Shown piece by piece: positions 1-37,029 of a DNA stretch of 37,029 nucleotides. The notes under the pieces were generated by a model. It ran no database searches and was not told the origin of the DNA. It saw only the letters and a program-made list of their open reading frames with translations. The stretch covers positions 1-37,029 of the IMG/VR virus record IMGVR_UViG_3300032223_001894. One strand, written 5' to 3'. The DNA comes from a virus. Made by a program: the position numbers and the translations under genes. Each line of letters starts with the position of its first letter. Position 1 is the stretch's first letter.

Positions 1-123
1 ACACAATATCGTTTTTTGAAAATTATATTTTTAATCCTCATTTAAAGATAAAAATTTGGGATTTTTTTTGGCTTTTTCCGGCATTTCATCGTATAATTTT
101 AACAATGAATTTTGTTGTTTTTC
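1..123. repeat. Terminal overlap, left copy
   Basis: The first 123 bases are identical to 36907-37029. The repeat runs through the 3' part of a minus-strand gene that is complete only at this end. That is what a closed circular or circularly permuted molecule gives when an assembler writes the overlap twice. A real terminal direct repeat is possible but less likely, because its edges show no gene or signal boundary. Confidence 0.95.
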
Positions 124-273
124 GTCCAAACCGTTAATGAAAGAAATAACCGCCTTTTCAACGGATTCCGATTTTGATTCATAATGTAAATAACAATGAG
201 CCGTTAACATTTTATAATAACGAGGCCTCAAGTAGGTCATAACTGAGTATAAATGTTTGTTTTTAGCAGACAT
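31..273 (-). CDS. Small hypothetical protein, possibly ribbon-helix-helix-like
   Basis: 80 aa, not recognised. I chose the ATG at 273 because the upstream ATG at 339 would add a hydrophobic, low-complexity extension across the intergenic leader. The middle reads as two helices separated by a polar turn (KSESVEKAV), loosely like the helix-turn-helix half of a ribbon-helix-helix protein. That is a weak structural guess. The C-terminus is charged and lysine-rich. On the circle its stop overlaps by 11 nt the ATG of the next minus-strand gene (36947 down to 36759), so the two are probably translationally coupled. They form a short unit pointing away from the late genes. A regulatory role is possible but unproven. 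Confidence 0.6.
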   Translation of the reverse strand: MSAKNKHLYSVMTYLRPRYYKMLTAHCYLHYESKSESVEKAVISFINGLDEKQQNSLLKLYDEMPEKAKKNPKFLSLNED

Positions 274-363
274 AAAAGATTTTATTTGTAAAAATAAATA
301 AAAAGTACAATAAAAAGACAAGGAGAGTAAACAAAACAAAAATAAATATCAAATATTTGTAAC
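274..363. promoter_or_regulatory. Divergent intergenic leader between the small minus-strand unit and the head operon
   Basis: This 90-bp A/T-rich spacer separates two divergent starts (ATG at 273 on minus, ATG at 364 on plus), so at least one promoter is expected here. A minus-strand TATTTTTG lies near 336-343 and fits the Bacteroidota -7 consensus TAnnTTTG, but without a well-placed -33 TTTG. On the plus strand I find only one-mismatch versions (AATATTTG just before the ATG). The promoter assignment is inference. Confidence 0.3.
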
Positions 364-1458
364 ATGCAATTAAAATATACCATAGACATAGCGAGTGATG
401 AACCAATAATGATGTTGGATAGTCATATTGGATTCGATGCAGAAAAAGGCGAAGGAATAAACGGAGCCGAATTTTCAAAGGAATTATTGTATTTGGATTC
501 TATTGGTAAAAAAAGAATTGAAGTACGTATTAATTCAGTTGGCGGAAGCGTAATGGACGGAATGAATATTTACAACGCAATTCTAAAATCAACCGCAAAA
601 GTTGATACATACAACGTTGGTATTTGTGCGAGTATTGCCGGTGTAATATTCCAGGCAGGAAGGAACAGAATCATGGCCGATTATTCATTGTTTATGATGC
701 ATAATCCCTCCGGAGGAGATAAAAAAAGCCTTGATAAAATAAAAGAAAGTTTATTGGTAATGTTAAAACGTAAAACCGGGAAATCCGAAGCGGAATTATC
801 AAAGCTAATGGACAAAACATCATGGTTAAGCGCAGCCGAATGTAAGGAATTAAATTTATGCGATACCATTGAGGAATCTAAGGAATTAAACAAGCCAAAA
901 ATAATTTCAGCAGATTTAAAAAATGCTTGGATTGAAGCCAGGGAAATTTTAAATAGTTATAAACCAAACCCAAATATTACTAATATGAAAAGTATCATTG
1001 AAAAATTAGGCCTTTCGGAAGATGCAACCGTTGAAAATATTATCAACGCAATTGAAGAAATCGAAAACAAAGGTGCAGACGTAGAAAAAGTAAAAAAAGC
1101 GCTTGACGAAGCAAAAGCAAAATGCGATGAGTTGGAGAAAAAATACAACGAATTGAAAAAAGCGAAAGATGAGGCAGACGAGGAAGCCGAAAACAAAGAA
1201 AAAATGGAAGCTAAAAACAAAGCCGAGGAATTAATCAACGAAGCTATCAAAGTTGGTAAAATAACAAACGAGGCCTCAAATCATTGGGTAAATTTAGCCT
1301 TAACAAATTATGATTCTGCAAGCGAAATGATAAAAAATTTATCAGTTTCAAAAAAAGGAATTTCAATCAACATTTCCGATGTTAACAATTCAGAAGGAAA
1401 TTTGACAAACGTAGTTGCTCAAACTATGGTTAATCTACAAAATAAATTCAATAAATAA
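364..1458 (+). CDS. ClpP-type prohead protease fused to scaffold domain
   Basis: 364 aa. Residues about 1-195 are a ClpP/S49-like serine protease of the head-maturation type. The NSVGGSVMDG strand-turn motif is at about 57-66, the nucleophile Ser90 lies in CASIAG, His113 in FMMHNPSGG, and Asp167 in LCDTI is the likely third member of the triad. Residues about 205-310 are a Glu/Lys/Ala-rich coiled coil typical of a scaffolding core, followed by a short C-terminal tail. The protein should direct capsid assembly and then digest the scaffold during maturation. It lies immediately upstream of the capsid gene, the usual place for this pair. The fused protease-scaffold layout is common in phages. 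An internal ATG at the domain junction may give a separate scaffold product. Confidence 0.9.
   Translation: MQLKYTIDIASDEPIMMLDSHIGFDAEKGEGINGAEFSKELLYLDSIGKKRIEVRINSVGGSVMDGMNIYNAILKSTAKVDTYNVGICASIAGVIFQAGRNRIMADYSLFMMHNPSGGDKKSLDKIKESLLVMLKRKTGKSEAELSKLMDKTSWLSAAECKELNLCDTIEESKELNKPKIISADLKNAWIEAREILNSYKPNPNITNMKSIIEKLGLSEDATVENIINAIEEIENKGADVEKVKKALDEAKAKCDELEKKYNELKKAKDEADEEAENKEKMEAKNKAEELINEAIKVGKITNEASNHWVNLALTNYDSASEMIKNLSVSKKGISINISDVNNSEGNLTNVVAQTMVNLQNKFNK
985..1458 (+). CDS. Possible nested scaffold protein from internal start
   Basis: Codon 208 of the protease gene is an ATG in an A/T-rich context (TAATATGAAA), exactly where the protease domain ends and the coiled-coil domain begins. 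Starting there would give a 157-aa free scaffold in the same frame, analogous to lambda C/Nu3 and Mu I/Z, where one gene produces protease and scaffold. The evidence is positional only: the domain boundary plus a start-like context. Bacteroidota starts carry no Shine-Dalgarno sequence that could decide the matter. Confidence 0.35.
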   Translation: MKSIIEKLGLSEDATVENIINAIEEIENKGADVEKVKKALDEAKAKCDELEKKYNELKKAKDEADEEAENKEKMEAKNKAEELINEAIKVGKITNEASNHWVNLALTNYDSASEMIKNLSVSKKGISINISDVNNSEGNLTNVVAQTMVNLQNKFNK

Positions 1459-1484
1459 TTAACAATAAATAAAAACAAATTAAA

Positions 1485-2480
1485 ATGGCAAACGAAGCAT
1501 TAAACATCCAGGACACCACATATTCCGGTAGCGTAGCGAGTTATTTCATTACAAGAGCCGTAGTTGGTGCAGACACCATTGAAAAAGGTGTAATTTATGT
1601 TGAGGACGGAATCAGAAAGAAAAAGACAATCCCAAGAATTGAAGTAAGCGGATTCATGCAAAGACGTACCGCAACGCCGGTTTCTCAAGGAAGCGTAACC
1701 GTTGACGGCAGAGTTATTGACCCTCAAGACTTAATGTTGTATTATGAATTTAATCCAAGAGATTTTGAGCAACATTTCTATGCAGAACAATTACAACCAA
1801 AATTATTAGGACGTGAGTTGCCGGTAACCGCAGAAAATTTCATGGTTATGCAAACAATGAAACGTTTGAATGAATTTTTTGAAAACGCAATCCATAGAGG
1901 CCGTAAAGAATATGACACTCAAGGTTCAGCAGTTGACCCAACTTCAAAAGGTGATGTTGCAGGTGCCTCAGCTTATTTCTATTTTGACGGTTTAATTAAA
2001 AAGGCGTTGGATGCCGGTGATACAATTGCCGTTCCAACACCGGTTGCATTAACCTATTCAAACATTAGAGATAAATTTCAATTAGCGTTAAATTTAGTTC
2101 CAAAAGCATTACTTTACAGATACGGTAAAGCAGGATTAAAATTCATCGTTTCTTATGCTGACCAATTAAAATACGAGCAAGCATTAAGACAAGATGCTTA
2201 CAAAAATCAGGACACTACTGAATCAGGTATCAACAGATATTCAGGTTATGATGTAGTTCCAGTTGCAGGTCTACCTGAAAATACCTTTTATGTATGTATT
2301 GCTAAACCTGATATTGATTCAAATCTTTGGTTAGGTATCAACAGCACTGAAGATAACCAATTACAATTAATGAGATTGCAAAACAACTCTGAAATGTTCT
2401 TTGTAAAAGGTCTTTTCAAAATGGATACTCAAATTGGATTTGCTGACCAATTAGTAATCTACACTACTATTACAGCTTAA
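1485..2480 (+). CDS. Major capsid protein
   Basis: 331 aa, directly after the protease/scaffold gene and followed by a hairpin terminator, which is the usual position and length for an HK97-fold capsid subunit. The N-terminal 60 residues contain a charged GIRKKKTIPRI stretch that could form the N-arm/E-loop. The rest is mixed alpha/beta with no catalytic motif or membrane segment. Assignment rests on context, size and general resemblance to Mu-like capsid proteins of Bacteroidota phages. Base composition changes inside the gene: the last ~440 bp contain no CCGG and use T-ended codons, while the first part resembles the rest of the genome. A recombination joint inside the gene is likely. Confidence 0.85.
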   Translation: MANEALNIQDTTYSGSVASYFITRAVVGADTIEKGVIYVEDGIRKKKTIPRIEVSGFMQRRTATPVSQGSVTVDGRVIDPQDLMLYYEFNPRDFEQHFYAEQLQPKLLGRELPVTAENFMVMQTMKRLNEFFENAIHRGRKEYDTQGSAVDPTSKGDVAGASAYFYFDGLIKKALDAGDTIAVPTPVALTYSNIRDKFQLALNLVPKALLYRYGKAGLKFIVSYADQLKYEQALRQDAYKNQDTTESGINRYSGYDVVPVAGLPENTFYVCIAKPDIDSNLWLGINSTEDNQLQLMRLQNNSEMFFVKGLFKMDTQIGFADQLVIYTTITA

Positions 2481-2486
2481 TTAAAT

Positions 2487-2506
2487 GGGGGAGTAAAATC
2501 CCCCTT
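2487..2506 (+). terminator. Hairpin terminator or attenuator after the capsid gene
   Basis: GGGGGA (2487-2492) pairs with TCCCCC (2499-2504) around a 6-nt loop, starting 7 nt after the capsid stop. The T-tract is poor (TTATCTT), so it may attenuate read-through or protect the 3' end of an abundant capsid mRNA rather than stop transcription fully. Confidence 0.7.
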
Positions 2507-2533
2507 ATCTTAAACTTATAAAAACTAAAAAAT

Positions 2534-2890
2534 ATGCCACGTTTCGGATTATTAAAAAACGAAGATAACACAGGTAGAGTTTTAAACTTTGCTAAATTAA
2601 CTCCTGCTTATGCAGCTTCAGTTACTGTTGTTCCTAATGCTTCTAAAACTTTTGTTATACCTGCTGATTTAACAGGTGCTTTAACATTAGTTGCTACTGT
2701 TTCTTCTTCACAAGATTGTGATGAATTAGTATGTGTATTTAAAGCATCAGGTGCTAATAGAGTAGTAACTTTCTCAACTGGTTTTGCTTCAGCAGGTACT
2801 TTAACTGTACTTTCAGGTAAATCAGGTTCAGCATCTTTTGTATTTAATGGAACTGCTTTTGTTGAAAAAGGCAGAGCATTAGAATCTTAA
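2534..2890 (+). CDS. Small beta-rich capsid-associated protein (possible decoration protein)
   Basis: 118 aa. The sequence is rich in Val, Thr, Ala, Ser and Gly with alternating hydrophobic strands and no catalytic motif. It looks like a small beta-barrel or jelly-roll. Position directly after the capsid gene suggests a head decoration or stabilising protein, but this is context only. It lies between two hairpins (2487 and 3132), so its expression may be set apart from the flanking genes. The gene is wholly inside a 1.86-kb stretch with no CCGG and with T-ended codons (GCT, ACT, GTT), unlike the tail genes downstream, which suggests recent exchange. Confidence 0.6.
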   Translation: MPRFGLLKNEDNTGRVLNFAKLTPAYAASVTVVPNASKTFVIPADLTGALTLVATVSSSQDCDELVCVFKASGANRVVTFSTGFASAGTLTVLSGKSGSASFVFNGTAFVEKGRALES

Positions 2891-2902
2891 TAATTATTTC
2901 TT

Positions 2903-3109
2903 ATGGAAGAATTAAAAGAGTTTTTACTATCTCATACTTATATCAAAGTTGTTTACTTATTGGAAAATGGATGGGCAATACACAAGCCATCTGAAAAACA
3001 CGAAGTAAAAACAAGAGAGGAAATATTAAATCCTGTTGTTAAACAACAAGAAGAAATAGAAACTCCAATTGAGAAAAAAGCAGAAGTAAAAACAAAAAAA
3101 ACCAAATAA
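2903..3109 (+). CDS. Small hypothetical protein in head-tail region
   Basis: 68 aa, not recognised. The N-terminal half (KEFLLSHTYIKVVYLLENGW) is hydrophobic and could form a small helix-strand unit. The C-terminal half is a charged Lys/Glu/Val-rich tail that looks disordered. It follows the putative decoration gene by 12 nt and precedes a clear terminator. It could be a small head-associated protein or an assembly factor; nothing in the sequence decides. Confidence 0.6.
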   Translation: MEELKEFLLSHTYIKVVYLLENGWAIHKPSEKHEVKTREEILNPVVKQQEEIETPIEKKAEVKTKKTK

Positions 3110-3131
3110 TTATAAACAGCTTAAAAGATAG

Positions 3132-3165
3132 AAAGCCACTTATTATCTAATGGGTGGCTTTTTTT
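3132..3165 (+). terminator. Rho-independent terminator before the tail sheath gene
   Basis: AAAGCCAC (3132-3139) pairs perfectly with GTGGCTTT (3154-3161) around a 14-nt loop and runs into a T-tract to 3165. It closes the head-gene block and precedes the tail operon, so tail transcription either reads through or restarts in the short spacer 3166-3189, where I see no clear promoter. Confidence 0.8.
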
Positions 3166-3189
3166 CTAAGAGCATAAAACCAAAAAACA

Positions 3190-4713
3190 ATGTTACCTAA
3201 TATCACGTTTAATTATGGAAAAGGTGGTCTTGGCAGGCCTTTGACAGGAGAGGATTTCATTAGTGGTCTAATGTTTGTCAATTCTTCTTTGCCAAGTGGT
3301 TTTTCATCAACCGATAGAATAAAAAAAGTATTCTCTTTAGCTGAAGCTCAAGGTTTAGGAATACTTAATGACTATGCAGATGAAACTAAATCTGATGCAA
3401 GCATCACAATAACTACTAAAGCAGCATCAGGAGATTTTATTTCTTTAACTTGTGCTACTATTGAAGGTACAGTAAAATTAATTGATAAGTATTATTTTGT
3501 TACTGCTGATTTTGTAAGTACGGATACTACCGCTCAAGCAATAACTGCTGCCATTAATGCAGGTACTTCTGTTCATGGATTTACTGCTCAAACTTTTACT
3601 AGTACAGTTTTAATTACTGCTGTTGCAGGACAAGGTATATTTTTAAATTCAGGTACACCTTATACAGTTACTGCATCAGGTGCAGTAGATTGGACATTAG
3701 TTCAAAATGAAGATTTAGGAATTGCTTCTAAAAGAGCAGTTGAATGGTATCATGTATCTGAATTTTTTAGATTACAACCTAAAGGAGTTCTTTATATAGC
3801 TTATTATGATACTTTTGATGCTACCAATGTAGCTTTAGTAAGAGATTATTCAAACGGAACAATCAGACAACTTGGAATTAATCACGATTTTACAGGAACT
3901 TTTTCAACCGGAATCATAACAGATTTACAATCAATAGCAGATGAATCACAAGCCTTGTATAAGCCATTATCAATCGTTTACAACGCAGATATAAGCGATT
4001 ATGGTACATTATCAAGTTTGCCGGATTTAAGCGGTTTAAATTCAAAAAACGTTTCTGTTGTTATAGGCCAGGACGGAAAAGGATATGGATACAAATTATA
4101 CAAAAGTATTGGATATTCAATTGGTTCATTAGGTGCAGTATTGGGCGCAGTTGCTTTATCAAGCGTTTCGGAATCTATTGCTTGGGTTTCTAAATTCAAT
4201 ATGAGTAACGGAACAGAATTGGACACAATTATGTTTGGAGTAAACGGCTCAACCGGAGTTTTTTATAATAGCATTCCGGATTCTCAATTAACATCCTTAA
4301 ATAATTACGGTTATGTATTTTTAAGGAAATTGGTTGGCATAACAGGAACATATAACACACCGCCGGTAACAGCTACCTTGAATTCAAATGATTATCATTT
4401 TATCTATTCAAATAGAACAATTGATAAAGCTACAAGAGGCATCAGAACAACAATGTTACCGTTGTTATCAAGTCCTATAAAATTAAATTCGGACGGTACA
4501 TTGACAGATACCACAATTCAATATTTTATTTCTCAGGCTAACATTAATTTGGATGCAATGGTGAGAAATGCAGAATTGAGCAATTTTGAAGTTACTATTG
4601 ACCCAACCCAGGATGTTTTGTCAACAAATAATGTAACCGTTGCGGTTAAATTGTTGCCAATAGGGGTTGCGGATTTTATTACAATTAACATAGGTTTTAC
4701 AACATCAATCTAA
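3190..4713 (+). CDS. Contractile tail sheath protein (DUF2586-like)
   Basis: 507 aa, the size of a compact sheath. The N-terminus (GGLGRPLTGEDFISGL) matches the start of DUF2586-type sheath proteins of Bacteroidota phages. Residues about 68-170 look like an inserted beta-rich domain (Thr/Ala/Ser-rich, ends near TVTASGAVDW), probably surface-exposed on the sheath. The C-terminal ~150 residues form the conserved polymerisation domain. The sheath gene is followed directly by the tube gene, as in other contractile phages. The first ~235 codons lack CCGG and use T-ended codons, while the rest is typical of this genome, so a recombination joint near 3.9 kb inside the gene is likely. Confidence 0.85.
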   Translation: MLPNITFNYGKGGLGRPLTGEDFISGLMFVNSSLPSGFSSTDRIKKVFSLAEAQGLGILNDYADETKSDASITITTKAASGDFISLTCATIEGTVKLIDKYYFVTADFVSTDTTAQAITAAINAGTSVHGFTAQTFTSTVLITAVAGQGIFLNSGTPYTVTASGAVDWTLVQNEDLGIASKRAVEWYHVSEFFRLQPKGVLYIAYYDTFDATNVALVRDYSNGTIRQLGINHDFTGTFSTGIITDLQSIADESQALYKPLSIVYNADISDYGTLSSLPDLSGLNSKNVSVVIGQDGKGYGYKLYKSIGYSIGSLGAVLGAVALSSVSESIAWVSKFNMSNGTELDTIMFGVNGSTGVFYNSIPDSQLTSLNNYGYVFLRKLVGITGTYNTPPVTATLNSNDYHFIYSNRTIDKATRGIRTTMLPLLSSPIKLNSDGTLTDTTIQYFISQANINLDAMVRNAELSNFEVTIDPTQDVLSTNNVTVAVKLLPIGVADFITINIGFTTSI

Positions 4714-4725
4714 TAAAAAAAAGTT

Positions 4726-5142
4726 ATGGCAACACCTTTAATAAATGGCGTTTCTTATGGTTGGGGAAATATTACATTGGTACTTTTCGGAGTACCGGTT
4801 GTAGGGATAACCAAAATAGACTACAAAGCCAAGCAAGTAAAAGAAAATTTATATGGAGCCGGATACAAACCGGTTTCAAGAGGGTACGGAAAGTATGAGT
4901 ACGAAGGTTCAATTGAAATTTATACGGAGGAATGGAAAAGAATAATTGCATCAAGTCCAAACCGCGACCCATTATCAATTGCTCCATTTGACATTAACAT
5001 TGTATTCGGCGGTAACAGAGTTGCAGTTGATTCAGACGTGTTAAAAATGTGCGAATTTTTGGAGAATCCATTAAGTTCATCAGAAGGGGATACATCAATA
5101 AAAGTTTCAATACCTTTAATTATTGGTGATATTGTGAGATAA
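4726..5142 (+). CDS. Tail tube protein
   Basis: 138 aa, 12 nt after the sheath gene. Size, beta-rich pattern and position between sheath and tail chaperone fit the tube (Mu gpM / XkdM-like family). The middle carries the Gly-Tyr-rich RGYGKYEYEG turn and a following helix (EEWKRIIASS) typical of such proteins. It should polymerise into the inner tail tube inside the sheath. A strong stem-loop in the next 45 nt separates it from the chaperone gene and may set the ratio of tube to chaperone. The identification is by context and overall resemblance. Confidence 0.8.
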   Translation: MATPLINGVSYGWGNITLVLFGVPVVGITKIDYKAKQVKENLYGAGYKPVSRGYGKYEYEGSIEIYTEEWKRIIASSPNRDPLSIAPFDINIVFGGNRVAVDSDVLKMCEFLENPLSSSEGDTSIKVSIPLIIGDIVR

Positions 5143-5146
5143 CGTA

Positions 5147-5191
5147 AATATTTTGTAATTTAGTCCCGTAAGACTAAACCAACAAAATATT
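5147..5191 (+). promoter_or_regulatory. 45-nt two-part stem-loop abutting the tail-chaperone start codon
   Basis: Outer stem AATATTTTGT (5147-5156) pairs perfectly with ACAAAATATT (5182-5191). Inner stem TTTAGTC (5159-5165) pairs with GACTAAA (5172-5178) around loop CCGTAA. Small internal loops (AA and CCA) separate them. The last paired base is immediately before the ATG at 5192 and the first is five bases after the tube stop. There is no T-tract, so it is not a classic terminator. Likely roles are limiting translation of the chaperone or acting as an RNA processing or stability element. Confidence 0.7.
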
Positions 5192-5545
5192 ATGGAAAAA
5201 GAAATAAAAAAAATAACGCCGGAGGAAATTGAAAAAAAGCGTGTTAAATTATCCGAGGAATTAAACAAGGAAGTTTACGCGCATTGTTTTGAAACCGAAA
5301 AAGGTGAGCAAATCATCGGGTTTTTTAAAAATCCGGACAGGCTTGTAAAAATGAGAGCGCTTGATATGTCTTTACAAAGTTGGACAAATTCGGCGGATAT
5401 TTTATTGAAAACGTCATTAATCACGGAGCACTCAGATTCCAGGATAATGTCAGAAAGCAGTGAAAACGATACAATTTATTTTTCATTTTTATTAAAAGCC
5501 AATGAGCTTGTTAAATTTTATTCCGAACAGCAAAAAAAAAGTTAA
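5192..5545 (+). CDS. Tail assembly chaperone, short form
   Basis: 117 aa. Position between tube and tape measure, a charged N-terminus, and an A9 run just before the stop identify the first gene of the gpG/gpGT-type chaperone pair. The protein should bind the tape-measure protein and recruit tube subunits without entering the virion. It starts directly against a stem-loop, which may repress its translation. It ends ...QQKKS-stop within CAAAAAAAAAGTTAA. In the -1 frame an open stretch continues to 5718 without a start codon of its own, as expected for the T part of a G-T fusion. Confidence 0.85.
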   Translation: MEKEIKKITPEEIEKKRVKLSEELNKEVYAHCFETEKGEQIIGFFKNPDRLVKMRALDMSLQSWTNSADILLKTSLITEHSDSRIMSESSENDTIYFSFLLKANELVKFYSEQQKKS

Positions 5546-5718
5546 TTCAATTTAAGGTTGATGATGAGAGTAGCGAAGAACGACAAATCAGTGCGTTACT
5601 TCGCTATTTTTTTAAAATAAATCCGGATGAATTAAGCGAAGATGATTTTTATCAACGTTGGGGTGAATTAAGATATGTATTGAAAAAACTAAATTTAATG
5701 AACATCCAAAATGAATAG
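5192..5718 (+). CDS. Tail assembly chaperone, long form by -1 frameshift
   Basis: If the ribosome slips back one base on A_AAA_AAA (5533-5539), reading resumes at 5539 with AAG TTA ATT and continues to TAG at 5716-5718. This gives a 175-aa fusion whose added 59 residues start KLIQFKVDDE and include FYQRWGELRYVLKKLNL. The extension has no ATG until near its end, so it is only reachable by frameshift. It overlaps the tape-measure start (5711) by 8 nt. The arrangement (tube, G, G-T fusion, tape measure) is conserved in long-tailed phages. I infer the frameshift from sequence and architecture; its efficiency is unknown. Confidence 0.8.
5533..5539 (+). other. Slippery site for -1 ribosomal frameshift
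   Basis: A_AAA_AAA in the zero frame, inside a nine-A run (5532-5540), 3 nt before the zero-frame stop. Both tRNAs can re-pair fully after a -1 slip. This is the kind of heptamer known from chaperone genes of many tailed phages. Confidence 0.75.
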
Positions 5719-7405
5719 TACGGAAAATGTAAAATATGTATTGACCTTAAATGATTTGTTTAGCGCTCAGATAAAAACAGCAATTAACGAATCGGAAAGG
5801 TTAAATAAAAGCGTTTCAAATACCCAATCAACTTTAAGCGGATTGGCAGGAATTGCCGGAAGTGTTTTTGCAGGAATTGGAATTGCGGAATTGGGCAGAG
5901 GGGTAATGGAAGTGGGGCAGACGTTTGAGAACGCCGAAATGGGGTTGAATACTTTGTTAAAATCCGGAGAAAAAGCCAAGGAAGTTTTTAATGCTATAAA
6001 GGAGGATGCGATGAAAACGCCATTTGACTTTAAAACATTATTGGGTGCAAACAGGGCGCTTTTATCCGCAGGAGAATCAGCGGAAGGGGCAAGAAAAACC
6101 GTGTTAAATTTAGGAAATGCAATTTCCGCATCCGGAGGAGGAAACGATGAATTTCAAAGAATGATAGCGAATTTAATGCAAATTAAAAACGTTGGAAAAG
6201 CATCCGCCCAGGATATAAAACAATTTGGTTATGCCGGAATAAATATTTATCAAATGTTGGCAGATGCAACCGGAAAAACCATTGCAGAAACAAAAGATAT
6301 GGAGGTTTCATATGATGTTTTAGCGTTGGCATTACAGAAAGCCGGTGAGAGCGGAGGTATATTTGAAAACGGATTGTCCAATGCGATGAATACAACAACC
6401 GGTAAATTATCAAATTTAGGTGACCAATTTGATATGTTTAAAAACGGTTTATTTTTAGAATTAAAACCGGTTATTTTATCAATAATTGATAGTTTATCCG
6501 GATTTATAGAAATCGGAAAAAAAATAATTCCTTTTATAAAAGAACATTCCGGAGCCATTAAAGGAATAGCGATTGCGGTTGCCGGATTAACAATTGCGTA
6601 TAATGCAAATAGTATAATAAGCGGAATTGTTGCGCTTAAAACAAGTTTATTGACAGCCGGTACCATTACAAGTACAATAGCAACAATTGCTCAGATAGTA
6701 GCAACCGAAGGATTGACAGCCGGATTTATGGCCTTAAATATAGCGATGTCCTCAAATCCAATCGGATTAGTTATTGGAGCCTTGGCGTTGTTAACCGCCG
6801 GAGTTGTTTATTGCTATAATGAATTTGAAACTTTCCGTTGGGCAATGGATACCGTTTGGGAAGTTATAAAGGGAGTTGGAATGGCAATATGGGATTCTTT
6901 GATAATGCCTTTTAAAATAGCGGTTAACGGGGCAATGGCCTTATGGAACGTTTTAACGGGTGATTTAAGTTCAGCGAAGGCAAATATGCAATCAATGGCC
7001 GATGCGATGTTAGCACCTTTCAACTCAGTAAAAGAGGGAATATTGGAAGCCAACAAAGTTTATAAGGATTCGCCATTGGTTCAAGCAAAAAGATTGGAAA
7101 AAGCAGAAATAAAAGCCACGGCGCAGAAAGGGAAAGAAAGGGACAAAGGAATAATTGCAAGTTTAAAAGACGGAATTAAACCAGGTGCCGAAGCAACAAC
7201 AACCGGAGTTGATAAAAAAGACAAGGCAAGTAGTGTAAAAAGCGATAAACCAATAAATATAAACATTTCAATCGGAAAATTAATAGAAACCCAACAAATA
7301 AAGGTTGAAAACGCCGGTAAGGATTTTGTTAATAGAATCCACGATGAAGTAAGCAAAGCGCTTTTATTAGCAGTAAACGATGCAAACAGAATAGCAACAC
7401 AATAA
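5711..7405 (+). CDS. Tape measure protein
   Basis: 564 aa. The N-terminus has the usual tape-measure start: a short helical segment, then a Gly/Ala-rich hydrophobic stretch (about 38-70). The conserved segment around TPFDFKTLLGANRALLSAG (about 105-123) is typical of Mu-like and Bacteroidota tape measures. Long predicted helices and two strongly hydrophobic stretches lie near 280-360. The C-terminal 100 residues are Lys/Ala-rich coiled coil. The protein sets tail length and is likely injected with the DNA. At 564 residues the tail would be fairly short, since length scales roughly with residue number. It overlaps the frameshifted chaperone by 8 nt. Confidence 0.9.
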   Translation: MNSTENVKYVLTLNDLFSAQIKTAINESERLNKSVSNTQSTLSGLAGIAGSVFAGIGIAELGRGVMEVGQTFENAEMGLNTLLKSGEKAKEVFNAIKEDAMKTPFDFKTLLGANRALLSAGESAEGARKTVLNLGNAISASGGGNDEFQRMIANLMQIKNVGKASAQDIKQFGYAGINIYQMLADATGKTIAETKDMEVSYDVLALALQKAGESGGIFENGLSNAMNTTTGKLSNLGDQFDMFKNGLFLELKPVILSIIDSLSGFIEIGKKIIPFIKEHSGAIKGIAIAVAGLTIAYNANSIISGIVALKTSLLTAGTITSTIATIAQIVATEGLTAGFMALNIAMSSNPIGLVIGALALLTAGVVYCYNEFETFRWAMDTVWEVIKGVGMAIWDSLIMPFKIAVNGAMALWNVLTGDLSSAKANMQSMADAMLAPFNSVKEGILEANKVYKDSPLVQAKRLEKAEIKATAQKGKERDKGIIASLKDGIKPGAEATTTGVDKKDKASSVKSDKPININISIGKLIETQQIKVENAGKDFVNRIHDEVSKALLLAVNDANRIATQ

Positions 7406-7409
7406 TATT

Positions 7410-8093
7410 ATGGCGGAGCAATTTAATATTCCTGTAACAAAGGAACAGACAATCAATACTACCAATTTAATAATTAAAACTTTTGGCCTTGGGTTATTAA
7501 AAACGCAAATATATAAACCAGGTGTTGCAACAGCTACGGCCGAGGAGGAACAACGAAAAAATATTAAAAACGAATATTTGACGGAAAATATACCATATTT
7601 TGGCCAAGATTCTTTTAAGGAAGATGAAACGTTGCCTCAATATTATTCAATATTAGGAACGGCGGTTTTTTCGGATTTGGATATGGATGCTTATAAACCA
7701 GGATACAATAAAATTCAAATACCAACCGTGTTATTTAATGTTTCTCAAAAGAAAAATATTATTTCAACATCCGTACAAGGCAGAAACGGAACAATCAAGG
7801 AATATATCAGTGACGGAGATTTTAACATTCAAATAAAAGGAGTTTTAACAAGCAAAAATGGTATTTATCCAAATAAATCGGTTGGAGCCTACAACACAAT
7901 ACAAGACCTTTATTCATATTGTACCTTAAATCAAAGCATCAAAATTAATAGTTGGTATTTAAGGCAATTTGGAATATACGACATTGTTATTGTTGATTAT
8001 AATTTTCCGCAGAATGAGGGAGAATATGCTATGCAACCTTTTGAAATTACGGCAATTTCGGACACACCTTTTGAATTAAATATAACAAAGTAA
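7410..8093 (+). CDS. Tail/baseplate protein, DUF6046-like
   Basis: 227 aa. It resembles DUF6046 proteins, which sit between tape measure and hub in Bacteroidota contractile phages. The C-terminal part (WYLRQFGIYDIVIVDYNFPQ, then MQPFEITAISDTPFELNI) is a beta-rich domain like the tail-tube-initiator or hub-adaptor proteins found at this position. No enzymatic motif is visible. It likely connects the tail tube to the baseplate hub. Its stop overlaps the hub start by 1 nt (TAATG), which suggests coupled translation and stoichiometric production. Confidence 0.7.
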   Translation: MAEQFNIPVTKEQTINTTNLIIKTFGLGLLKTQIYKPGVATATAEEEQRKNIKNEYLTENIPYFGQDSFKEDETLPQYYSILGTAVFSDLDMDAYKPGYNKIQIPTVLFNVSQKKNIISTSVQGRNGTIKEYISDGDFNIQIKGVLTSKNGIYPNKSVGAYNTIQDLYSYCTLNQSIKINSWYLRQFGIYDIVIVDYNFPQNEGEYAMQPFEITAISDTPFELNITK

Positions 8094-9337
8094 TGTTAAT
8101 TTTAAAAAGCAAAATAACAATAACCCAACAGCCAACCGCAGTTTATCCGAATAGAAATTTGGTGACGGTTTTGGATTTTGTAAATAACATAGAAATAAAT
8201 TCCGCTTGGCAAAATTTGACGGATACCGGAAAAATTGTATTGCCAAAAAAGGTTTATTATAAAAACCAATTTGGGAAAAGCATTACTTGGGACGGGCAAA
8301 ACATAATAAGCGGAGTAAACGGAAAAATACCGCTTGTTTTAAGAGGGGATAAAATAAAAATTGAATTGGGATACGAATACAATTCATTAAAAATTAGTGA
8401 TGAAAATATAAAGGTTATTTCCACTCAGAAAACGCAAATAAATAAAGTTTTTGAGGGATATATTTCAAACGTTGATAACAGGATTCCTATTGAATTACAT
8501 TTTGAGGATAATATGTATGTTTTAAAACAAATCCAGGCCGAAAATAAAACTTGGAAGGGAAGCGAATATACATTGGAAAGTATGCTTGAAGAAATGTTAT
8601 TAACTATTCCGGGAAATCCTTTTACAATTAAAAAAACTATTAAAGGAGCGCCTATTGAAACTAAGATAGGCGATTTTACAACACAAAACGAAACCATTGC
8701 AGAGGTTTTAAATAGACTGCAAAAAGATTATAGATTTGAAAGTTATTTTAGGGAAAATGAATTGCGTTGCGGATACATTGTTTATTATCCGGAGGACATA
8801 AAAACAAGCAATTTTAAGTTTCAATACAATATTATTTCGGACGATTTATTGTATAAAAGAAAGGACGATATAATTATTGGCGTTGAAGCAAAGGCTTATA
8901 AAATGACCGCTACATCTAAAAATAATAAAGACGGGACAACAAAGTTTAAAACAGAACAAATTTCATACTTTGGATATTTTAAAAACAACGAATTACAAAT
9001 TGTTCCTGTTGAGCAGAAACCGAAAACTTTTGACGGAGAAATCCGGACAATAAATTTAAAAGAAATGCCGTTGAACCAGGTTAAGGATTATGTAACAAAA
9101 GAATTGAATCGGGTAACATTTGACGGTTGGAGAGGTAAATTTGTAACATTCGGATTGCCGTTGGTAAAACACGGAGATGTAGTTCAATTAATTGATGAAG
9201 TAATCCCGGAGAGAACAGGTCAATTTTTAGTAAAGGGAGTTCAAACAAATTTCGGTGTAAATGGATTTCGTCAAGAAATATCTTTGGATTTAAGATTTGA
9301 TACATTAACCCAAGCAGAAATAAATTCTGGATTATGA
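8093..9337 (+). CDS. Baseplate hub protein (gpD/gp27-like)
   Basis: 414 aa. Beta-rich throughout, with segments such as VFEGYISNVDNRIPIELHFED (about 121-141, shortened here in function to the hub domain's lid strand region) and a C-terminal domain ending in RQEISLDLRF. These fit late-control-D/gp27-like hub proteins that form the ring at the end of the tube. It lies immediately before the spike gene and overlaps it by 4 nt (ATGA), the classic hub-spike pair. The protein should trimerise and hold the spike. No peptidoglycan-hydrolase motif is visible, so any lytic entry activity must lie elsewhere. Confidence 0.8.
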   Translation: MLILKSKITITQQPTAVYPNRNLVTVLDFVNNIEINSAWQNLTDTGKIVLPKKVYYKNQFGKSITWDGQNIISGVNGKIPLVLRGDKIKIELGYEYNSLKISDENIKVISTQKTQINKVFEGYISNVDNRIPIELHFEDNMYVLKQIQAENKTWKGSEYTLESMLEEMLLTIPGNPFTIKKTIKGAPIETKIGDFTTQNETIAEVLNRLQKDYRFESYFRENELRCGYIVYYPEDIKTSNFKFQYNIISDDLLYKRKDDIIIGVEAKAYKMTATSKNNKDGTTKFKTEQISYFGYFKNNELQIVPVEQKPKTFDGEIRTINLKEMPLNQVKDYVTKELNRVTFDGWRGKFVTFGLPLVKHGDVVQLIDEVIPERTGQFLVKGVQTNFGVNGFRQEISLDLRFDTLTQAEINSGL

Positions 9338-9870
9338 GCATTGAGAACAGAAATATCAAGGAAGGCATACAAAGGTTAGCAGGAGTATGGGGAAAAGATT
9401 ATAATACATCGTTTTATGCGGAAATAATCACCGCAGATGAACAAACACGCACCGTAACGGCTAAACCCTTGTCCGGAAATATATCGTCCATTATAAGCGC
9501 TAATTTAATGCCGGAGCCGAATGACGGATTTTTAATGATTCCGGAAGTTGGAAGCACGGTGATAATAACCGGAAGCGAGAAAACAAATTATTTTGTAAAT
9601 CTTTATTCCGATGTTTCAAAAATTAAGATGACAATTGGTAATTTTGAGGTTGTAATTACTGAAAACGAAATGTTGTTAGGTGACGGAAGCTACAACGGGT
9701 TGGTAAAAGTAAGTGATTTGGTAACAAAATTAAATAATTTGGAAAATAAAGTTAATCAAATTATAACTTGGGGATTAACCGTTAGTCCAATTCCTTTGCC
9801 ACCAACACCACCGTTAACATTAACAACTCTAACAGAAATAGAAAACATAAAAATAAAACACGGAATATAA
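9334..9870 (+). CDS. Baseplate spike protein (gpV-like, OB-fold)
   Basis: 178 aa. Residues about 25-95 form an OB-fold-like domain of the gpV/gp5 N-terminal type (AKPLSGN, then GFLMIPEVGSTVIITGSEK). It is followed by short repeating strands (about 95-125) that would form the triple-stranded beta-helix of the needle. A short coiled coil (about 130-145) and a proline-rich segment (SPIPLPPTPP) follow. The protein should cap the hub and pierce the outer membrane. I see no His-rich metal-binding tip, so the needle may need a separate tip protein. Confidence 0.85.
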   Translation: MSIENRNIKEGIQRLAGVWGKDYNTSFYAEIITADEQTRTVTAKPLSGNISSIISANLMPEPNDGFLMIPEVGSTVIITGSEKTNYFVNLYSDVSKIKMTIGNFEVVITENEMLLGDGSYNGLVKVSDLVTKLNNLENKVNQIITWGLTVSPIPLPPTPPLTLTTLTEIENIKIKHGI

Positions 9871-9871
9871 A

Positions 9872-10180
9872 ATGGCGGTAAAAGATTTTAAACAGACAGA
9901 CGAAGATGAAATTTTAATTGAAAACGGAGATTTTGTTGTTGATTATTCCGACAAACAACATTTAAAAGATATTATTTATTCCGCTCCGAATTGGTACAAA
10001 GAATTTCCACAGCTTGGAGTTAATATTCAATATTATTTATCCGGAGCCGGAATTGGCGCAGAATTAACAAGAAACGTTCAATTACAATTAAACACAGACG
10101 GTTTTACCGTTAATACAATTAAATTTAACCAGGATACAAGCGGAAATTATGTTTTAACCACAGACGCGGAAAGGATTTAA
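9872..10180 (+). CDS. Baseplate wedge protein (gp25/gpW-like)
   Basis: 102 aa, the usual length of gp25-like wedge proteins. Features are the short N-terminal DEDEILIENGDF segment, the QHLKDIIYSAPNWYKEFPQ helix near the middle, and a C-terminal half with Gly-rich turns (LSGAGIGAEL) and a strand-rich end. gp25-like proteins start sheath assembly on the baseplate. It follows the spike by 1 nt. The partner J-like wedge gene is not adjacent but lies far away at 34.4 kb on the circle, so the baseplate genes are split between the two ends of the morphogenesis region. Confidence 0.8.
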   Translation: MAVKDFKQTDEDEILIENGDFVVDYSDKQHLKDIIYSAPNWYKEFPQLGVNIQYYLSGAGIGAELTRNVQLQLNTDGFTVNTIKFNQDTSGNYVLTTDAERI

Positions 10181-10181
10181 A

Positions 10182-10691
10182 ATGGAATCGTATTTAATTA
10201 AAAACAATCAAAGTTTGGAGGACGTATGTTGCGCAACGTACGGAACCATGGAATATTTAACGAAATTAGTTTTTGATAATGAAAATATTGGTTCTATTGA
10301 CGTTGATATGAACGAAATTAGCGGTCAATTAATTTATTTCGATGAAACATTAGTTAACAAGATTCCTGTTGAGGTAAAAGTTTTAAAACCTATCGAGGAA
10401 AGCGCAATAAAATATTACACAGGAATTGAAGGACAAAGTATTTATGATGTTTGTATTCAATTGTACGGAAGTCTTGAAAAATTGATACTTTTGTGTAATG
10501 ATAATAATTTACGGTTAACCAGGGCAGACAACGTAAAAAATATTGAATTTAAGTACAACACAAATAAAATTGAGGACGTTTTACTTGTAAATTTCTTTAA
10601 AACTTTGGGAACAGGGGTTGGAAGTTACTCAATTAATTTGGCTAAAGGGAAATCATACGACAGTAAAGCATTTGACGATTCATTCAATTAA
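10182..10691 (+). CDS. LysM-like tail protein (gpX-like, two repeats)
   Basis: 169 aa with two LysM-like repeats. The first (about 2-55) contains SLEDVCCATYGTMEYLTKLV and the second (about 79-130) contains SIYDVCIQLYGSLEKLILLC. Both follow the LysM pattern of a first strand, then a helix with D-V/I-x3-YG, then N. In tail proteins such domains usually serve assembly (gpX/gp53-like) rather than cell-wall binding. The C-terminal 35 residues are Gly/Ser-rich. The place between wedge and fibre genes fits a baseplate hub-wedge linker. Three cysteines near positions 16, 17 and 91 are unusual but have no evident role. Confidence 0.75.
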   Translation: MESYLIKNNQSLEDVCCATYGTMEYLTKLVFDNENIGSIDVDMNEISGQLIYFDETLVNKIPVEVKVLKPIEESAIKYYTGIEGQSIYDVCIQLYGSLEKLILLCNDNNLRLTRADNVKNIEFKYNTNKIEDVLLVNFFKTLGTGVGSYSINLAKGKSYDSKAFDDSFN

Positions 10692-10693
10692 TT

Positions 10694-13600
10694 ATGAACA
10701 AAAACGATTTAGACAACTACATAAATTCCAAGATTTATACCAACGTCACAGAGGACATTACGGGTAATAAATTACAAGACGTACTTAGAACCATAAATGG
10801 AAGCGTGGAAAACAATTCTAATAAAGGTATCCCGGACGGCTATGCCTCGTTGGATGAAACAGGAAAAGTACCATTGGAACAATTGCCTATTCAACCGCCG
10901 GTATGGGGTGATATTACAGGTGATTTGGAAAATCAAACAGATTTACAAAGCGCATTAGATTCTAAACAAAATACATTAACCTTTGATACAACGCCAACAA
11001 ACGGAAGCGACAACCCGGTAACATCAAACGGCGTTTATGATGCTTTATATTTAAAGGAAGATTCTTCAAATAAAGGTATTGCAAATGGATATGCTCCGTT
11101 AAATTCCTCAACTAAAATAGATTCGACATATTTGCCAAGTTATGTTGACGATGTTGTTGAGGTTGCAAATTACGCGTCCTTGCCGGTAACAGGTGAAACC
11201 GGAAAAATATATGTTACCATTGATACCGGTTATATTTATCGTTGGAGCGGAAGCGTGTATGTTAAAATAGCAGAACAAATACAATCTGATTATACTCAAA
11301 CGAATACAAGCGCAGTTGATTATATAAAGAACAAACCTACAATTAGCGTAGGATTATCAATGCCAAGTGCATTTAATGTTATAGGAAGTCCAACAAGTAA
11401 TGGAACATTAACAGTAACAGGAGCAGGTACAAATTCTCAATATGTTAGAGGAGATGGAACATTAGGAACATCAGTTAGCGGAACGGTTACAAGCGTAGGA
11501 TTATCAATGCCAAGCGCTTTTACGGTTTCTAATAGTCCAATAATATCAAACGGTAATATTTCAGTAACCGGAGCAGGTTTATCATCGCAATATGTAAGAG
11601 GAGATGGTGTTTTAGCAAATTTTCCAACAACAACTGGCGGAGGAAGTTCTGTTGCTTATTACTTAAATGGTAGCGTTGCACAAGGTACTTTTGGAGGTAA
11701 TGCTTATAAACAATTAAGCAAAACACCTGTAATAGGTGCTGGAACGGATTTTTCACTTACAAATACAACAGGTTATATTGCTGAATTTATTACCAATGTT
11801 GCAGACCCAAGTTTATTAAGTATTCCTACGGGAGCTTGGAATTTTAGTCTTTATTTTAGTTCATCAAATAATACGGGTAATCCTTCATTTTATATTGAAC
11901 TATATAAATATGATGGGACTACTTTTACTTTAATTGGTAGTAATTCAACTTCGCCAGAAATAATAAGTAATGGAACTGCTATTGATTTATATACAACTTC
12001 TGTTGCTGTTCCTTTAACTACTTTAACTATTACTGATAGATTAGCTGTAAGAGTTTTTGTTAATACAAACGGTAATAGAACTATTACATTACATACAGAG
12101 GATAATCATTTATGCGAAATTATTACTACATTTAGCACAGGTTTAAATGCTATTAATGGATTAACAAACCAAGTTCAATATTTATCAACCGGAACAAGCG
12201 GAACGGATTTCGCTATAAATTCAACATCAGATACACATACATTTAATTTACCGGTTGCGAGTTCAACAAAAACGGGCAAATTAAGTTCAACAGATTGGAG
12301 TACATTTAACGGAAAAGTTAATACAACCAGGAGCATATCAACATCAAGTCCTTTAAGCGGAGGAGGTGATTTATCAGCAGATAGAACCTTATCAATAGCA
12401 GACGCAGCAGCGGATGGAACTACTAAGGGTGCAGCTACATTTACAGCAAGTGATTTTAATAGCACTTCAGGTGTTATTTCTATTGATTATACTAATGGTC
12501 AATCTGCTTCAAACACCAATAAAGGTTTTTTAACATCAGCTGATTGGTCTACTTTTAATGGAAAAGTAAATACATCATTAACAATATCTACTACAAGTCC
12601 TTTAAGTGGAGGAGGTGATTTATCAGCAAATAGAACTTTAAGTATATCTGATGCTGCTGCTGATGGAACTACAAAAGGAGCAGCTACTTTTACAGCTTCA
12701 GATTTTAATTCTGCAAGTGGTGTAATATCAATAGATTATACTAATGGTCAAGCTGCATCGGCAAGTAACAAAGGATTTTTAACATCAACAGATTTTACCA
12801 CATTTAATGGTAAACAAAATGCTATTACATTAACTACTACTGGAACTACGGGAGCTTCAACATTAGTAGGAAGCACATTAAATATTCCTCAATATGCAGG
12901 AGGATTAGTTAATTTTACAGAAGCTCAAAATACTACATCACCAAATAATACTGTTTATGTAGATTCTTTATCTGCTATTAGTGCTGTTACTAATACCGAT
13001 TTTGCAATAATACCAAAAGGTACAGGTGCTTTATTAGCTGCTGTTCCTGATGGCACTGCAACTGGTGGAAATAAAAGAGGTAATAACGCCATTGATTTGC
13101 AAATGGTAAGAACAGCAAATACAATGGTAGCAAGCGGTAATAACGCGATTATCATTGGGAGCGGTTCAACAGCAAGCGGTTCATCATCATCAGTAATTGG
13201 AAGGAGTAATAGCAATGCATCACCAGATTCAACAGCAGTTGGTTCATTAAATGCTATTACAGGAGCAGGAAATATTGGTTCAGTTGCAATTGGTTATAAC
13301 AATTCCGTTTCTGTTAATGGAGGAGTTGCATTAGGAAGTAGCAATACAGCATCAACTACGTCAACGGGATATGCAGTTGCAGTTGGACAATCAAATACAG
13401 CATCCGGAACAAACGCAAGTTCAATAGGATATTCAAATACAGCCTCCGGTAATCAATCGGTTGCATTGGGTTATCAAAACACATCATCCGGAAGGGCAAG
13501 CGTTGTACACGGTTCATGGGGAAGTTCATTTAGTGTTTACGAACGATTTGTACATTCAACTTTTGGTTATGTTGCAGGAGATAGTCAAAAATCTGTATTC

Positions 13601-13987
13601 CTTTTAAGCGCAAGAACAACAAACAATACGGCAACAACATTAACCGCATCATTTTCTCAAGTACCAACGCCTTCGGCTACAAATCAAGTTACTCTACAAA
13701 ATAACAATTCTTTTAGATTTAAAGGAAGTATAATTGCAAGACAAAGTGGTTCAACAAATACTTCAGCTTGGGACATTGATGGAATTATTCAAAGGGGTAC
13801 AACAGCTGCAAGTACAACATTACTAATAAGCAATGTTACATTGGTTCAAAACACACCAGCTTGGGGTATGCCAACATTGGCAGCTGATACAACATTAGGA
13901 TGCTTAAGAGTTCAAGTTACTGGAGTAGCTACAACAAATATACAATGGACTTGCTCCATTGAAACAACAGAAGTAATTTACGCTTAA
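10694..13987 (+). CDS. Large modular tail fibre with beta-roll repeats
   Basis: 1,097 aa, the largest gene. The N-terminus (about 1-90) carries fibre motifs such as NKGIPDGYASLDETGKVPLE, repeated around residue 128 as NKGIANGYAPLN. It is followed by a segment ending GKIYVTIDTGYIYRWSGS. Two 49-aa repeats start VGLSMPSAF (residues 219 and 268). Two 83-aa tandem repeats start near residue 530. Residues about 812-942 are a YadA-head-like series of SxAxGxxNxASG units, expected to form a trimeric left-handed beta-roll. The C-terminal ~150 residues are a probable receptor-binding or trimerising domain. CCGG-free blocks alternate with typical sequence inside the gene, showing modular exchange. Confidence 0.85.
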   Translation: MNKNDLDNYINSKIYTNVTEDITGNKLQDVLRTINGSVENNSNKGIPDGYASLDETGKVPLEQLPIQPPVWGDITGDLENQTDLQSALDSKQNTLTFDTTPTNGSDNPVTSNGVYDALYLKEDSSNKGIANGYAPLNSSTKIDSTYLPSYVDDVVEVANYASLPVTGETGKIYVTIDTGYIYRWSGSVYVKIAEQIQSDYTQTNTSAVDYIKNKPTISVGLSMPSAFNVIGSPTSNGTLTVTGAGTNSQYVRGDGTLGTSVSGTVTSVGLSMPSAFTVSNSPIISNGNISVTGAGLSSQYVRGDGVLANFPTTTGGGSSVAYYLNGSVAQGTFGGNAYKQLSKTPVIGAGTDFSLTNTTGYIAEFITNVADPSLLSIPTGAWNFSLYFSSSNNTGNPSFYIELYKYDGTTFTLIGSNSTSPEIISNGTAIDLYTTSVAVPLTTLTITDRLAVRVFVNTNGNRTITLHTEDNHLCEIITTFSTGLNAINGLTNQVQYLSTGTSGTDFAINSTSDTHTFNLPVASSTKTGKLSSTDWSTFNGKVNTTRSISTSSPLSGGGDLSADRTLSIADAAADGTTKGAATFTASDFNSTSGVISIDYTNGQSASNTNKGFLTSADWSTFNGKVNTSLTISTTSPLSGGGDLSANRTLSISDAAADGTTKGAATFTASDFNSASGVISIDYTNGQAASASNKGFLTSTDFTTFNGKQNAITLTTTGTTGASTLVGSTLNIPQYAGGLVNFTEAQNTTSPNNTVYVDSLSAISAVTNTDFAIIPKGTGALLAAVPDGTATGGNKRGNNAIDLQMVRTANTMVASGNNAIIIGSGSTASGSSSSVIGRSNSNASPDSTAVGSLNAITGAGNIGSVAIGYNNSVSVNGGVALGSSNTASTTSTGYAVAVGQSNTASGTNASSIGYSNTASGNQSVALGYQNTSSGRASVVHGSWGSSFSVYERFVHSTFGYVAGDSQKSVFLLSARTTNNTATTLTASFSQVPTPSATNQVTLQNNNSFRFKGSIIARQSGSTNTSAWDIDGIIQRGTTAASTTLLISNVTLVQNTPAWGMPTLAADTTLGCLRVQVTGVATTNIQWTCSIETTEVIYA
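12281..12778 (+). repeat. Two tandem 249-bp (83-aa) repeats in the tail fibre gene
   Basis: The copies start at 12281 and 12530, with a partial third from 12779. Each encodes an LS/LTS-xDWSTFNGK unit followed by SPLSGGGDLSA-RTLS and FTASDFNS. The proteins are nearly identical, but synonymous positions differ (TTAAGCGGAGG against TTAAGTGGAGG). The copies are therefore old or came from different sources. Confidence 0.85.
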
Positions 13988-13998
13988 TATAAATAATT

Positions 13999-14259
13999 AT
14001 GATAACTTTTTCTTTATACAATTTAACAGCAATGGGAAGCGCAATAGTTTCTGAAAATGGTGATACATTACAAAAATGTATTGTGGAAACTAAAATTGAA
14101 GGAATTATAAGTAATAATAAAATCTTAACAGATGTAATTGACTTTATTGTGCCAAATAGTGTTATGGTTGGAAGTTCAACGCCAACAGTGGCCGGTTGGG
14201 ATTACATTAAAAATACATTAGCTCCTCAATGGGTTGCTGATAATTATCAAGCGATTTAA
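13999..14259 (+). CDS. Small hypothetical protein after the tail fibre
   Basis: 86 aa, not recognised. It is mixed alpha/beta with no membrane segment, and ends in a Trp-containing stretch (AGWDYIKNTLAPQWVADNYQ). It lies 11 nt after the fibre gene, so it may be a fibre assembly helper or a small accessory fibre protein, by position only. The fibre gene and this one share T-ended codons and few CCGG, unlike the genes before 11.5 kb. Confidence 0.6.
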   Translation: MITFSLYNLTAMGSAIVSENGDTLQKCIVETKIEGIISNNKILTDVIDFIVPNSVMVGSSTPTVAGWDYIKNTLAPQWVADNYQAI

Positions 14260-14260
14260 T

Positions 14261-14935
14261 ATGTGGGAAATACAATCAATATTAAATTCTAAATTATCAT
14301 CAACAATGATATTTATATTAGTATTGGTTGTTATTATTCTATATTATTTTAATAAGCCTATTATTGCATGGTTAACATCAATATATAAAACAAAACCATC
14401 TTTAATAATATCATTAAAATCACATGATATATTTCCAACTTTAATAAGAATAAAACAAGAAGCGATGTTTTTGAAGTTTTATTCACATGGGAAATATGAT
14501 TCAACAAAATCTAGAATGAGTGCTGACTTTGTTAAATTTAAATGTGATGTTTGTTATAAAGAATTTAATGATTTTTTAGACAATGATTTAAAAAACATTT
14601 CTAATGATGAGTTAAAACAAAAAATATTGAATGCTATGTGGGATATGCACAAAGAGTATGTTAGACAAATAAAAGCACATTGGTTAGATAAAGGAATTGA
14701 TAAAGAAAATGTTGATTATGTAATAGAATTATTTGAAAAATTCAGAAATGATGTAGTTGTATCTTTTCAACATAGGATAGAAGCCATATTTTCATGTGAA
14801 CATTATGACACTAATTTTAAAAAAATATTGGCTTGTTATAATATTTTTGCATTTGGTATTGATTTATTACCAAAAGATTTACAAACTACCTTTGAATCTA
14901 TTAATGGTAAATTTAGTAATATTAAATATAATTGA
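14261..14935 (+). CDS. Membrane-anchored hypothetical protein before the lysis genes
   Basis: 224 aa. I chose the ATG at 14261, one base after the preceding stop, over an upstream in-frame ATG at 14234 that would overlap the previous gene. Residues about 14-31 (TMIFILVLVVIILYYF) are one membrane segment. The remaining ~190 residues are a charged, mostly helical soluble domain with a few cysteines. Family not recognised. The setting before a holin-like protein and endolysin suggests a role at the envelope, such as lysis control or superinfection exclusion. The gene is in a 1.4-kb stretch without CCGG. Confidence 0.6.
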   Translation: MWEIQSILNSKLSSTMIFILVLVVIILYYFNKPIIAWLTSIYKTKPSLIISLKSHDIFPTLIRIKQEAMFLKFYSHGKYDSTKSRMSADFVKFKCDVCYKEFNDFLDNDLKNISNDELKQKILNAMWDMHKEYVRQIKAHWLDKGIDKENVDYVIELFEKFRNDVVVSFQHRIEAIFSCEHYDTNFKKILACYNIFAFGIDLLPKDLQTTFESINGKFSNIKYN

Positions 14936-14983
14936 TAATTACAAAGAAATACAACAATAATTTTAAATATAAAAGTAAAACTT

Positions 14984-14991
14984 TAAATTTG
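14984..14991 (+). promoter_or_regulatory. Possible promoter -7 element for the lysis genes
   Basis: TAAATTTG matches the Bacteroidota -7 consensus TAnnTTTG. It lies in the only real gap (14936-15021) of this part of the operon and would start transcription about 20 nt before the ATG at 15022. The -33 region has TTTT rather than TTTG, so the match is partial. Confidence 0.35.
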
Positions 14992-15021
14992 CCCACAAGT
15001 GTATATTTAAACATTTGCTAT

Positions 15022-15330
15022 ATGAAAGATACTATTTTAACTATATTAATATCAGGATTTAGTGCATTTGTGGGTTGGTTTTTTACTAAAAGAAAATACA
15101 ACGCAGAAGCAGTAGGTGCTGAAATAGATAATGATACTAAAGTTATTAATCTATGGAAAGAATGGGCAGAAAATCTTAAATCTGATTTTGATTCTAGATG
15201 TAATACTATGAGTAAAGAAATCGAAAGATTAAGTCATAGAATAGAGGAGTTAGAAACAGAAAATAGAAAACATTTAAAAACTATTGAGAATTTAATTACT
15301 CATGGTAGAGGTAATAAATTGAAAGCATAA
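15022..15330 (+). CDS. Holin- or spanin-like protein: one membrane segment plus coiled coil
   Basis: 102 aa from the ATG at 15022. An in-frame upstream ATG (14932) would run through the promoter-like gap and add a low-complexity lead, so I rejected it. Residues about 3-21 (DTILTILISGFSAFVGWFF) form an N-terminal membrane segment, followed by a basic TKRK stop-transfer. Residues about 40-95 form a coiled coil (EIERLSHRIEELETENRKH). The topology resembles inner-membrane spanins and some holins of Bacteroidota phages, next to the lysozyme gene. Its stop overlaps the lysozyme start by 1 nt. The exact role cannot be settled from sequence. Confidence 0.65.
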   Translation: MKDTILTILISGFSAFVGWFFTKRKYNAEAVGAEIDNDTKVINLWKEWAENLKSDFDSRCNTMSKEIERLSHRIEELETENRKHLKTIENLITHGRGNKLKA

Positions 15331-15794
15331 TGGCAAAAGTAACAAGTGCAAGTGATAACTTAGTTAAGTTAGTAGAACAATTTGAAGGTTTATTTTTAAA
15401 GCCTTATTTATGCCCAGCAGGAGTACCAACCATAGGATTAGGCTCAACGTATTACGAAAATGGTAAAAGAGTAGGTTTAAAAGACCCTGCAATAACCAAA
15501 GAACGTGCTTATGAGCTATTTAGACACACTCTAAAGCAATATGAAAAGGATGTTGATACTTATACTAGGGACGACATAAACCAAAATCAATTTGATTCTT
15601 TGGTGGATTTTGCATATAATTGCGGTGCCGGAAATCTAAAAGCAAGTACGTTATTAAAAAAAGTAAATGAAAACCCAAATAATCCTTTAATTGCTTTGGA
15701 ATTTAAAAAATGGGTAAAAGCCGGAGGAAAAACATTAAAGGGATTGGAGAGGCGCAGAGAAGCAGAAATTGAACTATATTTTAAACCTATATGA
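15330..15794 (+). CDS. Endolysin, GH24 lysozyme
   Basis: 154 aa, the normal size of a T4/P22-type GH24 muramidase. The catalytic arrangement E-x8-C-x5-T is visible: Glu19 in QFEGL, Cys28 in LCPAG and Thr34 in VPTIG. The Asp of T4 lysozyme is Cys here, as in many P22-like and Bacteroidota enzymes. The C-terminal GLERRREAEIELY helix is the family hallmark. No signal peptide or SAR segment is visible, so export should depend on a holin. It cleaves the glycan strand of peptidoglycan at the end of infection. It overlaps both neighbours by 1-4 nt in a tight lysis cassette. Confidence 0.92.
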   Translation: MAKVTSASDNLVKLVEQFEGLFLKPYLCPAGVPTIGLGSTYYENGKRVGLKDPAITKERAYELFRHTLKQYEKDVDTYTRDDINQNQFDSLVDFAYNCGAGNLKASTLLKKVNENPNNPLIALEFKKWVKAGGKTLKGLERRREAEIELYFKPI

Positions 15795-15988
15795 GATATT
15801 TTAAACCAAATACAAAAAAGGCCAAAAAAGTGGCTTTATTTATAAAAGGATTGGCAGGAACGCTTGGAACAACGGCCTATGTTAGCGGAAATCAAAACGC
15901 AAGTTTTGGGGTGTTAATACTTGGAGCGATTGCCAACGAGGTTGTAAATTTACTGAGTGATGCGACAGACGAAAACACGCCGATATAA
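15791..15988 (+). CDS. Putative holin
   Basis: 65 aa. A basic N-terminus (KPNTKKAKK) is followed by one or two moderately hydrophobic segments (about 14-30 and 38-57, FGVLILGAIANEVVNLL) and an acidic C-terminus (DATDENTPI). Size and charge layout fit a small class II-type holin, or an antiholin if the preceding gene is the holin. It overlaps the endolysin stop by 4 nt (ATGA) and the next start by 1 nt. The function is inferred from topology and position. Confidence 0.6.
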   Translation: MRYFKPNTKKAKKVALFIKGLAGTLGTTAYVSGNQNASFGVLILGAIANEVVNLLSDATDENTPI

Positions 15989-16275
15989 TGTTGCGACGAG
16001 CCAATAAAATTGACGTTAATCAAAATGAAATTGTATCCGGATTAAGGAAATTGGGTTTTTCAGTTTTAATAATTTCAAGTTTAAAAAATTGTTGTGATAT
16101 TATTGTTGGAAAGGACGGATTAAATTGGTTGGTTGAAATAAAAGCAGACAAAAAAAAGAAATTAACGGAGGGTGAACAAAAATTCCACGATTCTTGGAAG
16201 GGAAAAATTTATATTGTAACTAATATTGAGGATACGTACGAAATGCTTTTAAATGACTTAAAAATAGCAAAATAA
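15988..16275 (+). CDS. Small PD-(D/E)XK nuclease, VRR-NUC-like
   Basis: 95 aa. The minimal nuclease core is present: Glu14 in an N-terminal helix (NEIVSGLRKLGF), Asp37 in CCDIIVG, and Glu50-x-Lys52 in LVEIKAD. A helix with LTEGEQKFHDSW follows. This order and size fit VRR-NUC/Holliday-junction-resolvase-like phage nucleases. It may trim branched DNA before packaging or act in recombination. Its position behind the holin at the end of the lysis cassette is odd for a DNA enzyme, though such genes are often found among late genes because packaging needs debranched DNA. Coupled by 1-nt overlaps on both sides. Confidence 0.75.
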   Translation: MLRRANKIDVNQNEIVSGLRKLGFSVLIISSLKNCCDIIVGKDGLNWLVEIKADKKKKLTEGEQKFHDSWKGKIYIVTNIEDTYEMLLNDLKIAK

Positions 16276-16460
16276 TGGAACAAAAAATAGCTTGGAGTTT
16301 GGTATTAATTTTAGTAGTAACTTTTTCATTGTTTTTATACTCAGAAAAAAACGAAAAATCAAACGAATTTAAACCGGTAAATTATAACAGAGAGGACACA
16401 ATTAAAATAGATTCGAATTTAAACCAACGAAAAATCAACTCAATATCATTAAAAATATAA
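16275..16460 (+). CDS. Small single-pass membrane protein, last gene of late operon
   Basis: 61 aa. The N-terminal segment about 5-22 (IAWSLVLILVVTFSLFLY) is a membrane anchor or uncleaved signal. The rest is a polar tail rich in Asn, Lys and Ser. There is no lipobox cysteine. It could be a spanin subunit or other lysis accessory protein by position, but the sequence alone shows only the membrane topology. Its end lies 37 nt before a strong terminator, so it closes the rightward late transcript. Confidence 0.55.
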   Translation: MEQKIAWSLVLILVVTFSLFLYSEKNEKSNEFKPVNYNREDTIKIDSNLNQRKINSISLKI

Positions 16461-16496
16461 ATAAAATTATCACCGGAAGGTTTGTATGATTTTTTT

Positions 16497-16534
16497 AGGC
16501 CGGTGTTTGTTGGTAGGTCACCGGCCTTTTTTTT
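16497..16534 (+). terminator. Strong rho-independent terminator of the rightward late operon
   Basis: AGGCCGGTG (16497-16505) pairs perfectly with CACCGGCCT (16519-16527) around a 13-nt loop and is followed by an eight-T run. On the minus strand the stem would be followed by A's, so it works for rightward transcription only. It sits where the rightward and leftward units converge, against the stop of the 59-aa minus-strand gene. Confidence 0.92.
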
Positions 16535-16712
16535 AAATATTATTAAGGTTTTTTAATTCATCAGACCAATTTTGTTTATTTCTCAGATAATCATTAATAA
16601 TATCCAGGTCATCAAAAAAATTATCTTTTTCTTTATCAAATCCTTTTTCCTTTGCCTCATACAATTCCCTTGTAAGAATATACATTGACGGAGCGCCTTT
16701 TTCATTTTCCAT
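16533..16712 (-). CDS. Small 59-aa hypothetical protein, end of early unit
   Basis: 59 aa, starting MENEKGAPSM and ending LKNLNNI. The ATG at 16712 is 8 nt after the stop of the GP88-like gene. The protein is strongly charged, with a pattern of short helices (TRELYEAKEKGFDKEK, DDLDIINDYL, WSDELKNL). No family recognised. Codon use and CCGG-free but ordinary composition agree with a real gene. Its stop lies directly on the T-run of the convergent terminator. It may serve as an early host-takeover peptide, but that is only a guess from size and position. Confidence 0.65.
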   Translation of the reverse strand: MENEKGAPSMYILTRELYEAKEKGFDKEKDNFFDDLDIINDYLRNKQNWSDELKNLNNI

Positions 16713-16720
16713 AGTAGCAA

Positions 16721-17374
16721 TTAAATAAAATTTTTTTTATAATCATAAGTATTAAGAACCGCAGTTTTTTTGGATACTTTCATATTGTCAAGTAAAGCGA
16801 AATTTACGGTTGGCTTTCTTGCCCAATCATCGTTGTTATCAATGGGACGTTCTTTTGGAACTAATATTTGGCTTTTATAAACAATAACATTTTTTAATTT
16901 ATGCTTTTCAATTAGTTCGTCTTGCCTTCCACCGTAACTTGCAGTCAATATTAAATTTTTGGGTATATCGTTTATTCTATTAACCCAATATTGTAATGAT
17001 TTTGTATATGCCCACATTTCAATATTAGAATTATCTTTCGCAAGTTGAACCCACATATCAAAATATTTTTGGTTAAAAAAGTCACCGCTCATATGTATTC
17101 TTATGGCATTACAATCTTTTGGTATTTTAGGCACTCCGCCTTTTTTTACAAAATCAAAATTTTTCCACCTATGTTCCCTTACAGCTGGAAATCTTTCAGA
17201 ACTTGAGGCGTAACATCTATATGAACCTTTTTCAACATTAAATTTACCGGATAGTCTGTCAACCGTAACTTTGCACTCTAAGGCAAATGGGCAAGTGCTC
17301 CCAGTAGGTAGGTTCCATTCATACACTATTCCATTATAGTATGTTTTTTTTTTAATAAATTTTCCTTCGCTCAT
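16721..17374 (-). CDS. GP88-family phage protein
   Basis: 217 aa. The N-terminal part has the Cys pattern of the GP88 family (gene-product-88-like, first named in mycobacteriophages): TCPFALECKV near 27-36 and YRCYASSSERFP near 53-64, with an Arg-rich helix after it. The middle contains IRIHMSGDFFNQKYFDMW, and later MWAYTKSLQYW and LTASYGGRQDE. The clustered cysteines suggest a metal or Fe-S site. The biochemical function of the family is unknown. It stands apart from the upstream gene by a 73-bp A/T-rich gap and has typical CCGG-containing sequence, unlike the block upstream. Confidence 0.75.
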   Translation of the reverse strand: MSEGKFIKKKTYYNGIVYEWNLPTGSTCPFALECKVTVDRLSGKFNVEKGSYRCYASSSERFPAVREHRWKNFDFVKKGGVPKIPKDCNAIRIHMSGDFFNQKYFDMWVQLAKDNSNIEMWAYTKSLQYWVNRINDIPKNLILTASYGGRQDELIEKHKLKNVIVYKSQILVPKERPIDNNDDWARKPTVNFALLDNMKVSKKTAVLNTYDYKKNFI

Positions 17375-17447
17375 TTTAATAAAAGTTTTTTATTTGTTTT
17401 TAATTTTTAAGTTTAGTAATTCTATTTTTTTTCATAATTGTTGGTTT

Positions 17448-18278
17448 TTAAAATTTATTAAAATAATCAGGATTCATATAATCATCACTTCGGTTACTTT
17501 CCTTTTTTGTACCTAGTGAATCAAAGTATTTTTTTAATGCGTATTTCTTTGCTAATATAATAACTGGTTTGCTTTTTTGTGCTTCTATAACTGATAATAT
17601 TTTATTAAATGAGCCATGAGTTATTTCAAATCTAATTTTTTGTAACATAGCATCTCTTTTTAAATGCTCCTTAGCTATCTCCATAAATTCATTTTTTTCA
17701 TCATTAGTGTAATTTATTGTGCCCTTATTAACTAAAAAATCATAAACAGCATTTCCAAAATCAAAGTTTTCTACATTAAAATCATGTGATTTGGCATAAT
17801 CTTTTAACCTATCTACTGAATCAAGCATTATTTTATCTTTTTCTGCTTGTGATAACTCATTTTCTTGCTGATTCATAGAAATTAAATTTTGATATTTTTT
17901 AATTGTATTAATCCTTTCTTCGCTGTTTAAATACTTATTTATCCAATTATTGATACTTACTATGGAAATACCGAAATATTCTCCGTATTCTTTCCTAATG
18001 CCCTTAGAACAAGCTATTTCAACTTCATTAATTGTGGCATTTGCAAAATAAGTTTTTAATTCAGTTTTTAATAATATACATAAAACTTTAATATCATCAT
18101 CGGAAGCTCTTTGTCCAGCTGTTGCATAAATTGTATTTACCAAATTTATAATACTTTTATTTAATTTCTCATTTGGTAATTCTTTTATTTTAAAGTTTCC
18201 CTTAGCCAGTATTATATTTGTTTCTTTGATGGTTAATCCCTCTATGGTGTTTCCATCATGTTTTATTATATTAGACAT
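17448..18278 (-). CDS. Hypothetical DNA-metabolism protein with HTH-like segment
   Basis: 276 aa, not recognised with certainty. Residues about 40-120 are helical and contain YATAGQRASDDDIKVLCILL and an HTH-like stretch, EYFGISIVSINNWINKYL (about 98-115). That resembles replication-initiator or regulator helices in Bacteroidota phages. The central part is a charged coiled coil, and the C-terminal half is helical and polar. It sits next to the methyltransferase (6-nt gap) and downstream of the DUF4373 protein, so a replication or modification role is plausible. It lies in the 3.3-kb block with no CCGG. Confidence 0.55.
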   Translation of the reverse strand: MSNIIKHDGNTIEGLTIKETNIILAKGNFKIKELPNEKLNKSIINLVNTIYATAGQRASDDDIKVLCILLKTELKTYFANATINEVEIACSKGIRKEYGEYFGISIVSINNWINKYLNSEERINTIKKYQNLISMNQQENELSQAEKDKIMLDSVDRLKDYAKSHDFNVENFDFGNAVYDFLVNKGTINYTNDEKNEFMEIAKEHLKRDAMLQKIRFEITHGSFNKILSVIEAQKSKPVIILAKKYALKKYFDSLGTKKESNRSDDYMNPDYFNKF

Positions 18279-18284
18279 AATAAT

Positions 18285-19151
18285 TTATTTAATAAATGAA
18301 AAAATATGTTCTATAATTGGTAAAGTCCATCCATCACCTAATAAACTTGCTGCTTTGTTCCTAGTTAGTATATCACAATAATTATCAGGAAATCCTTGTA
18401 ATCTACATAATTCTATTTTATTTAATATTCTAATATTTTCATTTTCTTTAAATTCAGTATTATCAAATACTATGTTTATCATTTTAAGTTTTATATATCT
18501 TTTATATAATTTTTCTTTGTTTACTAATTGTCTTTCTTCACTTTCTAAAATAGCACGTGCTTTTTTTCTATCAGTAAATCCTGAAGTTAAAATATCTTGA
18601 AACATTACTGCTTTATCTTTTGGAAATGGTATATCTGTAATTAAATCTCCAAACATTCCATCTTGTTTTGTTTTTATATTAGACCAATAATATCTATCAC
18701 GTGAAGCAGCAACAACTAATTCAGAATTAATCCTTATAGGATAAACACCTAATGCTCTTGACATAATACCAATATCAAATTTACTTGCACTTCCTACATT
18801 TTCTTGAAAAAATAAAACCTTTGGATTAAGTAATTTAATATGTTCTAATATCTCAACAAATACAAAAAACAAACTAGATTTGTTTCCATTAATACCAGCG
18901 CGTTTACCAGCAGCGGATAAATCTTGACAAGGACTACCCGATAAAACTAAATCAATATTTTTCCAATCAATATCCCACTCTTTCCACTTTAAAACATCTC
19001 CCACTTGAATAGTATCAGGAAAATGATGCTGTGTCAATTTTATTGCATAAGGTTTTATTTCACTTGAATAATATTTATTTACTTTAATACCTACGTTTTC
19101 AAGTGCTTGTCTTCCAGTATTCATTCCATTAAAAAGACTAACTACATTCAT
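18285..19151 (-). CDS. DNA cytosine-C5 methyltransferase, Dnmt3-like
   Basis: 288 aa, compact. SAM-binding motif I is VSLFNGMNTGRQAL (4-17). Motif IV, GSPCQDLSAAGK, carries the catalytic Cys75. Motif VI has QENV (116-119) and motif VIII AASRDRYYW (148-156). Motif X near the C-terminus is AASLLGDGWTLPIIEHIF. The short target-recognition region and the RYYWSNI motif resemble the Dnmt3-like branch found in Bacteroidota phages. It should write 5-methylcytosine at a short site that cannot be read from sequence. No cognate restriction enzyme is nearby. A TET/JBP-type dioxygenase elsewhere in this genome could use its product. It is inside a block without any CCGG, so it may be imported. Confidence 0.93.
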   Translation of the reverse strand: MNVVSLFNGMNTGRQALENVGIKVNKYYSSEIKPYAIKLTQHHFPDTIQVGDVLKWKEWDIDWKNIDLVLSGSPCQDLSAAGKRAGINGNKSSLFFVFVEILEHIKLLNPKVLFFQENVGSASKFDIGIMSRALGVYPIRINSELVVAASRDRYYWSNIKTKQDGMFGDLITDIPFPKDKAVMFQDILTSGFTDRKKARAILESEERQLVNKEKLYKRYIKLKMINIVFDNTEFKENENIRILNKIELCRLQGFPDNYCDILTRNKAASLLGDGWTLPIIEHIFSFIK

Positions 19152-19155
19152 AAAT

Positions 19156-19563
19156 TTAAATTTTAAAAGGTTCTAATTGCTGTAAACTTAAAAATCCTTG
19201 TAATTCATATCCTGCTTTGCTAAATGTAAGATATTTTATATTTTCTAATGCCCATTCCTTAGTAAAATAAAAGGTATTATAATTATCCACAATTTTTATT
19301 TTATCAAATGTTTTGGCATTTTTAAGTAGATAAAAATTTAATCCATAAGCATTATATTTTTTAAACAGATGCTTTTCTCTAATTTTTTTTATTGTTAATG
19401 TTTTTTTAATAAGGTTGATAGTTCCTATTTTTTTTATTTTTAAAGAACTGGGTACTTTTAAATAAATTATAATTCTTTTAGTATTGTTTTTTAGTGTTAA
19501 AATATTACCTCTTTCATCTTTGATTGAGGTAATTCTGTCGTTGGTAGTTTTTTTAAGTAACAT
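19156..19563 (-). CDS. Hypothetical protein between replication gene and methyltransferase
   Basis: 135 aa, basic, with strongly alternating Lys/Ile strands in the first half and a compact C-terminal domain (FYFTKEWALENIKYLTF, then GYELQGFLSLQQLEPF). I do not know the family. Similar small proteins with an EWALEN-type helix occur in Bacteroidota mobile DNA, but I cannot assign a role. It lies 4 nt upstream of the methyltransferase and 2 nt after the DUF4373 gene, so the three are almost certainly one transcript. It may support modification or replication. Confidence 0.55.
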   Translation of the reverse strand: MLLKKTTNDRITSIKDERGNILTLKNNTKRIIIYLKVPSSLKIKKIGTINLIKKTLTIKKIREKHLFKKYNAYGLNFYLLKNAKTFDKIKIVDNYNTFYFTKEWALENIKYLTFSKAGYELQGFLSLQQLEPFKI

Positions 19564-19565
19564 AG

Positions 19566-20537
19566 CTAAAAATTATTAAGTTCATCCATTAATCTTTGAT
19601 TCTGTTTTAAGTTATGAAGTACAGCACCTTCCTTAACCCCTTTATTTTCGTTTTCTAGCCACTTCTTTGCTGTTAAATACATTGAAACGTAGTTTGTATT
19701 CTTTTTATAATTTTCGATGCTCTCAAGCGTTCTAATGATGTCGCTCTGTGAATAACCTAAATTTAGTAGTTTTTCATTTTCTGCATTAGTCATTCTTAAA
19801 TGCTTAAACTCTCTAAATATATCTTTACTATCTATTATTAATTTATCTTTTACTTTCTTTTCTTTTACTTTACTTTCCTTTACTTTAATAGCAGACGTTG
19901 GCAGCCATTTCGTAGGCATTTCGCAGTCATTTTGCAGACACCAATTTATTCTATAATCCTTATTATCAGCACCTTTTGAACAATTACATTTTCTGCATAA
20001 TGGTTGTAAATTATCAATTCCATCAGAACCACCTTGATAAATTGGAATAATATGGTCTTTAACAATATCATTTGTATCATTACAAATCATACATTCTCCA
20101 AAAAATTCCCTCATTTCTTCCCATTGTTCTTTAGTGTGAGTTCCTTTTTCTCTAGCTAATGATAATCTTTGACTTCTAGTTTCTGAATTAGATTTTTCAG
20201 AAATATTCCATTTTGAATAAGCATTTTTACTTGCTTTCAAAGATTTTTCTGTCATGCTTCTTAATAATCTTTCACTAAAAAAACAGTCATCTAGGATAAT
20301 AAATAAAGCAAAATTCTTAATTACTACCTCAACTTTTTCTTTGCTTGTTGCCCATCTTCTTGCTAATGATGGGATAATAGCAAAAGGCAATTTATATTCT
20401 TTTTCTTGTCTTAATCTTTCAATTAATGCCCAAAATATTCCATAACCTTCCATGCCTAACTGGTCAATTAATAACATACATTTTGGGTCATCCTGTGAAT
20501 TAGCATCGTGGCTAAAGTAATAAGCATCTTTTTTCAT
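19566..20537 (-). CDS. DUF4373 replication-type protein with embedded HNH endonuclease
   Basis: 323 aa. Residues 1-95 are a DUF4373/Lin1244-type winged-helix domain (AYYFSHDANSQDDPKCMLL, GYGIFWALIERLRQ). Residues about 121-197 are an HNH nuclease: zinc ligands C149/C152 and C181/C184, Asp161-His162 in KDHIIPIY, and Asn176 in DNLQPLC. A Lys/Glu-rich linker (IKVKESKVKEKKVKDK) and a DnaD-like C-terminal helix domain (about 247-297, ending YLTAKKWLENEN) complete the normal DUF4373 plan. The HNH part, including its usual THTKEQWEEM lead, therefore looks inserted in frame in the linker. It should bind DNA as a replication initiator or loader; the nuclease could be a homing relic or a functional fusion. 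Confidence 0.85.
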   Translation of the reverse strand: MKKDAYYFSHDANSQDDPKCMLLIDQLGMEGYGIFWALIERLRQEKEYKLPFAIIPSLARRWATSKEKVEVVIKNFALFIILDDCFFSERLLRSMTEKSLKASKNAYSKWNISEKSNSETRSQRLSLAREKGTHTKEQWEEMREFFGECMICNDTNDIVKDHIIPIYQGGSDGIDNLQPLCRKCNCSKGADNKDYRINWCLQNDCEMPTKWLPTSAIKVKESKVKEKKVKDKLIIDSKDIFREFKHLRMTNAENEKLLNLGYSQSDIIRTLESIENYKKNTNYVSMYLTAKKWLENENKGVKEGAVLHNLKQNQRLMDELNNF

Positions 20538-20556
20538 ATGGCAGGTTTTAAAGGGT

Positions 20557-20586
20557 AAAAAAAAGCACCGGGTATATTCCCGGCGC
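20557..20586 (-). terminator. Minus-strand terminator between SSB and the replication/methylation block
   Basis: On the minus strand GCGCCGGG (from 20586) pairs with CCCGGTGC around AATATA and is followed by an eight-U tract (the A-run at 20557-20564). One pair is G-U on the minus-strand RNA but an A-C mismatch on the plus strand, which shows that it acts leftward. It would partly or fully cut the downstream DUF4373-methyltransferase block off from early transcription. Confidence 0.88.
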
Positions 20587-20598
20587 TAATTAATAAAA

Positions 20599-20919
20599 TT
20601 AAAACGGTAAATCATTGTTTAATCCGTCCAAAAAAGAATCTGCAATGCTATTTTTCATTGTTTCACTCATTTCTTGTTTAGGCGCAATTGATTCCGATTT
20701 CCAGGTTGTTTTTCCGTTACCGATGTAAATTTTCGGAGATTTATTTGTTCTTTCCTCGGCAGTTTGTGAATCCGAAATTGAAACATCTTGACCGTACGAA
20801 TTTTTTTCGTCATTAACAACAATTGATATGTTGTAATATTTCGCGCCGTTTTTACCTTCGATGATTTTTGCTTTGTTTAACTTGTTTAAGTCAATACTTG
20901 CGTTGATAATTGTTGCCAT
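20599..20919 (-). CDS. Single-stranded DNA-binding protein (SSB-like)
   Basis: 106 aa, shorter than most SSBs. The N-terminal half is a small OB-fold-like region (INASIDLNKLNKAKIIEG, then GAKYYNISIVVND). The C-terminus is a short flexible linker ending DGLNNDLPF, an acidic tip like the DDDIPF tail by which SSBs recruit partner proteins. It is the last gene before a terminator in the recombination cluster (ERF, YqaJ, DUF3310-like, SSB), where an SSB is expected. It should coat single strands during replication and strand annealing. Confidence 0.85.
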   Translation of the reverse strand: MATIINASIDLNKLNKAKIIEGKNGAKYYNISIVVNDEKNSYGQDVSISDSQTAEERTNKSPKIYIGNGKTTWKSESIAPKQEMSETMKNSIADSFLDGLNNDLPF

Positions 20920-20948
20920 AATAGTTTAAATTTAATTGTTTATAAAAA

Positions 20949-21179
20949 TTAACATCCTTCAATAGAGTTTAAAACCCGTGTTTTAATTTTGTCATTATAC
21001 TCAGCGAGATAAAGGTCAATAACAACCTTAGTTTTTTCCAAGTCATCCAGGAAAGCGCCTTTTTTTCTGCAACGAACAATCCGTTTTATAATATCAAATT
21101 CATAAGCGTTTAAATTGTGTTCCTCAGCGAATTTGTAAAGACTTCCGTTGGTGTTATTGTAGTGTTTAGGAGTGTACAT
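20949..21179 (-). CDS. DUF3310-like small phage protein
   Basis: 76 aa. It shows the family pattern: P-x-HY near the N-terminus (TPKHYNN), a central helix ending IIKRIVRCRKKG, then DDLEKTKVVIDLYL. In DUF3310 this reads as a conserved HY, GN-x-IKY-x-R and G-x-EDL-x-KA-x-YL. The family is common in early regions of phages and sometimes called nucleotide-kinase-like, but its function is unknown. The start overlaps the stop of the exonuclease gene by 1 nt, so the two are coupled. Confidence 0.75.
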   Translation of the reverse strand: MYTPKHYNNTNGSLYKFAEEHNLNAYEFDIIKRIVRCRKKGAFLDDLEKTKVVIDLYLAEYNDKIKTRVLNSIEGC

Positions 21180-21808
21180 TAGAAAAGAATTTGAGATTTA
21201 TATTTATTTAATTTGTCCCAAAACTTTAATATATCAGCCTCCAATGAAATTAATTCATCTTTTAATTCAGAACGATATATCCGAAATATAAATAAAGGTT
21301 GCGGTTTAAAATCCGGATTAAAAGAAACAAAATCCAACCATTCAAGTTCTTCAACGCAAAGAAAATAATTCATAACTTGATATTTGTATTCATTAGGAAT
21401 ACAATTCATACGAATATATTTGCAGTGAGTTTTTGGACGAGGGCATTTTATTTCTAATGCTCCATAAGTACGTTCATTTCCAGGGTTTAAATCATTATAT
21501 ATTATCCCGTCCGGAGAACAACCAATAAAATCGTGTTTATCAGAAACAATAAAACCAACTTCATTAACAATATTTCCTGTATGAGCCGAGTATAATTCAC
21601 GCGCAATGGGTTCCCTTTCGATACCAACTTGCATATCATAGCTTACAAAAGACGTTTCAAAAAAACCGCATCCGGATTCTGCAATCATTTCATCAATTAA
21701 TCCCAAATTATCCTTCATCATTACATCCTTTAATTTACTACCGGTTAATTTACCAACGCGCAAGGCCAACCATTCCGGTGTACCTTGCTTTACATCATAG
21801 ATTTTCAT
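21179..21808 (-). CDS. YqaJ-family exonuclease (lambda-Exo-like recombinase)
   Basis: 209 aa. Motifs in order: QGTPEWLALRVGKLTGSK (8-25), GIEREPIARELY (62-73), the metal-binding Asp100 in GCSPDGII, Glu119-x-Lys121 in ALEIKCP, and Q144-x3-Y148 in YQVMNY. This is the full PD-(D/E)XK signature of YqaJ/lambda exonuclease. It degrades one strand of double-stranded DNA from ends and passes the 3' overhang to an annealing protein. The partner ERF gene lies 2 nt upstream, forming a red-like recombination pair. It likely also serves replication and repair of long concatemers. Confidence 0.93.
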   Translation of the reverse strand: MKIYDVKQGTPEWLALRVGKLTGSKLKDVMMKDNLGLIDEMIAESGCGFFETSFVSYDMQVGIEREPIARELYSAHTGNIVNEVGFIVSDKHDFIGCSPDGIIYNDLNPGNERTYGALEIKCPRPKTHCKYIRMNCIPNEYKYQVMNYFLCVEELEWLDFVSFNPDFKPQPLFIFRIYRSELKDELISLEADILKFWDKLNKYKSQILF

Positions 21809-21810
21809 AA

Positions 21811-22380
21811 TTATACTTTATTAAATTTTAGTTTTAAATTATCTTTTGTTTTTATTACTTCGGGATTGTTCCTGCATTCAGTCGTAAATGATAAATACAA
21901 AAGTTGTAATTCATTTAAAGTTTTACAATTAATCATGTTTTCAATCTGAGCGGTAAAGTCAACCGGTTTTAAGTTTTGCGGTTTTTCCGGGTTTTTTGTT
22001 TTTACCGGTTCCCTTGAATCCGCATCAGCCTCCGTTTCATCCAGGTTAAATAATCCGTTGAGCGCATATTTTCGAGCGTATGAGGAGGCCGTTCCAACGC
22101 ATTGTTCCGCGCTCATTCCTTTATGTTCGGTTATTTCTGCAAATCCGTGTACTTGTAGCGTGTATTTTAAATCAGTAAAGGTTGCAGTTGCCTTTACAAA
22201 ATATTTGTTACCGATTAAAACAACATCGTCATCCAGGTAAAGCAAACATTTGTATTTAAACAAATAAGGTTTTACCGCGCTTAAAATATCCTCAGCAGAG
22301 CGATATTTGTATTTACCGAAGCTGTTGTAATTGCCCTTCGGTACCTTTAATTCATGTTGAATGTTAATTAAATTTTCCAT
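21811..22380 (-). CDS. ERF-family single-strand annealing protein
   Basis: 189 aa. The N-terminal helix-strand region (QHELKVPKGNYNSFGKYKYR, then SAEDILSAVKPYL) and the hallmark CVGTASSYARKYALNGLF with DETEADAD after it identify the ERF superfamily. The C-terminal 60 residues are a helical domain after a Lys/Pro-rich linker. ERF proteins form rings that anneal complementary single strands. It pairs with the downstream YqaJ exonuclease and SSB. Dense CCGG and typical codon use agree with long residence in this genome. Confidence 0.93.
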   Translation of the reverse strand: MENLINIQHELKVPKGNYNSFGKYKYRSAEDILSAVKPYLFKYKCLLYLDDDVVLIGNKYFVKATATFTDLKYTLQVHGFAEITEHKGMSAEQCVGTASSYARKYALNGLFNLDETEADADSREPVKTKNPEKPQNLKPVDFTAQIENMINCKTLNELQLLYLSFTTECRNNPEVIKTKDNLKLKFNKV

Positions 22381-22385
22381 AAAAC

Positions 22386-22700
22386 TTAGTTTTTAAAGTA
22401 GGTTGCTAAAATTGTGTATTTGGTTTTTTCGTAGGCATCAATAAGCGATTCCAAGTAATTAACTTCAAGAGAAATCGCAATGGCCTCACTCATTAAAGGA
22501 TTCCTTGTAAATTCCTTTTGTATTTTAGGAGAGTAATATTTGATTTGTTCGCATTTTTCTGTTGCTTTTAATTGAGTTAAATATTCCCTTAACAAATCAA
22601 TTGATAAAGATTCCAGGATTTTATTTACATATGAAATTTTATCCGATTCCGGGAGGCCGTTAAAATAAATGTTTCTTTCTTTTAGATTCTCTATGTTCAT
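22386..22700 (-). CDS. Hypothetical early protein, helical
   Basis: 104 aa, not recognised. It is almost wholly helical and charged (NLKERNIYFNGLPESDKISY, ILESLSIDLLREYL, then EAIAISLEVNYLESLIDAYE). It may form a helical bundle or bind a partner. The start overlaps the HTH gene by 41 nt in another frame; no later Met in the first 80 residues gives a cleaner start. It is 5 nt upstream of the ERF gene, so it belongs to the recombination transcript. Confidence 0.6.
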   Translation of the reverse strand: MNIENLKERNIYFNGLPESDKISYVNKILESLSIDLLREYLTQLKATEKCEQIKYYSPKIQKEFTRNPLMSEAIAISLEVNYLESLIDAYEKTKYTILATYFKN

Positions 22701-22878
22701 CTTGTAGGGATTTAAAATGGTTATTTATTATTTGAATTGTTTGTTCGGAAGCAATCCCGTGTAAGAAAGCTAATGTTAATGTTACACGAGATATCCCGGA
22801 AGCGTTTTTAATGTCTGTAATTGTTCCTTGCTTTTTTAAAGTTTTCCACTTTAATAGCGTTTTATCATCAACTATCAT
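22660..22878 (-). CDS. Small helix-turn-helix DNA-binding protein
   Basis: 72 aa. An HTH is visible at about residues 18-42: GTITDIKNASGISRVTLTLA, where the turn GIS and recognition helix RVTLTLAFLHG follow the usual spacing. The C-terminus is basic (KSLQDEHRESKRKKHLF). It could be an early regulator binding the control region at 24.3-24.8 kb, although that link is inference. It overlaps the neighbours on both sides (11 and 41 nt), a compact early-gene arrangement. No dimerisation or oxygen/ligand domain is present, so it is Cro-like in size. Confidence 0.7.
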   Translation of the reverse strand: MIVDDKTLLKWKTLKKQGTITDIKNASGISRVTLTLAFLHGIASEQTIQIINNHFKSLQDEHRESKRKKHLF

Positions 22879-23089
22879 TTTTATTTGTTTTAAGTAACTT
22901 TCTTTTTAATTCGGTATAAGTTATTGGCTCATCATAAATAAATCGTTTACCATTGATAAAAGTTGATTTAATCGTGCCTTTTAATTTATAATCGTTGTAA
23001 ACAATTTTACAAGTTACCAGGTTATCAACTTTTTTTCTCAGCGAATAATATTTATTGAAGCAGAAATCAATCCAATGATATATTCTCAT
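22868..23089 (-). CDS. Small hypothetical early protein
   Basis: 73 aa, basic. It starts RIYHWIDFCFNKYYSLRKK (helical) and then has a strand-rich middle (CKIVYNDYKLKGTIKSTFIN) with an Asp/Glu/Lys tail. No family recognised. The order strand-turn-strand in the middle may form a small beta-hairpin. It lies 2 nt after the 182-aa gene and overlaps the HTH gene by 11 nt. It was kept because it fills the operon without gaps and has ordinary codon use. Confidence 0.55.
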   Translation of the reverse strand: MRIYHWIDFCFNKYYSLRKKVDNLVTCKIVYNDYKLKGTIKSTFINGKRFIYDEPITYTELKRKLLKTNKNDS

Positions 23090-23091
23090 AA

Positions 23092-23640
23092 TTAGTATGG
23101 AAAAATGTTTAATTTATAACCTATTGAAATCATGTGTAACAATAAATAATCATATTCCTCCGGTGTTGCAGGCCGGCATTTTTCTACAAACGACATACGG
23201 ATTTTAGAATGGTAATCATCCAAACAAAAACTATTATAATAAAAGTCATTATCTGTTGTATGTAACGTATCCCGAAATATGCAGAAAATATACTCATCGT
23301 TAAAACTTGTTTTATCAAAAATGTAAAATATCACATTTGTAAAAGGTTTTTCATAAGTAATTATAACCGATTTAAATGTAAAAGAAATAACTTCATTAAA
23401 ACCTTCACCTTCAACTTCATTATAGGACGCATAATAAGGCTCAAAGCAGTAAAGAAATTTAAAATCAATCCTTGTGGACATTTTTATTTCAAACCAATTT
23501 AAAACCGTTAAAATTTGTTCGTGCGACAACCCGGAAAGGTCATCATATTTTAAAGGATTTAAAAAATAGGAAGGAAGCCGAAAATGTTCAATTCGGCATT
23601 CCTCAACTTTTTTATTGTATTTATGCTTTGCGATTTCCAT
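23092..23640 (-). CDS. Hypothetical early protein, 182 aa
   Basis: Not recognised. The N-terminal ~30 residues are basic, followed by a helix (SGLSHEQILTVLNWFEIKM) and a long strand-rich centre with many aromatic residues (FCFEPYYASYNEVEGEGFNE-like alternation). A C-terminal part follows with CRPATPEEYDYLLLHMISIG. No membrane segment or catalytic motif is evident. The beta-rich, aromatic centre might be a small binding fold. A 46-aa gene overlaps its start by 20 nt upstream. It is probably an early accessory gene; function unknown. Confidence 0.6.
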   Translation of the reverse strand: MEIAKHKYNKKVEECRIEHFRLPSYFLNPLKYDDLSGLSHEQILTVLNWFEIKMSTRIDFKFLYCFEPYYASYNEVEGEGFNEVISFTFKSVIITYEKPFTNVIFYIFDKTSFNDEYIFCIFRDTLHTTDNDFYYNSFCLDDYHSKIRMSFVEKCRPATPEEYDYLLLHMISIGYKLNIFPY

Positions 23641-23761
23641 TTGTTCCAGGATTTGAATTGTTTAACCTTAATTTTTTAACTTCATCAGTTATGTATTCAC
23701 GCCAATGGTTAATGTTTTGACATATTCGATTTGGCTTGGCAGTAGATTTAATTGCTTTCAT
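23621..23761 (-). CDS. 46-aa hypothetical protein
   Basis: 46 aa. It starts MKAIKSTAKPNRICQNINHW with ATG at 23761 and ends at TAA 23621, overlapping the next gene's ATG by 20 nt. It fills the gap between 23748 and 23640, which otherwise would be the only hole in this tightly packed unit, and it overlaps its upstream neighbour by 14 nt. It is basic and Asn-rich, with a central helix (REYITDEVKKLRL). No function can be assigned. Overlaps at both ends and consistent codon use are the reasons to keep it. Confidence 0.45.
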   Translation of the reverse strand: MKAIKSTAKPNRICQNINHWREYITDEVKKLRLNNSNPGTNGNRKA

Positions 23762-23990
23762 ATGAGTAAAATTTAAAGAAATAATTAATAATTGAAGTGT
23801 CTTGAATTGAATTACATTCTGAGAATTCTAAAATCCAGCTATAAAAATCAAGTTTTTGATTAGCAGATAATGAATCAAATAATTCTTTTGCTTGTTTAAT
23901 TTGTCCATTTTTAACAGATAAAATTATATAATTATAATAATCTGAAATGGAATCAAATTCCATAGATTTAAGCAGTTGTTTTGAAACCAT
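23748..23990 (-). CDS. Small hypothetical early protein
   Basis: 80 aa, helical throughout. Two helix pairs are evident (SISDYYNYIILSVKNGQIK and QAKELFDSLSANQKLDFYSW), in the pattern of a single TPR-like hairpin, followed by a C-terminal helix ending NYFFKFYSYESN. Family not recognised; the TPR resemblance is weak. It lies 18 nt after the first gene of the early unit. Confidence 0.55.
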   Translation of the reverse strand: MVSKQLLKSMEFDSISDYYNYIILSVKNGQIKQAKELFDSLSANQKLDFYSWILEFSECNSIQDTSIINYFFKFYSYESN

Positions 23991-24008
23991 AAAAAAAAGA
24001 GTAAAGGA

Positions 24009-24326
24009 TTAAACAATAAAATTGATTTCGTCAAAATTTAACATTTTATTTTGATTTAAAATTTGTTGTAAAAAATAACCTAACTTCCAAAGTTTATTAT
24101 TGTTTTTTTCTGTATTCTCCAAATAAAACGTTTCTCTAAAATTAATAGAATGATTAAAATCAACGTCATTTTTATGTTTTTTCCAATTCCCTTCATAAAT
24201 CATAACGTCAATTTGATTGGTATGTCCGGCGTATGAGATAAATACTTCTCCAATTCCTTTTAATTGTACTTGTAAAGCTAATTCATTGATAAAAACAATA
24301 GTTTTTAAATTTTTCTTAGTTATCAT
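24009..24326 (-). CDS. First gene of the early unit, hypothetical
   Basis: 105 aa. Beta-rich N-terminal half (TIVFINELALQVQLKGIGEV, then FISYAGHTNQIDVMIYEG), an acidic-aromatic middle, and a C-terminal helix (LGYFLQQILNQNKML). Not recognised. As the first gene behind the likely early promoter (-7 near 24587) it would be made very early and could be a host-takeover or anti-defence protein, by position only. Its transcript would have an unusually long leader of roughly 250 nt with a stable hairpin. Confidence 0.6.
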   Translation of the reverse strand: MITKKNLKTIVFINELALQVQLKGIGEVFISYAGHTNQIDVMIYEGNWKKHKNDVDFNHSINFRETFYLENTEKNNNKLWKLGYFLQQILNQNKMLNFDEINFIV

Positions 24327-24358
24327 AATAGGTAGGTTTTAAAGGTTTATAATTAGAT

Positions 24359-24400
24359 GCCGGAGGAGGTAATGAGCCTCCATAAAGTTCAAACACCGGC
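24359..24400. promoter_or_regulatory. Bulged hairpin in the early leader
   Basis: GCCGG (24359-24363) pairs with CCGGC (24396-24400). Inside, GGAGG (24365-24369) pairs with CCTCC (24377-24381) around a 7-nt loop, leaving a 14-nt bulge on one side. On the minus strand it would be in the 5' leader, 33 nt before the first early start. There is no T-run after it, so a leader control element fits better than a terminator. Confidence 0.5.
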
Positions 24401-24464
24401 TTATATTTAATTTGTTATTTTATTATCCAGGCTATTTTTTTAATTCGATTTTGATGCGATTTAA

Positions 24465-24506
24465 GGTTGACCATATCAACCGGTATAAAGGAACTCACAT
24501 ATCAAC
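24465..24506. repeat. Inverted repeat plus 9-bp direct repeats
   Basis: GGTTGA (24465-24470) and TCAACC (24476-24481) form an inverted repeat with a 5-bp centre. The 9-mer CATATCAAC occurs at 24472-24480 and again at 24498-24506. These are plausible protein-binding sites within the early leader, possibly for the small HTH protein. Confidence 0.45.
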
Positions 24507-24586
24507 TTTCCCGTATCCGCCACATTTTACACTAAAAAAACAGAGTATTTCAAAGAACAATCAACCCCTTTACCGTTTCAACAATA

Positions 24587-24618
24587 CAAAGGTAGAAATT
24601 AATTTGACACTTTACGAA
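24587..24618 (-). promoter_or_regulatory. Likely early leftward promoter
   Basis: Minus-strand TACCTTTG (24587-24594) is an exact TAnnTTTG -7 element. A TTCG (24615-24618), one mismatch from the -33 TTTG, lies 20 bp upstream of it. Transcription would start near 24580 and run into the early genes from 24326 down. Confidence 0.6.
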
Positions 24619-24697
24619 CGTAAACCAAAAAAAATACAAAATAAATTATAAAGTGTTGAAAATGAGTAAGAATAATTTTATATATTTTTTTATAAAA

Positions 24698-24752
24698 AAA
24701 ACGGGTTTTGTAAAACGGGGTATAAATGAGGCATAAATAAAGTATAAATAAA
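24698..24752. repeat. AAAACGGG pair and three 11-bp iterons
   Basis: AAAACGGG occurs at 24698-24705 and 24712-24719. Directly after it lie three head-to-tail 11-mers: GTATAAATGAG (24720), GCATAAATAAA (24731) and GTATAAATAAA (24742). Short direct repeats in phase with the DNA helix (11 bp) suggest cooperative protein binding, as in iteron origins or operators. They sit just upstream of the rightward promoter. Confidence 0.6.
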
Positions 24753-24770
24753 ATTGAATAAATTGTATAA

Positions 24771-24801
24771 TTGGAATAATTCAAGAAAAAAGATAAATTT
24801 G
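24771..24801 (+). promoter_or_regulatory. Likely rightward promoter for the modification and packaging operon
   Basis: TAAATTTG (24794-24801) is an exact -7 element. TTGG (24771-24774), similar to the -33 TTTG, is 19 bp upstream. Transcription would start near 24808, about 15 nt before the first ATG at 24823. Of all sites seen in the window this fits the Bacteroidota consensus and spacing best. Confidence 0.7.
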
Positions 24802-24822
24802 CAACAAACCAACAGCCTCTCA

Positions 24823-25008
24823 ATGAATAAAACCAATTCAAATTGGTTGTATTTACTTAAAATAGTAATTACAGCCTCATTTATAATTAATATAATTTAT
24901 TTAATTATAAAATTTATTTATCCTATTATTTACATAACAAGCGCAATAACCGCAATATGGTTGATAGGAAGCCTTTTAATGGAGGCGTTTAATAAGGATG
25001 AAGATTAA
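24823..25008 (+). CDS. Small two-pass membrane protein
   Basis: 61 aa from the ATG at 24823. An in-frame ATG at 24754 was rejected because the promoter elements lie inside that extension. Two membrane segments are visible, at about 11-29 (LKIVITASFIINIIYLII) and 34-52 (PIIYITSAITAIWLIGSLL), with an acidic C-terminus (NKDED). As first gene of the rightward operon it could be a superinfection-exclusion or anti-holin type protein. Function cannot be assigned. Confidence 0.6.
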   Translation: MNKTNSNWLYLLKIVITASFIINIIYLIIKFIYPIIYITSAITAIWLIGSLLMEAFNKDED

Positions 25009-25041
25009 TCATCAAATCAGTAATAAATAAAAACCAAACAG

Positions 25042-25623
25042 ATGAAAATCGAAAAAGTAAAAATCAACGAAATAAAATTAAATCCAAACAATCCCAGGAT
25101 AATAAAGGATGATAAATTTAAAAAGTTAGTAAAGTCAATTCAAGAATTTCCGGAGATGTTGGAAATAAGGCCTATTGTGGTTAACAATGATATGATTATT
25201 CTTGGAGGAAATATGAGATTTCGAGCGTGTCAAGAGGCCGGGATTAAACAAATTCCTATAATTAAGGCAACCGATTTATCAGTGGAAAAACAGAGAGAAT
25301 TTCTTATCAAGGACAATGTTTCCGGCGGTGAATGGGATTGGGATATGTTGGCAAACGAATGGGACGAAACGGAATTGGAGGAATGGGGAATTGACGTATG
25401 GAAAAAGCCGGAGGATGTTGATTATTCAATTTTAGATGACCTTGACGAAAGTATTGATAAAAGCGCGGACGAAATGGTTGACGGAGTTAAAAAAGCCATA
25501 TTAATAGAATTCGAGGCGGAACATTATCCGGAAGCGCTTGAAATAGTAAACTTTTGGAGGGAACAAAAATTGTATATTGGCGGATTCTTAGTGGAAAAAT
25601 TAAAGGAGGAAAAGAACAAATGA
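25042..25623 (+). CDS. ParB-like (ParB/Srx) domain protein
   Basis: 193 aa. The ParB N-terminal domain covers about 1-95, with NPNNPR (14-19), a helix with KLVKSIQEF, PIVVNNDMIILGGNMRFRAC and the GG-N-M-R nucleotide-binding box (55-59). There is no ParB HTH or dimer domain; the C-terminal half is acidic (WDWDMLANEWDE, then DDLDESIDKSADEM). Stand-alone ParB-like proteins often lie before phage terminase genes and in DNA hypermodification cassettes. Here it is the first of four coupled genes (ATGA overlap with the next). It may bind the DNA or nucleotide targets of the modification, or act as a CTP/ATP switch; both are inference. Confidence 0.85.
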   Translation: MKIEKVKINEIKLNPNNPRIIKDDKFKKLVKSIQEFPEMLEIRPIVVNNDMIILGGNMRFRACQEAGIKQIPIIKATDLSVEKQREFLIKDNVSGGEWDWDMLANEWDETELEEWGIDVWKKPEDVDYSILDDLDESIDKSADEMVDGVKKAILIEFEAEHYPEALEIVNFWREQKLYIGGFLVEKLKEEKNK

Positions 25624-26342
25624 ATTTCGCAACCTTCTCAAGCGAAATAATTAAAAGCGGTGATATTGACCCGGACTACATATTTATGATTAATTATAAA
25701 AATGTTTACGGGGTTGATAAAACTTTCGAATTGTATAAGAAAAAAATATTGATATACAATTTACACTCAGAATTATTGTTGACCGAAAATTTAATAAAAG
25801 AAAGCGAAATAAAATTTGGAGCAGAAAGGCAAAAGAGTAAAAGATATTTTGCAGAATGGAATAACAATTTAAAACGGTTAACCATAAATCATTTAAAAAA
25901 ATTCCAGGGAGTTAATTATTTAATCTTTCGTGAAAACTTTAAAAAGATTAAAGGAATGGGAGATTGGGCGTGTTGGAAAACGGCCGACATAATGGAAAAA
26001 GTGTTTGATATTAAAATGAAATATGATTCAGACACTTTTTTATTAGCTTATGAATATCCTTTAAAAGGATTGTTAATGTTAAATAATTATCCGGAGGAGC
26101 CGGAAATATACAAGAAAAATAAAAGTTTATTTTTAAATCATTTATCCGAGGCCAAAAAACAATTAAAGGCACTGAGTAAAACACAATATTTTGATTCAGA
26201 AAACATATTGGAGATAGAAACCTTGTTGTGCAAATATCATTCATTTAAACACAAGAAATACACTCCACAAGATGATTTAAATAAATTAAGGAAAATAAAA
26301 AAGGATTCCAGGTTGGAGAAATATCATAAATTAATACCTTAA
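25620..26342 (+). CDS. Alpha-glutamyl/putrescinyl-thymine pyrophosphorylase-like DNA base transferase
   Basis: 240 aa from the ATG at 25620, overlapping the ParB stop (ATGA); a longer in-frame start at 25554 is inside the ParB gene. Signature motifs are KIKGMGDWACWKTADIME (about 109-126), which has the helix-hairpin-helix look of the family, DSDTFLLAYEYPLKG (136-150), and ETLLCKYHS (200-208) near the C-terminus. This family replaces the activated (pyrophosphorylated or phosphorylated) hydroxymethyl group of a DNA pyrimidine by an amine, as proposed for putrescinylthymine in phage phiW-14 and alpha-glutamylthymine in SP10. With the adjacent kinase and dioxygenase it completes a hypermodification route. 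The nucleophile (amino acid or polyamine) cannot be read from sequence. Confidence 0.82.
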   Translation: MNFATFSSEIIKSGDIDPDYIFMINYKNVYGVDKTFELYKKKILIYNLHSELLLTENLIKESEIKFGAERQKSKRYFAEWNNNLKRLTINHLKKFQGVNYLIFRENFKKIKGMGDWACWKTADIMEKVFDIKMKYDSDTFLLAYEYPLKGLLMLNNYPEEPEIYKKNKSLFLNHLSEAKKQLKALSKTQYFDSENILEIETLLCKYHSFKHKKYTPQDDLNKLRKIKKDSRLEKYHKLIP

Positions 26343-26851
26343 TGAAAAACGGATTAAAAACAATCTTTTTCCTTGTAGGAAATTACGGAGTTGGAAAATC
26401 AACTTTAATCAAGGAGCCTATTATCAATAAAGACAGCATATTTTTAGAAATAAGGCCAAATTTGTTTGTTTTAGGAACGGATATATGCGGTGCAGATAGT
26501 TTGAGTAGTTTTAAAAAAGAAAACGTTTTAAATCTAATTAAAACCAATACGGATAAAAACATAATTATTGCCGGTAATTATTATTGCTCAATTAAAGATG
26601 TCCAAGAACTACATCCGTATTTTAAATTGGTAATTATTTATTTAAACACTAATTACAGAACAAACAAAGAGCGCATTGCTAAAAGAGGGAAGGAAATAAA
26701 CGCAGAAACATATGTGTTAAAATTAAAGGCGCATAAAAGTTTTATTGAAAAAACCCGGGGATTGAGAAGGTTGTACATAATAGACAACAACAAACCGCTT
26801 AATGAAACAAAACCAATATTTAATAAAATAATAGCAGATGAAACGAATTGA
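26342..26851 (+). CDS. P-loop kinase, probable hydroxymethylpyrimidine DNA kinase
   Basis: 169 aa. Walker A is GNYGVGKST (13-21), followed by an Asp-containing strand (FVLGTDICGADS, about 42-53). A third strand is IIIAGNYY, then KLVIIYL with the basic lid NYRTNKERIAKRGKE (about 104-118). The size and pattern fit the small P-loop nucleotide kinases that phosphorylate hydroxymethyl bases within phage DNA (5-hmdU DNA kinase group). It starts on the stop of the transferase gene (TAATG) and overlaps the dioxygenase by 14 nt. A dNMP kinase is an alternative, but the cassette context favours a DNA-base kinase. Confidence 0.8.
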   Translation: MKNGLKTIFFLVGNYGVGKSTLIKEPIINKDSIFLEIRPNLFVLGTDICGADSLSSFKKENVLNLIKTNTDKNIIIAGNYYCSIKDVQELHPYFKLVIIYLNTNYRTNKERIAKRGKEINAETYVLKLKAHKSFIEKTRGLRRLYIIDNNKPLNETKPIFNKIIADETN

Positions 26852-27641
26852 TTTAATCCAGGTAAAGCACGATGTTAAAATTGGAAATGTATGCGAATAT
26901 ATTGAGCCAAATATAACCGAGGATTGCGTGTTTTATTATAATGACAAGCCAATCGGTTTTTATCTTAAAAAGATGCCGGAAAGGTTATGTAAAATAGCAA
27001 ACTTGGCAAATAATGAGTTTTTAAGCAAGAACGTTCCTAAAATGAAAATGAATAGGACATCCGCTATGAAAAACCAATTAAAAACTGAGTGGAACGGAAG
27101 CGGTGAGGCATCAGATGTTATTCAACTATCAACTATTATTGGCTCAATTCCTCCGCGTAATTTTGGCCGAAGGCCTTATTGTTCCAAATCAAGCGTACAC
27201 GCAGAAAAAAGCGCACAGATATTTATAAAAGCAATGTTAATGTTAGCAACAGAAAGTGAGAAAATAATTCAAGAAATATTGCCGGATGTTTATAAAAATC
27301 AGAAAAAGGAATTTGAAACTATTGCAGACAAATGGAAATTCGGAAACATATTTACGTCCTCCATTTCAAATTTTAATATATCCGCTCCATTTCATAGGGA
27401 TACGGGAAATGTAAACGAAGCGGTGAATGTAATTATAACAAAGCGGTTAAATTCAAAGGGAGGATGTTTAAACATACCGGATTATGGAGCCACAATTGAA
27501 CAATCAGATAATTCAATGTTGGTTTATCCAGCAGGGAAAAACATACACGGGGTTACACCAATTATTCCAACACATTCCGGAGGATACCGCAACTCATTAA
27601 TATTTTATCCGTTGAAAGCCTTTAAAAATGTAGAGAAATGA
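26838..27641 (+). CDS. TET/JBP-family 2-oxoglutarate Fe(II) dioxygenase
   Basis: 267 aa. The C-terminal double-stranded beta-helix has the iron triad His186-x-Asp188 in PFHRDTGN and His237 in NIHGVTP, and the 2-oxoglutarate-binding Arg251 in GGYRNS. Between them lie VNVIITKR and GGCLNIPDYG, as in TET/JBP enzymes (HRD, GG-x-L-x-(I/L)P-x-G, HGV, RxS). The N-terminal part (about 60-125) is helical with a Cys/His-containing patch (RRPYCSKSSVHAEKS). It should oxidise the methyl group of thymine or 5-methylcytosine in DNA to hydroxymethyl. That supplies the handle for the kinase and transferase, since no pyrimidine hydroxymethylase is encoded. Overlaps TerS by 4 nt. Confidence 0.9.
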   Translation: MKRIDLIQVKHDVKIGNVCEYIEPNITEDCVFYYNDKPIGFYLKKMPERLCKIANLANNEFLSKNVPKMKMNRTSAMKNQLKTEWNGSGEASDVIQLSTIIGSIPPRNFGRRPYCSKSSVHAEKSAQIFIKAMLMLATESEKIIQEILPDVYKNQKKEFETIADKWKFGNIFTSSISNFNISAPFHRDTGNVNEAVNVIITKRLNSKGGCLNIPDYGATIEQSDNSMLVYPAGKNIHGVTPIIPTHSGGYRNSLIFYPLKAFKNVEK

Positions 27642-28018
27642 GAAACGAAAAACAAGACAAAAATTTAATCCCTTTCGAAAAGGGTAAAAGCGGAAACGCA
27701 AACGGAAGGCCACGCAAAATGGTTTCTAAACTTAAAGAATTCGGATACAACCGGCAGGATATTGATACAACAATATTAAATATGTTGGCTATGACAAAAG
27801 ATGAAGTGTATGATATTTATAAGAATCCGAACGGAAATATGCTTGAAATAATGGTTGCATCAGCGATGAAAAAAAGCCTCGACAAAGGAAATCTTGATGC
27901 CTTTAAAGAGTTATTGAATAGAGCGCTTGGAACACCTAAACAAGCAATGAATATAACAAGCGGTGATGATACGATAAAGCAAGTGTTTATTATAGGCGGA
28001 ACAGAAATTGAACTATAA
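27638..28018 (+). CDS. Terminase small subunit-like protein
   Basis: 126 aa. It begins with the FEKGKSGNANGRPRK motif (about 13-27), the KPGQSGNPxGRP-type element seen in DUF5681-like proteins encoded before TerL. A helical region with an HTH-like part (LKEFGYNRQDIDTTILNML) and a C-terminal segment (NMLEIMVASAMKKSL, ELLNRALGTPKQ) follow. It should recognise the packaging start site and regulate TerL. It overlaps the dioxygenase (ATGA) and TerL (TAATG), tying modification and packaging genes into one translated chain. Confidence 0.8.
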   Translation: MRNEKQDKNLIPFEKGKSGNANGRPRKMVSKLKEFGYNRQDIDTTILNMLAMTKDEVYDIYKNPNGNMLEIMVASAMKKSLDKGNLDAFKELLNRALGTPKQAMNITSGDDTIKQVFIIGGTEIEL

Positions 28019-29409
28019 TGAGCGAAATAAAACAGATATTATTTGAATCATTTCCGAAGCAAGAGGAATTTTTGCAATCGGTTTTCTCAGATAAATACAA
28101 TTTTATTTTATACGGCGGAGCAATCCGGGGAGGAAAAACATTTGCCGGTTTATCCGCTTTATTATTGCTTTGTAAAAAATATCCAGGTAGCAAGTGGGCA
28201 GTTGTTCGGAATACATTACAAACTTTAAAAATTAATACAATCCCTTCGTTTCATAAAATTTGTCCCAAAAGATTTATTAAACATTATTCCCAGGATACGC
28301 AGACAATCACCTTTCAAAATAATAGTAAACTAATTTTTATGGGTGAAAATTATTCGGAGGACAAGGAGTTGAATAGATTTAAGGGATTAGAGGTGAATGG
28401 ATTTTTACTTGAGGAAATAAATGAGTTGCAGGAAAAGACATTTAATAAATGTTTAGAGAGAGCCGGAAGTCATATAACAATTAATCAACCGAGGCCGATA
28501 ATATTAGCAACCTGTAATCCTGCAAACAATTGGGTAAAGGAAAAGTTTTATGATGAATATAAAAGGAATTCCTTGCCTCATAATTGGCTTTATATCCCGT
28601 CAAAAATAACTGACAACCCATTTATCCCTCCGGAATATTTGGAATCATTAAAATCAATGCCAAGGTATGAATACGAGGTGTTTGTTAACGGGAATTGGGA
28701 GTATCAAAGCAAATCCGGGAATGAATTTTACAAGGAATTCAGCATGGAAAAACACGTGAAAAACGTAATGTATAAAAAGGAATTGCCGATATGGTTATCA
28801 ATAGATGAAAACGTCAATCCTTATTTTTCTTGCGCAGTATGGCAGATTGAGGGAAAGGTTGCCAGGCAGATTGACGAATTGGCGATGAGAAATCCGAACA
28901 ACACGGTTGTAGGAATGGCCAACGAAATAAAAAGGAAGTACGGGAGCCATAAAGCCGGATTTATTATCACGGGAGATGCTACAAGTAACAAACAAGACGT
29001 TAAAATTGAAAAAGGGTACAATTTGTACAGATTAATTGTTAATGAATTGCGAACTTTAAACCCGGTTTTGCGTGTACCGGCATCAAATCCGAGCGTTTTT
29101 GTTAGGGGATTATTTATAAATACATTATTTTATAGCAATTTTAACGGAATCCGGATTGAAATTGACGTAAATTGTAAGGAAACGATAAAAGATTTAATTC
29201 ATTTACAGCAGAGCGCAGACGGAACAAAACTAAAAACTAAAACAACAGATAAAACCGGAGCAAGATATGAGGAATATGGCCATTTTAGTGACACTATGGA
29301 TTATTTAATAACATCAGCCTTCGCAAGCGATTATTTAAATTACCAAAAAGGCACAAGCGGTATTACATTTTCCCTTGGAAAAAATAATGTAAGCAAGCAC
29401 GGTTATTAA
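28018..29409 (+). CDS. terL: Terminase large subunit
   Basis: 463 aa, full length. ATPase domain: Walker A GGAIRGGKT (33-41), Walker B GFLLEE (128-133), coupling motif ATCNPA (164-169). The RNase H-like nuclease domain has acidic residues Asp263 (SIDENVNPY), Asp320 (ITGDATS) and Asp425/Asp428 (HFSDTMDYL). It drives DNA into proheads and cuts concatemers. The circularly closing assembly would fit a headful mechanism, but this is inference. If the DNA is hypermodified before packaging, this nuclease must tolerate modified bases. Confidence 0.95.
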   Translation: MSEIKQILFESFPKQEEFLQSVFSDKYNFILYGGAIRGGKTFAGLSALLLLCKKYPGSKWAVVRNTLQTLKINTIPSFHKICPKRFIKHYSQDTQTITFQNNSKLIFMGENYSEDKELNRFKGLEVNGFLLEEINELQEKTFNKCLERAGSHITINQPRPIILATCNPANNWVKEKFYDEYKRNSLPHNWLYIPSKITDNPFIPPEYLESLKSMPRYEYEVFVNGNWEYQSKSGNEFYKEFSMEKHVKNVMYKKELPIWLSIDENVNPYFSCAVWQIEGKVARQIDELAMRNPNNTVVGMANEIKRKYGSHKAGFIITGDATSNKQDVKIEKGYNLYRLIVNELRTLNPVLRVPASNPSVFVRGLFINTLFYSNFNGIRIEIDVNCKETIKDLIHLQQSADGTKLKTKTTDKTGARYEEYGHFSDTMDYLITSAFASDYLNYQKGTSGITFSLGKNNVSKHGY

Positions 29410-29433
29410 CAGAAATATAAATTAAATTTGCAT

Positions 29434-30402
29434 ATGGGATATTTAAGACTTCAAGACTATTACAACAAAAGGATTCAAAAAGCACAGCTTGAACAAATAA
29501 CCGGAAACCGCGATGTTGTAAGACTATCTTGCGAAGCGGAAGCACAAGCGGAAATGATAAGTTATTTGGTTCAGAAATATGAAGTTTCGGAGGAATTTTC
29601 CAACACACCAAATTGGGAGCCTTCATTAACTTATTATGCAAACAATAGATTTGAATTGGACGGGGCAGTGTACTCAGCTACAAGCACCTATGCTTTAAAC
29701 CAGGTTGTATCATATAATAACAAAGTTTATTATTGTATTGTATCAATAGGAACGCCGGAAGTATTTAACCCATTACATTGGCAATTAATTGGTGTTCAAT
29801 ATGATTTATACTACGTTGATACGCCGTATCCTAATTACAATTCAAAAACCTATTACGAAATGGGGGAATTGATTTATTTTAAAAATAAAATATATAAATG
29901 CGTCACAGCTAATATGGGTATATTGCCAACGGATACCAATTATGGGACAACTTATTGGGGTATTGGTAATGAATATAAATTTAACCAGGTTCAACCTTAT
30001 AACACAGTTGCAGATTATACCGAATGGAGTAATTTAACAACTTATAATGTTAATGATGTTGTTAAAAGAAACGGAGTAATTTATCAAGCCTTTTTACAAA
30101 ATACAGACGTAAAGCCGGAAAATAGTTTAACATGGCAACCAATCGTATGGGTAAAAGGCGACAACCGAAGCCAACAATTAATCGGTTATATGATTGATTT
30201 ATGTTTGGAAAAAATACATTATTTAATTGCTCCAAACAATATTCCGCAAATAAGAAAGGATAATGCAGATTACGCAATTGAATGGCTTAAATCCGCCTCC
30301 GGTAGAGATAGCGCAATCACGGCCGACATTCCATTGATTCAACCAAATGTAGGTTTGAGAATCCGTTGGGGAAGTAAACCAAGAAATATAAACAATTATT
30401 AA
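29434..30402 (+). CDS. gp36-like head-tail connector with three inserted carbohydrate-binding-like modules
   Basis: 322 aa from the ATG at 29434; a TTG 6 nt upstream in frame is less likely. The ends (about 1-58 and 245-322) match the two parts of a Mu gp36/DUF1320-type connector: helices with EAEAQAEMISYLVQKYEV, then RSQQLIGYMIDLCLEKIHYL and YAIEWLKSASGRDS. Between them are three CBM5/12-like units (about 84-118, 137-178, 196-238). Each has the pattern Y-x-(L/M/V)-(N/G)-(Q/E/D)-(V/L)-(V/I), an aromatic-rich strand and a closing Trp (HWQL, YWGIG, TWQPI). Normal family members are about 140 aa, so the insertion doubles the length. The modules are probably displayed at the neck. Confidence 0.75.
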   Translation: MGYLRLQDYYNKRIQKAQLEQITGNRDVVRLSCEAEAQAEMISYLVQKYEVSEEFSNTPNWEPSLTYYANNRFELDGAVYSATSTYALNQVVSYNNKVYYCIVSIGTPEVFNPLHWQLIGVQYDLYYVDTPYPNYNSKTYYEMGELIYFKNKIYKCVTANMGILPTDTNYGTTYWGIGNEYKFNQVQPYNTVADYTEWSNLTTYNVNDVVKRNGVIYQAFLQNTDVKPENSLTWQPIVWVKGDNRSQQLIGYMIDLCLEKIHYLIAPNNIPQIRKDNADYAIEWLKSASGRDSAITADIPLIQPNVGLRIRWGSKPRNINNY

Positions 30403-30410
30403 TATAAATT

Positions 30411-31730
30411 ATGGGATTAATTGACAATATAAAAAATTATTGGTTTCCAACCGCTAATCCATTAACCGGAGGAGGCGAAGGATACAAAAGGGAGGAAAAC
30501 CCAAAGGATTTAAACAGATATATTGCCCGTGTTCAATTACAAAGAATCCGACAAGACGTTCAAAGTTGGAGGGAATCTGTTTCAGAGGCGGAGTTGGCAT
30601 ATTATCCTCACCGGGTAAAGATGCAAAGATTGTTTCAAGATACCACGTTAAATGGCCACATTTACGCCTGTATGCAGAAAAGGAAAGCCTTGACGTTGTT
30701 AAAAGATTATAAATTGGTAAGTGAATCCGGAGAGGTTGATGAAAAATGGAGCGAAAAATTTAAAGAACAATGGTGTTATGATGTAATTAATTACGCGCTT
30801 GATTCTATATTTTATGGATACCAATTAATCAATTTCGAAGCCATTGAAAATGATTCTTTAAAGAACGTTAAAATAATTAAGAGGCATAATATATCACCGG
30901 ACAGATTCCAGGTTGTTTCATACGTTTATTCCCTGCAAGGAATTCAATTTTTGGAGGAGCCATACTCAGATTGGACATTTTATATACAAACGCCAAGCGA
31001 AAATGGTGTATCACCTTGCGGTTATGGTTTATTGTATCGTTGCGCTTTATATGAGATATTTTTAAGAAATCTATTGGGATACAATGGCGATTTCGTTGAA
31101 TTATATTCTCAGCCATTTAGATACGCGAAAACAGATAAAACAACCGAATTGGAACGCGGAAAACTTGAAGAAATGTTGCGTGATATGGGTTCCTCCGGTT
31201 ATGGTATATTTGACCCGTTGGATGAAATTGGTTTTATCGAATCTAACAACAGCGGAACCGCATTTTTGGGATATGAAAATTTAGAGCAGAGATGTGAGAA
31301 AAAAATAAGCAAAATTATTTTAGGCCACGCGGATGCGCTTGATTCAGTTAGCGGTAAATTGGGCAATACTCAAGAATCCCTTGAATCTATTGAAGACATT
31401 GAAGTAATGGATAATAGATTTATTGAACATTTTTTTAATTCCCAGGTATTGCCGAAAATGAGAAAATTGGGCGTTGCTATTCCGGAAGGTTTAAAATTCA
31501 AATTTTCCAACGACAAAGAAAAGGAGGAGGCCAGGAAAAAAGAGGATGAAAATAATAAATTAACAGCCGAAATTGTAAATACATTACATATGGCCGGATT
31601 TGAAGTTGATGAGAAATATATTAAGGAAAGAACCGGAATTGATGTAAAAAAAATAGAGGTTAATTCAATTAATCCAGGGTCAACAACAGAAATTAGCGCC
31701 AAATTAAATTCAATATACGGTGAACTTTAA
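30411..31730 (+). CDS. Portal protein, Mu gp29-like (DUF935)
   Basis: 439 aa. The order of elements fits the DUF935 portal family: an N-terminal Arg/Gln-rich helix (RYIARVQLQRIRQDVQSWRE), the HIYACMQKRKALTLLKDYKL segment, the central YGYQLINFEAIEN strand, HNISPDRFQVV, YGLLYRCALYEIFLRNLLGY helix and GHADALDSVSGKLGNTQESL near residue 310. The C-terminus is a helical, Lys/Glu-rich region. It forms the dodecameric portal through which DNA is packaged. The MuF gene starts inside its last codons (11-nt overlap), a conserved coupling in Mu-like phages. Confidence 0.93.
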   Translation: MGLIDNIKNYWFPTANPLTGGGEGYKREENPKDLNRYIARVQLQRIRQDVQSWRESVSEAELAYYPHRVKMQRLFQDTTLNGHIYACMQKRKALTLLKDYKLVSESGEVDEKWSEKFKEQWCYDVINYALDSIFYGYQLINFEAIENDSLKNVKIIKRHNISPDRFQVVSYVYSLQGIQFLEEPYSDWTFYIQTPSENGVSPCGYGLLYRCALYEIFLRNLLGYNGDFVELYSQPFRYAKTDKTTELERGKLEEMLRDMGSSGYGIFDPLDEIGFIESNNSGTAFLGYENLEQRCEKKISKIILGHADALDSVSGKLGNTQESLESIEDIEVMDNRFIEHFFNSQVLPKMRKLGVAIPEGLKFKFSNDKEKEEARKKEDENNKLTAEIVNTLHMAGFEVDEKYIKERTGIDVKKIEVNSINPGSTTEISAKLNSIYGEL

Positions 31731-32523
31731 AAAGTATAACAAAAATAAATTATTTGAGCATATTTATTCCGGTTTAATTACTGAGAATAAATTGCCAATT
31801 AATTTATATTATGAAACAGCGAATGAATTAAATGAGGGCGTTGAAAAAGGATTCGGAAAAAAGTTAATTAAATTAAAATACAACGAGCCGGATTTTTTAT
31901 TGTTACATGAATTGCAGACAAACATTTATTTGTTTTCCGGGGCAAAAACCTTTCAGCAAATAAGGGTTATGAGAGGTGCTATGGTTGAAGGCAACCAAAT
32001 AATCCCTTTTAATGATTTCAGAAAAAAGGCCGATTCTATATTTGGAATTTACAACGAAAGTTATTTACAAGCGGAATACAATACAAGCATAGGTAACGGC
32101 CAAATATCAAGTAAATGGCTTGAAATAGAGCAGACAAAAAAGCTATTTCCAATGTTGAAATATTCCGCAATCATAGACGGCCGTACAAGTGATATTTGCA
32201 AGCCGTTTGACGGTATTGTGTTACCGGTTGATGATAAATTTTGGAACAAATACACGCCATTAAATCATTTTAATTGCCGGTGTACAATCATTAAGATTGA
32301 TAAATATAGCGAGGAACCGCAGACAGCTAAAAAAGATGTTTCAAAGGCCGTTAAAATAGCAGATGAAGGCATTGCAGATAATTTTAAATTTAATCCAGGA
32401 AAAGATAAATTAATTTTTAGTTACAAGCATCCATATTTTACCGAAGTACCAAAAGAATACAAAGAATTCGCAAAAACAAACTTCGGTTTACCTATTCCCG
32501 AACTAACCAATAAAAATAAATAA
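31720..32523 (+). CDS. MuF-like head morphogenesis protein
   Basis: 267 aa with a GTG start (GTG AAC TTT AAA) overlapping the portal end by 11 nt. The C-terminal MuF domain is clear: IIDGRTSDICKPFDGIVLP, VDDKFWNKYTPLNHFNCRC (about 168-190), with the Cys/His residues typical of the family. The N-terminal half is helical, with FSGAKTFQQIRVMRG. MuF proteins sit inside the head near the portal, and some carry toxins or polymorphic effectors at the C-terminus. Here the tail after the MuF domain is short (about 75 residues) with no effector motif. Confidence 0.92.
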   Translation: MNFKKYNKNKLFEHIYSGLITENKLPINLYYETANELNEGVEKGFGKKLIKLKYNEPDFLLLHELQTNIYLFSGAKTFQQIRVMRGAMVEGNQIIPFNDFRKKADSIFGIYNESYLQAEYNTSIGNGQISSKWLEIEQTKKLFPMLKYSAIIDGRTSDICKPFDGIVLPVDDKFWNKYTPLNHFNCRCTIIKIDKYSEEPQTAKKDVSKAVKIADEGIADNFKFNPGKDKLIFSYKHPYFTEVPKEYKEFAKTNFGLPIPELTNKNK

Positions 32524-32524
32524 C

Positions 32525-33016
32525 ATGAAAACAGCATTATTGAGTAACAATTTAATATTAGAGATTGAAAAGAAAATCACCGCAGAGTTAAAAGCAGAAT
32601 TAATGTACAGAACATTAGCCAACGCAATGCAACAGGCAGGTTATTTTGGTTCATCGGATTTCTTTAAAGCCGAAGCAAAAACAGAGGCAAAACATTATCA
32701 AAAATTAATAGATTTCTGCAATGATTTAGGAGTTTTGCCGGATATTAACACGCCAATGAATTTTCAATACACGGATTTGGATTTGGAAACAGCATTTAAA
32801 ACAGCATTTAATGCCGAATTCTTGCTATTACAAGAATATAGCGAATTGATGAAATTAGCCAAGGCACAAGACGTTGTATTGGAACAATTTTTATATTTCT
32901 TTATTGAGGAGCAAAGGAAATCAGTTGGAGAGTATGGAGATTTATTGGCAAAATTAGAGTTGTGCAAAAATGAGGCCTCCGCCTTGTTAATCTTTGATAA
33001 CGATTTAAAAAAATAG
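32525..33016 (+). CDS. Ferritin-family protein encoded in the morphogenesis operon
   Basis: 163 aa, the size of a bacterial ferritin, with a four-helix layout plus a short C-terminal segment. Residues aligned by eye with E. coli FtnA: Glu21 (TAELKAE, = Glu17), Tyr28 (= Tyr24), Glu54 and His57 (TEAKH, = Glu50, His53), Glu98 (NAEFLL, = Glu94), Glu129-Gln130 (IEEQRK, = Glu126, Gln127). Glu49 and Glu130 of FtnA are Thr53 and Ser133 here, so one di-iron site is intact and the second and third sites are weakened. The long B-C loop (LPDINTPMN) and the end (LLIFDNDLKK) also follow FtnA. It lies between MuF and gpG-like genes, 1 nt after MuF. It could be a virion component or store or oxidise iron in the infected cell. 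Confidence 0.85.
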   Translation: MKTALLSNNLILEIEKKITAELKAELMYRTLANAMQQAGYFGSSDFFKAEAKTEAKHYQKLIDFCNDLGVLPDINTPMNFQYTDLDLETAFKTAFNAEFLLLQEYSELMKLAKAQDVVLEQFLYFFIEEQRKSVGEYGDLLAKLELCKNEASALLIFDNDLKK

Positions 33017-33041
33017 TATTTTTACATAAAAAACCTACCTT

Positions 33042-33332
33042 ATGAAAGCACCTTTAATAAATAATTGGGAAAAAACAGATATAATGGCCGTTGATATGGT
33101 TGCCTCCGCAGTTTCAATGTTTAGGAAATCCTTAAAACCCGTTAAAACGATTTATTTAAAATCAACCTTATTTTATCAATTTGAATATTGGGTGTCCAGG
33201 CAGATGAGTGAGGAGGAGTTTATTGAATCGAGGGAAAACGGATTTCAATTTGACGGTATAAATATTGAAAAACAAAATCATTTATTATTAGGGGAAATCA
33301 GTTGGGAATTTTACGAAGATAATGGCAAATAA
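33042..33332 (+). CDS. Small hypothetical head/tail-region protein
   Basis: 96 aa, not recognised. The N-terminal part is helical (IMAVDMVASAVSMFRKSL), the middle strand-rich with aromatic residues (KTIYLKSTLFYQFEYWV), and the C-terminus acidic (MSEEEFIESRENG, then EISWEFYEDNGK). It overlaps the gpG-like gene by 11 nt and lies 25 nt after the ferritin gene. The conserved position between MuF and gpG suggests a minor head or head-tail joining protein, by context only. Confidence 0.6.
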   Translation: MKAPLINNWEKTDIMAVDMVASAVSMFRKSLKPVKTIYLKSTLFYQFEYWVSRQMSEEEFIESRENGFQFDGINIEKQNHLLLGEISWEFYEDNGK

Positions 33333-33858
33333 ATTTAATATGGGCGGTGTTTTATTGAAACTACAAAAAGTTTCAAGCGAATTGCCGTCAATATTAGCCA
33401 ACGAATCGTTGAATTTTTTTGATAATTCATTTAAGCGACAAGGTTGGCAAGACAAAGGATTTACAAAATGGAAAAAAAGGCAATCGAAAAAAAATAATAA
33501 AGGCCGTTCAATTTTAATTAAATCCGGAGCGCTCAGAAGGTCAATAAAAGTAAAAGAACAAAATTGGCATAGAATAGTTATAACATCAAATTTGCCATAT
33601 TCTGCAATACATAACGAAGGATTTAAAGGAAAAGAAAATGTAAAAGAACATACGCGCAGAAAATTTGGAAAAGTAAAAGTAAGCGAGGTTTCAACCCGAA
33701 AATTAAGAAAGATAAAAGCAGTAATAAACACCGGAATTGTAAGCGCGCACGTAAGAAATATGGATATGCCGAAACGTCAATTTATGGGGAATTCGCAGAA
33801 ATTAAGACAACAACAGAAAAAAATAATTATAAAAGCCATAAATACTTGTTTTAAATGA
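33322..33858 (+). CDS. Virion morphogenesis protein, Mu gpG-like
   Basis: 178 aa. Typical segments of the phage virion morphogenesis (gpG/tail completion) family are visible: ESLNFFDNSFKRQGWQDKGF, KWKKR, GRSILIKSGALRRSIKV (about 60-77), LPYSAIHNEGFKG, and the C-terminal MPKRQFMGNSQKLRQQ. The family joins tails to heads or completes tails. The protein is very basic (many Lys/Arg between 40 and 75). It overlaps the next gene by 4 nt (ATGA). It follows MuF and ferritin in the expected Mu-like order. Confidence 0.88.
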   Translation: MANKFNMGGVLLKLQKVSSELPSILANESLNFFDNSFKRQGWQDKGFTKWKKRQSKKNNKGRSILIKSGALRRSIKVKEQNWHRIVITSNLPYSAIHNEGFKGKENVKEHTRRKFGKVKVSEVSTRKLRKIKAVINTGIVSAHVRNMDMPKRQFMGNSQKLRQQQKKIIIKAINTCFK

Positions 33859-34358
33859 AAAATTTATTTCTTGATATTCAAACCAGGATATTAAATACAA
33901 TTCCCGAAATAACATATGTTCGAATGTTCAATAATCAGTTTGAAAAAGCGGTTAATGACAATAGTACGTATGATTTCCCGTTTCCTTGCGTGTTTGTTGA
34001 ATTTATAAATGACCAGGAGCCGAAACAACTTGGAGCAGGCGTTCAAATATATGAGCCTTTATTTATTAAATTTTATTTGGGCGTAAATGAACTTGACAGC
34101 GCCTCCGGGACACTTGACCAAAATTTGTCTATATTTGATTTAAAAGACAAATTATATAAAGCATTGCAGAAATTTGAACCTACAAAGGCCGGAATGTTTA
34201 TAAGGACAGCGGAGGAGCAAGATTATGACCATACTAATATTTATATTTGGAATCAAACGTATAAAACATCTTATATAGACGATAATATGTATGAACCAAT
34301 AAATCCGGAATATACCGAGCCGATAACAGATTTAACAATAACAAAAACAATTTTATAA
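33855..34358 (+). CDS. Tail terminator-like protein (Mu gp37-like)
   Basis: 167 aa. It starts with a helix (KNLFLDIQTRILNTIPEITY), then has strands with FPCVFVEFIND and VQIYEPLFIKFYLGV and a C-terminal helix-strand unit (FDLKDKLYKALQKFEP). The layout of helix, four strands and helix fits gpU/gp37-type terminators that cap the tail tube. The position after the gpG-like gene supports it. The C-terminal 40 residues are rich in Tyr, Asn and Pro, and probably flexible. Assigned on context and fold pattern, not on a conserved motif. Confidence 0.65.
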   Translation: MKNLFLDIQTRILNTIPEITYVRMFNNQFEKAVNDNSTYDFPFPCVFVEFINDQEPKQLGAGVQIYEPLFIKFYLGVNELDSASGTLDQNLSIFDLKDKLYKALQKFEPTKAGMFIRTAEEQDYDHTNIYIWNQTYKTSYIDDNMYEPINPEYTEPITDLTITKTIL

Positions 34359-34359
34359 A

Positions 34360-35187
34360 ATGGCACGTAGCATATCAGTAATTAAACAGCAGTTAATTGA
34401 CCAAAAAAACGCAACGCCGGAGTTAAGCGAATTAAATTCAACAAGTCAAACAGCAATTTGGAATCTTTGGTTGTATATCCAAGCGGTTGCCATTAATATA
34501 TTCGAACAATTACAAGATGCCTATAAAATAGAAATCGAAACAATTGCAGATTCATCAATTCCAAATACAGATGCTTGGGTGCAGGCTCAAGCCTTTAAAT
34601 TTCAATATGGGGATAATATTCAATTAATTAATTTGGTGCCAACCTACACCACGATAAATGCCACAAAACAAATAATCACCCGTTGTTCAGTTAAAACAGA
34701 TAACAACAGGATATGTCAAATAAAAGTTGCAAAGGAATCCGGGGCGCTTGATTCTTTGGAATTGACCGCGTTGGAATCATATTACAATTATATAGGGAAT
34801 GCAGGAATATCATACAACTTAATTTCCGCTCCGGCCGATAAAATTGAAATAATTGCAGAGGTGTTTTATGATGCTCAATTTGTTTCAACTATAAGCGCGA
34901 ATGTTACAACAGCCTTAAATAATTATTTTGCAAATTTAAGTTTTGACGGGGTTGTTTACGTTTCTAAAATAGAGGATTCTATTCAAGGAGTAACAGGCGT
35001 AAAAGACATTAAAATTAGCGAGGTAAACACCAGGAGAAGTACACAATCATACGGAACAGGAGCGGTTGTTTATAATCTATCAACCGGAACAAACGCAAGA
35101 TTTTATCAAACATACGCAGGTTACATTATTGAGGAAACCGAAACAGGACATACGTTCTTAGATACAATAACATATACAATTTCATAA
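34360..35187 (+). CDS. Baseplate J-like wedge protein
   Basis: 275 aa, shorter than Mu gp47 (about 360) but with the family order. An N-terminal helix contains MARSISVIKQQLIDQKN and a Trp-rich segment (TAIWNLWLYIQAVAINIFE). A central region has TRCSVKTDNNR. A C-terminal alternation follows (AEVFYDAQFVSTISANVTTA, NNYFANLSFDGVVYVSKIED, GVTGVKDIKI) seen in baseplate J proteins. It would form the wedge arms with the gp25-like protein, whose gene lies about 12 kb away on the circle. The two proteins are normally neighbours, so the baseplate cluster has been split. Confidence 0.78.
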   Translation: MARSISVIKQQLIDQKNATPELSELNSTSQTAIWNLWLYIQAVAINIFEQLQDAYKIEIETIADSSIPNTDAWVQAQAFKFQYGDNIQLINLVPTYTTINATKQIITRCSVKTDNNRICQIKVAKESGALDSLELTALESYYNYIGNAGISYNLISAPADKIEIIAEVFYDAQFVSTISANVTTALNNYFANLSFDGVVYVSKIEDSIQGVTGVKDIKISEVNTRRSTQSYGTGAVVYNLSTGTNARFYQTYAGYIIEETETGHTFLDTITYTIS

Positions 35188-35188
35188 G

Positions 35189-35893
35189 ATGCCGAATAAT
35201 TATAATGTAAATTTTTACAATGTTTGGACAAATTTACTTGCTCCGAATAAAAGATTGTCGAAATATATTGCTTGGGGTAAAGTTTTGGTTTATCCGCTAC
35301 AATGGTTGCATCAAACTTTTTTTGTAGAATATAAAAACGGTAGTACATCCGTTGAATGGGATAATTTAACGTCCTATTCTGTTGGTTTTTCAGTTAAATA
35401 TATTGATAAAAGTATTTATTATTGCATAAAAAATACAACAGCAGGGATTGACCCATTAAACAAGGAATATTGGTACAAAACCCAAGACATATTTATTGGG
35501 GTAACGGAAAGAATGAAATATACATCACAAAAAATGTTGTTTGAATACGCATTAAATACTTTTTTTGGCATAACTTATTTACAACCGCCAAGTAATAATG
35601 ATATTTATATTTCAAACTTTTATGTTGACGTAAATAGTTTTATAGTAGGGCAGGACGACACAGACACAGCATTTGCATCCTTAACAGGAAGCCAGGCTTT
35701 GGATTTTGTTGGAGAAAATAAAACAACCTATAATGAATATTCGTTTGTAATATATTATCCTTTAAGTATAGCAACAACATCATATCCAACGTTAACCGTT
35801 CCTCAAGCTATGACGTTAATTGAGGGACAGATAGCAAATATTGCAGATAAATTAAAAATTTCCGGAACTTTATACACTATAATTTCATACTAA
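35189..35893 (+). CDS. Tail protein I-like, with one inserted carbohydrate-binding-like module
   Basis: 234 aa. It lies between the J-like and fibre genes, the place of gpI/gp48-like proteins that connect fibres to the wedge. Residues about 55-98 form a CBM5/12-like unit: EWDNLTSYSVGFSVKY, an aromatic strand IYYCI, and YWYKTQD at the end. This resembles the three units in the connector at 29.4 kb. The flanking N- and C-terminal parts are strand- and helix-rich without a clear motif. The module may bind host-surface glycans or anchor the fibre. The I-like call is by position. Confidence 0.6.
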   Translation: MPNNYNVNFYNVWTNLLAPNKRLSKYIAWGKVLVYPLQWLHQTFFVEYKNGSTSVEWDNLTSYSVGFSVKYIDKSIYYCIKNTTAGIDPLNKEYWYKTQDIFIGVTERMKYTSQKMLFEYALNTFFGITYLQPPSNNDIYISNFYVDVNSFIVGQDDTDTAFASLTGSQALDFVGENKTTYNEYSFVIYYPLSIATTSYPTLTVPQAMTLIEGQIANIADKLKISGTLYTIISY

Positions 35894-35895
35894 AC

Positions 35896-36762
35896 ATGGC
35901 AAAGCACGTATTATATTCAGACATTGACTCAACTAGGAAACAACCTTATTTAAAACAGACTCATGCTCATTATAACGACATGATTGACGAATTAACAAAA
36001 GCGTTTGGGGAAACAATAGTTACCGACTCAACACAAATAACTGTGTTATGGGGATGCGTAAATTCGGGAACAGGAACAGGAATTGGCGATAGCGCCATTA
36101 TAAGCGCCGGAGCGGTATATTTTAACGGCGAAGTTTACCAGGTACCTGCATTTACAACGGCATCAATCGTTAATGGTTTAAAAGGAACCGTAACAACCGA
36201 ATATGCAACCGGCGATCCTGTTTTATTCAGCGATAATTCAAGCCACGATGTTCATCAAATAAAAACAATAGTTATTAGCGATGAAACATCGGTTGATTTA
36301 TATTCCTATTCAAATTGGTATTCAATAAAAAATACTTGGAATTCATATACATTAACGAATTCAGATTTGGAATCAATGATTGGCGATTTTACCGTTGATA
36401 CCGCAACAACAAAAGAATTAACATATAAAATAGATTATAAAACCGGAACGGTATTGTTAAATTTCCATATTTCCGGCGCTAATTTAAGCGCAAGCACGCC
36501 TCAGCTATTTATTAAATTGCCAAACAATTTATATTGCAATAATAGTTTTACAAGCGTTGGTTATTTTATTAATGACAATAATACAGCAACAGAAAGCGCA
36601 GGATACACAAAAGAAACATCCGTTGTAATTTATACCAATGGAATACACGGAGCAGGTTGGTTAACAATTATTCCAACGCGATCAACTTTTTATAATTTTG
36701 ATGCAACAGGAACGGATAATATTTATTTAAACGGCCAGATAACATTTAATTTTGGCGCTTAA
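35896..36762 (+). CDS. Tail fibre protein
   Basis: 288 aa. The N-terminus (HVLYSDIDSTRKQPYLKQTH) forms an attachment region. A Gly/Thr-rich strand section (NSGTGTGIGDSAIISAGAVY) follows. The rest is a beta-rich C-terminal domain with the pattern of a receptor-binding head (NWYSIKNTWNSYTLTNSD, NGIHGAGWLTIIP). It closes the rightward unit before a terminator. It holds the only two GATC sites I found in the whole genome (36214 and 36680), although its CCGG density is normal. That suggests a recent exchange from a source under different restriction pressure, as is common for fibres. Confidence 0.78.
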   Translation: MAKHVLYSDIDSTRKQPYLKQTHAHYNDMIDELTKAFGETIVTDSTQITVLWGCVNSGTGTGIGDSAIISAGAVYFNGEVYQVPAFTTASIVNGLKGTVTTEYATGDPVLFSDNSSHDVHQIKTIVISDETSVDLYSYSNWYSIKNTWNSYTLTNSDLESMIGDFTVDTATTKELTYKIDYKTGTVLLNFHISGANLSASTPQLFIKLPNNLYCNNSFTSVGYFINDNNTATESAGYTKETSVVIYTNGIHGAGWLTIIPTRSTFYNFDATGTDNIYLNGQITFNFGA

Positions 36763-36947
36763 AAATCAATAATACAAAGAAGGGATTTAAAAAGTCCCTT
36801 TTTTTCTTTAGTATGTTTCCAACAACAATAATTAGTTCCACCAGTAACTTTAATTACATAAGGTTTATTTGATGCTATCCAAATGTATTTAAACTTAAAA
36901 CATTTGACACAATATCGTTTTTTGAAAATTATATTTTTAATCCTCAT
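36759..36947 (-). CDS. 62-aa zinc-ribbon-like protein
   Basis: 62 aa, ATG at 36947, overlapping by 11 nt the stop of the 80-aa minus-strand gene (its copy lies at 31 on the circle). Cys13-x2-Cys16 (YCVKC) and Cys41-Cys42-x2-His45 (NYCCWKH) could form a zinc site. The codons for its last ~17 residues coincide with the plus-strand terminator, and its stop overlaps the fibre stop by 4 bp, so coding and terminator share DNA. No family recognised. The clustered Cys/His residues and coupling to the previous gene are the reasons to keep it. Confidence 0.5.
   Translation of the reverse strand: MRIKNIIFKKRYCVKCFKFKYIWIASNKPYVIKVTGGTNYCCWKHTKEKKGLFKSLLCIIDF
36780..36807 (+). terminator. Terminator of the rightward structural operon
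   Basis: AAGGGA (36780-36785) pairs with TCCCTT (36795-36800) around a 9-nt loop and is followed by a run of seven or more T's. It lies 18 nt after the fibre stop. The stem is short but the T-tract is strong. It overlaps the C-terminal codons of the convergent minus-strand gene. Confidence 0.75.
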
Positions 36948-37029
36948 TTAAAGATAAAAATTTGGGATTTTTTTTGGCTTTTTCCGGCATTTCATCGTAT
37001 AATTTTAACAATGAATTTTGTTGTTTTTC
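36907..37029. repeat. Terminal overlap, right copy
   Basis: Identical to 1-123 over all 123 bases. It contains the start of the 62-aa minus-strand gene and the 3' part of the 80-aa gene that is complete at the left end. Removing one copy gives a 36,906-bp circle. Confidence 0.95.

Follow-up and report, generated by a model that had tools for sequence, protein, structure and literature searches.

Introduction

In kinetoplastids, the TET/JBP enzymes JBP1 and JBP2 hydroxylate thymine in DNA, after which the hydroxylated base is glucosylated to give base J. Pathways starting from hydroxymethyl pyrimidines made by TET/JBP enzymes were reportedly predicted by Iyer in 2013 (cited in PMC8670742). Thymidine hypermodification in phages M6, YuA and PaMx11 has reportedly been described by Lee in 2018 and 2022 and by Wen in 2024, with 5-hydroxymethyl-deoxyuridine (5-hmdU) made before replication by a dUMP hydroxymethylase. 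For cytosine, Burke et al. reportedly found in 2021 that the phage TET enzymes that were assayed act on 5-methylcytosine (5mC), working with C5-cytosine methyltransferases (C5-MTases) of the same genomes, in a hypermodification that also employs a TET-associated glycosyltransferase. In Rhodococcus phage Tonitrus, a gene set homologous to the one analyzed here has been published with the prediction that it hypermodifies thymidine (PMC11955845).

A four-gene cassette precedes the terminase genes

The DNA examined in this study (the window) spans an entire IMG/VR virus record (37,029 bp), with a G+C content of about 32% and a sheath gene indicating a contractile tail; no near-DNA relatives were found in INPHARED. 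On its plus strand, and with all reading frames of the cassette intact, a ParB-like gene (25042-25623; 193 aa) is followed by genes for an amino acid:DNA transferase (ADDT, or aGPT-Pplase; 25620-26342; 240 aa from the ATG), a small P-loop kinase (26342-26851; 169 aa) and a TET/JBP Fe(II)/2-oxoglutarate dioxygenase (26838-27641; 267 aa), and then by the small (27638-28018) and large (28018-29409) terminase subunit genes. As read from the DNA, ParB and ADDT overlap by 4 nt (ATGA), ADDT and kinase by 1 nt (TAATG), kinase and TET by 14 nt, TET and the small terminase gene by 4 nt, and the two terminase genes by 1 nt. A Shine-Dalgarno-like AAAGGAGG (25602-25609, plus strand) lies ahead of the ADDT start codon at 25620. 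The sequence-only reading, which had been made from this DNA before the present analysis, had described the same four-gene cassette running into the small terminase gene by 4 nt; the DNA confirmed this layout, and every motif that it quoted is present.

The gene identities proposed by that reading were also borne out, since three of the four proteins matched Pfam families above their curated cut-offs (PF02195, PF18724 and PF12851) and the kinase carries a Walker A motif. The ParB-like protein matched PF02195 (ParB_N) at 8e-10 and PHROG ParB-like families down to 1e-29, and its GGNMRFRA is a match to ParB box II. The terminase small subunit-like protein (DUF5681) matched PF18932 at 3.1e-8, and the large subunit matched PF04466 (Terminase_3) at 1.9e-9 and phrog_2 at 2.1e-33. 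Elsewhere in the window, a 324-aa protein with repeated carbohydrate-binding-like motifs (e.g., YNNKVYYC) is encoded between the large terminase and portal genes (29428-30402), and a GP88 family protein (PF17338, 2e-28), with homologs in several TET-bearing contigs (L056, L058, L071, L073 and L114), is encoded on the minus strand at 16721-17374.

The TET protein scored 52.1 bits (5.8e-14) against PF12851, for which the cut-off is 34.9, and its iron ligands H186, D188 and H237 and the 2-oxoglutarate-binding R251 are invariant in the alignment of relatives. Although the pLDDT of its structural model was only 74, the model had the double-stranded beta-helix fold, and the top Foldseek matches were TET2, CcTet and NgTet1 (E 3e-5 to 5e-4). 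Its assignment as a TET/JBP dioxygenase was thus confirmed, and it is predicted to oxidize thymine or 5mC in DNA. In PHROG 6059 and in a number of RefSeq records, the family goes by the name "queuine tRNA-ribosyltransferase" (seen for 26838-27641, for L009:17129-17914 and for Mycobacterium phage Nigel), which appears to be a propagated misannotation.

Profile searches also placed the 240-aa protein inside the pyrophosphorylase/ADDT family, as had been suggested earlier, with 44.6 bits (1.9e-11) against PF18724 (cut-off 26.2). When a profile built from the ADDT alignment was compared with PDB, it matched 25qc (an ADDT domain protein) at 6.7e-17 and the glycinyltransferase 8z2m at 1e-10, and 8z2n was matched as well. 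The blocks GxGxW...K and ExETxLCK are common to the window ADDT, 25qc and 8z2m, and GDxDPxY is shared with 25qc; in the family alignment, DIDPxY, GxGxW..WK and ExETLLCK are invariant or nearly so. No ADDT was confirmed in 84,980 bacterial and archaeal genomes, and among bacterial and archaeal genomes TET was found in one actinobacterial MAG only.

For the kinase, an AlphaFold model (pLDDT 92) had a P-loop NMP-kinase-like fold, for which Foldseek returned adenylate and UMP-CMP kinases and O-phosphoseryl-tRNA kinase. The Walker A motif reads GNYGVGKST, and residues G13, G18 and K19 are invariant among relatives. Against Pfam, no named family of 5-hmU kinases was matched, and the protein gave only weak AAA_18/dNK matches (1e-3, below the cut-offs), and tblastn of isolate phages found no homologues. 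It is therefore by context, rather than by profile, that we predict it to be a 5-hydroxymethyl-pyrimidine DNA kinase, acting on 5-hmU.

Conservation and variants of the operon

Viral sequences were scanned with the TET and ADDT alignments, which yielded 80 TET loci and 33 ADDT loci. Because TET and the kinase lie in the same operon as ADDT in all 39 ADDT records, and ParB in 37 of them (the other two records are contigs that start inside TET), linkage of the cassette goes beyond chance; many of these records are near-duplicates, and they represent about 24 distinct lineages rather than 39 independent events. Gene order was kept across distant phages. Linkage to the terminase was found in many relatives as well, and is thus a feature of this kind of cassette rather than of the window phage alone. 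By a regex test, a terminase lies beside TET at 30 of 78 loci, compared with 128 of 940 random places, the former being a lower bound given that this strict test misses known terminases (e.g., that of MED4-184).

Across all loci, the shared core was ParB-[slot]-TET. The slot held a TET-associated glycosyltransferase-like gene (PF20691; a 44-member cluster), an FkbM-type methyltransferase gene (a 23-member cluster), ADDT and kinase genes with or without a flavin enzyme gene, or other inserts, and the operon therefore looks like a swappable cassette. Two distant isolates, the Gordonia phage CloverMinnie and the Rhodococcus phage Tonitrus, have the same set as the window. The set is thus not unusual: its four families are present in Gordonia and Rhodococcus phages and have been published as predicted thymidine hypermodification (PMC11955845).

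Several other arrangements were observed. In Prochlorococcus phage MED4-184 (L009:15790-19577), the order ParB, FkbM-type methyltransferase, TET and the small and large terminase genes suggests O-methylation of a hydroxymethyl base made by TET. At L012:4321-7992, and in L032 and L033, ParB is followed by glutamine amidotransferase-like, GNAT acetyltransferase, ADDT, kinase and TET genes, which may specify a longer tailoring path; a C5-MTase is found in the L012 record and none in that of L032. A 301-aa protein with no Pfam match, glycosyltransferase-like by eye, occupies the ParB-TET slot at L034:1790-2695 and at four other loci. Proteins of 338-360 aa with no Pfam match (L059:707-1723 and L031:7292-8374) cluster with the L012 ADDT and adjoin kinase and TET genes, and may represent a divergent transferase subfamily. 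Finally, a 187-aa protein, sulfotransferase-like by eye, lies between the slot gene and TET at L060:1684-2247.

Proposed pathway and amine donor

From the protein families, active-site residues and conserved operon layout described above, we consider it probable that the cassette serves a small myophage as a late operon for base hypermodification after replication, in which thymine is oxidized, phosphorylated and aminoacylated, most likely with glycine. In this pathway, the TET/JBP enzyme would hydroxylate the C5-methyl group of thymine in replicated DNA to yield 5-hydroxymethyluracil, the small P-loop kinase would phosphorylate the hydroxymethyl group (to a mono- or diphosphate), and ADDT would let a free amino acid take the place of the phosphate through its amino group, giving, in the case of glycine, N-alpha-glycyl-thymidine (5-[(carboxymethyl)amino]methyl-dU). 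The flavin lyase of relatives would trim this product to 5-aminomethyl-dU, while the window phage would stop at the aminoacyl form. ParB, whose gene almost invariably leads the operon, might load or spread the enzymes on DNA before packaging, although this role is a guess. The order of the reactions is that suggested by the biochemistry of the families. Oxidation, phosphorylation and displacement by an amine after replication had already been put forward by the sequence-only reading, and the present data support that scheme. In line with its proposal that no dedicated hydroxymethyl-nucleotide route is involved, no dUMP hydroxymethylase or other thymidylate-synthase-type gene (PF00303) was matched in the whole record, which fits a post-replicative route. 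The place of the cassette in the packaging operon likewise fits action just before encapsidation.

The amine donor had been left open by the earlier reading. However, enzymes of the ADDT family transfer free amino acids onto 5-hydroxymethyl-dU, so that the donor class is that of the amino acids, and the evidence within it points to glycine. A flavin enzyme gene is present in 22 of the 39 ADDT operons, including operons whose ADDTs are close to that of the window (63-70% identity). When a profile of eight relatives' flavin enzymes was searched against PDB, it matched, over the full length, only 8z2o (2.5e-13) and 8z79 (1.7e-12), both named "flavin-dependent lyase"; judging by accession, these entries and the glycinyltransferase 8z2m look like one deposition series. 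By this association with lyase-bearing relatives, we lean slightly toward glycine as the donor.

It is possible, though rather doubtful, that ADDT instead adds another amino acid or a polyamine to thymine, such as serine, glutamate or putrescine, as in phages ViI, SP10 and phiW-14. Several donors are indeed used across the ADDT/aGPT-Pplase superfamily, and the window ADDT, as a single sequence, has low identity to the solved glycinyltransferase 8z2m (phmmer E 0.043). Yet the lyase partnership of its close relatives points to glycine, and in the isolate collection the window ADDT finds, among the matches listed, YuA/M6-type and Gordonia phages and none of ViI, SP10 or phiW-14.

When the relatives' lyases were used as tblastn queries, no flavin lyase was found in the window genome, and an aminoacyl form of the N-alpha-glycyl-thymidine type is thus predicted as the end product. 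Phages L005 and L007 provide a natural precedent. They belong to the phages L005-L008, with whose ADDTs the window ADDT shares 63-70% identity. The ADDTs of L005 and L007 are 91% identical to each other, and in L007 the lyase gene has been cleanly deleted between flanks of 93% and 90% identity, the scar being the lyase start GTGAATATAAATATTATT fused ahead of the kinase ATG; hence, one type of ADDT works both with and without the lyase. The simplest reading is that glycyl-thymidine would be the end product here and aminomethyl-dU that of the lyase-bearing relatives.

Thymine or cytosine as the substrate

Pyrimidine hypermodification, as predicted by the sequence-only reading, is supported, but that reading overlooked a C5-cytosine DNA methyltransferase gene on the minus strand (18285-19151; 288 aa; PF00145, 3.4e-29) with intact motifs (PCQ, ENV and motif X). 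Given that an intact C5-MTase is encoded in the genome, the choice between thymine and cytosine is a live question. Motif X of this enzyme (GDGWTLPI) is presumably DNMT3-like, and its family is large (267 phage loci in one scan). Carboxymethyl-cytosine chemistry of the CmoX kind was considered for it and rejected, in that motif X (LLGDGWTLPI) has, by eye, no Arg at the place of HhaI Asn-304 (compare PMC12783734).

Cytosine was our first idea of the substrate, suggested by this methyltransferase, and was later demoted. In a cytosine route, the phage's own C5-MTase would make 5mC, TET would convert it to 5hmC, and the kinase and ADDT would yield an aminoacyl-methyl cytosine at methyltransferase sites only; we regard this route as unlikely. 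Besides the intact enzyme in the same genome, it is favored by the activity of assayed phage TETs, which are reportedly 5mC oxidases accompanied by genomic C5-MTases, and by C5-MTase matches at 11 of the 80 TET-scan loci (1.0 Mb; one of the loci lies in an ADDT record). Phage sets combining a methyltransferase, TET and a glycosyltransferase have been summarized (PMC12730594). On the other hand, no C5-MTase above the PF00145 cut-off was found in any of the 35 other ADDT+TET records (720 kb, including the complete CloverMinnie and Tonitrus; one sub-threshold 16-bit match), where 7.9 would be expected (Poisson p ~4e-4, uncorrected for relatedness); many of these contigs are fragments, so that the absence is not proof. 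Six complete TET phages (MED4-184, CloverMinnie, Tonitrus, Serendipitous, Lilmac1015 and C48C1) are without a C5-MTase.

Moreover, the window C5-MTase is unlinked to the cassette, being located in a separate minus-strand block among recombination and replication genes. Its orthologs in 80 IMG/VR records (61-89% identity), which lie near recombination genes in many of them, are accompanied by TET in only three, one of these matches being strong, and C5-MTase presence is not clustered on a quick TET tree (13 changes, against a shuffled mean of 14.2). Characterized ADDT enzymes, in turn, are generally known to act on 5-hmU. The C5-MTase is thus more likely independent of the TET cassette than a supplier of 5mC, and the comparison of genomes favors thymine over cytosine as the probable substrate. 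That C5-MTase, TET, kinase and ADDT might act in series on cytosine to give a sequence-specific aminoacyl-methyl-cytosine, with no hydroxymethyl-nucleotide pathway, is accordingly improbable in our judgment; to our knowledge, such a DNA base has not been described previously. It is very improbable that the cassette is degenerate or has a target other than phage DNA (e.g., RNA, or the DNA of the host in an attack on it), since, while no chemistry or experiment on any TET+ADDT-type phage was found in the literature, the frames are intact, the catalytic residues are kept, gene order is kept across distant phages and the cassette is linked to the terminase.

Comparison with known systems

If thymine is indeed modified as proposed, TET/JBP can stand in for the dUMP-hydroxymethylase pathway and supply the substrate for hypermodifying thymine with amino acids in finished phage DNA. 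This route has been predicted, and we found no demonstration of it. The window cassette is a member of an already predicted kind of thymidine-modification set, to which the present analysis adds the donor class, the lyase-less form together with a related phage that has lost the gene by natural deletion, evidence bearing on whether thymine or cytosine is modified, and the breadth of the exchangeable slot. The L005/L007 pair, one lyase gene apart, puts the product prediction within direct test. Also, given that cultured Gordonia and Rhodococcus phages carry a homologous set, the chemistry should be readable by ordinary LC-MS.

With JBP1/2, the pathway proposed here would share thymine hydroxylation in DNA as the first step, with phosphorylation and amination in place of glucosylation. 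As in Burke-type systems, TET/JBP is encoded in a ParB-slot-TET operon and a C5-MTase is present in the genome; in contrast to them, the window is without TAGT, its methyltransferase is unlinked and is not conserved with ADDT-type cassettes, and tailoring would be carried out by the kinase and ADDT. M6, YuA and PaMx11 likewise have a kinase followed by an amino acid:DNA transferase, together with a flavin-dependent lyase family common to the window's relatives, but the window has neither a PF00303 gene nor the flavin lyase, and TET is proposed to supply the hydroxyl after replication. Tonitrus and CloverMinnie resemble the window in having ParB, TET-like, aGPT-Pplase2/ADDT and small kinase genes at the left end ahead of the terminase, with no C5-MTase in those two; they differ in being actinobacterial phages, in the order of the genes (ParB-TET-ADDT-kinase), in protein sequence (22-25% identity) and in a fifth gene, oxidoreductase-like and possibly lyase-like, that is absent from the window.
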